This document shows, in pieces, positions 1 to 37,991 of a DNA stretch of 37,991 bases. Numbering within the stretch: the stretch's first letter is position 1; every line of letters starts with the position of its first letter. Below the pieces are notes generated by a model. That model searched no databases and was not told the DNA's origin. It saw nothing but the letters and a program-made list of their open reading frames with translations. A program made the position numbers and the translations under genes. Origin of the DNA: Sphingomonadales bacterium (GTDB lineage Bacteria > Pseudomonadota > Alphaproteobacteria > Sphingomonadales > Sphingomonadaceae); NCBI GenBank assembly GCA_013297725.1, contig JAAFIB010000020.1:1-37991 (forward strand), given 5' to 3'.

Positions 1-78
1 TACGGCAGATACGCGGCGCTGGCAAGCAAAGCCAGAATCGGCATCAAACACCCAAAGCTGCGGATGAGGGGCGGCTAA
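1..78 (+). CDS. C-terminal tail of an unidentified protein (partial)
   Basis: Frame 1 is open from the first base to a TAA at 76-78 and gives 25 residues ending in a basic stretch (KHPKLRMRGG). A basic C-terminus is plausible for a real protein, but 25 residues are too few to assign a family. A competing reading is a minus-strand gene starting at an ATG at 44-42, whose visible start (MPILALLASAAYLP) could be a signal peptide. Only the sequence to the left of the window can decide. Confidence 0.3.
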   Translation, partial: YGRYAALASKARIGIKHPKLRMRGG

Positions 79-129
79 TAGCTATTTTTCCCCGCTTTGC
101 AAGCCTTTGGATGACTGATAGTCAGCTTA

Positions 130-392
130 GGCCGTGAACTCATACATTTCCCCTTCGAGGTTTGAGGCCATTTTGTTCAGTGCAAGGCGGCAAAGCGCAG
201 GCTTAGTGGTTCTAAGTCGAGCTTTGCCAACGCAGCAATGGACAAAATGGGTCAAATCCGCAGGACGCCGAAATGGCTTCGATCTCGAAACAAAATACCC
301 TTGCCGGTAGAATGACTATCGGCGGCGGACATTTTGCTCCGATATCTTCGCCATTTCGACGCCTCGAAGGGGAAATGTATGAATTCACGGCC
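130..392. mobile_element. MITE-like element with 31-bp terminal inverted repeats
   Basis: Bases 130-160 and the reverse complement of 362-392 match at 30 of 31 positions, starting GGCCGTGAA and running to CCCCTTCGAGG. A direct TTA lies just outside each end (127-129 and 393-395), as a short target-site duplication would. Inside, 169-196 can pair with 221-249 (CATTTTGT...GGCAAAGC against GCTTTGCC...ACAAAATG), with a smaller hairpin 202-216 at its tip. No ORF of note lies inside. The right end stops 10 bases before the Shine-Dalgarno of the MAPEG gene. Read as a non-autonomous inverted-repeat element; no transposase is present. Confidence 0.6.
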
Positions 393-415
393 TTAATCTA
401 CAGGGAGGAATATAA

Positions 416-814
416 ATGCTAAGCTTACCGATTACATTGACCATCGCCGCAGGGGCTGCGCTGGTGAACATCTGGCTGATGCTGCGCTGCGGACAGGTGC
501 GGACCAAAGACAAAATTTCCATCGGCGATGGCGGCAATGAATTGCTGATCCGCCGCATGCGCGCCCATGCCAACTTCATCGAAAGCGCCCCGTTTGTGCT
601 GATCTTGATCGCAGCATTGGAGGCCAGCGGCAAGGGCGGAAACTGGCTATGGTATGTCGGCATCATCTTCATCTTCGGACGGCTAGCTCACGGCCTAGGC
701 ATGGACGGCGGCACATTTGAAAAGGGCCGCGTAGTCGGGACATTGATCTCGATGCTGACGCTGCTTGGCCTTGCGGGCTATGCGCTGTTTAGTGTGTATT
801 CAAAGCTGGGGTGA
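416..814 (+). CDS. MAPEG family membrane protein
   Basis: A 132-residue protein with about four hydrophobic segments (near 4-22, 58-70, 78-92, 106-126). The sequence RxRAHANFIE around residues 47-56 carries the R-A-x-x-N-x-x-E pattern typical of MAPEG proteins (membrane-associated eicosanoid/glutathione metabolism family). Bacterial members are inner-membrane proteins of mostly unknown substrate, sometimes with glutathione transferase activity. Length is normal for the family. The ATG at 416 has a good Shine-Dalgarno, GGGAGG at 403-408. The gene stands alone; its upstream region is occupied by an inverted-repeat element, so its promoter may lie in or before that element. Confidence 0.85.
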   Translation: MLSLPITLTIAAGAALVNIWLMLRCGQVRTKDKISIGDGGNELLIRRMRAHANFIESAPFVLILIAALEASGKGGNWLWYVGIIFIFGRLAHGLGMDGGTFEKGRVVGTLISMLTLLGLAGYALFSVYSKLG

Positions 815-825
815 GATCAAACAAA

Positions 826-1251
826 TCAAGAATATAGAATTATCTGTGTCGCGCGGAACAGCGCTATGCGCTTTCCGTTCGATACAGAGATAATTTCTGC
901 ATCCCATAATTGGGTAGTGCGTCCGCTGTGAACGATGGTGGCGATAATCTCCACTTCGCCCTCAAGTGCAGTGCCAATAAAATTGCATTTCACCTCAGCC
1001 GTAGTGAAATTTTTCGCGCCTTCGGGCCACATCGTCGAAACACCATAAGCACAAAGCAGATCAGCAAGTGTGAGGCCGACGCCAGCAAAGAGGTAGCCAG
1101 TATGCGAAACAATATCTGGGCGGACGGTGACGCGCCCGACCACGCGGCCCTCAGCAACCTGCGTCACTTGAAGCCCCAAATGCTCCGGTAACTTACCGAT
1201 ATTGGCATGATTTAAGTCCGCTATAGACGTCTGGTTAGTTGTCTTTGGCAT
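826..1251 (-). CDS. PaaI-family hotdog thioesterase
   Basis: A 141-residue single hotdog-fold domain. Residues 50-64 (HTG...LAD) match the helix motif H-x-G-x(n)-L-A-D of PaaI/YbgC-like acyl-CoA thioesterases, and the second half shows the usual beta-rich pattern. Expected to hydrolyse an acyl- or aryl-CoA thioester in the cytoplasm; the substrate cannot be read from sequence. The ATG at 1251 lies two bases after the stop of the upstream MBL-hydrolase gene, so the two are probably one operon and translationally coupled. A TTG at 1257, overlapping that stop by 4 bases, is an alternative start two codons longer. Confidence 0.8.
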   Translation of the reverse strand: MPKTTNQTSIADLNHANIGKLPEHLGLQVTQVAEGRVVGRVTVRPDIVSHTGYLFAGVGLTLADLLCAYGVSTMWPEGAKNFTTAEVKCNFIGTALEGEVEIIATIVHSGRTTQLWDAEIISVSNGKRIALFRATQIILYS

Positions 1252-1253
1252 TA

Positions 1254-1946
1254 TCAACTCAGAGCATAATCCGAAACAAACCCGTTCGTCTTCCGCTCAT
1301 GCCCGAAGTTGCTGGTCGGGCCATGTCCCGGAATAAACGTCACATCATTGCCTAGCGGCCACAGCTTTTGCGTGATCGAATCAATCAGATCCTGATGATT
1401 GCCGCGCGGGAAATCGGTGCGGCCGATGCTGCCTTGGAATATCACATCGCCAACTATCGCCAGTTTTGACGGGCCGTGGTGGAATACGACATGGCCGGGG
1501 GTGTGCCCCGGGCAGTGGATCACATCCAGCGTCAGGTTGCCGACCGTCACGGTATCGCCGTCCACTAACCAGCGGTCTGGCTCAAATGTTTCGGCATGCA
1601 TGCCCCAGCGCGGGCCGTCTTCATCCAGCTGCGCGATCCAGAACCGGTCTTCTTCATGCGGCCCTTCGATCTTTAACCCCAATTCCTTGGCGAGCATTCC
1701 GGTCTGTCCGCAATGGTCGAGATGCCCATGCGTGACGAGCAGCTTTTCCAGCTGAACCCCTGTTTGCGCGACGGCAGCTTTCAGCTTGTCAAGATCACCG
1801 CCCGGATCAACCAGCGCGCCGCGCATCGTTTGCGTGCACCAAAACAACGTGCAGTTCTGCGACAGCGGAGTGACGGGAATGATGACGGCCTTTAGCGGCG
1901 GCTCTATCGGCTTTTGGGCGTTCAGATTTGAAGTGACGTTTGACAT
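1254..1946 (-). CDS. MBL-fold metallo-hydrolase, glyoxalase II-like (YcbL type)
   Basis: 230 residues with the full metal-binding set of the metallo-beta-lactamase fold: THGHLDHCG (H73, H75, D77, H78), CPGHTPGH (H148), GD at 166-167 and PGHGP (H208). The short form without a C-terminal substrate domain, plus the GRTDFP segment, fits the YcbL/GloC-like type II glyoxalases, which hydrolyse hydroxyacyl-glutathione thioesters using two metal ions. Followed directly by a hotdog thioesterase, giving an operon of two thioester hydrolases. Start is an ATG at 1946. The substrate is inferred only from family resemblance. Confidence 0.85.
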   Translation of the reverse strand: MSNVTSNLNAQKPIEPPLKAVIIPVTPLSQNCTLFWCTQTMRGALVDPGGDLDKLKAAVAQTGVQLEKLLVTHGHLDHCGQTGMLAKELGLKIEGPHEEDRFWIAQLDEDGPRWGMHAETFEPDRWLVDGDTVTVGNLTLDVIHCPGHTPGHVVFHHGPSKLAIVGDVIFQGSIGRTDFPRGNHQDLIDSITQKLWPLGNDVTFIPGHGPTSNFGHERKTNGFVSDYALS

Positions 1947-1987
1947 AAATTGCTATGTGGCGGCTAACGTTGCCAGTGGCAAGCCCG

Positions 1988-2623
1988 TCACAGTTTCCGC
2001 CCCACCCATACAACCCGTCCGATTACGGTCACGTCCCTTGCGGCGACACCTTCAATCGCGGCATATGCCGGATTGTCGGACAGGATCGACAGTGTGCCCC
2101 CCTTGCCCGGCAGCAGGCGTTTGACCATCAACGTGCTATCAAGCCGTATGACATAGACGCCCTTTTTGATGGCGCGCAGCGCGGCGGAGGTGTCGACCAT
2201 GATGTCGTCGCCATCATTCAATGTCGGCTGCATCGAATCGCCGGCCACACGGATTAGTGATAGCCCAGCGGGGTCCAGCCCCATTTGCCGCAGCCATGTT
2301 TCGTCAAAGCCGACTTTGCCCGCCAGCGCCTCTACATCGGTCAACGCACCGCCGCCTGCCGATGCACCAACCGCCAGTTTCGGCACCAAGCGCAGGCCAG
2401 CGCCTTTTGGCAATTCGGGCGCACCCAGCACACGTTCGTCAACGCCGAAATAGCGGGCGAGAACGTGCCGTTCGCGTTCGGGCAGCCGCTTTGGCGAGCC
2501 GCGCTTGATATATTGCTGCACATAAGCGGCGTTGCGCCCGATCAGCCGCGACAGCGTTACATAGTCGTCGCCATTATCGCGGATCAGTCGGTCGAGCGCC
2601 GTACGGGATTCTGTTTCATCCAT
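1988..2623 (-). CDS. S24-family (CI/LexA-like) self-cleaving transcriptional repressor
   Basis: 211 residues. An N-terminal helix-turn-helix region (about 20-48) is followed by a linker and a peptidase S24 domain. The catalytic pair is visible: Ser130 in GDSMQPTL and Lys168 in LMVKRLL. An Ala-Gly bond in GASAGGG (89-90) is a candidate self-cleavage site. This is the architecture of phage CI and LexA repressors, which cleave themselves when RecA filaments form. The ATG at 2623 sits 6 bases after a -10 box, so the mRNA may be leaderless, and two palindromic operators overlap its promoter, implying autorepression. It diverges from a two-gene operon of unknown function. No prophage genes are near. 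It is not LexA itself: the nearby repressor sites differ from the LexA consensus. Confidence 0.85.
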   Translation of the reverse strand: MDETESRTALDRLIRDNGDDYVTLSRLIGRNAAYVQQYIKRGSPKRLPERERHVLARYFGVDERVLGAPELPKGAGLRLVPKLAVGASAGGGALTDVEALAGKVGFDETWLRQMGLDPAGLSLIRVAGDSMQPTLNDGDDIMVDTSAALRAIKKGVYVIRLDSTLMVKRLLPGKGGTLSILSDNPAYAAIEGVAARDVTVIGRVVWVGRKL

Positions 2624-2629
2624 GTTTTC

Positions 2630-2658
2630 TCTATAGCGATAGGAATTTTCCTAGACAA
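2630..2658 (-). promoter_or_regulatory. Promoter of the S24 repressor gene, predicted leaderless
   Basis: Reading the minus strand, TTGTCT (2658-2653) and TATAGA (2635-2630) are separated by exactly 17 bases, a good sigma-70-type spacing. Six bases then lead to the ATG at 2623, so transcription would begin at or next to the A of the start codon. Nothing like a Shine-Dalgarno fits between. Lambda cI from PRM is made the same way. Confidence 0.6.
2640..2653. promoter_or_regulatory. Operator 1, TAGGA-N4-TCCTA palindrome
   Basis: TAGGAATTTTCCTA is a near-perfect palindrome lying in the spacer between the -35 and -10 boxes of the repressor promoter. A second site of the same pattern lies 20 bases away, two helical turns. 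Probable binding site of the adjacent S24 repressor. Confidence 0.6.
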
Positions 2659-2659
2659 G

Positions 2660-2673
2660 TAGGATTTGTCCTA
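2660..2673. promoter_or_regulatory. Operator 2, TAGGA-N4-TCCTA palindrome
   Basis: TAGGATTTGTCCTA shares both half-sites with the copy at 2640-2653. It lies just upstream of the repressor's -35 box and towards the divergent operon, so bound repressor could affect both directions. Confidence 0.6.
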
Positions 2674-2681
2674 TCAGTAAT

Positions 2682-2696
2682 GTTCTTGTTACGTTC
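2682..2696 (+). promoter_or_regulatory. SOS-type (alphaproteobacterial LexA) box
   Basis: GTTCTTGTTACGTTC is an exact GTTC-N7-GTTC direct repeat, the known LexA-binding consensus of alphaproteobacteria. It lies about 100 bases before the start at 2797 and just beyond operator 2. Eight fixed bases occur by chance about once per 65 kb per strand, so the placement in this short control region is suggestive but not proof. Confidence 0.5.
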
Positions 2697-2796
2697 CATA
2701 CGATTCGTGTGCTGGTTTAAGCGCCGGTTCGCGGATCAGGTCTTCGGGTGTGGGGACATAGGAACGTGGCGAAGGAACCGTACAAAGGAAACACCC

Positions 2797-3003
2797 ATGC
2801 ACATCAACCGGAAAATCGAACGATTTCTTATTCACTACGAGATGCCCGCCACCAAATTCGGACGGCTGGTGGCACGCGACCCGCGACTGGTGCTCGACAT
2901 GCGCGGCGGGCGAGAATTGCGCGCACCGATGATTGCCCGGGCCGAGGCGTTTATGGCGGCCTATGCCGCTATGATCGCGCTCGACCTGGCACAAGCCGCA
3001 TGA
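2797..3003 (+). CDS. Small helix-turn-helix-like protein, function unknown
   Basis: 68 residues. The segment around residues 18-50 (ATKFGRLVARDPRLV, then RGGRELRAP) resembles a compact Cro-type helix-turn-helix followed by a helix, but no named family is recognised. The ATG at 2797 has an AAAGGAA ribosome site at 2783-2789. A longer reading of the frame from 2680 lacks a ribosome site and runs through the control region. The next gene starts within the stop codon (ATGA, 3000-3003), so the two are translationally coupled. It diverges from the S24 repressor with operators and an SOS-type box between, an arrangement like a CI/Cro switch. DNA binding is inference. Confidence 0.65.
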   Translation: MHINRKIERFLIHYEMPATKFGRLVARDPRLVLDMRGGRELRAPMIARAEAFMAAYAAMIALDLAQAA

Positions 3004-3296
3004 AGTCATGTGCGCTATCCAAGGCGCTGGTTGCATTGGCCCCCGGTGCAGTTGTCACACGCCGCACTGAATGCGATTGGTGCAGCGCAGGGTCGGTGGG
3101 AAAACGGGTTGTGCTCGATTTGCAATGGGATGCAGCGGGGCGTGACGTGCAGGCGTTTACGGTGCTGCTAAGCGAGCACGAATTTGCGCTGCCGGATCAG
3201 TGTGTGGACGATATTATTGTGGTGCGGCAAGCAAGCGCCCGCGATGGAACAACGGTGCTGACGATCGAGGCGTTGTTGCTGGATGACGATCTCTAA
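3000..3296 (+). CDS. Conserved-looking unknown protein, second gene of SOS-box operon
   Basis: 98 residues starting at the ATG that overlaps the previous stop by 4 bases. It has a basic/hydrophobic N-terminus, a CDWC pair (C-x2-C) in the first third, a beta-rich middle (KRVVLDLQW) and an acidic C-terminus (LLDDDL). No family is recognised. The single C-x2-C could bind metal only if paired with another site. An alternative longer reading of the same frame from 2748 is rejected because it runs across the upstream gene. The stop overlaps the convergent gene end by a few bases. Its likely regulation by LexA or the S24 repressor comes only from context. Confidence 0.55.
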   Translation: MKSCALSKALVALAPGAVVTRRTECDWCSAGSVGKRVVLDLQWDAAGRDVQAFTVLLSEHEFALPDQCVDDIIVVRQASARDGTTVLTIEALLLDDDL

Positions 3297-4228
3297 CGCG
3301 TCCGCACGTTCATGCGGTGCAGCGTTTCCAGCGCAGAACGCAGCGCTGCATCCATTTCATCGCCTGCTGGTTCTTTGGCAGGTTCGTTGGCTGGCTCTGA
3401 TGGAACTGCTTCGAGCTTCATCGGGCGCGGTTCCTCAACCACTGTTTCTGGCGCAGCCTCAACATCCACAATCGCGCTGGGGGCGACCACTTCGGGCTTA
3501 GCGATTTCTGCGGCGGCCACCGCTTCCAATTTGGCAAGCTGATCCTGACGTTCCGCCACTGCCAATTCCAGCCGGCTGACCATGTTGGCGACGGTGACTG
3601 GATCAGCCGCTGTTTGCACAATGTCTTCACGCGCAACTTCGACTGCTGGAGTTTCAACAACAGGAGCTGCAACCACAGGTTCGGCCACAGCAACGACCGG
3701 CACTTCGGTCACTTCGTCAGACAAAACTTCACCAAAATCGCGGTGCGCAGAAATCGGGCGGCGCGGCGGGGCATCGGGATGCGCATCGCCTGCGCGTAAT
3801 TTGGGCAGATCGGACAGTTCAGTTACGTCGTCTGCATTACGGCGGCTTTCGACATAATCGCCGATTTTGGCACGCATTTTTTCCATAAACGATGGTGCAT
3901 CGCTTGCCTCTGCGGCAACCGCTTCGGAGTGTTCGCGAACGGGCATTGGTGCCCGACGCGCAGGCGCAACCTTCACAGGTTTGCGCAACAAATATCCGGC
4001 GAGCACTGCAAACGCGATTGCACCAAAGCTGAACGCGATCATCGCGCGCGCAGTATCGCCCAGTGGCGCACCCGTTGCAGGGACAAGTTCGGAAATGCCG
4101 GTTGATCCGGTAATGCCTTCAAAAACCGATGTCGGAATAAACATCGCGATGACCGACGTGATAATGGCTCCGCCCAGCGCAATCGCCAGCGAGCGCATTT
4201 GTCCGTCGATTTTCAAACCGTTTTGCAT
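3293..4228 (-). CDS. Two-TM membrane-anchored protein with long disordered acidic tail
   Basis: 311 residues. Two hydrophobic segments (about 13-32 and 60-81) are followed by a basic stop-transfer region (RKPVKVAPARR). The rest is a low-complexity tail rich in Ala, Val, Glu and Pro, with repeated VVAxPVVE-like blocks near 170-200 and a short predicted coiled-coil stretch around 217-240. No enzyme motif is seen and no family is recognised; the overall form is common in sphingomonad inner-membrane proteins of unknown role. The start is the ATG at 4228. It is monocistronic or follows the glycosyltransferase gene by 35 bases on the same strand. Confidence 0.75.
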   Translation of the reverse strand: MQNGLKIDGQMRSLAIALGGAIITSVIAMFIPTSVFEGITGSTGISELVPATGAPLGDTARAMIAFSFGAIAFAVLAGYLLRKPVKVAPARRAPMPVREHSEAVAAEASDAPSFMEKMRAKIGDYVESRRNADDVTELSDLPKLRAGDAHPDAPPRRPISAHRDFGEVLSDEVTEVPVVAVAEPVVAAPVVETPAVEVAREDIVQTAADPVTVANMVSRLELAVAERQDQLAKLEAVAAAEIAKPEVVAPSAIVDVEAAPETVVEEPRPMKLEAVPSEPANEPAKEPAGDEMDAALRSALETLHRMNVRTR

Positions 4229-4263
4229 GTGTACCCTTGCAAATTTTGCGGCTGTTTCTAGCC

Positions 4264-5472
4264 CTATTTAGCACGGCCTAACAGAAAATGGTAAACAGGA
4301 TCGTAACGTACTATGTTCTTGCTCCAATTGCGTTCTTTTGAAACGAACGCACGGGCATCTGCTTTGCGTTGTGGCCAGCTTTCGGTATCGGCCAGCAATG
4401 CATCCAGCGCCTTTGCCGCAGCATCCGGATCATCTGGCGCAAATAACGTTCCGGTTACGCCGTCTTCGATCAGTTCTTTATGACCGCCAACGCTTGATGC
4501 CGCAACAAGCCGCCCTTGCGCCATCGCTTCTAGCGGTTTTAGCGGCGTGACAAGATCGGTCAACCGCATCGATTTACGAGGATAAGCGAGGATATCGACG
4601 AGGCTATAATAACGCTCAACCTCTTCATGCGGAACGCGGCCGACAAAATGGATGCGGTCTTTGGCAGGGGAGGACTCCGCCTGCGCCCGCAACGCTGCTT
4701 CCATCGGCCCGCCGCCGACCAGCAACAGATGCGCGCCAGATTTCATCAACGGCATCGCCGCGATCAAATCGTCGATCCCCTCATAATCATAAAAACTGCC
4801 GATATAGCCAATGACTTTCTTATCGGTCAGGCCCAGCTCGGCGGATAATGCCGTATCGGGCGGAGGCGGATTGCCGAATAATTCCATATCGACACCATTG
4901 GGAGAGACGAAAATCTTGTCTGCTGCAACACCGCGTGCAACCAGATCACTGCGCAATCCTTCGCAAATTACAGCCACACGGTCTGCGCGTTTCACCACAC
5001 GGTTTTCCAGCGCGCGTGTCATTCGGTAACGCGCCGAGCCCTCGGTTCCGGTGCCATTGCCAACAGCGGCATCTTCCCAAAATGCGCGGATTTCATACAC
5101 GAACGGCAGCCCCAGCTTTTTGGCGGCACGTGCGCCTGCCAACCCGTTCAGCGCAGGCGAATGCGCATGGATCAGGTCAAACGGCCATTCACGGTGCAGA
5201 GCAATGATCCTGTCGGCCAGCGCCCGAACCTCTGCCCATTCGCGCAGCAAAGGCGGACCGGACGGCAGGCTTTGCGTGCGGAAAAAGCGCAATCCCTCAA
5301 CGGTCTCCTGCGCCAAATCGGGCAATACGCCGTGCTGATAATGCCGCTGACCAGTAAGGCCGGCCACATCCCATCCGGCACCTGCCTGCGCTTTCATGAT
5401 CGCGCGCGTGCGAAAGGTATAGCCGCTGTGAAGCGGCAGGCTGTGGTCGAGAACGTGCAAGATGCGAGACAT
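4264..5472 (-). CDS. GT4 glycosyltransferase, exosortase A system-associated
   Basis: 402 residues with a GT-B fold of glycosyltransferase family 4. The N-terminus (HVLDHSLPLHSGYTFRTRAI) matches the signature start of the exosortase-A-associated glycosyltransferase family (TIGR04063-like). The C-terminal domain shows SPNGVD, GYIGSFYDYEG, the KPLEAMAQG segment and a following Glu in GGHKELI, the donor-sugar site of GT4 enzymes. It probably adds a sugar to a polyprenyl-linked glycan for surface polysaccharide or PEP-CTERM protein modification. It diverges from a small membrane protein and an O-ligase of the same system across 120 bases. No exosortase gene lies in this window. Confidence 0.88.
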   Translation of the reverse strand: MSRILHVLDHSLPLHSGYTFRTRAIMKAQAGAGWDVAGLTGQRHYQHGVLPDLAQETVEGLRFFRTQSLPSGPPLLREWAEVRALADRIIALHREWPFDLIHAHSPALNGLAGARAAKKLGLPFVYEIRAFWEDAAVGNGTGTEGSARYRMTRALENRVVKRADRVAVICEGLRSDLVARGVAADKIFVSPNGVDMELFGNPPPPDTALSAELGLTDKKVIGYIGSFYDYEGIDDLIAAMPLMKSGAHLLLVGGGPMEAALRAQAESSPAKDRIHFVGRVPHEEVERYYSLVDILAYPRKSMRLTDLVTPLKPLEAMAQGRLVAASSVGGHKELIEDGVTGTLFAPDDPDAAAKALDALLADTESWPQRKADARAFVSKERNWSKNIVRYDPVYHFLLGRAK

Positions 5473-5592
5473 AATATCCCCATAGGCGCAATATATTTAA
5501 CGACGCGTCAACCCTAAGCAGCTATTGGCGTTATAGATTTTTCATTTTCACTTTACGCCGCGCTTAGGCAGAACTTAGGGATTCAGGGCAGG

Positions 5593-5775
5593 ATGATCGA
5601 CAATTTCTCGATTTTGCTAAGCCATGTCCTGATTGCTTTGGCGTTCTGGTTCCTGACGTTACGCGAAGATGTGAACACCGAAGACCCGCCTGCCCCCGAT
5701 GCAGAGCCAGAGGGTTTTGGCCATTCTGCTCGCAAGTTCAAAAAGAACAAACCCAAGGTCACACCCGATGCGTGA
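5593..5775 (+). CDS. Small single-TM protein upstream of the O-ligase
   Basis: 60 residues: one hydrophobic segment (about 4-22, ending FWFLTLRE), then an acidic proline-rich linker and a lysine-rich end (KKNKPK). No family recognised. The ATG at 5593 is preceded by AGGGCAGG, with short spacing. The gene ends inside the start of the O-ligase gene, overlapping by 8 bases (5768-5775), so translational coupling is likely. Expected orientation from the positive-inside rule leaves the charged tail in the cytoplasm. It could be a small subunit or stabiliser of the ligase; this is inference from position only. Confidence 0.6.
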   Translation: MIDNFSILLSHVLIALAFWFLTLREDVNTEDPPAPDAEPEGFGHSARKFKKNKPKVTPDA

Positions 5776-7120
5776 TCTGTTCTTTGTCGGCTATCTTGGG
5801 TTGTTGCTGCTGTTCGCGTTTAAGCGGCCGTTTCTGTTCACATTGGTATACGCCTATGTCGATATCATCGCGCCGCAACGGTTAAGCTATTTCCTGCTCA
5901 ATTCGATCCCGCTCTCCTTGATCCTGTTTGGCTTTGCCTTTGCCGGGTTCATGCTGAGTGACGATAAAAAGGATGTGCGCCTATCACCGCGCTGGGGGTT
6001 GCTAGTGCTGCTGCTCGGCTATTGCGCTTTCACAAACCTATATGCAGTGGAGCCGGTCGCAGCGCAGGAGAAATGGGACTGGGTCTGGAAAGCATTAGTC
6101 TTTGCCATCTTCCTGCCGCTAACGTTGCGAACGCGGCTGCGCATAGAGGCGCTGGCGCTAACTCTGGTGCTATGCGCATCGGCGCTGATTGTGACCGGCG
6201 GGATCAAAACGCTCGCGGGTGGCGGTGGTTACGGCCTGATGGTCTTGCTGCTCGATATCGACAGCGGGCTGTATGAAAGCAGCATCATTTCTTGCGTCGC
6301 CATCGCGATCATTCCGCTGGTCCTGTGGCTGGCCAATCATGGCACGATTTTTAAACCCGATTGGCGGGTGCGTCTTTATGCCGCAGCTCTTGTCTTTTCG
6401 TGTTTGCTGATCCCCATTGGGGTGCAGGCACGCACCGGCCTTGTGTGCGTTGCAGTGCTGGCGATCCTGTTTCTGCGCACAGCAAAGCGGCGGATGCTGT
6501 ATGTGCTGGGCGCAGTCACGCTGGGGCTGGTCGCTATTCCATTCCTGCCGGCAAGCTTCACTAACCGGATGGAGACGATCAAAGATTACAAATCCGACGA
6601 AAGCGCCTCTACGCGGATCGCCGTGTGGAAATGGACATGGGAATTTGTCCAAAACCGCCCGATGGGTGGCGGCTTTAACGCCTATATCCAAAACAAAATC
6701 CGTTATACGATGCCTGTTATCGACGACAACGGCATGGACACTGGCGAGGTTGATACAGGCGAAGTCGTTGACCAAGGCCGCGCCTATCACAGCAGCTATT
6801 TTGAAATGCTGGGCGAACAAGGTTTCCCGGGCCTGATTATCTGGCTGTTGATCCATGTCGGCGGTGTCTGGCGGATGGAGGCGATCATGCGGATCTATAA
6901 GAAACGCGGACGCGAAGATGAAACATGGGTGATCCCACTTGCCCGGGCGCTGCAAAATGCGCAGATTATCTATCTGGTCGGATCGCTGTTCGTCGGCATC
7001 GCCTTTCAGCCGTTCGTCTATATGATGATTGCGATGCAGATTGGTTTAGACACCTATTTGGCAAGGCGGCGCAAGGAATCAGCATGGCGCCCAATCAAGG
7101 ATTTACGCGTCGCGACTTAG
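5768..7120 (+). CDS. Probable O-glycosylation ligase, exosortase A system-associated
   Basis: 450 residues with about ten membrane segments. It shows the Wzy/WaaL O-antigen ligase pattern: QARTG in a mid-protein segment, a large periplasmic loop with MGGGFNAYI, and YHSSYFEMLGEQGFPGL with the conserved histidine of the ligase site. The N-terminus (MRDLFFVGYLGLLLLF) fits the TIGR03097 family of ligases found with exosortase A systems. It would transfer lipid-linked glycan to an acceptor on the outer face of the inner membrane. The ATG at 5768 overlaps the preceding small gene; a longer in-frame start at 5699 is unlikely because the family begins at this Met. Confidence 0.85.
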   Translation: MRDLFFVGYLGLLLLFAFKRPFLFTLVYAYVDIIAPQRLSYFLLNSIPLSLILFGFAFAGFMLSDDKKDVRLSPRWGLLVLLLGYCAFTNLYAVEPVAAQEKWDWVWKALVFAIFLPLTLRTRLRIEALALTLVLCASALIVTGGIKTLAGGGGYGLMVLLLDIDSGLYESSIISCVAIAIIPLVLWLANHGTIFKPDWRVRLYAAALVFSCLLIPIGVQARTGLVCVAVLAILFLRTAKRRMLYVLGAVTLGLVAIPFLPASFTNRMETIKDYKSDESASTRIAVWKWTWEFVQNRPMGGGFNAYIQNKIRYTMPVIDDNGMDTGEVDTGEVVDQGRAYHSSYFEMLGEQGFPGLIIWLLIHVGGVWRMEAIMRIYKKRGREDETWVIPLARALQNAQIIYLVGSLFVGIAFQPFVYMMIAMQIGLDTYLARRRKESAWRPIKDLRVAT

Positions 7121-7224
7121 GGGTACAGCCTGCGGGGTAGAGCCTGTTAAATGCACGTCAGGTGGATGTGAATTGGCCTGCCCCTTCCTTGCCAGCACGC
7201 AAGCTGCCCGCTAGTTAAAGGGTT

Positions 7225-8412
7225 GTGATTAAAGCAACCCCGACCCTTGAGCCCAGAATCCTGACACCCGATCTGTGGTCGACCATAAATCAGCGACTTG
7301 TTGGCTATTACCAACTGATAGCTGACTGGATACGCGAAAATGCATTGGAGCTGCTCGCTGCTGTCGCAATCGGCTTTGCGATTTATTTCATACTCAGCTG
7401 GGTAAAACGCCGCGCCACCACGATTGCAACACGGCGCGGAGATGACGGCGCGCTTGCGACGGTGGCCTTGCGTGCAGTGTCACGAACCACACGCTTTTTC
7501 CGGATCATCCTATCCGTCGAACTGGTCAACAGCTTCGCTAACACGCCTGCACCTGTATCGCGTGTCATCCTTGTCCTGTTCACTATCGCAACGGTCATTC
7601 AAATCGCGATTTGGCTGCGCGAAATTATCCTCGCGCTGATCGAACGCCGTGCGCAGCAAAGCGGCACCGAACACGAGACGCTGCAAAGCGCGATGACGCT
7701 GATCAAGCTGGGCGTTAGCTTTGCTTTATTCGCCATCGCAACGATAGTTATCCTCGACAATCTAGGCGTGAATGTTACCGGCCTGATTGCGGGGCTTGGC
7801 GTTGGCGGCATCGCCATTGGTCTTGCCGCACAGGGGATATTTTCTGATCTGTTCGCTGCGATCTCGATCATCTTTGACCGGCCATTTAAGCGCGGCGATA
7901 CAGTGACCTATGGCACCACCACCGCGCGCGTTGAAAAAATCGGCATGAAAAGCACCCGCCTGCGCGCGTTGACGGGTGAGGAGAAAATCATCTCCAACAG
8001 CAAGCTGCTCGAGATGGAGATCACCAACAATACGCAGACTGTGTATCGCCGCGTCAATTTCGTGCTGAGCCTTGTGCAGCACACCGCCCCCGCTTTGGCG
8101 GTTAAAGTTCCGGCAATCCTGCAAGAAATTGTCGAGGCGCATGACGGGGAATTCATTCGCGCAGGCTTCACCACCTTTGCGGCCAGTTCGCTTGATTTCC
8201 AATTGGTGTTCGATGTGCCTAGCGACGACCTTGATGTGATGTTTGCCACGCGCCATTCTGTTGGCATTGCTATCGTCGACCGCTTTGCCCGCGAAGGCAT
8301 AGAGTTCGCCTATCCCACGCAGACAACCTATACCGCATCGCCCGATGGCACGATGGTTATGCCCTATGCGACACCCGCCGCACTGCCGGTAAATCCACCG
8401 CGCAAACGCTGA
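7225..8412 (+). CDS. MscS-family mechanosensitive ion channel
   Basis: 395 residues. Four hydrophobic segments lead to the pore helix region GVGGIAIGLAAQ and then FSDLFAAISIIFDRPFKRGD, the hallmark join of pore helix and beta domain in MscS channels; ARVEKIGMKSTRLR and NSKLLEMEITN follow as in the family. It releases solutes on hypo-osmotic shock. Length is medium, with an N-terminal extension of one or two extra helices compared with E. coli MscS. The start appears to be GTG at 7225, with AAAGGG immediately before at poor spacing, so the exact start is uncertain. Confidence 0.9.
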   Translation: MIKATPTLEPRILTPDLWSTINQRLVGYYQLIADWIRENALELLAAVAIGFAIYFILSWVKRRATTIATRRGDDGALATVALRAVSRTTRFFRIILSVELVNSFANTPAPVSRVILVLFTIATVIQIAIWLREIILALIERRAQQSGTEHETLQSAMTLIKLGVSFALFAIATIVILDNLGVNVTGLIAGLGVGGIAIGLAAQGIFSDLFAAISIIFDRPFKRGDTVTYGTTTARVEKIGMKSTRLRALTGEEKIISNSKLLEMEITNNTQTVYRRVNFVLSLVQHTAPALAVKVPAILQEIVEAHDGEFIRAGFTTFAASSLDFQLVFDVPSDDLDVMFATRHSVGIAIVDRFAREGIEFAYPTQTTYTASPDGTMVMPYATPAALPVNPPRKR

Positions 8413-8526
8413 TTCGCGCAGAGCATATTGAACTGACGTAGCGTCAGCGCGGCTCTCGGACATAGACTTGTCAACGGTTCAAAAAGGGCGCAAACCGCGC
8501 GCAAATTTCCAGATAAGGAGCACATA

Positions 8527-8985
8527 ATGAGCGGAGTAACACCGGCTGAACTCGCAACCCGCGTTGGCGAAAACATCGGTACATCGGAATGGATTTTGAT
8601 CGATCAGGACATGATCAACAAATTTGCCGATGCAACGGGCGATCACCAGTTTATCCATGTGAACGAAGAAATGGCCAAGATGACGCCGTTTGGCGGAACG
8701 ATTGCGCACGGCTTTCTAACGCTATCGCTGTTCCCGGTGATGAGCGCAAAGTCCGATTGCCCCAAGGTTGAAGGCGTCAAAATGGGCGTCAATTACGGCG
8801 GCAATAAAACGCGCTTCCTATCCCCCGTTCGTTCGGGCAAGCGCGTGCGCGGCCATTTCAAACTGCTCGAACTCGCCGAGAAACGCCCCGGCCAGTGGCA
8901 GCAGACATTGGAGTTTTCAGTCGAAATCGAAGGCGAAGAAAAGCCTGCGTTGACCGCCGAATGGATCAGCCAGTTTTTCGTTTGA
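8527..8985 (+). CDS. MaoC-family (R)-specific enoyl-CoA hydratase-like protein
   Basis: 152 residues, a single hotdog domain. TGDHQFIHVN carries the catalytic D39 and H44 with the five-residue spacing of PhaJ/MaoC hydratase 2 enzymes, and GGTIAHGFLTLSL is the second family motif. It would hydrate trans-2-enoyl-CoA to (R)-3-hydroxyacyl-CoA, a route to PHA monomers. It has a strong ribosome site (AAGGAG) before the ATG at 8527. It is followed on the same strand by a thiolase gene, although a hairpin and an inverted-repeat pair separate them, so they may not share a transcript. Confidence 0.85.
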   Translation: MSGVTPAELATRVGENIGTSEWILIDQDMINKFADATGDHQFIHVNEEMAKMTPFGGTIAHGFLTLSLFPVMSAKSDCPKVEGVKMGVNYGGNKTRFLSPVRSGKRVRGHFKLLELAEKRPGQWQQTLEFSVEIEGEEKPALTAEWISQFFV

Positions 8986-8992
8986 ATTAACC

Positions 8993-9013
8993 CCTCTCCC
9001 CTTGCGGGAGAGG
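8993..9013. terminator. Hairpin after the MaoC gene
   Basis: CCTCTCCC (8993-9000) pairs perfectly with GGGAGAGG (9006-9013) around a 5-base loop, just after the MaoC stop. There is no T-run on the plus strand, so it may stabilise an mRNA end rather than act as a classical terminator. The stem resembles the outer part of the larger palindrome at 27104-27170, suggesting a dispersed repeat. Confidence 0.4.
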
Positions 9014-9031
9014 GAAAGGCATTGTTAATTT

Positions 9032-9104
9032 CACCGTTAGCCCTGAGCCTGTCGAAGGGCGTTTATCTGCTAGACGTGCTTCGACAGGCTCAGCACTGAC
9101 GGTG
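9032..9104. repeat. Inverted pair of a CCCTGAGCCTGTCGAAG repeat
   Basis: Bases 9032-9057 and the reverse complement of 9079-9104 agree at most of 26 positions, both reading CACCGT, then CTGAGCCTGTCGAAG. The arms flank only 21 bases. The outer end (ACCGT), core and inner end (GGGCGTTTA) are the same as in the repeats framing the GIY-YIG gene at 15635-16037, so this is a nuclease-less version of that structure. Confidence 0.8.
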
Positions 9105-9164
9105 TAGTAATTGCTTTCTTCGCTCTCAATGAGCGCAACATATATTGAAAAGGAACCTCACATC

Positions 9165-10343
9165 ATGCGTGACGCAGTAATCGTATCCACCGCCCGTACC
9201 GCCATCGGAAAAGCCTATCGCGGCGGGTTTAACGCCACATCAGGCGCCACATTGGGCAGCTATTCTCTCGCCGCCGCCGTTGCGCGTGCCGGCATTGACG
9301 GCGGCGAAATTGATGATGTCCTATGGGGCAGTGCGCTTCAGCAAGGCACACAGGCTGGCAATCTCGCCCGTCAGGTTGCCCTGCGCGCAGGCCTGCCCGT
9401 GACAACATCGGGCATGACCATTGACCGCCAATGCTCATCGGGCCTGATGACCATCGCAACCGCCGCAAAGCAGATCATCGTCGACAATGTCGATGTGCTT
9501 GCAGCTGGCGGTCAGGAATCCATCAGTCTGGTGCAAACCCCCGAAATGCGCGTCGCCCCTGACCGTGCTTTGATGGAAATGCACGCCAACATCTATATGC
9601 CTATGCTGCAAACTGCAGAGGTCGTGGCCAAGCGTTATAACATCAGCCGCGATGCGATGGACGAATATGCTCTACAATCGCAACAGCGCACAGCGGCGGC
9701 CCAAGCCGCTGGTCTGTTCGATGCCGAAATCGTTCCCGTCACCACCATCATGAACGTGGTGAACAAGGAAACCAAAGAAGTCAGCCAACAAGAAGTCACC
9801 ATTGCCAAGGATGAAGGCAACCGTGCCGATACGCAATTGGCAGGCCTTCAGGCGCTGAACCCTGTGCTTGGCCCCGATGCGACGATCACTGCGGGTAATG
9901 CCAGCCAGCTGTCCGACGGTTCATCGGCCAGCATATTGATGGAAGCAAGGCTTGCGGAAAAACGCGGCCTGACCCCGCTTGGCCGCTATGTCGGCATGGC
10001 TGTTGCAGGCACAGAGCCAGATGAAATGGGCATTGGCCCTGTCTTTGCGATCCCCAAATTGCTTGAGCGCAATGGCCTGAAAATGGATGACATTGGCCTG
10101 TGGGAACTGAACGAAGCGTTCGCTGTGCAGGTGCTATACTGCCGCGATCAGCTGGGTATTCCAAACGAGTTGCTGAACGTAAACGGCGGCTCAATCTCCA
10201 TCGGCCACCCATATGGTATGACTGGCGCCCGCTGCGTCGGCCACGCCCTGATCGAAGGCAAGCGCCGCGGTGCAAAGCACGTCGTCATCACAATGTGCGT
10301 CGGCGGCGGCATGGGCGCCGCTGGATTGTTTGAGGTGTTCTAG
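9165..10343 (+). CDS. Acetyl-CoA C-acyltransferase (thiolase)
   Basis: 392 residues with the full thiolase active site: nucleophile Cys90 in DRQCSSG, His348 in [10 protein letters not shown] and Cys378 in MCVGGGMG. These positions are almost identical to those of the Zoogloea biosynthetic thiolase (89, 348, 378). It either cleaves 3-ketoacyl-CoA or condenses acetyl-CoA. NEAFA, the family Asn motif, is also present. The ATG at 9165 follows AAAAGGA at good distance; the upstream in-frame ATGs at 9111 onward have no ribosome site. With a MaoC hydratase before it and a PHB depolymerase about 2 kb on, a role in acyl-CoA or PHA metabolism is likely. Confidence 0.93.
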
Positions 10344-10345
10344 GG

Positions 10346-11005
10346 CTAAGCCTTGCATCCCTCCAGCCAGACATCGTTATGGCTGGAGGGCTTGCATTGC
10401 CCGTTCATCAACCGCTCGATCCGGACGACACGATCCACCAGTTTGGCATTAGGCGCATCAGGCGACATTTCATTGGGCGCGATGCCCGAGGCGACCATCA
10501 GTGTGAAACGCTTATTATCCAATTCAGCCAACGGCTTCCCGAAGAAGCGGCGGCTGGCGGCGTCAAAGCTCTTGGCCCAGCGTCCATCTGATCCGCGAAA
10601 ACTCGATTCGGCTAGAAATAGAGTCAGCACCTCATCCTTACTAAGCGACTGGCCGAGGCCAATGGCATAGCCAGTCTGGCGGAGTTTGCGAAAGCCGGGT
10701 GTGAATTTGTCAAAGGCCACCCGCTTCGAAAGCGACTGAGTTATCGTTGTAGCGCCCGCTCCCGGTGAAGAAAAATCCGTACCGTTGTTGTGATCAAAGC
10801 TTGGGTCTTCCACCTTCAGGAGCAAAGTGCGATTTTCGGGTCGGAGCGCGTTTGCCCCCAATCCTTTGATGGCGAGAATCTTTGCGCGCTCCCGCAAGCT
10901 GGGAGCATCGGTTTTGGCGTCATACCAACCTTTGGCTGTGTAGGCAGCTGCTGCAAAAACCATCAAGCCGATGGCCGCAGATATACGCCATACCCATTTT
11001 TTCAC
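10346..11005 (-). CDS. GT51 transglycosylase-domain protein with altered active site
   Basis: 219 residues: an N-terminal membrane anchor (about 7-25), then a glycosyltransferase 51 domain as in MtgA and the class A PBPs. Visible motifs are VEDPSFDHNNGTD (catalytic Glu66), GATTITQSLSK and RRFFGKP. The second catalytic Glu, found in the RKxxE motif of active enzymes, aligns with Gln110 (RKLRQTG), and the usual YLNxxxFG reads FLAESSFRG. So it may be inactive or specialised rather than a normal glycan polymerase. The start overlaps the epimerase stop by 4 bases (ATGA), making a two-gene operon. A 10-bp inverted repeat (10359-10390) lies in the last codons. Confidence 0.75.
   Translation of the reverse strand: MKKWVWRISAAIGLMVFAAAAYTAKGWYDAKTDAPSLRERAKILAIKGLGANALRPENRTLLLKVEDPSFDHNNGTDFSSPGAGATTITQSLSKRVAFDKFTPGFRKLRQTGYAIGLGQSLSKDEVLTLFLAESSFRGSDGRWAKSFDAASRRFFGKPLAELDNKRFTLMVASGIAPNEMSPDAPNAKLVDRVVRIERLMNGQCKPSSHNDVWLEGCKA
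10359..10390. terminator. Hairpin at the convergent thiolase / GT51 gene ends
   Basis: CCCTCCAGCC (10359-10368) pairs perfectly with GGCTGGAGGG (10381-10390) around 12 bases. It lies 15 bases after the thiolase stop and within the last codons of the GT51 gene. No T-run follows, so a terminator role for the thiolase is only possible. Confidence 0.35.
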
Positions 11006-11982
11006 GGGAAAATCATCCCGCCCTCAAAGCCAAACCCATCCTCTCGATCCTTGGCCAGTAATATCGGCCCATCCAGATCCACCCAGTCCGCCCCTTGCGC
11101 CGCCAGAAAGGCGGGCGCGATGCCAAGGCTGGTGGAGAGCATACAGCCGACCATTACTTTCAGCCCGCGTGCCTTGGCTTCGCGGGCCATGGCAAGGGCT
11201 TCGGTCAGGCCGCCTGACTTATCCAGCTTGATATTGATGCCATCATAATGCCGCGCACATAGATCGATATCGGCCAGCGACTGACAGCTTTCGTCCGCAA
11301 GGAATGGCACTGGGGAGACCACGCCATCCAGCAGCGCATCTTGCCCGACCGGAACCGGCTGCTCGATCATTTCCACGCCAAGAGCTGCAAGCGCCGCGGC
11401 CTCTGCCGCAATATCCAGTTTGCCCCAGCTTTCATTGGCATCGACAATCATCCGCGCATCCGGAGCACCTTTGCGTACAGCCGCAACCCGCTCGCGGTCG
11501 CCCTCGCCGGTAAGTTTCAGCTTCAACAGGTCAAAGCCGCGCGCCGCCGCCTTGGCTGCATCAGCCTCCATTGTCGCGGGCTCACCCAGCGAGATGGTGA
11601 ACGCGGTTTGCAGCGGCTGAGGAGCTACAGACAGCCCCGCCAGCTGCCACACTTCCTTACCCGCCGCCTTTGCCTCCAAATCCCACAATGCACAGTCCAG
11701 CGCGTTACGGGCGGCACCCGGCGGCAGAGCAATTTGCGTCGCCTCTCGCGCAGCTTGCGCAGTTAGGGGCGCTAACTGATCAATCACGCCTTCAACTTGT
11801 GCCAGACAGCTTTCCGCGCTTTCATTATGGTAATAGATCGCTGTGCCTTCGCCCATGCCAACATGCGCGCCATCACTGGCCGCAACGACCAGCACATCCA
11901 CATATGTCTTTGCGCCGCGCGCAATAATAAACTGACCGGCAACCGGCCAGCGTTCAACTATAGCTGTGATCGTCAAACCCAT
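11002..11982 (-). CDS. Dipeptide epimerase, enolase superfamily (L-Ala-D/L-Glu epimerase type)
   Basis: 326 residues with the muconate-lactonising subgroup active site: KLK at 154-156, metal ligands D181 (VDANESW), E207 (IEQP) and D230 (ADES), and base K252 (IKLDKSGG). Each is offset by about five from E. coli YcjG, an L-Ala-D/L-Glu epimerase that recycles murein peptides. The neighbour is a transglycosylase-like gene overlapping by 4 bases, supporting a link to the cell wall. Alphaproteobacterial members are sometimes called N-acetyl-D-Glu racemase (DgcA), but no DgcN partner is seen here. Start is ATG at 11982, 14 bases from the divergent YkvA gene. Confidence 0.85.
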   Translation of the reverse strand: MGLTITAIVERWPVAGQFIIARGAKTYVDVLVVAASDGAHVGMGEGTAIYYHNESAESCLAQVEGVIDQLAPLTAQAAREATQIALPPGAARNALDCALWDLEAKAAGKEVWQLAGLSVAPQPLQTAFTISLGEPATMEADAAKAAARGFDLLKLKLTGEGDRERVAAVRKGAPDARMIVDANESWGKLDIAAEAAALAALGVEMIEQPVPVGQDALLDGVVSPVPFLADESCQSLADIDLCARHYDGINIKLDKSGGLTEALAMAREAKARGLKVMVGCMLSTSLGIAPAFLAAQGADWVDLDGPILLAKDREDGFGFEGGMIFP

Positions 11983-11996
11983 TTATAGAGCATGCC

Positions 11997-12374
11997 ATGA
12001 AATTTCTGCGTGCAATAGTGTATAATATCAAAGTGCAAGCTCATGCGATCTGGTTGTGCGCGCGCGATCCGAAGCTTGGCTGGGGACCGCGTTTGCTGGC
12101 GCTGTTTATCGCGGGTTATGCGCTGTCGCCCATAGACCTGATCCCCGATTTCATTCCAGTGCTTGGCCTATTAGATGACGCTATCCTGATTCCGCTTGGT
12201 ATCTGGCTGTTTATCAAGATTACGCCACCACAGGTCTTTGCAAGAAATCTCGCAATAGCCGAGGTGGCGGGCAACCGCCCAGTCAGCAAGGTTTCCGCAG
12301 CGGTCATCATCGCAATCTGGGTATTTGCGGCATTCACCGCCGCGTATTATCTCGGCGGAAAAAGTTGGCTCTAG
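11997..12374 (+). CDS. YkvA family protein (DUF1232)
   Basis: 125 residues. The sequence ALSPIDLIPDFIPVLGLLDD (about 41-60) is the defining DUF1232 segment, followed by a hydrophobic stretch and a C-terminal membrane helix (about 100-118). The family is of unknown function, with small inner-membrane proteins. The start overlaps the promoter region of the divergent epimerase gene. Its stop overlaps the stop of the convergent PHB depolymerase gene by three bases. Confidence 0.88.
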   Translation: MKFLRAIVYNIKVQAHAIWLCARDPKLGWGPRLLALFIAGYALSPIDLIPDFIPVLGLLDDAILIPLGIWLFIKITPPQVFARNLAIAEVAGNRPVSKVSAAVIIAIWVFAAFTAAYYLGGKSWL

Positions 12375-13606
12375 CCATTATGCGCAAGAACCCAGTCCTC
12401 AACCACAGGGGCAATTTTATCGCGCCATTTGCTGCCGTTGAAAATGCCATAATGGCCAACTTCTGGGGCAAGGTGATAGTGCTTCATCGCGTCGGGCAGC
12501 CCGGTTGAAATCTTCAGCGCGGCCTTGGTCTGGCCAATACCGCTGATGTCATCGCGCTCACCCTCGATAGCCAAAATCGCGATGTCGTGGATTGCGCCGG
12601 GATCAACAAATTTACCGCGATAGTTAAACTCACCCTTTGGCAGCAGATGACGCTGGAACACAACATCGATGGTCTGCAAATAGAATTCCGCTGTCATGTC
12701 GCAGACAGAACGATACTCGTCGTAAAACTCCTTGCGATTGTCCGCGCTTTCGCCGTCGCCCTTCACCAAATCTGTGAACATCGACCAATGGCTGACCATA
12801 TGGTTGCCAAGGTTCATGGTCATAAAACCGGTTAACTGCAGAAAGCCTGGATAAACGCGCCGGCCAGCGCCTTTGTAATAGCGCGGCACAGTGGCGATTA
12901 CGTTCTGGATAAACCATTCATGCGGACGTTCGGTCGCGGTATCGTTCACCGCCGTTGGCGCTTCACGGGTGTCGACGGGGCCGCCCATCATGGTCAGCGT
13001 GCGGGGGCGCAGCGGATGTTCCTTTGCGCTCATGATCGCAGCGGCGGCATAGGCGGGAACCGATGGCTGGCAAACGGCGAGCATATGCGCACCGCGTCCT
13101 CCAGCGTCTGGACCAATAAATTCCAACCACTCGATCAGGTAATCGATATAGGTTTCCAGATCAAAACCGCCGCCGGTCAACGGCACATCGCGCGCGTCTT
13201 TCCAGTCGGTGATGTACACGTCATGCGAAACCAGCATGCGTTCTACAGTACCGCGTAGCAACGTCGCAAAATGGCCGGACATCGGGGCCACGATCAACAG
13301 CCGAGGCTTGGTTTCGCTGCCTTCGTACACAAAATGCTTTAGCTGGCCGAACGGTTTGCGCGCGACATTATGCTCGTCAACGGGCAGATGTTTGCCGTCC
13401 ACTTCGACCAGTTTCAGTCCAAATTCCGGCTTGCCTCGCGGTTGCACACTGTGCGCAAACACATCCAGCGCAGAACCAGCAACCGAGGTCAATCCACCCA
13501 TGCTGAACGGCCCGGACAAATTCTTCAACCAATCGGACTGTAATTGCGCAATTTTTCCTACGCCCGCCAGCATGTTACGCTGAATATCATAACCGGTGTA
13601 AAGCAT
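12371..13606 (-). CDS. phaZ: Intracellular polyhydroxyalkanoate (PHB) depolymerase
   Basis: 411 residues with the alpha/beta-hydrolase form of intracellular PHB depolymerases (TIGR01849 type). The nucleophile is Cys179 in LAVCQPS, matching the Cys183 of Ralstonia PhaZ1. The acid is in EGERDDISGIGQ and the histidine in PEVGHYGIF. It degrades stored poly-3-hydroxybutyrate granules in the cytoplasm. The start is taken as ATG 13606 (MLYTGYD), the normal family N-terminus; the open frame continues upstream to 13834 without a fitting ribosome site and would overlap the ABC exporter gene. It faces that exporter across a 149-bp divergent region. Confidence 0.92.
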   Translation of the reverse strand: MLYTGYDIQRNMLAGVGKIAQLQSDWLKNLSGPFSMGGLTSVAGSALDVFAHSVQPRGKPEFGLKLVEVDGKHLPVDEHNVARKPFGQLKHFVYEGSETKPRLLIVAPMSGHFATLLRGTVERMLVSHDVYITDWKDARDVPLTGGGFDLETYIDYLIEWLEFIGPDAGGRGAHMLAVCQPSVPAYAAAAIMSAKEHPLRPRTLTMMGGPVDTREAPTAVNDTATERPHEWFIQNVIATVPRYYKGAGRRVYPGFLQLTGFMTMNLGNHMVSHWSMFTDLVKGDGESADNRKEFYDEYRSVCDMTAEFYLQTIDVVFQRHLLPKGEFNYRGKFVDPGAIHDIAILAIEGERDDISGIGQTKAALKISTGLPDAMKHYHLAPEVGHYGIFNGSKWRDKIAPVVEDWVLAHNG

Positions 13607-13676
13607 GTGCGTTCCCAATTTTCTGAAATGGCGCGTTTGCCTCGCGCCCTTATTGCAGCTCACATAATCGTTTATT

Positions 13677-13687
13677 GTGCATTGCAC
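13677..13687. promoter_or_regulatory. GTGCA-T-TGCAC palindrome in the phaZ/ABC intergenic region
   Basis: An 11-base perfect palindrome lies about 70 bases from each divergent start. TGC-rich palindromes are bound by PhaR-type regulators of PHB genes, but this site does not match a published consensus exactly. It is listed as a candidate operator only. Confidence 0.25.
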
Positions 13688-13755
13688 CATAGGAAAAGCG
13701 GCGGAACGATGCGTGGCGGATTGTTCCTGCACCGGCGCACTGCTAGGCAAATGGA

Positions 13756-15573
13756 ATGAGCACCGACATTTCCGAAATACCGGCCACCACAACCGCAGAT
13801 ACTGCAGCGGATACCACCAAGGCCGCCGAGGCAAAACCTAAAGCGAATTTTGGCAGCCTGCGCATGATCGGGCATTTTACGGTCAAATATCCGCGTCAGA
13901 TCATATTTGCACTAATGGCATTGGTCACAGCAGCGTCGTCCACACTGGCGATCACTTATGGCATGCGCCTGATTATCGATGAAGGCTTTGTCAAAAACAA
14001 CGGTGATCCGGCGCCCTATTTCTACCTCTTACTTGGCATTGTTGCCGTGATCGGCATTTCAACCGCGTTCCGCTTTTACTTCGTAAGCTGGCTAGGCGAG
14101 CGCGTGGTCGGCGACATTCGCGTCGCAGTGCAAAGCAATCTGCTGAGGCTAGCTCCGCGCTTTTTTGAAGAAAATCGGCCTGCGGAAATTGCCAGCCGGA
14201 TGACAGCGGACACTGCAATCATTGAACAGATTGTCGGCACTACGGTTTCGGTAGCGCTGCGGAATATCCTTATTGGCATAGGCGGGATGATATTGCTTTT
14301 CTTACTCGCGCCCAGCCTGACGATATGGCTGCTCGTGGGCATTCCCGTCATCGTTCTGCCAATTGTCTTGCTGGGACGGCGGCTGGAAAAGGCGTCGCGA
14401 ACCAGCCAGGATAGAGTTGCGGGTGTCGGCACAGTCATTTCCGAAGCACTTGGCGCGATCAAAATCGTGCAAGCATTTGGCCAAGAATCCCGTGAAGGCA
14501 TACGCTTTGCCGATGCTGTCGAAGCCACATTTGCAGCGGCCAAAAAGCGTATCAGGCTTCGTGCATTTCTAACCGCTCTCGTCATGACTTTGATCTTTGG
14601 CGGGGTAACGATGTTGCTATGGGAGGGGTCGGATCAGGTGAAAGACGGACTGCTATCCCCCGGCACATTTTTGCAAGTTGTTATGCTCGGTATTCTGGTC
14701 GCAGGCTCGTTCGGAGCGTTGACCGAGGTCTATGGTGATCTCGTCCGGGCATCGGGCGCGTCGTCGCGGTTGGCAGAGTTGCTGAATGAAGTTCCAGAGA
14801 TTGCTCCGCCCGCAAGCCCCGTCAATATGCCACCAGCGCGCGGGCAGTTGGAGTTTCAGAACGTCCGTTTCCGTTATCCCACACGCCCCGAGATCGCAGC
14901 GCTGGAGGATTTCAGCCTGAAAGTGTCGCCCGGCGAAACTGTGGCTGTCGTTGGCCCGTCAGGTGCAGGTAAATCGACGTTATTCCAATTGGCGGAACGG
15001 TTTTACGATCCTGAAAGCGGCACTGTGCGCATCGATGGCGTGGCTTTGACCAGTGCTGACCCGGCGGAGTTCCGGCAACGCATTGCGCTTGTGCCGCAAG
15101 ACACAGTGCTGTTCGCCGCCTCTGCCCGCGATAATCTGCGCTATGGCCATTGGCTTGCCGACGATGCCGCGATCTGGGCGGCGGCCGAACAGGCCAATGC
15201 CGCCGATTTCCTGCAAGCACTGCCGCAGGGACTGGACACGTTTTTGGGCGAAAGCGGTGCGCGGCTTTCGGGCGGGCAGCGGCAACGCATCGCCATCGCG
15301 CGCGCTTTGCTGCGTGACGCGCCGATCCTGTTGCTAGATGAAGCCACCAGCGCGCTGGATGCCGAAAGCGAACGGCTGGTGCAGGATGCGCTAGAACGGC
15401 TGATGGAGGGGCGCACCACTGTTGTGATCGCGCATCGCCTTGCCACTGTGCGCAAAGCTGACCGGATCATTGTGATGGATCAGGGCCGCATCGTCGAACA
15501 AGGCGATCATGACAGCCTGTCCAAAGCAGGTGGGCTTTACGCGCGGCTCGCGAGTTTGCAGTTTGATGTTTGA
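13756..15573 (+). CDS. ABC exporter, fused permease/ATPase (MsbA-related)
   Basis: 605 residues: about 30 low-complexity N-terminal residues, six membrane helices (about 45-330), then one nucleotide-binding domain. Walker A is GPSGAGKST at 400-408, signature LSGGQ at 504-508, Walker B ILLLDEA from 524, and the switch histidine lies in VIAHRLAT. Half-transporters like this dimerise to export lipids or hydrophobic compounds. It is closest to the MsbA-related family TIGR02204. The ATG at 13756 is the first in frame; GGA occurs just upstream. The substrate is unknown. Confidence 0.9.
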   Translation: MSTDISEIPATTTADTAADTTKAAEAKPKANFGSLRMIGHFTVKYPRQIIFALMALVTAASSTLAITYGMRLIIDEGFVKNNGDPAPYFYLLLGIVAVIGISTAFRFYFVSWLGERVVGDIRVAVQSNLLRLAPRFFEENRPAEIASRMTADTAIIEQIVGTTVSVALRNILIGIGGMILLFLLAPSLTIWLLVGIPVIVLPIVLLGRRLEKASRTSQDRVAGVGTVISEALGAIKIVQAFGQESREGIRFADAVEATFAAAKKRIRLRAFLTALVMTLIFGGVTMLLWEGSDQVKDGLLSPGTFLQVVMLGILVAGSFGALTEVYGDLVRASGASSRLAELLNEVPEIAPPASPVNMPPARGQLEFQNVRFRYPTRPEIAALEDFSLKVSPGETVAVVGPSGAGKSTLFQLAERFYDPESGTVRIDGVALTSADPAEFRQRIALVPQDTVLFAASARDNLRYGHWLADDAAIWAAAEQANAADFLQALPQGLDTFLGESGARLSGGQRQRIAIARALLRDAPILLLDEATSALDAESERLVQDALERLMEGRTTVVIAHRLATVRKADRIIVMDQGRIVEQGDHDSLSKAGGLYARLASLQFDV

Positions 15574-15634
15574 GCGGTGAGTGGGGACTTAGCGTCTTAG
15601 CTGCTGGCAATTAGATTATACTTGGCCAAATTAA

Positions 15635-15656
15635 ACCGTAGCCCTGAGCTTGTCGA
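15635..15656 (+). repeat. Left inverted repeat framing the GIY-YIG gene
   Basis: Twenty-two bases beginning ACCGTAGCCCTGAGC are the exact reverse complement of 16016-16037. After the core the arm reads GCCGAAGGCC...GTGAAC, then GGCGCTTACAG, whereas the right arm goes directly to GGGCGTTTACAG. The left arm therefore looks like the same repeat with about 23 extra bases. Confidence 0.9.
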
Positions 15657-15720
15657 GCCGAAGGCCACCGAAGGTGAACGGCGCTTACAGGTTTACGCAA
15701 GTGTTATGACCGTCGACTGG

Positions 15721-16008
15721 ATGTTTCATTGTTATATGCTGCAATGCATGGATGGAACATATTATGTTGGTCACACGGACAATCTTGATACTAGATTTGC
15801 GCAACATCAATCGGGATTCTTTACTGGGCATACTTTCAAACGTCGGCCTGTGGTTCTGGTTTGGAACGAAACGTTTCAAACGCGTGAAGATGCAAAAGCT
15901 GTAGAAAAGCAAATCAAGGGCTGGAGCAGAGCAAAAAAGGAAGCACTGATCGCAGGTGATTGGCTGCTAGTTTCGAAACTCGCCAGATGCCGAAGCGTGA
16001 CACTGTAA
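15721..16008 (+). CDS. GIY-YIG nuclease family protein
   Basis: 95 residues, a lone GIY-YIG domain. CYMLQC and YYVGH replace the GIY and YIG strands, TRFAQHQSG carries the catalytic Arg, and AKAVEKQIKGWSRAKK carries the metal-binding Glu. Single-domain members (COG2827/URI type) are putative DNA endonucleases of unknown biological target. The start is uncertain: ATG 15721 (MFHCYML) gives the usual family N-terminus; ATG 15706 adds five residues; the frame stays open back to 15622 through the left repeat. The stop comes 7 bases before the right inverted repeat. It is flanked by perfect 22-bp inverted repeats. Confidence 0.85.
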   Translation: MFHCYMLQCMDGTYYVGHTDNLDTRFAQHQSGFFTGHTFKRRPVVLVWNETFQTREDAKAVEKQIKGWSRAKKEALIAGDWLLVSKLARCRSVTL

Positions 16009-16015
16009 ACGCCCT

Positions 16016-16037
16016 TCGACAAGCTCAGGGCTACGGT
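16016..16037 (-). repeat. Right inverted repeat framing the GIY-YIG gene
   Basis: Exact reverse complement of 15635-15656 over 22 bases. Read on the minus strand it continues into AGGGCGTTTACAG, which overlaps the end of the nuclease gene. The inner GGGCGTTTA is also present in the 9032-9104 copy. Confidence 0.9.
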
Positions 16038-16118
16038 ATTTGTTAGAATATCGTTTTTTCATCAAATCAAGAGAGACTGACGGCCTGCCAATCTGCACGC
16101 TCCACTCCACCCCAAACA

Positions 16119-16148
16119 AAAAAGGCGGCCCCACAGGACCGCCTTTTT
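16119..16148. terminator. Bidirectional terminator at the end of the exb operon
   Basis: An A-run, GGCGG-CC, a 5-base loop, GG-A-CCGCC and a T-run form a stable hairpin 21 bases after the exbD stop. Read on the minus strand it ends in six T residues, a classical rho-independent terminator; it also has five T residues on the plus strand. Confidence 0.8.
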
Positions 16149-16169
16149 CAATATCGATTGTATCTGCGT

Positions 16170-16625
16170 TTAGTTGCCAGAACCGGACACTGCCGACTTG
16201 CCAAACACGCGATAGTTTTCGTTGCCGACGAAACCGAACTTGGTAATCTTGCTGCGTTTTACCACAGCGAGAACTTCGTCAACGGTTACATAAGGCGCAT
16301 TTTCGGTTGGTTGGAACTGAAGCTCTGGCTCTGGCGTCATAGCCTTTGTCTGCTTCAGAAAGTCTGCAACCTGTTGCTGCGAAACGGCCGAACCATTCCA
16401 CAAAACCGCGCCACCATCGTCGATAAAGATCTTATTGACCACCGGATCAACCTTTGGTGCATCCGTTGGTGGTTGCGCGATCGGAAGATCGATATCAACC
16501 ATATGCGTTACCGGGGGGATGGTGATCATCAGCATGATGAGGAGCACGAGCATAACGTCGATCAACGGCGTTGTGTTCATTTCCATCATCGGCGAGCCAT
16601 CATCGCTACCGCCACTCATTGCCAT
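16170..16625 (-). CDS. exbD: ExbD/TolR biopolymer transport protein (second copy)
   Basis: 151 residues: a short cytoplasmic N-terminus, one membrane helix with the essential Asp23 in TPLIDVMLVLLI, and a periplasmic domain. ExbD works with ExbB to drive TonB with the proton gradient. This copy is the last gene of the operon, 29 bases after the first ExbD, and is shorter in the periplasmic part. Its start is the ATG at 16625. It ends 21 bases before a bidirectional terminator. Two ExbD paralogues in one Ton operon are common in sphingomonads and xanthomonads; they may form mixed complexes. Confidence 0.9.
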   Translation of the reverse strand: MAMSGGSDDGSPMMEMNTTPLIDVMLVLLIMLMITIPPVTHMVDIDLPIAQPPTDAPKVDPVVNKIFIDDGGAVLWNGSAVSQQQVADFLKQTKAMTPEPELQFQPTENAPYVTVDEVLAVVKRSKITKFGFVGNENYRVFGKSAVSGSGN

Positions 16626-16654
16626 GATTTATTCTCCTAAATTTGAGCGCCAGC

Positions 16655-17206
16655 CTAACGGGCCGAGCTCAACAATTCCATGGGTGACGAAACAAAACCG
16701 ATCCTCAAAAAGCCGGCGATCTGCATGTTGAAGATCGCGCCGCCGATGCAGCGATACGGTGTATTCACATCGCCGCGAATGTGCGCCTCTGGAAGATCCT
16801 CTGGCTTCACTTCGCCAGATTGCAATGCTTCCATGCCGCCCAGTATCTCGATTTGGTCTTCCATGTGCTTTTTGGCACGCGCCTCAAGCTCATCAGACGA
16901 AACAGGGCTCGTGTTGATATAAATCCGGCATTCACCGCCTGGGTTCGCGCCTTCATAACCTTCGGTACCCGGCTCGCGTCCAGCCGCGTCCGTGGTGGTG
17001 ACGGAGAGCAGGATGTTTTCCCGCTTTGCCTTCACCGGTTCATATTTCACAACCGGCAGATCCATTTTCACGGTCTGCAAAGTCACTGGAATAGCGATAA
17101 GGAAAACGATCAGTAGCACTAGCATAACGTCCACCAAGGGCGTTGTGTTAATGTCTGACATCGGCTTCTCTTCGACGCCTCCGTCTCCGCCCATACTCAT
17201 TGCCAT
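16655..17206 (-). CDS. exbD: ExbD/TolR biopolymer transport protein (first copy)
   Basis: 183 residues. The membrane helix TPLVDVMLVLLIVFLIAIP contains the proton-path Asp26. The periplasmic part is longer than in the next paralogue, with a Gly/Glu-rich insertion (about 73-95) and two cysteines (in GGECR and YRCIGG) that could form a disulfide. It lies between exbB and the second exbD; a hairpin at 17266-17293 separates it from exbB and may adjust relative levels. Start is the ATG at 17206 (MAMSMGGDGG). Confidence 0.9.
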   Translation of the reverse strand: MAMSMGGDGGVEEKPMSDINTTPLVDVMLVLLIVFLIAIPVTLQTVKMDLPVVKYEPVKAKRENILLSVTTTDAAGREPGTEGYEGANPGGECRIYINTSPVSSDELEARAKKHMEDQIEILGGMEALQSGEVKPEDLPEAHIRGDVNTPYRCIGGAIFNMQIAGFLRIGFVSSPMELLSSAR

Positions 17207-17265
17207 TGGCTATACCTCTCTAAATCACAAGACGTTCTGCAATTAACCAACAGGTTCAATTGCGA

Positions 17266-17293
17266 TGGCCGGGAACAGGTTCGCCCCCGGCCA
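17266..17293. promoter_or_regulatory. Intercistronic hairpin between exbB and exbD
   Basis: TGGCCGGG (17266-17273) pairs perfectly with CCCGGCCA (17286-17293) around a 12-base loop in the gap between the exbB stop and the exbD start. No T-run follows on the minus strand. It may stabilise the exbB message or cause partial attenuation, which would suit the higher ExbB need of the complex. Confidence 0.45.
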
Positions 17294-17301
17294 ATTCGTC
17301 C

Positions 17302-18075
17302 TTATTTCTTTACAGGGGCTGCGGCAGGAGCAGCAGCAGGCCGTGCAGCAGGAGCAGCAGGCGCAGCTGGTTTCAAACGGCCACCCGAGGAGATGTAACC
17401 AAGAACGTCATTCGAAAAACCAGCAAGGTTACGAGCGATGCTTTTGTTACGCGCCTGAAGCCAGTTGTATGCAAGCACAGCAGGCACAGCAACCATCAGA
17501 CCAATCGCGGTCATGATCAAAGCTTCACCAACAGGGCCAGCAATTTTACCGATGTCAGCTTGTCCAGCGATGCCGATTTCGATCAGCGCACGGTAGATAC
17601 CGATAACCGTGCCCAGCAGACCGATGAACGGCGCGGTAGCACCCACGGTTGCAAGGAAAGAAAGACCACCAGTCAGCTTGTTGTTGATTGCGCCTTCTGA
17701 ACGCTGCATCGCGCCGTGGAGCCAATCATGTGCTTCGACAGGATCGGTCAGCAAGCTGTGCTGTTTCGATGCCGAGATACCGTCGTCAACCAGCTGACGA
17801 TAGGCGTTGTTCTTATCAAGCTTTGCAGCGCCTTCTTCAAGCGTGTTAGCTTTCCAGAAATTGGCGCGAACCGAGTCATATTGCTTCATGACTTTGTTCT
17901 GGTCGATCAGTTTTGTGAACAGGATGTAGAACGAGAAGATCGACATAACGACCATGATGATAAAGATGGTCCAGCTAAGTGCTCCACCGTGGTTAAGTGC
18001 TTGCCACAGACCAAAGTTGGCTGGAGCGACAGCACCCTTTGCGGCGCCAGCTGCACTGAGAATTGCAATCGACAT
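17302..18075 (-). CDS. exbB: ExbB/TolQ/MotA-type proton channel protein
   Basis: 257 residues with three membrane helices (about 34-54, 142-165, 185-208). GLLGTVIGIYRALIEIG and GEALIMTAIGLMVAVPAV are the conserved pore-lining segments of the ExbB/TolQ family, including the membrane Thr and Glu. ExbB forms a pentamer around an ExbD dimer and harvests the proton gradient for TonB. The C-terminus (about 235-257) is an Ala/Pro-rich tail. Gene order tonB-exbB-exbD-exbD shows this is the Ton rather than the Tol system. Start ATG 18075. Confidence 0.92.
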   Translation of the reverse strand: MSIAILSAAGAAKGAVAPANFGLWQALNHGGALSWTIFIIMVVMSIFSFYILFTKLIDQNKVMKQYDSVRANFWKANTLEEGAAKLDKNNAYRQLVDDGISASKQHSLLTDPVEAHDWLHGAMQRSEGAINNKLTGGLSFLATVGATAPFIGLLGTVIGIYRALIEIGIAGQADIGKIAGPVGEALIMTAIGLMVAVPAVLAYNWLQARNKSIARNLAGFSNDVLGYISSGGRLKPAAPAAPAARPAAAPAAAPVKK

Positions 18076-18151
18076 TTTTACTTCCTCTCAAATAATCAAA
18101 AACATTTAGGTCAAATTTGCCCGGAGCAGAAAGCTCCCCTGAACCGAGCGG

Positions 18152-18901
18152 TTATTCTTTTGGTATGCGCCACGTCACGCGGTTTGAATACGAACCAGTT
18201 GTGGGATTGCCTGAGGCATCTTTGGCTGGTTCAAACCGGGCACGACGTTTCACATTGCTGCAGGTCGCAGCATCAAGGTCTCCATGACCACTCGAACCCG
18301 TCACGGAACAATCCGCGACTTTACCATCCGCACCAACCGTTACACGGAAAGTGGTTGTGCCTTCACGTTCTTGCGAAAGAGCGCGTGTCGGATAGTCGTT
18401 AGTTGTGGCCCAGCTACCTGGGTTATTCTTAGGCTTCGCCGGTGCAGCCAAATTCTTGACCGCAGGGCAGGAAGAACGCTGTGATGCTTTCACGACAGTT
18501 TTACCATCTGGGCAAGTAATGTCCTGATCGACAGCAACACAGGTGGCCGATTCAAGAACGCGGCTACCATCAGGGCATGATTTAAATGCCTCTTTAGTTT
18601 CCTCTTTTTTCTGCTCATCCGGCTTCGCGATTTCCGACTGGTTATTCGATTTAACCGGAATATCGAGCGCAAAACTGGGCGGCGGAGTAACAATAACTTC
18701 GTCTGGCGGTGGAGGCGGCTCGTCTTCGGGCGGTTTCTCTTCCTTAACGTCGATGACTTCCATCTTTTCCTTAACCTTTTTGATGGCTTCATAAGCCAGG
18801 CCGGAAACGAGTGCGAAGCCAAGACCCGCGTGTAAAAGCACAACCAGGATGATCGCGATCATCCGGTTTGTGCTCATCGGTTGTTGGTCAGCATATGCCA
18901 T
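18152..18901 (-). CDS. tonB: Energy transducer TonB with cysteine-rich linker repeats
   Basis: 249 residues: cytoplasmic start, one membrane helix (about 14-34) with the functional His24 in VVLLHAGLG, a Pro/Glu linker (EEKPPEDEPPPPPDE), and a TonB C-terminal domain (about 165-249) ending FEPAKD...RVTWRIPKE. The linker holds two related blocks, CPDGSRVLESATC (109-121) and CPDGKTVVKASQRSSC (130-145), so Cys pairs occur where TonB linkers are normally plain. Two more Cys (198, 214) lie in the C-terminal domain. It leads the tonB-exbB-exbD-exbD operon. It couples ExbBD energy to TonB-dependent outer-membrane receptors. Confidence 0.9.
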   Translation of the reverse strand: MAYADQQPMSTNRMIAIILVVLLHAGLGFALVSGLAYEAIKKVKEKMEVIDVKEEKPPEDEPPPPPDEVIVTPPPSFALDIPVKSNNQSEIAKPDEQKKEETKEAFKSCPDGSRVLESATCVAVDQDITCPDGKTVVKASQRSSCPAVKNLAAPAKPKNNPGSWATTNDYPTRALSQEREGTTTFRVTVGADGKVADCSVTGSSGHGDLDAATCSNVKRRARFEPAKDASGNPTTGSYSNRVTWRIPKE

Positions 18902-19171
18902 GCGGAAACGACTCTCCTAACTTCCCCATAAAGGCGCAGTTCATCGGAGCTTGGCAAATACCTTAACATGCCACCCCAACAAGCCTGCGCAGTCTGTAAC
19001 TGTCTATTGGCTGATTCCCCCCTTACTTAGCGACGCGAAAATATACAGGCAATCCGATTCTGCCCGATTGTGCGATTCATTTGCAGATTCATCTGGTTGT
19101 CAGGTTATTTGCTGCATAAGACATAGGTATTCCAAGGCCACACAGCGCCCATCGCGAAAGATGAAAAAGCA

Positions 19172-20035
19172 ATGTTAACGTTCAAACCCCTTTTATTAAT
19201 CACTGCAATTGCAATGGTTTCGTCGTCATCGATGGCATGGAGCCAGACTGCGCCATCGCCATCCGGCTTTGCGGTGCCCGCCACCAACACTAGCTATGCC
19301 GATATTGCCGATCTTGTTGTGATTTCACCTTTGATTGTCGATGCAACAATCAGGAAAATTACAAAAATACCCGTTGAACAGGCTGTCGGCGTGCCTGCGA
19401 ATCTGCAACGGATGCTGATCGAGGGCGATGTATCCGGGCTGGTTCGGGGGAATGACGGCTTCGGAGGGCAAGTCCGCTTTCTGCTTGATGTGCCAAAAGA
19501 CGCCAAGGGCAAAATCCCGAAGTTGAAAAAGCAGCGTTTTTTTGTGCTGGGCAACAAAGCCGCAGGCCTGCCGGGCACGATTCGTTTGTCACGTCCCGAT
19601 GCGATGATTGAATGGAGCGCGGGTAACGACGCGATGCTCCGCGCGATTACCAAAGAGGCTGTGATTATCGATGCACCGCAACAGATTGTCGGCCTGACCA
19701 GCGGCTTTCACAGCCCCGGCACAGTCATCGGCGAAGGCGAAACGCAGATATTTGTCGAGGCAAAGGGCAACCAGATTTACTCGCTATCGGTATTCAGCCA
19801 GCCGGGATCGCCCAAACGCTGGGCAGTATCCACTGGCGAAGTGATCGACGAATCGGCCAGTGCGCCCGCCAAAAACAGCCTGTTATGGTATCGGCTGGCT
19901 TGCGGCCTGCCGCCAACGCTGGACGCAAAGCTGGTCGAAACGAACGAGGCCGAAAATGCTGCGAAAGCGCAGGCGGATTACCGGTTCATCATCGAATCAC
20001 TGGGCCGTTGCGACCGGATGCGGCGTAAATCCTAA
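19172..20035 (+). CDS. Secreted protein of unknown function
   Basis: 287 residues with a Sec-type signal peptide (about 1-25, ending AWSQT). The remainder is mixed alpha/beta with no recognised motif; it contains segments such as LSRPDAMIEW and LLWYRLACGLPP and two C-terminal cysteines (C-G-L-P and GRCDRM) that could pair. The start at 19172 (ATG) lies in the 270-base region divergent from tonB and has a weak ribosome site (AAAGATGAAAAAGC). It looks like a periplasmic protein conserved in sphingomonads. No function is claimed. Its end is convergent with the adenosyltransferase gene, overlapping by 4 bases. Confidence 0.75.
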   Translation: MLTFKPLLLITAIAMVSSSSMAWSQTAPSPSGFAVPATNTSYADIADLVVISPLIVDATIRKITKIPVEQAVGVPANLQRMLIEGDVSGLVRGNDGFGGQVRFLLDVPKDAKGKIPKLKKQRFFVLGNKAAGLPGTIRLSRPDAMIEWSAGNDAMLRAITKEAVIIDAPQQIVGLTSGFHSPGTVIGEGETQIFVEAKGNQIYSLSVFSQPGSPKRWAVSTGEVIDESASAPAKNSLLWYRLACGLPPTLDAKLVETNEAENAAKAQADYRFIIESLGRCDRMRRKS

Positions 20036-20613
20036 CGCGAGGCGCCGGGAACCCACAGGATATCGCCGCCCTGCCCCTTATTCACCAATCGCGTCAGTAC
20101 GAACAGATAGTCGGACAACCGGTTGATATAGGCCATGGCCAGCGGGTTCAGGCTTTCCACCACGCTTGCTGCAACCATTTCGCGTTCGGCGCGGCGGGTT
20201 ATCGCGCGCGCCAGATGCAGCGCCGCCGCCGCCTCGCTACCGCCGGGCAGGATAAAACTGGTCAGCGGATCAAGCTGTTCGTTGGCGGTATCAATCGATG
20301 CCTCCAGCCAGTCGACCTGTGACGCAACAATCCGCAACGCCATTTCGCTGGGCGCAAAGTCCTCGCCGGGTGTGGCGATATCGGCACCGAGATCGAACAG
20401 GTCGTTTTGAACGCGCCGCAGACCTGCGACTATAGCTGCGTCGAAACCCGAACGCTCCAGCGCAGAGATCGCAATGCCTAGCGCACTGTTCGCTTCATCG
20501 ACATCGCCAATCGCGCACATCCGCGCATCAGACTTTGACCGCCGAGAACCATCAACCAGCCCCGTTGTGCCATCGTCACCAGTGCGCGTGTAGATTTTGT
20601 TGAGTTTGACCAT
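20032..20613 (-). CDS. Cob(I)yrinic acid a,c-diamide adenosyltransferase, PduO type
   Basis: 193 residues. YTRTGDDGTTGL (about 8-19) is the ATP-binding N-terminus of PduO/MMAB-type enzymes, and the C-terminal half has RRAEREMV and NRLSDYLFVLTR, the cobalamin-binding segments. It transfers adenosyl from ATP to cob(I)alamin, forming coenzyme B12. Start is ATG 20613 (MVKLNK); the longer frame to 20664 would overlap the upstream gene. It is 13 bases after a small HIG1-like gene, so the two are probably co-transcribed. Confidence 0.92.
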   Translation of the reverse strand: MVKLNKIYTRTGDDGTTGLVDGSRRSKSDARMCAIGDVDEANSALGIAISALERSGFDAAIVAGLRRVQNDLFDLGADIATPGEDFAPSEMALRIVASQVDWLEASIDTANEQLDPLTSFILPGGSEAAAALHLARAITRRAEREMVAASVVESLNPLAMAYINRLSDYLFVLTRLVNKGQGGDILWVPGASR

Positions 20614-20626
20614 ATCGGCCGAGATA

Positions 20627-20857
20627 TCAGGTTGTTGCGCCGCGGCCCAGCAATATGATGACAACTAGCAAGATCGCGATGGCCTGCCACTTTACGCGCG
20701 AGAACATCATCTTGTTCTGGATCACCAAAGATTTCGGCACGCCGTTCTCATCGACTTCATTGGGCTGCATATTGGCAAATGCACGAAGACCGCGCACTAC
20801 AGCAACAACAACAAAGCCCATTGCGACGAGCAAAAACAAAATCAGTAAATAGTTCAT
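20627..20857 (-). CDS. Small twin-TM protein, HIG1 domain-like
   Basis: 76 residues with two membrane helices (about 3-23 and 57-73) and a polar loop containing SLVIQNKMMFSRVKWQ. The loop with its N-K-M-M-x-x-R-x-K/Y-Q pattern is like the HIG1/twin-transmembrane proteins found next to cobalamin adenosyltransferase genes in alphaproteobacteria. In mitochondria the HIG1 family acts in respiratory supercomplexes; a bacterial role is not settled. Start is ATG 20857 (MNYLL), seven codons inside the longest frame. Confidence 0.75.
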   Translation of the reverse strand: MNYLLILFLLVAMGFVVVAVVRGLRAFANMQPNEVDENGVPKSLVIQNKMMFSRVKWQAIAILLVVIILLGRGATT

Positions 20858-20911
20858 ACACAGTCCAATATTCCCCAAACCGCTTTATAGCGATACGGGT
20901 TAGCGCCCTAT

Positions 20912-21751
20912 CTAGGCTGAACCGTTCGATATTCCAAGGGGAAGCTCGCCGCGCCGCAATTGCTCGATCAATTCGGCCCCATCAATCCCCCGTTCGCGGT
21001 ACGCAGCAAGTGGTTCTGACAATCGGCTTTTGGCCAGCTTATCGCCCTTAGTGTCCAGCAACAGTCCATGATGCCAATAAACGGGTTCGGGCAAGCCGAG
21101 CAATTCCTGAAGCACGCGGTGGACGCTGGTATACGCAAACAGGTCTTTGCCGCGCACCACATGGCTGATCCCGCCCGCCGCATCATCCAGCGTCGCTGCC
21201 AGATGATAGCTCGCAGGCGCGTCCTTGCGCCACAGCACAACATCGCCAAACAGCTGCGGATCGGCATGCTGTAGGCCAGCCTGCAAGTCGGTCCATGTCA
21301 CTGGCCCTATCCGCTCCATCGCGGCGGCCATATCCAGCCGCCAGCAATGCGGGCTATCGCGCTCTACACCGCGACAGGTTCCGGGATAGACCGGCCCATC
21401 GGGGCCATGGCGCACGGGTTTGGATTTCAGGGCACCGGCGATTTCGCTGCGTGTGCACCAACACCTGTAAAGCAGCCCCATATCGCGCAGTTTTTCGAGC
21501 GCAGCGGCGTAGTGATTAACCCGTTGCGATTGGAAAACTACCTCACCGTCATGATGCAAGCCCAGCCAATCCATGTCCTCAATAATCGCCGCAATATGCT
21601 CTGGCCTGCTCCGCGTGCCGTCGATATCCTCTATCCTCAGCTGAAAGTGCCCGCCAAAGCTGCGCGCAAAATCATGTGCGCAAAGGGCCGCATAGGCATG
21701 GCCGATGTGCAGCCGTCCGTTCGGACTAGGCGCAAAGCGGGTCGCCTTCAT
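20912..21751 (-). CDS. gluQRS: Glutamyl-Q tRNA(Asp) synthetase
   Basis: 279 residues. APSPNGRLHIGH (about 8-18) contains the class I HIGH motif, KLAKS replaces KMSKS, and the zinc site matches GluQRS: Cys97, Cys99, Tyr122 and Cys126 (CWC, YPGTC). It lacks the anticodon-binding domain of full GluRS, as expected. It attaches glutamate to queuosine in tRNA-Asp. Start is ATG 21751; the frame extends to a GTG at 21790, which would add 13 residues without clear family support. It diverges from the HNH nuclease gene. Confidence 0.92.
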   Translation of the reverse strand: MKATRFAPSPNGRLHIGHAYAALCAHDFARSFGGHFQLRIEDIDGTRSRPEHIAAIIEDMDWLGLHHDGEVVFQSQRVNHYAAALEKLRDMGLLYRCWCTRSEIAGALKSKPVRHGPDGPVYPGTCRGVERDSPHCWRLDMAAAMERIGPVTWTDLQAGLQHADPQLFGDVVLWRKDAPASYHLAATLDDAAGGISHVVRGKDLFAYTSVHRVLQELLGLPEPVYWHHGLLLDTKGDKLAKSRLSEPLAAYRERGIDGAELIEQLRRGELPLGISNGSA

Positions 21752-21921
21752 CAACTGTGGCGCAAAATCCACGCCGCAAAGTTTAACCACAGAAATACCA
21801 CATATAGTGTATTTTGCCCTCTTGACGTCACGATAACCACAAATAGGTTGGCAACTGTCAAAATGCTGTAACGTAAGTTGTTAAAAGCGGATATAGTTTG
21901 AGGCACGGGAGACGAAGTAGC

Positions 21922-22506
21922 GTGTATCATGCAGGAACTCTACAAGCGACCGGCAGGTCAAGACATCCGGATAATTGCCCGGCCCTAGTGCTGAACGCTG
22001 ATTACACGCCGCTTAGCTATTATCCATTGAGCCTGTGGCCATGGCAAACCGCGATCAAGGCGGTATTCCTTGATAAGGTGGATATTGTGGCGAGCTACGA
22101 TCAGCATGTCCACAGCCCCAGCCTGGATATGCAAATCCCGTCGGTGATTGCACTGCGCCAATATGTAAAGCCATCGGAATATCCCGCCTTTACGCGGTTC
22201 AACCTGTTCCTGCGTGACAAGTTTGAATGCCAATATTGCGGTTCGGGCCAAAACCTGACGTTTGACCACATCGTCCCGCGCCGCCTGAACGGCCGGACGA
22301 GCTGGGAAAATGTGACCACTGCGTGCTTGCCCTGCAATCTAAAAAAAGGCGGACGCACGCCAAAGCAGGCGCATATGCAGTTGCGCATGGCGGCGATCCG
22401 CCCGACCAGCTGGCAATTGCAAGACCGCGGTCGCGGCTTTCCACCGAATCATCTGCACGAAACATGGCGTGACTGGCTCTATTGGGATATCGAGCTGGAA
22501 GAGTAA
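21922..22506 (+). CDS. HNH endonuclease
   Basis: 194 residues. The C-terminal HNH domain has FECQYCG, DHIVPRR, N-V-T-T-A-C and CNLKKG, giving two zinc CxxC pairs and the catalytic His. The N-terminus (CPALVLNADYTPLSYYPLSLWPW) is typical of a widespread alphaproteobacterial HNH family. The GTG at 21922 has GGGAG at 21907-21911 and gives the family N-terminus; a TTG at 21898 is an alternative. This is a housekeeping-like chromosomal family of unknown substrate, not obviously a phage gene. Confidence 0.88.
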   Translation: MYHAGTLQATGRSRHPDNCPALVLNADYTPLSYYPLSLWPWQTAIKAVFLDKVDIVASYDQHVHSPSLDMQIPSVIALRQYVKPSEYPAFTRFNLFLRDKFECQYCGSGQNLTFDHIVPRRLNGRTSWENVTTACLPCNLKKGGRTPKQAHMQLRMAAIRPTSWQLQDRGRGFPPNHLHETWRDWLYWDIELEE

Positions 22507-22581
22507 AACGCCTCCTCCGTCAATACACACATGGGGTATTGCCCGAATTGTGATGAAAAGCTGCGTGGCTAAATCCCGCTG

Positions 22582-23307
22582 ATGTTTACCAGCTTTCCAG
22601 AACCGATAACCGCGTGCGTCTTTGGTTCGTCTGGCGGCATTGGCGCAGCGTTTGTTGAACTGCTGGCCGCTGACCCCGCTGTGCAGCTTGTCCATGCCGG
22701 CGCGCGGAAGCCGTTAGACGCCTCAGCCAAAATCCAGCCATTCACGTTCGATCTGACCGATGAAGCCAGCATCGAGGCTGCCGCTGAGTCAATCAGCAAG
22801 CTCGACCTGATCATCATCGCCACGGGAATGCTGCATGATGATGCGGTTCAACCCGAAAAGTCATTCCGCGCGCAAAGTGCAGACGCCTATGCCCGCGCGT
22901 TTGCTATCAATGCCATTGGCCCTGCGCTGATCGGCAAGTATTTCCTGCCACTGCTGCCGCGTGACCGGCGCGCAGTGTTTGCAGCGCTATCGGCACGCGT
23001 CAGTTCGGTCAGCGATAACCGGCTGGGCGGCTGGCACGCCTATCGCGCGGCAAAGGCTGCGCTCAACATGATCCTGCGCAACTTCGCCGTCGAATTGGGC
23101 AGAACGCATAAGGACGCGGTGATCGCAGGGCTGCACCCCGGCACAGTCGCCACATCGCTGTCGGAGCCATTCCAACGCAACGTAGAACCCGCCAAGCTGT
23201 TCACCCCTGAATTTTCAGCGACGCAGATGCTGTCAGTGCTCGACCGCCTAACCCCCGCCCACAGCGGAAACCTGTTCGCGTGGGACGGCCAAAGGATCGA
23301 TTTCTAA
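22582..23307 (+). CDS. SDR family oxidoreductase
   Basis: 241 residues, Rossmann fold. The NAD(P)-binding segment is FGSSGGIGAAF (about 14-24), and the active-site pair Y-x3-K is in HAYRAAKAA. The catalytic Ser lies in ALSARVSSVSDN. The form is like C-factor/short-chain dehydrogenases in which the substrate is unknown. LHPGTVATSLSEPF, following the catalytic Lys, is the usual loop over the active site. The ATG at 22582 has no strong ribosome site. It is followed at once by the DUF2256 gene. Confidence 0.88.
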   Translation: MFTSFPEPITACVFGSSGGIGAAFVELLAADPAVQLVHAGARKPLDASAKIQPFTFDLTDEASIEAAAESISKLDLIIIATGMLHDDAVQPEKSFRAQSADAYARAFAINAIGPALIGKYFLPLLPRDRRAVFAALSARVSSVSDNRLGGWHAYRAAKAALNMILRNFAVELGRTHKDAVIAGLHPGTVATSLSEPFQRNVEPAKLFTPEFSATQMLSVLDRLTPAHSGNLFAWDGQRIDF

Positions 23308-23310
23308 GCC

Positions 23311-23451
23311 ATGCCAAAGATGCGCAAAAAATCGGACCTGCCTACCAAAGACTGTGCCGCATGCGGCCTACCCTTTACGTGGCGCAAGAAATGGGAGCGG
23401 GACTGGGACAATGTGCGTTTCTGTTCTGACCGATGCCGCGAAAAGAGGTAG
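23311..23451 (+). CDS. DUF2256 zinc-ribbon-like small protein
   Basis: 46 residues beginning [33 protein letters not shown] and RFCSDRCR form two C-x2/3-C pairs, the DUF2256 signature. Four cysteines suggest a small zinc knuckle. The start is 3 bases after the SDR stop, so it belongs to the same transcript. DUF2256 genes are often found near FeS photolyases, and one lies 0.5 kb away here on the opposite strand. Length is normal for the family. Confidence 0.85.
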
Positions 23452-23460
23452 CCGACTTCC

Positions 23461-23949
23461 TTATTTTAACGCGGCGAGCCAAGCATCGACATGGTCTTTC
23501 CACTCTGCATCGTCATGGCGAATGCGCAGAACATCGGGTTCGTTGTCGGGCAAATCCAGAATATCGAACTGGCTTTTCAGTAAAGCTGCCGGCATGAAAT
23601 GATCCTGCCGTTTTGTCAGCCTTTGTTCGATTTCGGCGCGGGGCACATCTAGATAAATAAAGCCGACATCCCCAATCTGGTGTCGCAACCGGTCCCGATA
23701 ACGCCGTTTCAGCGCCGAACACGTGGCAATGGCAGGCTGCCCTGTTGCCCGCACCGTAGCGGCAATCCGGTCCAACCATGGCCAACGATCATCGTCTGTT
23801 AAAGCGATACCAGCTGCCATTTTTGAAATGGATGCAGCATCGTGCAGGTTATCACCCTCAATATAAAACGTGCCCCATACAGCCGCTAATTCGGCAGCAT
23901 AGGTGGATTTACCACAGCCGCTGACCCCCATAAAAATAATCGCTTGCAT
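23461..23949 (-). CDS. gntK: Gluconokinase, GntK type
   Basis: 162 residues. The P-loop GVSGCGKST (8-16) and the segments EGDNLHD, LTDDDRWPWL and CSALKRRYRDRLR are those of thermoresistant gluconokinases, which phosphorylate gluconate to 6-phosphogluconate. The KRQDHFMPAALLKSQF segment follows, as in the family. It starts 4 bases after the stop of the photolyase gene, on the same strand, so the two are probably an operon; the metabolic link is unclear. Start ATG 23949. Confidence 0.92.
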   Translation of the reverse strand: MQAIIFMGVSGCGKSTYAAELAAVWGTFYIEGDNLHDAASISKMAAGIALTDDDRWPWLDRIAATVRATGQPAIATCSALKRRYRDRLRHQIGDVGFIYLDVPRAEIEQRLTKRQDHFMPAALLKSQFDILDLPDNEPDVLRIRHDDAEWKDHVDAWLAALK

Positions 23950-23953
23950 GCCA

Positions 23954-25471
23954 TCATAACTGGCCCAAAAACTGTGCCGAGTCAGCCTTTATCTCGGCCT
24001 TTCGCTCATCTGTGAAGCGATCATAGTTCCGCACCATTTGTGCCATGCGCGGATTGCTGGCGACGCGTTCGCGGTGGCGGACGATGAAGTCCCAATACAG
24101 ATAGTTGAACGGACATGCTTTTGCGCCCGCCTTTTCCTTCACGTCATATTTACAGCCCCGGCAATAATCCGACATGCGGTCAATATACGCACCGCTAGAG
24201 ATATAGGGTTTGGACGCGAGCAACCCGCCATCGGCAAATTGGCTCATTCCGACCACATTGGGCGCCTCGACCCATTCATAGGCATCGGCATAGACCGCCA
24301 GATACCATTCGTGCAGTGCGTAGGGATCGACGCCCGCCAGCAGCGCAAAATTACCCGTAACCATTAACCGCTGGATATGATGCGCATAGGCCTCGTCCCG
24401 GGTCTGTTCGACGCACGACCGCACACAGGCCATGTCGGTTTTCGCATCCCAATAGAATGATGGCAGCGCCCGCGTCGCACCCAGCGCATTGCGGCGGACA
24501 TAGTCCGGCCCCTCTCGCCAATAGATACCGCGCACATATTCGCGCCAGCCGATAATCTGACGGATAAAGCCCTCAACGGCATTCAGCGGCGCACGGCCCG
24601 CATCATATTCCGCCTCTGCAGCGCGGCAGATCGTCAGCGGATTCAGCAGCCCGCAATTGAGATATAGCCCCACAACCGCGTGATAGAGGAACTTCTCCGC
24701 CGCCAGCATTGCATCTTGATAGTCCCCAAATTGCGGCAGTGCGGTTTTCAGGAAATGCGCGAACGCTGCCTCTGCATCGGCGCGGGTCGCCCCGAACCGA
24801 AAGGGGTTCAGCGTGCCAAAATTATCGGCAAAGCGCGCCTCGACCAGATCAAGCACATCCTGCGTGATTGCGTCCGGCGTAAAGCGCAAGGGTTGCGGCA
24901 TCATCAGATCGCGGGCGGCGGGCTTGCGATTATCGTGATCGAAATTCCATTGGCCGCCAGTCGGCTTATCGCCATCCATCAGAATGTCTGTCTTGCGCCG
25001 CATATCGCGATAGAAATACTCCATGCGCAACGCTTTGCGACCCTCGGCCCAGTCTTCAAATTCTTTATGGCTGGCGATGAAGCGGTCATCGGGCAAAATC
25101 TCGACAGCAAAGGCCGCATCCAGCCCCTGTAATTCATCCAACAAGCGCCACTCGCCGGGCTCGGTGACGCGCACTGATGTTGCTCCATTCTGGGCTGCAA
25201 CTCTGAAAACTTCGCCGACCAATGACCCGCTGTTTTCGGGATCATCCAGCCGGGTATATTCAACCATCCAACCCGCCGCGCGCAGCTCATCGGCGAAATG
25301 CCGCATCGCGGAAAACAGAAATGCGATCTTCTTTTTATGATGCCGAACATAGCTTGCCTCGGCCATAACCTCTGCAATCAGCACGATGGAACTGGCTGGG
25401 TCTGCATCTTGCAATGACGAGATATCGGGCGTCAGTTGATCGCCGAGAATAAGGATAAGCTGTTTGGGCAT
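23954..25471 (-). CDS. Prokaryotic FeS cryptochrome/photolyase (PhrB family)
   Basis: 505 residues. LILILGDQLTPDISSLQDAD is the typical N-terminus of the FeS-BCP family. The four cluster cysteines are present: Cys349, Cys437, Cys440 and Cys453, each one residue before those of Agrobacterium PhrB (350, 438, 441, 454). These proteins bind FAD, a lumazine-type antenna and one 4Fe-4S cluster, and repair (6-4) photoproducts. Start ATG 25471; the longer frame to 25537 adds an unlikely N-terminus. It is followed by gntK 4 bases on. Confidence 0.93.
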   Translation of the reverse strand: MPKQLILILGDQLTPDISSLQDADPASSIVLIAEVMAEASYVRHHKKKIAFLFSAMRHFADELRAAGWMVEYTRLDDPENSGSLVGEVFRVAAQNGATSVRVTEPGEWRLLDELQGLDAAFAVEILPDDRFIASHKEFEDWAEGRKALRMEYFYRDMRRKTDILMDGDKPTGGQWNFDHDNRKPAARDLMMPQPLRFTPDAITQDVLDLVEARFADNFGTLNPFRFGATRADAEAAFAHFLKTALPQFGDYQDAMLAAEKFLYHAVVGLYLNCGLLNPLTICRAAEAEYDAGRAPLNAVEGFIRQIIGWREYVRGIYWREGPDYVRRNALGATRALPSFYWDAKTDMACVRSCVEQTRDEAYAHHIQRLMVTGNFALLAGVDPYALHEWYLAVYADAYEWVEAPNVVGMSQFADGGLLASKPYISSGAYIDRMSDYCRGCKYDVKEKAGAKACPFNYLYWDFIVRHRERVASNPRMAQMVRNYDRFTDERKAEIKADSAQFLGQL

Positions 25472-25559
25472 TAAAACTGCATAGCTCTGGCAACGCACCT
25501 GCACACTACAGCGGTTTGCTTGTGTTGGGCCAAACAAAACCGCCGCCTAAAGAATTTCG

Positions 25560-26027
25560 ATGACCCAGAAGCTACCTCCTTTGGCACCAACGGCGCTTCA
25601 GCTTGGCTATGCCGGATTACTGCCACAAGCATTCGCTGTGTTCCTACTGCTCGACGGCAGTAACCTGCGCTGGATCGCGAGCGCAGGTGGCTTTGGTTAT
25701 GCCGCAATCATCTTTAGCTTTCTGGGCGGTCTATGGTGGGCAATGGCAATGCTGAACCCTGCCGCCCCGCGCTGGATCTATGCCGCAGCGATTGCCCCCA
25801 GCCTGATCGCGCTTATGACATTTCTGCCATGGACATGGGGCTGGGATTGGCCGGGGCCGTCGTTAATGATCCTTGCTGCCGGACTTATCGCATCGCCCTT
25901 AATCGACAGACAGATTGTGCGGCATATAGAATTGCCAAGCGGCTGGATGCGGCTGCGATGGCATTTATCGCTGGGTCTAGGGGGCATGACAGCTATCTTA
26001 GCGATCGCTGCATTGGCCGAGGCTTAA
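25560..26027 (+). CDS. DUF3429 membrane protein
   Basis: 155 residues with about five hydrophobic segments and a FLGGLWWAMAML stretch, matching DUF3429, a family of small bacterial inner-membrane proteins of unknown function. The start is an ATG at 25560, 88 bases from the divergent photolyase start. Its stop overlaps the convergent 2Fe-2S gene stop by 4 bases. Confidence 0.8.
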   Translation: MTQKLPPLAPTALQLGYAGLLPQAFAVFLLLDGSNLRWIASAGGFGYAAIIFSFLGGLWWAMAMLNPAAPRWIYAAAIAPSLIALMTFLPWTWGWDWPGPSLMILAAGLIASPLIDRQIVRHIELPSGWMRLRWHLSLGLGGMTAILAIAALAEA

Positions 26028-26569
26028 TCGCCTTTGCGAACTTTGATCGCAGGGACGGCTGCTGCGGCATCCTCTGGTGTGATCCCCGGCGGCGGAACGG
26101 CAGCCAGAATCGATTCGCGCCGCATGACCCGCGCCGCCCTTTGCACAGCATCGCGAACACGGGGATAAACGCCGCAACGACAGATATTCGCGATCGCTTC
26201 GTCGATATCGGCATCGGTGGGATTAGCGTTACGTTTTAACAATGCCGCCGCTGCCATAATCATGCCCGGTGTGCAAAATCCGCATTGCACAGCGCCAGCG
26301 GCAACAAAGGCTTGTTGCAACGGATGGCTGCGATCAACCGACAGTTTTTCAATGGTGGTGACAAAGCGCCCCTCAGCCTCGGCAAGCGTAACCATGCAGG
26401 ATTTCAGCGCTTCTCCGTCGATATAGACTATGCACGCACCGCAATCACCCTGCCCGCAGCCGAATTTCGTTCCGGTCAGATTGGATGCGTCGCGCAGCGC
26501 CCATAACAGCGGTGTGGCCGAGTCCATCTTATACTCGACGGGACGATCATTTACGGTCAGCTTTGTCAT
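26024..26569 (-). CDS. 2Fe-2S small subunit, isoquinoline 1-oxidoreductase alpha type (orphan)
   Basis: 181 residues. A plant-type ferredoxin domain carries C38, C43, C46 and C58 (CGQGDCGAC...SC), and a second helical domain carries QCGFC and CRCGVYPRVR for the other 2Fe-2S cluster. It is the electron-transfer subunit of molybdenum hydroxylases such as IorA. The C-terminus is extended by about 25 residues relative to the paralogue at 34512-34994. No molybdopterin large subunit is adjacent: its neighbours are DUF3429 and rpsU. Start ATG 26569. Confidence 0.85.
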   Translation of the reverse strand: MTKLTVNDRPVEYKMDSATPLLWALRDASNLTGTKFGCGQGDCGACIVYIDGEALKSCMVTLAEAEGRFVTTIEKLSVDRSHPLQQAFVAAGAVQCGFCTPGMIMAAAALLKRNANPTDADIDEAIANICRCGVYPRVRDAVQRAARVMRRESILAAVPPPGITPEDAAAAVPAIKVRKGD

Positions 26570-26789
26570 TGGGCTGTGCTATGCCGAGCGAAGCGGCCAG
26601 ATGCAATAACACGTAGCCATAATACATCGCCATTTGGCCAGATTCAGGCTTGAATTTCCCACCAAAGCTCTTTAGGGGCCAGCATCGTTGACGCTGCAGC
26701 CTTTGCGGCGCTTTTCTTTTTTACCAAATCATGGGCGTTAGGGTATCGATTGATACTAAGCCGGCAAGAATGCGGAGTGTGGGTTTTTT

Positions 26790-26996
26790 ATGCAAATTAT
26801 GGTTCGCGAAAACAATGTTGATCAGGCGCTGCGCGCACTGAAAAAGAAATTGCAGCGCGAAGGCGTTTATCGCGAAATGAAATTGCGTCGGCATTTTGAA
26901 AAGCCATCGGAAAAGCGCGCTCGTGAAAAAGCTGCTGCTGTCCGCCGCGCTCGCAAGATGGAGCGTAAGCAACAAGAACGTGATGGCGCGAAATAG
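26790..26996 (+). CDS. rpsU: 30S ribosomal protein S21
   Basis: 68 residues, basic throughout, with [20 protein letters not shown] and [20 protein letters not shown], the alphaproteobacterial S21 sequence. S21 helps start-site selection on mRNA. ATG 26790 (MQIMVREN) is the family start; GGAG lies 12 bases upstream, rather far, with a T-run between. A classical terminator follows 32 bases after the stop. It is monocistronic. The 220 bases upstream contain no other feature that can be supported. Confidence 0.96.
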
Positions 26997-27028
26997 GCTT
27001 TGCCTTTTCGGCTAATGCGAAAAAGAGG

Positions 27029-27057
27029 GAGCGTCCGACATGGGCGCTCTTTTTTTT
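27029..27057 (+). terminator. Rho-independent terminator of rpsU
   Basis: GAGCGTCC (27029-27036), a 5-base loop and GGGCGCTC (27042-27049) are followed by an eight-T run. The stem has one G-T pair. This is the clearest intrinsic terminator on the plus strand in the window. Confidence 0.9.
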
Positions 27058-27103
27058 GTCCTGCGTTCCGCTAAAGAGCGTTATGTTTTAATTAGTCCGC
27101 ACT

Positions 27104-27170
27104 GGCCCTCTCCCCCACCCGACCACTCATGACCCTAAAATGTTTGGGTGGTCGGGTGGGGGAGAGGGCC
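27104..27170. repeat. Perfect 23-bp inverted repeat before the FKBP gene
   Basis: Bases 27104-27126 and 27148-27170 are exact reverse complements (GGCCCTCTCCCCC...CGACCAC and back) around a 21-base loop that includes TCATGA. A C-G and a T-G pair extend it outward. It lies 37 bases before the FKBP start codon. There is no T-run. It could be a dispersed repeat or a transcript-stabilising hairpin. Confidence 0.85.
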
Positions 27171-27207
27171 GGTGCGATGATCGTCCGAATGAAATGAGGA
27201 AAAATAT

Positions 27208-27888
27208 ATGTCCGTTACCACTGTTCCCATCCAGCCTATAAAAAAAGGGTCGATTGCCAAATTCTGGGTCGGCATCAGTGCGGTTATTTTGGCAGGCGGT
27301 GCGCTGGCCTATTTGGGAACGTCCTCAATCCGCAGCGAATACGCCAGCGACGATTCCTTTTTGGCAGACAATGCTGGTGAAAAAGGCGTGGTCACAACCA
27401 AATCGGGTTTGCAAATTCTGACGATTAAAGGCGGCGAAGGCAAATCGCCGACCGATGATGATATTGCGCTGGTCAAATATAAAGGCACGCTACGCGACGG
27501 CACCGTTTTTGACCAGAATGAACAAGCGCCTTTTCCTGTCAGCAGTGTTGTTCCCGGTTTCAGCGAAGCGTTGAAAAAGATGCAGGTTGGCGGGAACTAC
27601 AAAATCTGGATTCCCGGCAAGCTTGGTTATGGCGAAAATCCGCCACAAAATCCGCAAACCGGCCAGCCCGCATTTGAACCCAATGCGACCTTGATTTTCG
27701 AGGTTGAGCTGCTCGATTTCCGTTCACGCGCCGAAGTAGAGGCGATGCAAAAGCAACAAGAAGCCATGCAGAAAAAGCAAGGCGGCGCAGCACCTCAAGG
27801 GGGTGCACCGGGTGGCCCGCAGGGCGGCCTACCGCCAGAACTGCAAGCCCAGCTAGAGGCGCAGATGCGCGCGCAGCAGGGACAGTAA
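27208..27888 (+). CDS. FKBP-type peptidyl-prolyl isomerase, membrane-anchored
   Basis: 226 residues. A short cytoplasmic start is followed by one membrane helix (about 20-38), then a linker and an FKBP domain (about 65-170) with VKYKGTLRDGTVFD, GFSEALKKMQVGG and PGKLGYG, the FKBP core motifs. The C-terminus (about 175-226) is rich in Gln, Ala, Gly and Pro and is likely disordered. It is probably a periplasmic folding helper. Start ATG 27208 with GAGGAAAA just upstream. Confidence 0.92.
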   Translation: MSVTTVPIQPIKKGSIAKFWVGISAVILAGGALAYLGTSSIRSEYASDDSFLADNAGEKGVVTTKSGLQILTIKGGEGKSPTDDDIALVKYKGTLRDGTVFDQNEQAPFPVSSVVPGFSEALKKMQVGGNYKIWIPGKLGYGENPPQNPQTGQPAFEPNATLIFEVELLDFRSRAEVEAMQKQQEAMQKKQGGAAPQGGAPGGPQGGLPPELQAQLEAQMRAQQGQ

Positions 27889-27900
27889 GCCTACACTATC

Positions 27901-27926
27901 CAATTACCCCGCCCCAATTACCCCGC
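27901..27926. repeat. Small tandem duplication at the GST stop codon
   Basis: CAATTACCCCGC occurs at 27901-27912 and again at 27915-27926 with a 14-base period. On the minus strand each copy includes a TAA; the GST gene ends at the one in 27918-27920. A replication-slippage duplication is the likely origin. Confidence 0.7.
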
Positions 27927-28835
27927 AATGACAATTTGGCCAATGCGGGGAAAGTGGACATTGACCGGTCCAGCCTGTGCGCCTTCGCGGCGGATGGTGA
28001 TACCACCGGATTCGCAGCGTAACAGCGCACCCGCGACCGGATCATCGCCCGAAGTTTCGGTCTTTATCCTGACAGGATGACCAACAGTCTGCCCCACCTC
28101 GACCGGCCCTGAAATATCGGCAGGTGTGGCGGCGGCGGCAACGGCAATTGCTTCATCGGCATTCGATTCGATCACCTCGCCATGGCCAATGGCACGGACA
28201 CGCCCAAACCACGCCGCCAATGCGGGCCGTGCAAAGATGCCATCAGCAAATTCCTTGGCAAAGGGCATCGCTGTCAAAAACCAAAGGTTCATATAAAGTG
28301 CCAGATCGCCATGACCCGGCGCATCACCACCAATAAAGGCGCGGCCATCGTTTAACGTCTGTTCCAGCCAATCGGCATTGGCCGTCACTTGCGTTTCCAG
28401 ATGCGGTGCGACCACAGGCATCTGATCGAAATCGAACCCAACAAAGCGCCGCTTACGATCTTCGGCAAATCCCGGCGCCAGAACGCCCGGAGGAATGCTG
28501 CGCATCGCGGCACCCACATGTGCGCCGAATTGACCTGCTCCTGCCCAACCAGCGATCATCCGGTGCAACTGGCCAAGCGGTGCGGGGTATAGGCTGGGGC
28601 TAGGGTGCAAAGCCTCAAGCGCATCCATGATCGCGGCAGTATCGCAGTAAATTTCAGCGTCAATCTGCAGCACCGGCGTGCGCGCATAGCCGCCGGTCAG
28701 TTCTACCAACTGCGGCTTCGGCATCATATTAGGGATGATGACGGAGCGCCAACGCAGCTGCTTGACCCCCAAAGCAACGCGGATCAGCTCAGCAAAAGGT
28801 GAGGTTTCGTAGTGATGTAGGATGATTTCGGGCAT
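27918..28835 (-). CDS. Glutathione S-transferase family protein
   Basis: 305 residues, longer than a standard GST. The N-terminal thioredoxin-like domain (about 1-75) begins ILHHYETSPFAELIRVALG with TPVLQID and the YCDTAAIMDAL segment (glutathione contacts by family position). A helical domain follows (about 90-210). The last 80 residues are an added beta-rich domain (VGQTVGHPVRIKTE...GPVNVHFPRIG), seen in some proteobacterial GST-like proteins. The substrate is unknown. Start ATG 28835. It faces the FKBP gene convergently and the VapBC operon divergently. Confidence 0.83.
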   Translation of the reverse strand: MPEIILHHYETSPFAELIRVALGVKQLRWRSVIIPNMMPKPQLVELTGGYARTPVLQIDAEIYCDTAAIMDALEALHPSPSLYPAPLGQLHRMIAGWAGAGQFGAHVGAAMRSIPPGVLAPGFAEDRKRRFVGFDFDQMPVVAPHLETQVTANADWLEQTLNDGRAFIGGDAPGHGDLALYMNLWFLTAMPFAKEFADGIFARPALAAWFGRVRAIGHGEVIESNADEAIAVAAAATPADISGPVEVGQTVGHPVRIKTETSGDDPVAGALLRCESGGITIRREGAQAGPVNVHFPRIGQIVIAG

Positions 28836-28865
28836 TGGTCTCTCCTTAACTTCCGGTCTTTGATC

Positions 28866-28894
28866 TTGTTTGGCGTTTAGTCATAAGCTATGTT
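28866..28894 (+). promoter_or_regulatory. Promoter of vapBC
   Basis: TTGTTT (28866-28871) and TATGTT (28889-28894) are 17 bases apart, a sigma-70-type pair. The start of transcription would be near 28901, about 25 bases before the antitoxin ATG. The operator palindrome overlaps the -10 box. Confidence 0.5.
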
Positions 28895-28909
28895 GCAACA
28901 GTTGCAACA
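28891..28909. promoter_or_regulatory. Candidate VapB operator, TGTTGCAACA repeats
   Basis: TGTTGCAACAGTTGCAACA is a palindromic 10-mer followed directly by a 9-base repeat of it. It overlaps the -10 box of the predicted promoter and precedes the antitoxin start by 16 bases, as expected for autorepression by the toxin-antitoxin complex. Confidence 0.5.
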
Positions 28910-28925
28910 ATTTGGAGTATGCGCC

Positions 28926-29171
28926 ATGGGCGTTATGTCGATCCGTGAGTTTAACAAAAATGCATCCGCCGCCTTTGCAAAAGTGCAGGCAGGCGAGACG
29001 CTCGACATCACCAAAAATGGCGAAGTGATCGCCGAAATTCGGCCCAAGCGTAAAAACCGGATGGATGATCCCAAATTCCGCGCGGCTTATGAACGGATGG
29101 TTGAGCGAATGGAGCGCGGTATTCCCGGTCTATCCGGGCCCGCAACCTATGAAGAGCGGACCGGTCGTTGA
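28926..29171 (+). CDS. vapB: Type II antitoxin, Phd/YefM-VapB type
   Basis: 81 residues. SIREFNKNASAAFAKVQAGE and ITKNGEVIAEI are the Phd/YefM DNA-binding fold segments; the C-terminal half (about 45-81) is the toxin-binding tail. Start ATG 28926 has GGAG at 28913-28916; the frame also reads back to 28890 through the operator, an unlikely start. Its stop overlaps the PIN toxin start (TTGA). It likely represses its own operon with the toxin. Confidence 0.85.
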   Translation: MGVMSIREFNKNASAAFAKVQAGETLDITKNGEVIAEIRPKRKNRMDDPKFRAAYERMVERMERGIPGLSGPATYEERTGR

Positions 29172-29614
29172 TTGCGTTTGATACGAATATATTGGTTTAT
29201 GCGCAGCAAGCAAATGACAGTCATAATCGCCACCAAGTGGCTGAGAGCATTGTGCGCCAGACGGGACTTTTAGGCGGAATAATTCCGGTGCAAGTGCTCG
29301 GCGAGTTCCTGAATGTATGCAAATCTAAGCTCAAAATTGCGCCCCTCGACGCAATCGGACAGGTTCAGGATTATCTCGAAGTTTTCGAATGCCCCCAGAC
29401 AACCGTATCAGATGTAACCGATGCCGCGATGCTGGCCGAACAGATGAAGCTATCCTATTTCGACGCCCTGATTTTAACTGTCGTCCGGCGGTCCGGAGCG
29501 AGCATATTTCTCTCGGAAGATATGCACGATGGGCTAGAGATTGACGGCTTACGTATCGTCAATCCTTTCGCCTCTGGGAACGGTGCTTTGCTCGCTGATC
29601 ATTTAGGCTTTTAA
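29168..29614 (+). CDS. vapC: Type II toxin, PIN-domain ribonuclease (VapC type)
   Basis: 148 residues. The acidic PIN active site is visible: D5 in FDTNILVYA, E46 in VLGEF, D99 in SYFDALIL, and D118 in SEDMHDG. PIN toxins are Mg-dependent RNases that cleave tRNA or rRNA. The start is TTG at 29168, overlapping the antitoxin stop by 4 bases, with no other in-frame start that keeps D5, so low translation and coupling are likely. All catalytic residues are present, so the toxin should be active. Confidence 0.88.
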   Translation: MIAFDTNILVYAQQANDSHNRHQVAESIVRQTGLLGGIIPVQVLGEFLNVCKSKLKIAPLDAIGQVQDYLEVFECPQTTVSDVTDAAMLAEQMKLSYFDALILTVVRRSGASIFLSEDMHDGLEIDGLRIVNPFASGNGALLADHLGF

Positions 29615-29630
29615 CGCATATCAGCATATT

Positions 29631-29652
29631 TTTGTTGTGTTAACACAACAAA
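29631..29652. promoter_or_regulatory. 22-bp perfect palindrome before the XRE regulator
   Basis: TTTGTTGTGTT followed by its exact reverse complement, with no spacer. It lies 18 bases before the ATG at 29670. It is a likely operator for the XRE protein encoded next, and it starts 16 bases after the vapC stop. Confidence 0.65.
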
Positions 29653-29669
29653 TCGTGCATATGAATTGC

Positions 29670-29918
29670 ATGAATACTGAAATTCACAACCGAATCGCCG
29701 TTTTCCGTGCCGAACGAGGGATGACCCGCAAGGAGCTTGCGGAGGCAGTAGAGGTGAACCCGCAAACCATCGGATATTTGGAACGCGGCGATTACAAACC
29801 GAGCCTTGAGCTCGGTATGAAGATTGCTGCGATTTTCGACGTGCCGGTGGAAATGCTCTTTTCATTCGAACCATTTGAAAGCGTCGCGGCAGCCCTGCGG
29901 CGATCAGGAGAAAATTGA
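29670..29918 (+). CDS. XRE-family transcriptional regulator
   Basis: 82 residues. A Cro/CI helix-turn-helix spans about 19-41 (MTRKELAEAVEVNPQTIGYL), followed by PSLELGMKIAAIFDVPVEMLF, the standard XRE end. It is a YozG-like single-domain regulator. The start is taken as ATG 29670 (MNTEIHNR), the usual family N-terminus; ATG 29661 is also in frame. No clear ribosome site is seen for either. The next gene's ATG overlaps its stop codon (ATGA). The upstream palindrome suggests autoregulation. Confidence 0.85.
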   Translation: MNTEIHNRIAVFRAERGMTRKELAEAVEVNPQTIGYLERGDYKPSLELGMKIAAIFDVPVEMLFSFEPFESVAAALRRSGEN

Positions 29919-30418
29919 TGACACAACAAAAAACCATAAGCGAGCAATTACAAAGCCGATCAGGGCCCGTGTGGCGCTGGATCGCATGGGGCTTAGTATT
30001 CTTGAACTTTCTGGTTCTCGTGCAATGTCTGTTTTCAACCGTTCGATCCGACCTATGGGCCGACAAGGAACCGCTGTCGCAGTTTACATTCCTCAGTATC
30101 GCTATCGTGATGCTGTCGATTACACCCTTTGCCCGTTCGATCTGGCTTGGCAAAGAGGCCATTCAATTTGACGATATTGACGAATACGAGCGCGCCGTAA
30201 ACCAGCGCGTCATGGGCAAAGCCTATCGAACAACAGGAATTGCGATGGTCGTGGTGCTGTTCCTGTTGATGCTAGTCGGTGACTTTGTGGACATCAAATT
30301 GACAGGTGTATCTGGCGGTTACTGGCTGATGTGGTTTGCACAGATGTTTTTTAGCTTACCTGTCATTTACGCAGGGTTTGAACCAAGCGCAGCAGCCAGC
30401 GACAACGAGGAAGATTGA
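29918..30418 (+). CDS. Four-TM membrane protein coupled to the XRE regulator
   Basis: 166 residues with four hydrophobic segments (about 20-42, 56-76, 106-124, 133-153) and an acidic tail (ASDNEED). The cytoplasmic loop between segments 2 and 3 is charged (DDIDEYERAVNQRVMGKAYR). Start ATG 29918 overlaps the regulator stop (ATGA) and has AGGAG at 29906-29910. No named family is certain; pairs of an XRE regulator with a small multi-TM protein are widespread in bacteria and archaea (compare DUF2178), and the membrane partner may sense or sequester the regulator. Confidence 0.7.
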   Translation: MTQQKTISEQLQSRSGPVWRWIAWGLVFLNFLVLVQCLFSTVRSDLWADKEPLSQFTFLSIAIVMLSITPFARSIWLGKEAIQFDDIDEYERAVNQRVMGKAYRTTGIAMVVVLFLLMLVGDFVDIKLTGVSGGYWLMWFAQMFFSLPVIYAGFEPSAAASDNEED

Positions 30419-30659
30419 CTACGCCGTTGCCTCTTCAATCGCAGCCTTGCTCGACGATTATTTTGGCTCCGTTCTTTGAACCATTGAGTTTCATCGCCGA
30501 GGAGAAGAGGAGCCAGCAGCCATAGCTTATTGAATTTTTTGCTTTTCATTTGTGTTCCCCGAAATCAGGTGAACACTTCCCATATGCACATCAAAACATC
30601 TGTCCAATAGGTTATGCTTTTTGTTGGGGAGAGGACTGTGGACAAAGCGCCTATTTCAA

Positions 30660-32180
30660 TCAAACGTCCTCCAACAACCCTTCCTCAGCAATCTTCTTCT
30701 TCCACACCAAGGGTGCCGTAGTGTGCACATTCTCGCCGCTGCTATCCACCGCGACAGTCACCGGGAAATCCTGCACCTCAAACTCGTAGATCGCCTCCAT
30801 GCCTAGGTCCGCAAAGCCAACGACTTTACTGCCCTTGATCGCGCGGGCTACAAGATAGGCCGCGCCGCCAACCGCCATCAGATACGCGCTTTTGTGCTTG
30901 GCAATGGCTTGTGTCGCCGCTGGCCCGCGTTCCGCTTTGCCGACACAGCCTAGCAAGCCTTGTTCCAGCATCATGTCCATGAACTTGTCCATGCGGGTCG
31001 CGGTGGTGGGGCCAGCGGGACCGACGATTTCTTCGCCGACTGGATCAACCGGGCCGACATAATAGATCATCCGGCCCTTGAAGCTGACGGGCAGTTCCTC
31101 ACCCTTGGCCAGCATATCAGCAATGCGTTTGTGCGCAGCATCGCGGCCGGTCAGCATCTTGCCATTGAGCAACAAACGGTCGCCCGCTTTCCAGCCTGCA
31201 ACATCTGCCGCCGTCAACCTGTCCAGATCAACGCGGATCGCCGCACTATCGGGTTTCCATTCAACCTTTGGCCAATCGTCCAGATTGGGGGTTTCAAGGA
31301 ATACTGGTCCTGCACCCTTTAACGTGAAATGTGCATGGCGGGTCGCGGCGCAATTGGGGATCATCGCCACAGGTTTTGACGCAGCATGTGTAGGGAAATC
31401 CATGATCTTTACATCAAGGATCGTGGACAATCCGCCGAGCCCTTGCGCACCGATACCCAGCGCATTGACCTTATCAAAAATCTCTATACGCAGGCGTTCA
31501 ATATCGTTCTGCGCCCCGCGTGCCTTTAACGCGCCCATATCAATCGCGCCCATCAGGCTTTCCTTAGCCATCACCATCGCTTTTTCTGCCGTGCCACCAA
31601 TGCCGATGCCGAGCATCCCCGGCGGACACCAGCCCGCGCCCATTTGCGGCAGCATTTCCAGCACCCAATCGACGATGTTATCCGACGGGTTCATCATCTT
31701 GAACTTGGTCTTGTTCTCGCTGCCGCCGCCCTTGGCCGCGACATCAAACGTCACGGTGTCACCCGGAACCATCTCAAGATGCACGACCGACGGCGTGTTA
31801 TCCTTTGTATTCACGCGCGTGAAAGCAGGGTCCGCAAGGATCGAGGCGCGCAGTTTGTTTTCGGGATGCAGATAGGCACGGCGCACGCCTTCATCGATCA
31901 CCTCTTGCAGTGACCGGTGCGAATCCAGCACACAGCCCTGCCCCCATTTGACGATGACAGTAACGATGCCGGTGTCCTGGCAGATCGGCCGGTGGCCCTC
32001 TGCGCACATCCGGCTGTTGGTCAGGATTTGGGCGATCGCGTCCTTCGCCGCTGGCCCTTGCTCATTCTCATACGCCTCGCCCAGTGCGCGGATGTAATCC
32101 ATCGGGTGAAAATAGCTGATATATTGCAGCGCGTCGGCGACGCTTTCGATGATGTCAGCTTCAGAGATCGAGACGGTCAT
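30660..32180 (-). CDS. Class I (Fe-S) fumarate hydratase
   Basis: 506 residues. The three cluster cysteines are in RPICQDTGI, IPNCAATRH and GLLGCVGKAERG, the class I fumarase pattern; the C-terminal domain shows GPAGPTTATRMDKF and GGAAYL. It hydrates fumarate to malate in the TCA cycle, with an oxygen-sensitive 4Fe-4S cluster. Start ATG 32180 (MTVSISEA); the frame extends to a TTG at 32198, which seems less likely. It is 70 bases after the oxidoreductase gene, with a weak hairpin (32193-32218) between, and is probably a separate unit. Confidence 0.93.
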   Translation of the reverse strand: MTVSISEADIIESVADALQYISYFHPMDYIRALGEAYENEQGPAAKDAIAQILTNSRMCAEGHRPICQDTGIVTVIVKWGQGCVLDSHRSLQEVIDEGVRRAYLHPENKLRASILADPAFTRVNTKDNTPSVVHLEMVPGDTVTFDVAAKGGGSENKTKFKMMNPSDNIVDWVLEMLPQMGAGWCPPGMLGIGIGGTAEKAMVMAKESLMGAIDMGALKARGAQNDIERLRIEIFDKVNALGIGAQGLGGLSTILDVKIMDFPTHAASKPVAMIPNCAATRHAHFTLKGAGPVFLETPNLDDWPKVEWKPDSAAIRVDLDRLTAADVAGWKAGDRLLLNGKMLTGRDAAHKRIADMLAKGEELPVSFKGRMIYYVGPVDPVGEEIVGPAGPTTATRMDKFMDMMLEQGLLGCVGKAERGPAATQAIAKHKSAYLMAVGGAAYLVARAIKGSKVVGFADLGMEAIYEFEVQDFPVTVAVDSSGENVHTTAPLVWKKKIAEEGLLEDV

Positions 32181-32250
32181 GGAAACAGCTTTCGGCAAGA
32201 ACAGTTACGCCCTTGCCGCTAGCCAAGCGCCATCATGCTGGCAAGTGCGA

Positions 32251-34515
32251 TCAGGCTTTAGCCTGCGTCAACATCGGCAACGTGCGAATGCGTTTGCCGG
32301 TGGCGGCGAACAGCGCATTGGCAAGCGCAGCCGATGCAGGCGGCACGCCGGGTTCGCCGATGCCGCCCATCTTTGCGCCGCTCTCGATAAAGTGGACATC
32401 AATCATCGGCGGTGCATCGGCAAGTTTCAGGATTTGGTAATCCGCCAGATTGCTTTCGACGACCGCGCCTTTGTCGATATTGATCGCTTCGCCAATGGCC
32501 GACGATAGCCCCATGATCATACCGCCCGAAATCTGAGCCTCGGCATTCAACGGATTCACTGTAGTGCCGCAATCGACAACGGCCCATGCCTTTAGCAATT
32601 TCGGGCTGCCGTCATCTTTCGTAGTCGCCTCGACAACTTCGGCAACGATGGTGCCAAAGCTTTCAACGATTGCGATGCCGCGCCCGACACCCTTGGGCAA
32701 TTCGCTACCCCAGCCTGAACGTTTCGCAACTTCGTCCAGCACCTTTTGGTAACGCGATCCTTCGGGCAGATGCTTGCGGCGGAACTGGTATGCGTCCTGC
32801 CCCGATGCGAGCGCCAATTCATCCATAAAGCTTTCATTGTAAAAGCCGATCTGGGTTGAATTGACTGAACGCCATGGCCCGTCAATCTGGTTCGATTGAT
32901 AATTGAAATGCCGCCGCGATGTTGCCGGGATCGCATAGATAAAGCTAGTTTCCGCCTCTGCATCGCCGCTTTGCACATAATCTGTGCGCCACGCGGCGAT
33001 CTTGCCATTTTTATCCAGCGCAGCTTTCAAATGCGCAGAGGATTGCGGGCGGTATGTGCCGTGCTGCACTTCTTCTTCGCGGCTCCAGATCAGCTTTACC
33101 GGATAGGGAACCTGCTTGGCGAGGATCGCGACCTGATCGATAATCTCGGTCACATCCGGGAAGCGCCGGCCAAAACCGCCGCCCATAATCATCGGGTGAA
33201 ATACAACGTCATCGACATCAATATCCGCAGCCTTTGCCGCCCGCACCCGCGCCGAAAGCGGATCCTGCAGCCCGCCCCAGAATTCGAGCTTGCCGCCCTT
33301 AAACTGTGCCGTCAGAGCAAAGGGCTCCATCATCGCATGGTGAAGGAATGGCACACGGTAATCCGCCTCGATCAGCTTTGCGCCCGCCGCGCCAAAGGCT
33401 GCATCAACATCACCTTCGCCGCCTTCATTGTCGGGCTTACCTGCTTTACGCAAAGCATCTTGCGCTGCATAAATCGAGGCAGTGGAAACGCCAGAATGAC
33501 CGCCATCGGAGAATTTGGGCGCCAAAGCCTGCAAGCCTTTCAGCGCCTGCCAATATCCTTTGGCGACGACAATCACGGCATCATCAAGCCTTACGACTTT
33601 CTCGACACCGCTGACTGCCATTGCAGGTTTTTCATCCACCGACAGCAATTTACCGCCACGCACCGGTGCTGCGGATATGGTGGCAACGCGCATGTTCGGC
33701 AGTTTGAAATCAATGCCGTACACAGCACTGCCATCGACCTTTGCCGGAATATCGGCGCGGGCAATTGGCTTGCCGATCAGTTTATAGTCTTTGCGATCTT
33801 TCAGCTTTGGCGAGCTTTCCAACGATCGCCCAGCAGCACCCGCAGCCAGTTCGCCATAGCGCAACGATTTGCCCGATTTAGCATGACTGACTTTGCTGTC
33901 GGCTGTGGTCAGTTCATTCGCTGGTACGCCCAATCGCGCTGCAGCTTCTTCAATCAAGGCCAGCCGCACCGCAGCACCCACTGTCCGCATTCCAACCTGG
34001 CCAGTAAAGCGCAAAGCCGACGATCCGCCGGTAATCTGCAACGGCATAGAACGGGTAATCATGGAAATAATCGCGGTTGGCAAAGCATTGATCACACCGG
34101 GCGCGCCGGAAACTTCGGCAAGGAAGCCACGCCCCAAAGGCGTATTGGCAAAGGCTGAATCAGCAGGTGCTTGCTCAACCCTCACTTTGCTCCAATCGGC
34201 ATCCAGTTCATCCGCCAGCATCTGCGCAAGGCCGGTGTGCGAACCCTGTCCAAAATCGATATGCGGAGAGTAAACTGTGACGCGGTCATCCTCACCGATT
34301 TTCATCCAGCTGAGGAAGTTGTGGTCTTTACCGGTTTCGGTCAGCGCCTTTGCACGAGAGCGAGCAGAGCTGTCGCCCCAATACAGCCCAAACGCGCCGC
34401 CGCCTGCAAGCAGTGCGCTACCGATCAAAAAGGCCCGCCGCTTTACGCCCTTTTTCTTGGGCGGGGTGGCAGGGGTTTCCGCGTCAAGATTTGGGTTGGG
34501 ATTATCAGCCATCAT
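32251..34515 (-). CDS. Molybdopterin-binding oxidoreductase large subunit, IorB-like
   Basis: 754 residues of the xanthine dehydrogenase/aldehyde oxidase superfamily. A twin-arginine-like signal ([17 protein letters not shown], about 25-41) predicts export by Tat. Motifs include [26 protein letters not shown] and the C-terminal [10 protein letters not shown], with the catalytic Glu of molybdenum hydroxylases. It is the IorB-type single large subunit containing the Mo-cytosine-dinucleotide site. It overlaps the small-subunit gene by 4 bases (ATGA), forming an iorAB-type operon. The substrate (aldehyde or N-heterocycle) cannot be read from sequence. Start ATG 34515. Confidence 0.9.
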
Positions 34516-34994
34516 GCGTCTCCCTTAACAGCGGCAGCCGCACGGCCCGTGGCCGATACTATAGCTTTGCGGATGCGCGGATATGTGCCGCAGCGGCAGA
34601 TGTTGGTCATCGCCTCGTCAATCTGTGCATCGCTTGGGCTGCCTGTCTTTTGGATCAACGCTACTGCCGCCATAATCTGACCCGATTGGCAATATCCGCA
34701 TTGCGGAACCTGCGCGTCAATCCACGCCTGTTGCACTTTATGCAGCGTGCCATCGGCGGATTTCAGCCCCTCAATCGTTGTGACCGATTTGCCAGCAACA
34801 TCGGCAACCGCGATGCTGCAAGAACGGGTAATCTCTCCATTCACATGCACACTGCACGCGCCGCACGCAGCAACGCCGCAGCCAAATTTGGTTCCAGTTA
34901 GCGCCAGTTCCTCGCGTAACACCCACAACAAGGGCGTGTCGGGCTCTGCCGTTACATTAACCGGCTTACCGTTGACGTTCAGGCTGACTGCCAT
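34512..34994 (-). CDS. 2Fe-2S small subunit, isoquinoline 1-oxidoreductase alpha type
   Basis: 160 residues: plant-type 2Fe-2S ligands C39, C44, C47 and C59 (CGVAACGAC...SC), and QCGYC with [10 protein letters not shown] for the second cluster. It passes electrons from the molybdopterin large subunit, encoded immediately downstream with a 4-base overlap. About half of its residues are shared with the orphan paralogue at 26024-26569. No FAD subunit is nearby, as usual for the isoquinoline type. Start ATG 34994. Confidence 0.92.
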
Positions 34995-35053
34995 GGTATC
35001 GCTCCTTCGTCTCTCTCAATTCAGTTGCGTATAGCAACCAATTAACCCCCGCG

Positions 35054-35788
35054 CTACTGCGGATCGGGATTCAACAGGAAAACAACATAGCCTTTGAACT
35101 GCTTGTCAGACGCCAGCGCTTTCGGCGCAGACCACTCACCGCCCTGCACCAGCCCGAGTTTATACGGCACATCCAACCGGTCCAATTGTTCCAGATAGCC
35201 TGCATAGCCCGGGATCGTTTTGCGGCCTTGATAGGTTTGAATGATAATCTCATCGACGATGCCCGCAATCGCTTTTAGCCCGCCGGGATCAGCGCGGCTG
35301 CTCCAATCCATCAGGCCGGTGATGCCGAGTCTAGTATCGGCGGGCAGTTGCGCGCGCAGTGTTTTTAGGAATGCCGCATATCCATCTAGCCCGCGCGTTG
35401 CGGCGTCAAAATCTATCTGCACGCCGACAGTGCGGCTGCCTGCTTTTTTCCAACGATTAAGGTCCGATGTAATTTGCCGCGCGACATCCGGCCCCCATTT
35501 GATTGTCTCGACGCGGTAAACCAACCAGACATCGGCATGTTTCACCCGGGGTGTACCGCCGCGCAATCGGTCTATGCGGGGTTGCGGGCTGGCGCGAACT
35601 TCGCCTTCAAGAATATAGATCGTTTTGGCTTTATCCAGAACGGGTTGCGGCTTTACCCCCGCCCATAGCCAGAATGCATCATAGTCCGCAGCATCGACCG
35701 GTGGCGCTTCGCGGGTGCAGGCGGTGAGAAGCGCCAGCAGAGTCAGCGCCGCAGCAATTGGCGCATGCAAACTCCAGAAACCCCTCAC
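35054..35788 (-). CDS. DUF3142 lipoprotein
   Basis: 244 residues. The N-terminus has a lipoprotein signal with lipobox LTAC (LLALLTACTREA). The rest matches DUF3142: DVWLVYRVETIKWG, QIDFDAATRGLDGYAAFLKTLRAQLP, GITGLMDW, and VDEIIIQTYQG, resembling a TIM-barrel glycosidase-like fold, though no function is established. The GTG at 35788 overlaps the upstream stop by 4 bases (GTGA), indicating translational coupling; a TTG at 35791 is also possible. No ribosome site is seen. Confidence 0.82.
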   Translation of the reverse strand: MRGFWSLHAPIAAALTLLALLTACTREAPPVDAADYDAFWLWAGVKPQPVLDKAKTIYILEGEVRASPQPRIDRLRGGTPRVKHADVWLVYRVETIKWGPDVARQITSDLNRWKKAGSRTVGVQIDFDAATRGLDGYAAFLKTLRAQLPADTRLGITGLMDWSSRADPGGLKAIAGIVDEIIIQTYQGRKTIPGYAGYLEQLDRLDVPYKLGLVQGGEWSAPKALASDKQFKGYVVFLLNPDPQ

Positions 35789-37902
35789 CAATAATATTTC
35801 AGTTTCACCGCCCAGGGTGATGCCGGATAGGTTTTCTTCAACTGATTATACCAAGCCCGGCGCTGTTCCTTTGGCACTTCGGTTCCGCCGCAGCTGTTAT
35901 AACCCGACGGGCCATAGCAATAGACAGCACGATACAGCGCATAGGCTTTGCTGGATGCAGGCGCCGCCGGATCGGCAATCACACCCTTATAGATTTCCAG
36001 CCGCGAAAAGCGCTTGCCGGGGAACATCGATGCTGTGCCGCCAAGCTCATCCTTTTCCGGCTGCATATCCAGTGACTGCGGCAAGTCCGGCCAGCTAGCG
36101 CCGCTATCAAAGCCATTGGTGCGTGCAAATTCGGCCAGACACATCAACGACGGCGCATCCTTTGGCGCACCACCCAGCGCCGTTGCCAGCGTGGCGAGTG
36201 ACGGACAGGCAAAGCCTTCCTGAACTCCAGCCCATTTGAAGATGCCGATGTTGGTATAAATAGGAGTAGAATAATCGTCTTTTGGCATCGGCTTTGTGCC
36301 CGGAGGGATCAATGCCTGATCGCGCAGGAAATCCTTATACGCCCCGCGTGTCAGGTTTTTATACAACAGAGTATAAAGCGCCACTTGGCGTTCCTGCTTT
36401 GACGCTGTCGTTGCAACCGCCTGCGCCCGCAACAGCTTTGGCCCTGCTGTATAGCGCAACAGCATTTCGCGGATTTCAGGATCCTTAACCGCCGAATCCG
36501 CTGCAAACACCCGCTCTAAGCCGTTGTTGCGTTCATCATGCATCGCAAGCGCCAACTCCATCGACCCGCGTTGGAACGGCCTTTTGCTGCTTTCCAAAAC
36601 AGACAATAAAGACGCACGCGCTTTGGGATCATTTTTGGCATCAAGCGCCAAAGCAGTAAGCGCACGCAGACTATATGACAGATAGCCGTTACCGCCGGGA
36701 TCTGCTGGCAGCATATTCAGCGCCGCATCCGGATCTTTAGACACATAAAACGCATGTGCGGCGAGCAGATAGTTGTACAGCGTTTCCTGCCCAGCAAAGC
36801 GCGCACGCTGCGCTTCAATCTGAGCGCGCGTAATTGGCTTGCTATCAGGATCATCATAGCTGCGCATCGCACGCAGATTGGCCATGGCGAGGATGTAGGG
36901 ATCGCTAACTTTCGAAGGCTGAAGCCTATCGCCCAGCTTTACGTCCATTTCTTGCACAAGATCGGCTAGCGACACGTTACTGCCGTTCAGGTTCTTGCGT
37001 TTGAAAGCGGCAACATATTCGGCAAGCAACTTGTCATCCGCTTTGGCAAGCCAATATACTTTGCGTAAAAGCCCGCTGGCCGAGACCGCATAGCTACCCT
37101 GCGGATAAGCCTTTATATAGTTTTTGAAGGCAAGCTCTGCAGCATTAAGTTCGCTGCTGTTGTCGGGATTTTCGGCCGGAGAACCATAATCGTCGAACGC
37201 GCTTTCCATCGCAAGGTTCAGCTCGACACGGCCCAACATATATAAAGCCGCTTCTTTCGGCCAAGCCGTCTTCCCAGTGGAAAGCGACTGGAAAGCCTGA
37301 CGCGCGCCGGCAAAATCGCCGTCATAAAAGGATGCAGCGGCGACAAGATATCCGGCAAAGTCTTTGCCAGCCTGGGATGATATGCCTGTCAGCTCTGCTT
37401 CAACAACCGGCCGTGTTGGTTCGCCATCGCCGCATCCGGGCTGCAACGCTTTCCGCGCTATAACTAGGCGCGCAACCTCGTTAGCCGGCAGCTTTTGTTT
37501 TGCGGCAACCAAAGCTGCCTCAAATGCATTCTGCCCGCTTTCGTTGCTGATACACCGACCATCAGAAAACCCGCGATACTCGTCTTCAGGCGGTGCTTGA
37601 CCAAGAGCACTCGAAAACAATCCATAATTAAATGGCTGCGCATCGCCGCGCCGATCCATCGCGTCATAGCTTGTCGCGCGAGAGATACCGACATCGCCGT
37701 GGCGATCCGCCAACAGCATCAACAAATTGATCCGGGTATCGTTGCCGGGCGACAAAAACGCCATGCCGCTGCATCCATCCATCGACGTGTGTACGACCTT
37801 CCAATCGGGATAACAGGTCGAATCTGTGCTGGCGCTGGCGGGGCTGGAAAACGCGAATGCCGCGGTCAGTGCTGCGGCCGAAATCAACAGTCTATGCATC
37901 AT
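35785..37902 (-). CDS. Large secreted helical-repeat protein, coupled to DUF3142
   Basis: 705 residues with a Sec signal peptide (MMHRLLISAAALTAAFAFSS, cleavage near ASAS). The mature part is mostly alpha-helical with TPR-like stretches, e.g. FAGYLVAAASFYDGDFAGARQ and AELAFKNYIKAYPQGSYA, and the C-terminus ends in a cysteine-containing segment (VYCYGPSGYNSCGG). No named family is certain; it resembles outer-membrane/periplasmic TPR proteins next to DUF3142 genes. Start ATG 37902 has AAGGGG at 37914-37909; ATG 37899 is an alternative. The two genes are translationally coupled, so a joint envelope role is likely. Confidence 0.75.
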   Translation of the reverse strand: MMHRLLISAAALTAAFAFSSPASASTDSTCYPDWKVVHTSMDGCSGMAFLSPGNDTRINLLMLLADRHGDVGISRATSYDAMDRRGDAQPFNYGLFSSALGQAPPEDEYRGFSDGRCISNESGQNAFEAALVAAKQKLPANEVARLVIARKALQPGCGDGEPTRPVVEAELTGISSQAGKDFAGYLVAAASFYDGDFAGARQAFQSLSTGKTAWPKEAALYMLGRVELNLAMESAFDDYGSPAENPDNSSELNAAELAFKNYIKAYPQGSYAVSASGLLRKVYWLAKADDKLLAEYVAAFKRKNLNGSNVSLADLVQEMDVKLGDRLQPSKVSDPYILAMANLRAMRSYDDPDSKPITRAQIEAQRARFAGQETLYNYLLAAHAFYVSKDPDAALNMLPADPGGNGYLSYSLRALTALALDAKNDPKARASLLSVLESSKRPFQRGSMELALAMHDERNNGLERVFAADSAVKDPEIREMLLRYTAGPKLLRAQAVATTASKQERQVALYTLLYKNLTRGAYKDFLRDQALIPPGTKPMPKDDYSTPIYTNIGIFKWAGVQEGFACPSLATLATALGGAPKDAPSLMCLAEFARTNGFDSGASWPDLPQSLDMQPEKDELGGTASMFPGKRFSRLEIYKGVIADPAAPASSKAYALYRAVYCYGPSGYNSCGGTEVPKEQRRAWYNQLKKTYPASPWAVKLKYYW

Positions 37903-37991
37903 GCCAGTCCCCTTACAGATCACACCCAAAATAACTTGGGATCAGATACAGTTTTCTAGCATGAAAATAGTGTGTGGAAAGCGGCTTATGC

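Follow-up and report, generated by a model that had tools for sequence, protein, structure and literature searches.

Palindromic repeats and their enzymes

The bacterial repeats known as REPs comprise GTAG repeats, whose partners are the RAYT proteins, and CGTC repeats, which apparently have no dedicated transposase (Di Nocera 2013, PMC3733652). According to that paper, CGTC repeats have a stem of 8-9 bp, AT at its base, a loop of 4-5 nt and mostly a CCA tail, form head-to-head pairs, were found not to flank tyrosine transposases, have been reported from five phyla and, as a superfamily, include the dRS3 repeats of Neisseria and the RPE repeats of Rickettsia. For the GIY-YIG domain, PMC1564403 names a central Arg and a C-terminal Glu. 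No paper tying GIY-YIG proteins to bacterial palindromic repeats was found among the literature matches listed (most subscription papers and preprints lay outside the scope of the search), and the word ‘nuclease’ does not occur in the main text of the 2025 REP survey (PMC12306157).

A nuclease gene between inverted palindromes

The locus considered here lies in the window (i.e. the whole stretch of 37,991 nt that was analysed) and consists of a GIY-YIG gene enclosed by two inverted copies of a palindrome (repeat A), which recurs elsewhere in the window without the gene:

9032..9104 (strand not assigned): miniature element without the nuclease, made up of a tag (9032-9040), a palindrome (9041-9059), a linker (9060-9075), a second palindrome whose stem is compensated (9076-9096) and a further tag (9097-9104)
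15635..16037 (+): the complete 403-bp unit, in which the GIY-YIG gene stands between the left and right palindromes; its ends are ACCGTAG...CTACGGT
15635..15656 (+): left arm, consisting of the outer tag and the palindrome's outer half (from the inverted-repeat scan)
15706..16008 (+): gene for the 100-aa GIY-YIG nuclease (its in-frame ATG is at 15706, its stop at 16006-16008)
16012..16037 (-): right palindrome (CCCTGAGCTTGTCGAAGGG, 16012-16030) and its tag (16031-16037)

A preliminary description of this DNA had read the 22-nt arms (15635-15656 and 16016-16037) as exact reverse complements and the enclosed frame as a GIY-YIG nuclease, and both readings were confirmed (PF01541 match, 3.7e-16). 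By a simple estimate for one comparison of 150 x 150 nt, an exact arm pair of this length has a chance of ~1e-9, and among the 39 window ORFs scored only the GIY-YIG ORF reached the threshold for flanking inverted repeats. The perfect match is restricted to the outer 22 nt, the inner half of the left palindrome (to ~15667) being degenerate (CGAGCCGAAGG in place of CGAAGGG). The stop codon had been placed 7 bases from the right arm, which is correct for the 22-nt arm but not for the right palindrome, whose start at 16012 is 3 bases past the stop; the further remark that the left arm is in frame with the ORF carries no weight (the frame has its first ATG at 15706, within the unit, and before that point it is open and nothing more). 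The ends of the unit resemble those of the miniature elements, and its right arm, taken alone, folds no better than shuffled sequences (z -0.85). Elsewhere in the window, a 32-nt inverted repeat (129-160 / 362-393, 97% complementary, 201 nt apart) is situated near the contig start, and hairpins with CTCTCCC/GGGAGAG stems are found at 8994-9012 and 27098-27176, one of them directly adjoining the miniature element.

The palindrome and its miniature elements

As had been supposed, the repeat is dispersed: the window genome (a 3.02-Mb draft in 148 contigs, of which the window is contig 62) holds 25 exact CCC..GGG copies (reversed control 0), and 85 copies of the 15-nt repeat A core, divided 43 to 42 between the strands. 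A second inverted copy lies within ~80 nt of 22 of the 25 exact copies (judged by eye; one of the 22 is degenerate), the remaining three being the window unit and two single copies. The pairs typically end in ACCGTTAG...CTAACGGT; both ends were scored for 21 pairs across all loci, and the 14 listed span 71-93 bp. The nuclease-less inverted pair that had been proposed at 9032-9104 is real (34-nt arms, 82% complementary), and its 71 inner bases fold as single-stranded DNA with a z of -8.3. The suggestion that the repeat is very common in sphingomonads has to be tempered, as its distribution is patchy (core in 123 of 199 genomes of the window's family).

Between the two halves of a pair, the outer stem often shows compensating changes (CCCT/AGGG versus GTGCT/AGCAC). 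Among 205 copies of core type T1, Watson-Crick pairing was found 202 times at stem pair 1, 198 times at pair 2 and 187 times at pair 3, counted from the fixed core (shuffled means 177, 107 and 69), which indicates that pairing was kept through changes on both sides, with the caveat that these copies are related to each other. The fourth pair was marginal (151 versus a shuffled 135), and pairs 5 and 6 were not conserved as pairs in these copies, which implies that the stem ends there. With a CCGTAG/CCGTTAG tag and a fold of 5-bp stem and 11-nt loop, repeat A of the window does not meet the description of the CGTC superfamily (tag, stem and loop all differ).

Other GIY-YIG genes of the genome and the nuclease fold

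PF01541 matched three frames in the genome: the window gene, a gene on contig C35 and a 654-aa frame that we take to be UvrC. The C35 gene (locus L010, ~1318-1838) is the only other lone GIY-YIG gene found and is boxed by inverted copies of a CGTC-tagged palindrome, CGTCACCCTGAACTTGTTTCAGGGTCCA (repeat B); both lone GIY-YIG genes found in this genome are, in other words, boxed, each by its own palindrome type. Repeat B folds as single-stranded DNA with a z of -3.4, and the genome contains 17 exact copies of its 19-nt core (control 0). The C35 gene adjoins ruvA, and a third repeat B copy is found just upstream. No Y1_Tnp domain was detected in the window genome by a search that was positive in 5 of 14 control genomes, and a RAYT was accordingly ruled out as the enzyme there.

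Among 66 aligned sequences, the invariant or nearly invariant positions include Tyr9, Tyr19, Gly21, Arg29, His33 and Glu66, all of which are present in the window protein; it thus has the domain with catalytic Tyr, Tyr, Arg and Glu positions that marks the GIY-YIG superfamily. Its AlphaFold2 model (mean pLDDT 82.5, residues 86-99 poor) retrieved with Foldseek the UPF0213 proteins 1zg2 (E 4e-6) and 1ywl (E 1e-3) first, followed by entries for Slx1 (E 0.03-0.08) and for the N-domain of UvrC (E 0.2-0.3). The substrate of Slx1 is branched DNA, and the likeness suggests, by analogy and without demonstration, that the GIY-YIG nuclease may cut hairpins or cruciforms. NCBIfam had no family for the window ORF and gave only weak matches for some of 16 related proteins (the B clade, see below); the single PADLOC match was weak (E 0.0088) and was not used.

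Palindromes around relatives of the window nuclease

The window nuclease had matches in 135 of the 199 family genomes, of which the 92 scoring at least 69 bits (in 62 genomes; the next scores fall to ~51 bits) were defined as the A clade, and 90 of these were taken in (two partial ones were left out). Units were called boxed when an inverted repeat of score 15 or more linked the two 150-nt flanks. By this measure 74 of the 90 A-clade units were boxed and 16 fell below the threshold; in the same loci, 2 of 120 shifted positions and none of 18 other ORFs reached it. When left and right flanks were swapped between units, 23 of 90 reached the threshold, because the repeat families are common to many units. 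The flanks carried cores of type T1 (46), T2 (26), T3 (9) or T4 (4), or none (5), and on the nuclease tree these types required 16 changes (shuffled mean 39; none of 200 shuffles as low). The internal support of this tree is weak, since only 95 columns were available, and near-copies favour the type-matching test.

The relatives of the C35 gene (B clade) were boxed in 14 of 22 loci within the window's family. Further loci were gathered with a profile of 16 B-clade proteins, which had at least 576 confirmed relatives in named genomes (the best 80 of these were kept), and by searching 398 genomes from the phylum, 188 of which had a match (30 loci were retained); of these 110 loci one, at a contig end, was dropped. 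Boxing was found in 83 of the 109 scored (60 of 79 among the named ones), the other 26 being below the threshold, versus 2 of 350 shifted positions and 2 of 153 other ORFs (for both clades, 2 of 171 other ORFs). The B loci are mostly from Pseudomonadota, with a few from other phyla, and many come from bins; the boxed ones include records titled Planctomycetota (L313), Leptolyngbya (L315), Candidatus Rifleibacterium (L322) and, twice, Deltaproteobacteria (L297, L321), and those below the threshold include Elusimicrobia, Anaerolineae, Nitrospirae, Myxococcota and a second Planctomycetota (L300). That a nuclease gene is boxed by dispersed palindromes is an observation both real and general.

Repeat B and many B-clade flanks fit the description of the CGTC superfamily (tag, stem, AT base, loop, CCA tail and pairing). 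A strict test called for a perfect hairpin with a GTC tag no more than 150 nt away. Of the 131 B rows (109 + 22, two places occurring twice), 59 passed it on both flanks and 28 on a single flank, and among 352 control windows 1 did so; in the 59, the tags pointed outward in 37, inward in 8, the same way in 13 and otherwise in 1. Loop class, which could be assigned to 76 of the 131 rows, changed 7 times on the (weakly supported) B-clade tree, versus a mean of 18.5 and a minimum of 13 in 200 shuffles. On sequence comparison, palindrome type follows the nuclease subclade in both clades. Moreover, for three species with CGTC repeats according to PMC3733652 (Azospirillum lipoferum, Novosphingobium aromaticivorans and Sinorhizobium meliloti), each of the three plasmid records read has a GIY-YIG gene between such palindromes. 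In N. aromaticivorans the palindromes lack both the AT at the base and the CCA tail, and in S. meliloti the tag of the right copy is preceded by an additional base. On the A. lipoferum plasmid AZO_p3 (L392) the unit is placed between sufB and sufC, which are usually adjacent. In a record labelled Neisseria gonorrhoeae DSM 9188 (L304), a GIY-YIG gene is framed by ATTCCCGC...GCGGGAAT repeats of dRS3-like appearance.

Repeat number tracks the nuclease

The preliminary description had named a correlation between repeat number and nuclease presence as a check of its proposal, and this correlation was found: the median number of cores was 25 in the 62 genomes with an A-clade gene and 0 in the 137 without (Mann-Whitney p 1e-13), and the mean was higher with the nuclease in 23 of the 27 genera holding both states (within-genus permutation p 2e-4). 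After subtraction of 4 copies per unit the relation persisted (19.5 versus 0, p 3e-9; 21 genera higher, 4 lower and 2 ties, permutation p 4e-4). Fewer than 5 cores occurred in 14 of the 62 nuclease genomes (cores of other types box several of the units in these genomes), and 15 genomes had at least 20 cores and no A-clade nuclease. Y1_Tnp was present in 31 of the 199 family genomes; across all 199, the median was 5 cores with it and 1 without (p 0.019), and within genera no link with repeat number was detected (p 0.38).

Boundaries and presence/absence of units

Similar units occur at unrelated sites, with homology mostly ending at the outer tag on the left and less clearly so on the right. 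Among unit pairs with at least 70% protein identity, 202 of 291 had no common flank (blastn; some flanks were short). In 184 pairs, which are not independent, 66 of 128 left homology ends fell within 5 nt of the tag and 87 within 10 nt, with 6 more than 10 nt beyond it and 35 inside; of 143 right ends, 61 were within 10 nt of the tag, 7 beyond it and 75 inside the unit. On two contigs of one Gammaproteobacteria bin (L303/L324, proteins 93% identical) homology ends 1 and 0 nt from the tags, and it ends within 1 nt of them on both sides in L045/L049, L207/L223 and L059/L063. Within one complete Sphingomonas chromosome (L292/L307, proteins 94% identical) it stops near the right tag and continues for ~67 nt beyond the left one. 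No excess of target-site duplications over shuffled pairs was seen for 21 A and 30 B elements.

The finding of the gene at the window locus in relatives without flanking repeats would have spoken against the original proposal; at 29 orthologous loci, the 1.5 kb next to the ABC transporter gene never contained the nuclease gene, be it with repeats or without. These relatives, which are also too distant (75% DNA identity), consequently yielded no exact boundary at the window site. In genome G215, a miniature CGTC element (L099) directly follows the ABC transporter gene whose window ortholog precedes the A unit.

Presence and absence were compared on Sphingobium and Shinella plasmids. Seven Sphingobium plasmids (four were read) have the gene between fnrL and a response regulator. 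At this site TomTYG64 has one doubly tagged palindrome, equivalent to the outer halves of both arms fused, TomTYG74 has a palindrome of the same type with two changes, and three other strains have neither unit nor doubly tagged palindrome. Plasmid pTomTYG72a (L384) shows at the unit's site a hairpin similar to the CTCTCCC/GGGAGAG type, and in pTomTYG73a (L377) the nuclease gene is one base shorter than its relatives (a frameshift), both palindromes being kept. The gene is present in each of the Rhizobium records L379, L380 and L391. Overall, doubly tagged palindromes were found at 8 loci, three of which represent one site in related genomes, and singly tagged ones numbered 256.

At the ruvA site, three close species have the B unit and three lack it. 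The missing stretch (578 bp, TCACC at both ends) is longer than the unit, and the window genome also carries the unit there, for which reasons gain and loss cannot be told apart; another indel likewise exceeds its element. In the close pair G206/G207 the element compared is common to both and thus uninformative, and in the cluster G137/G209/G213 the repeat core was at the partner's site in 25 of 31 element comparisons, and the indels there did not match an element in size. One intergenic site holds a B element in G137 (L144) and an unrelated CCCGGCGCAGGCCGGGATCCAG-type palindrome in G209 (C4), and is perhaps an insertion hot spot.

A proposed nuclease-driven repeat element

The initial proposal was an autonomous unit with a nuclease-less derivative, akin to REP/RAYT and with a GIY-YIG enzyme in place of the transposase. 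Our data support it, inasmuch as repeat number tracks the nuclease and the derivative is one of a family of short inverted pairs, and they extend it by a second nuclease clade that is paired with CGTC-tagged repeats; binding or cutting of the hairpin and movement of the unit were not demonstrated. Support for the pairing of nuclease and palindrome appears about as good as comparison allows, resting on anatomy, conserved hairpin pairing, type matching, correlation in number and units at unrelated sites, and we regard a functional partnership of the two as highly probable. Type matching, correlation and tag-bounded units have as their simplest reading that the enzyme drives the spread of the repeat, which we consider likely (an inference made without transposition data). 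The unit would then probably be the autonomous form of a small repeat-based mobile element, with the GIY-YIG nuclease, which is all that it encodes, as the dedicated partner of the palindrome and the short pairs as nuclease-less forms.

We envisage that the palindrome would form a hairpin or cruciform when single-stranded or supercoiled, that the nuclease would recognise stem, loop and outer tag and cut there, and that the break would be repaired against another copy, whereby the tag-to-tag stretch (linker or nuclease gene) would be moved to a new place; the short inverted pairs could use the enzyme in trans. No biochemical data exist for binding, cleavage or the break-and-copy step, all of which are inferred. 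Since GIY-YIG enzymes are hydrolytic and target-site duplications are lacking, break-and-copy is favoured and a DDE-type step disfavoured; as the choice over any other chemistry, it is put forward only tentatively.

It is conceivable, if unlikely, that the nuclease co-evolves with the repeats and sits beside them without spreading them. Slx1 is listed by Foldseek after UPF0213 (E 0.03-0.08), type matching would fit recognition for any purpose, and cores at the partner's site in 25 of 31 close-species comparisons imply that repeats are largely inherited; however, units stand at unrelated sites with homology ending at the tags, the gene is enclosed by the inverted pair (the arrangement of an element that has ends) and nuclease presence is patchy within genera. 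Very improbable, in our judgement, is a nuclease without any role, a passenger brought near the palindromes by the tendency of both palindromes and small foreign genes to gather in intergenic space: such an account can draw on the sites that hold different palindromes in different strains (certain intergenic sites would be hot spots) and on the 15 core-rich genomes without an A-clade gene, but it is at odds with the 2 of 171 boxed ORFs of other kinds, with type matching and with the within-genus correlation.

That a Y1/HUH transposase (RAYT) moves the repeats, the GIY-YIG gene being cargo or helper, is scarcely tenable given the absence of Y1_Tnp from the window genome and of any within-genus link, together with the report (PMC3733652) that CGTC repeats do not flank tyrosine transposases, even if the window copy has GTAG letters beside its stem (the tag of RAYT-linked repeats) and the 31 family genomes with Y1_Tnp have somewhat more cores. 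The doubly tagged palindromes raise a different prospect, namely a homing-type parasite for which such a single palindrome is the target, to be cut and to receive the unit by recombination, with miniature pairs as decayed occupied sites. Consistent with it are the fused outer halves in TomTYG64 (in TomTYG74 they show two changes), an A element that has collapsed in a comparable way and the 8 loci noted above; yet deletion between stem repeats gives the same product, three other strains have no such palindrome at the site, and doubly tagged forms are rare beside the 256 singly tagged ones, and we consider it improbable without discarding it.

Returning to a nuclease that spreads its own palindrome, small GIY-YIG nucleases could be the missing dedicated enzymes of the CGTC-tagged and the related CCGTTCG/CCGTTAG-tagged repeats at large, a generalization that may as easily fail as hold: a minimal autonomous unit (~400 bp, a single enzyme of 100 aa), accompanied by many derivatives without the nuclease, would operate by hairpin cleavage and break repair, without transposase chemistry. 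Should GIY-YIG nucleases spread CGTC repeats, the widespread and usually unexplained ‘GIY-YIG nuclease family protein’ would gain a function and REP-type elements a second independent origin, and the question would be directly testable with one small protein and one oligonucleotide. To our knowledge, such a unit would also rank among the smallest autonomous mobile units.

Comparison with known systems

The target-site duplication that characterizes DDE insertion sequences and MITEs showed no excess in the 21 A and 30 B elements. Slx1, the UvrC N-domain and UPF0213 share the fold of the unit's enzyme and differ in being host repair proteins or uncharacterised; we know of no repeats associated with them. 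GIY-YIG homing endonucleases (I-TevI, the T4 Seg genes) are likewise mobile genes with a single GIY-YIG enzyme, and one strain comparison fits a reading of empty and occupied sites, whereas the present enzyme has only 100 aa, with no separate DNA-binding domain seen, and the unit has many dispersed sites and nuclease-less derivatives. With the CGTC superfamily, as described in PMC3733652, many B-clade flanks have in common the GTC tag, the A-T stem base, the CCA tail and the head-to-head pairing; no dedicated transposase is reported there, while here a GIY-YIG gene lies between the inverted copies in 83 of 109 loci. REP/RAYT systems (REPtron, REPIN) resemble the unit in their scattered, tagged palindromes (often in inverted pairs), in an enzyme gene flanked by these palindromes and in repeat families matched to enzyme types, and differ from it in that the enzyme of the unit is GIY-YIG instead of a Y1/HUH transposase (no Y1_Tnp in the genome) and in that the gene replaces the linker inside the inverted pair. 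On this reading the unit operates in the manner of a REPtron, yet it is not one, as it lacks the Y1 enzyme that defines them.
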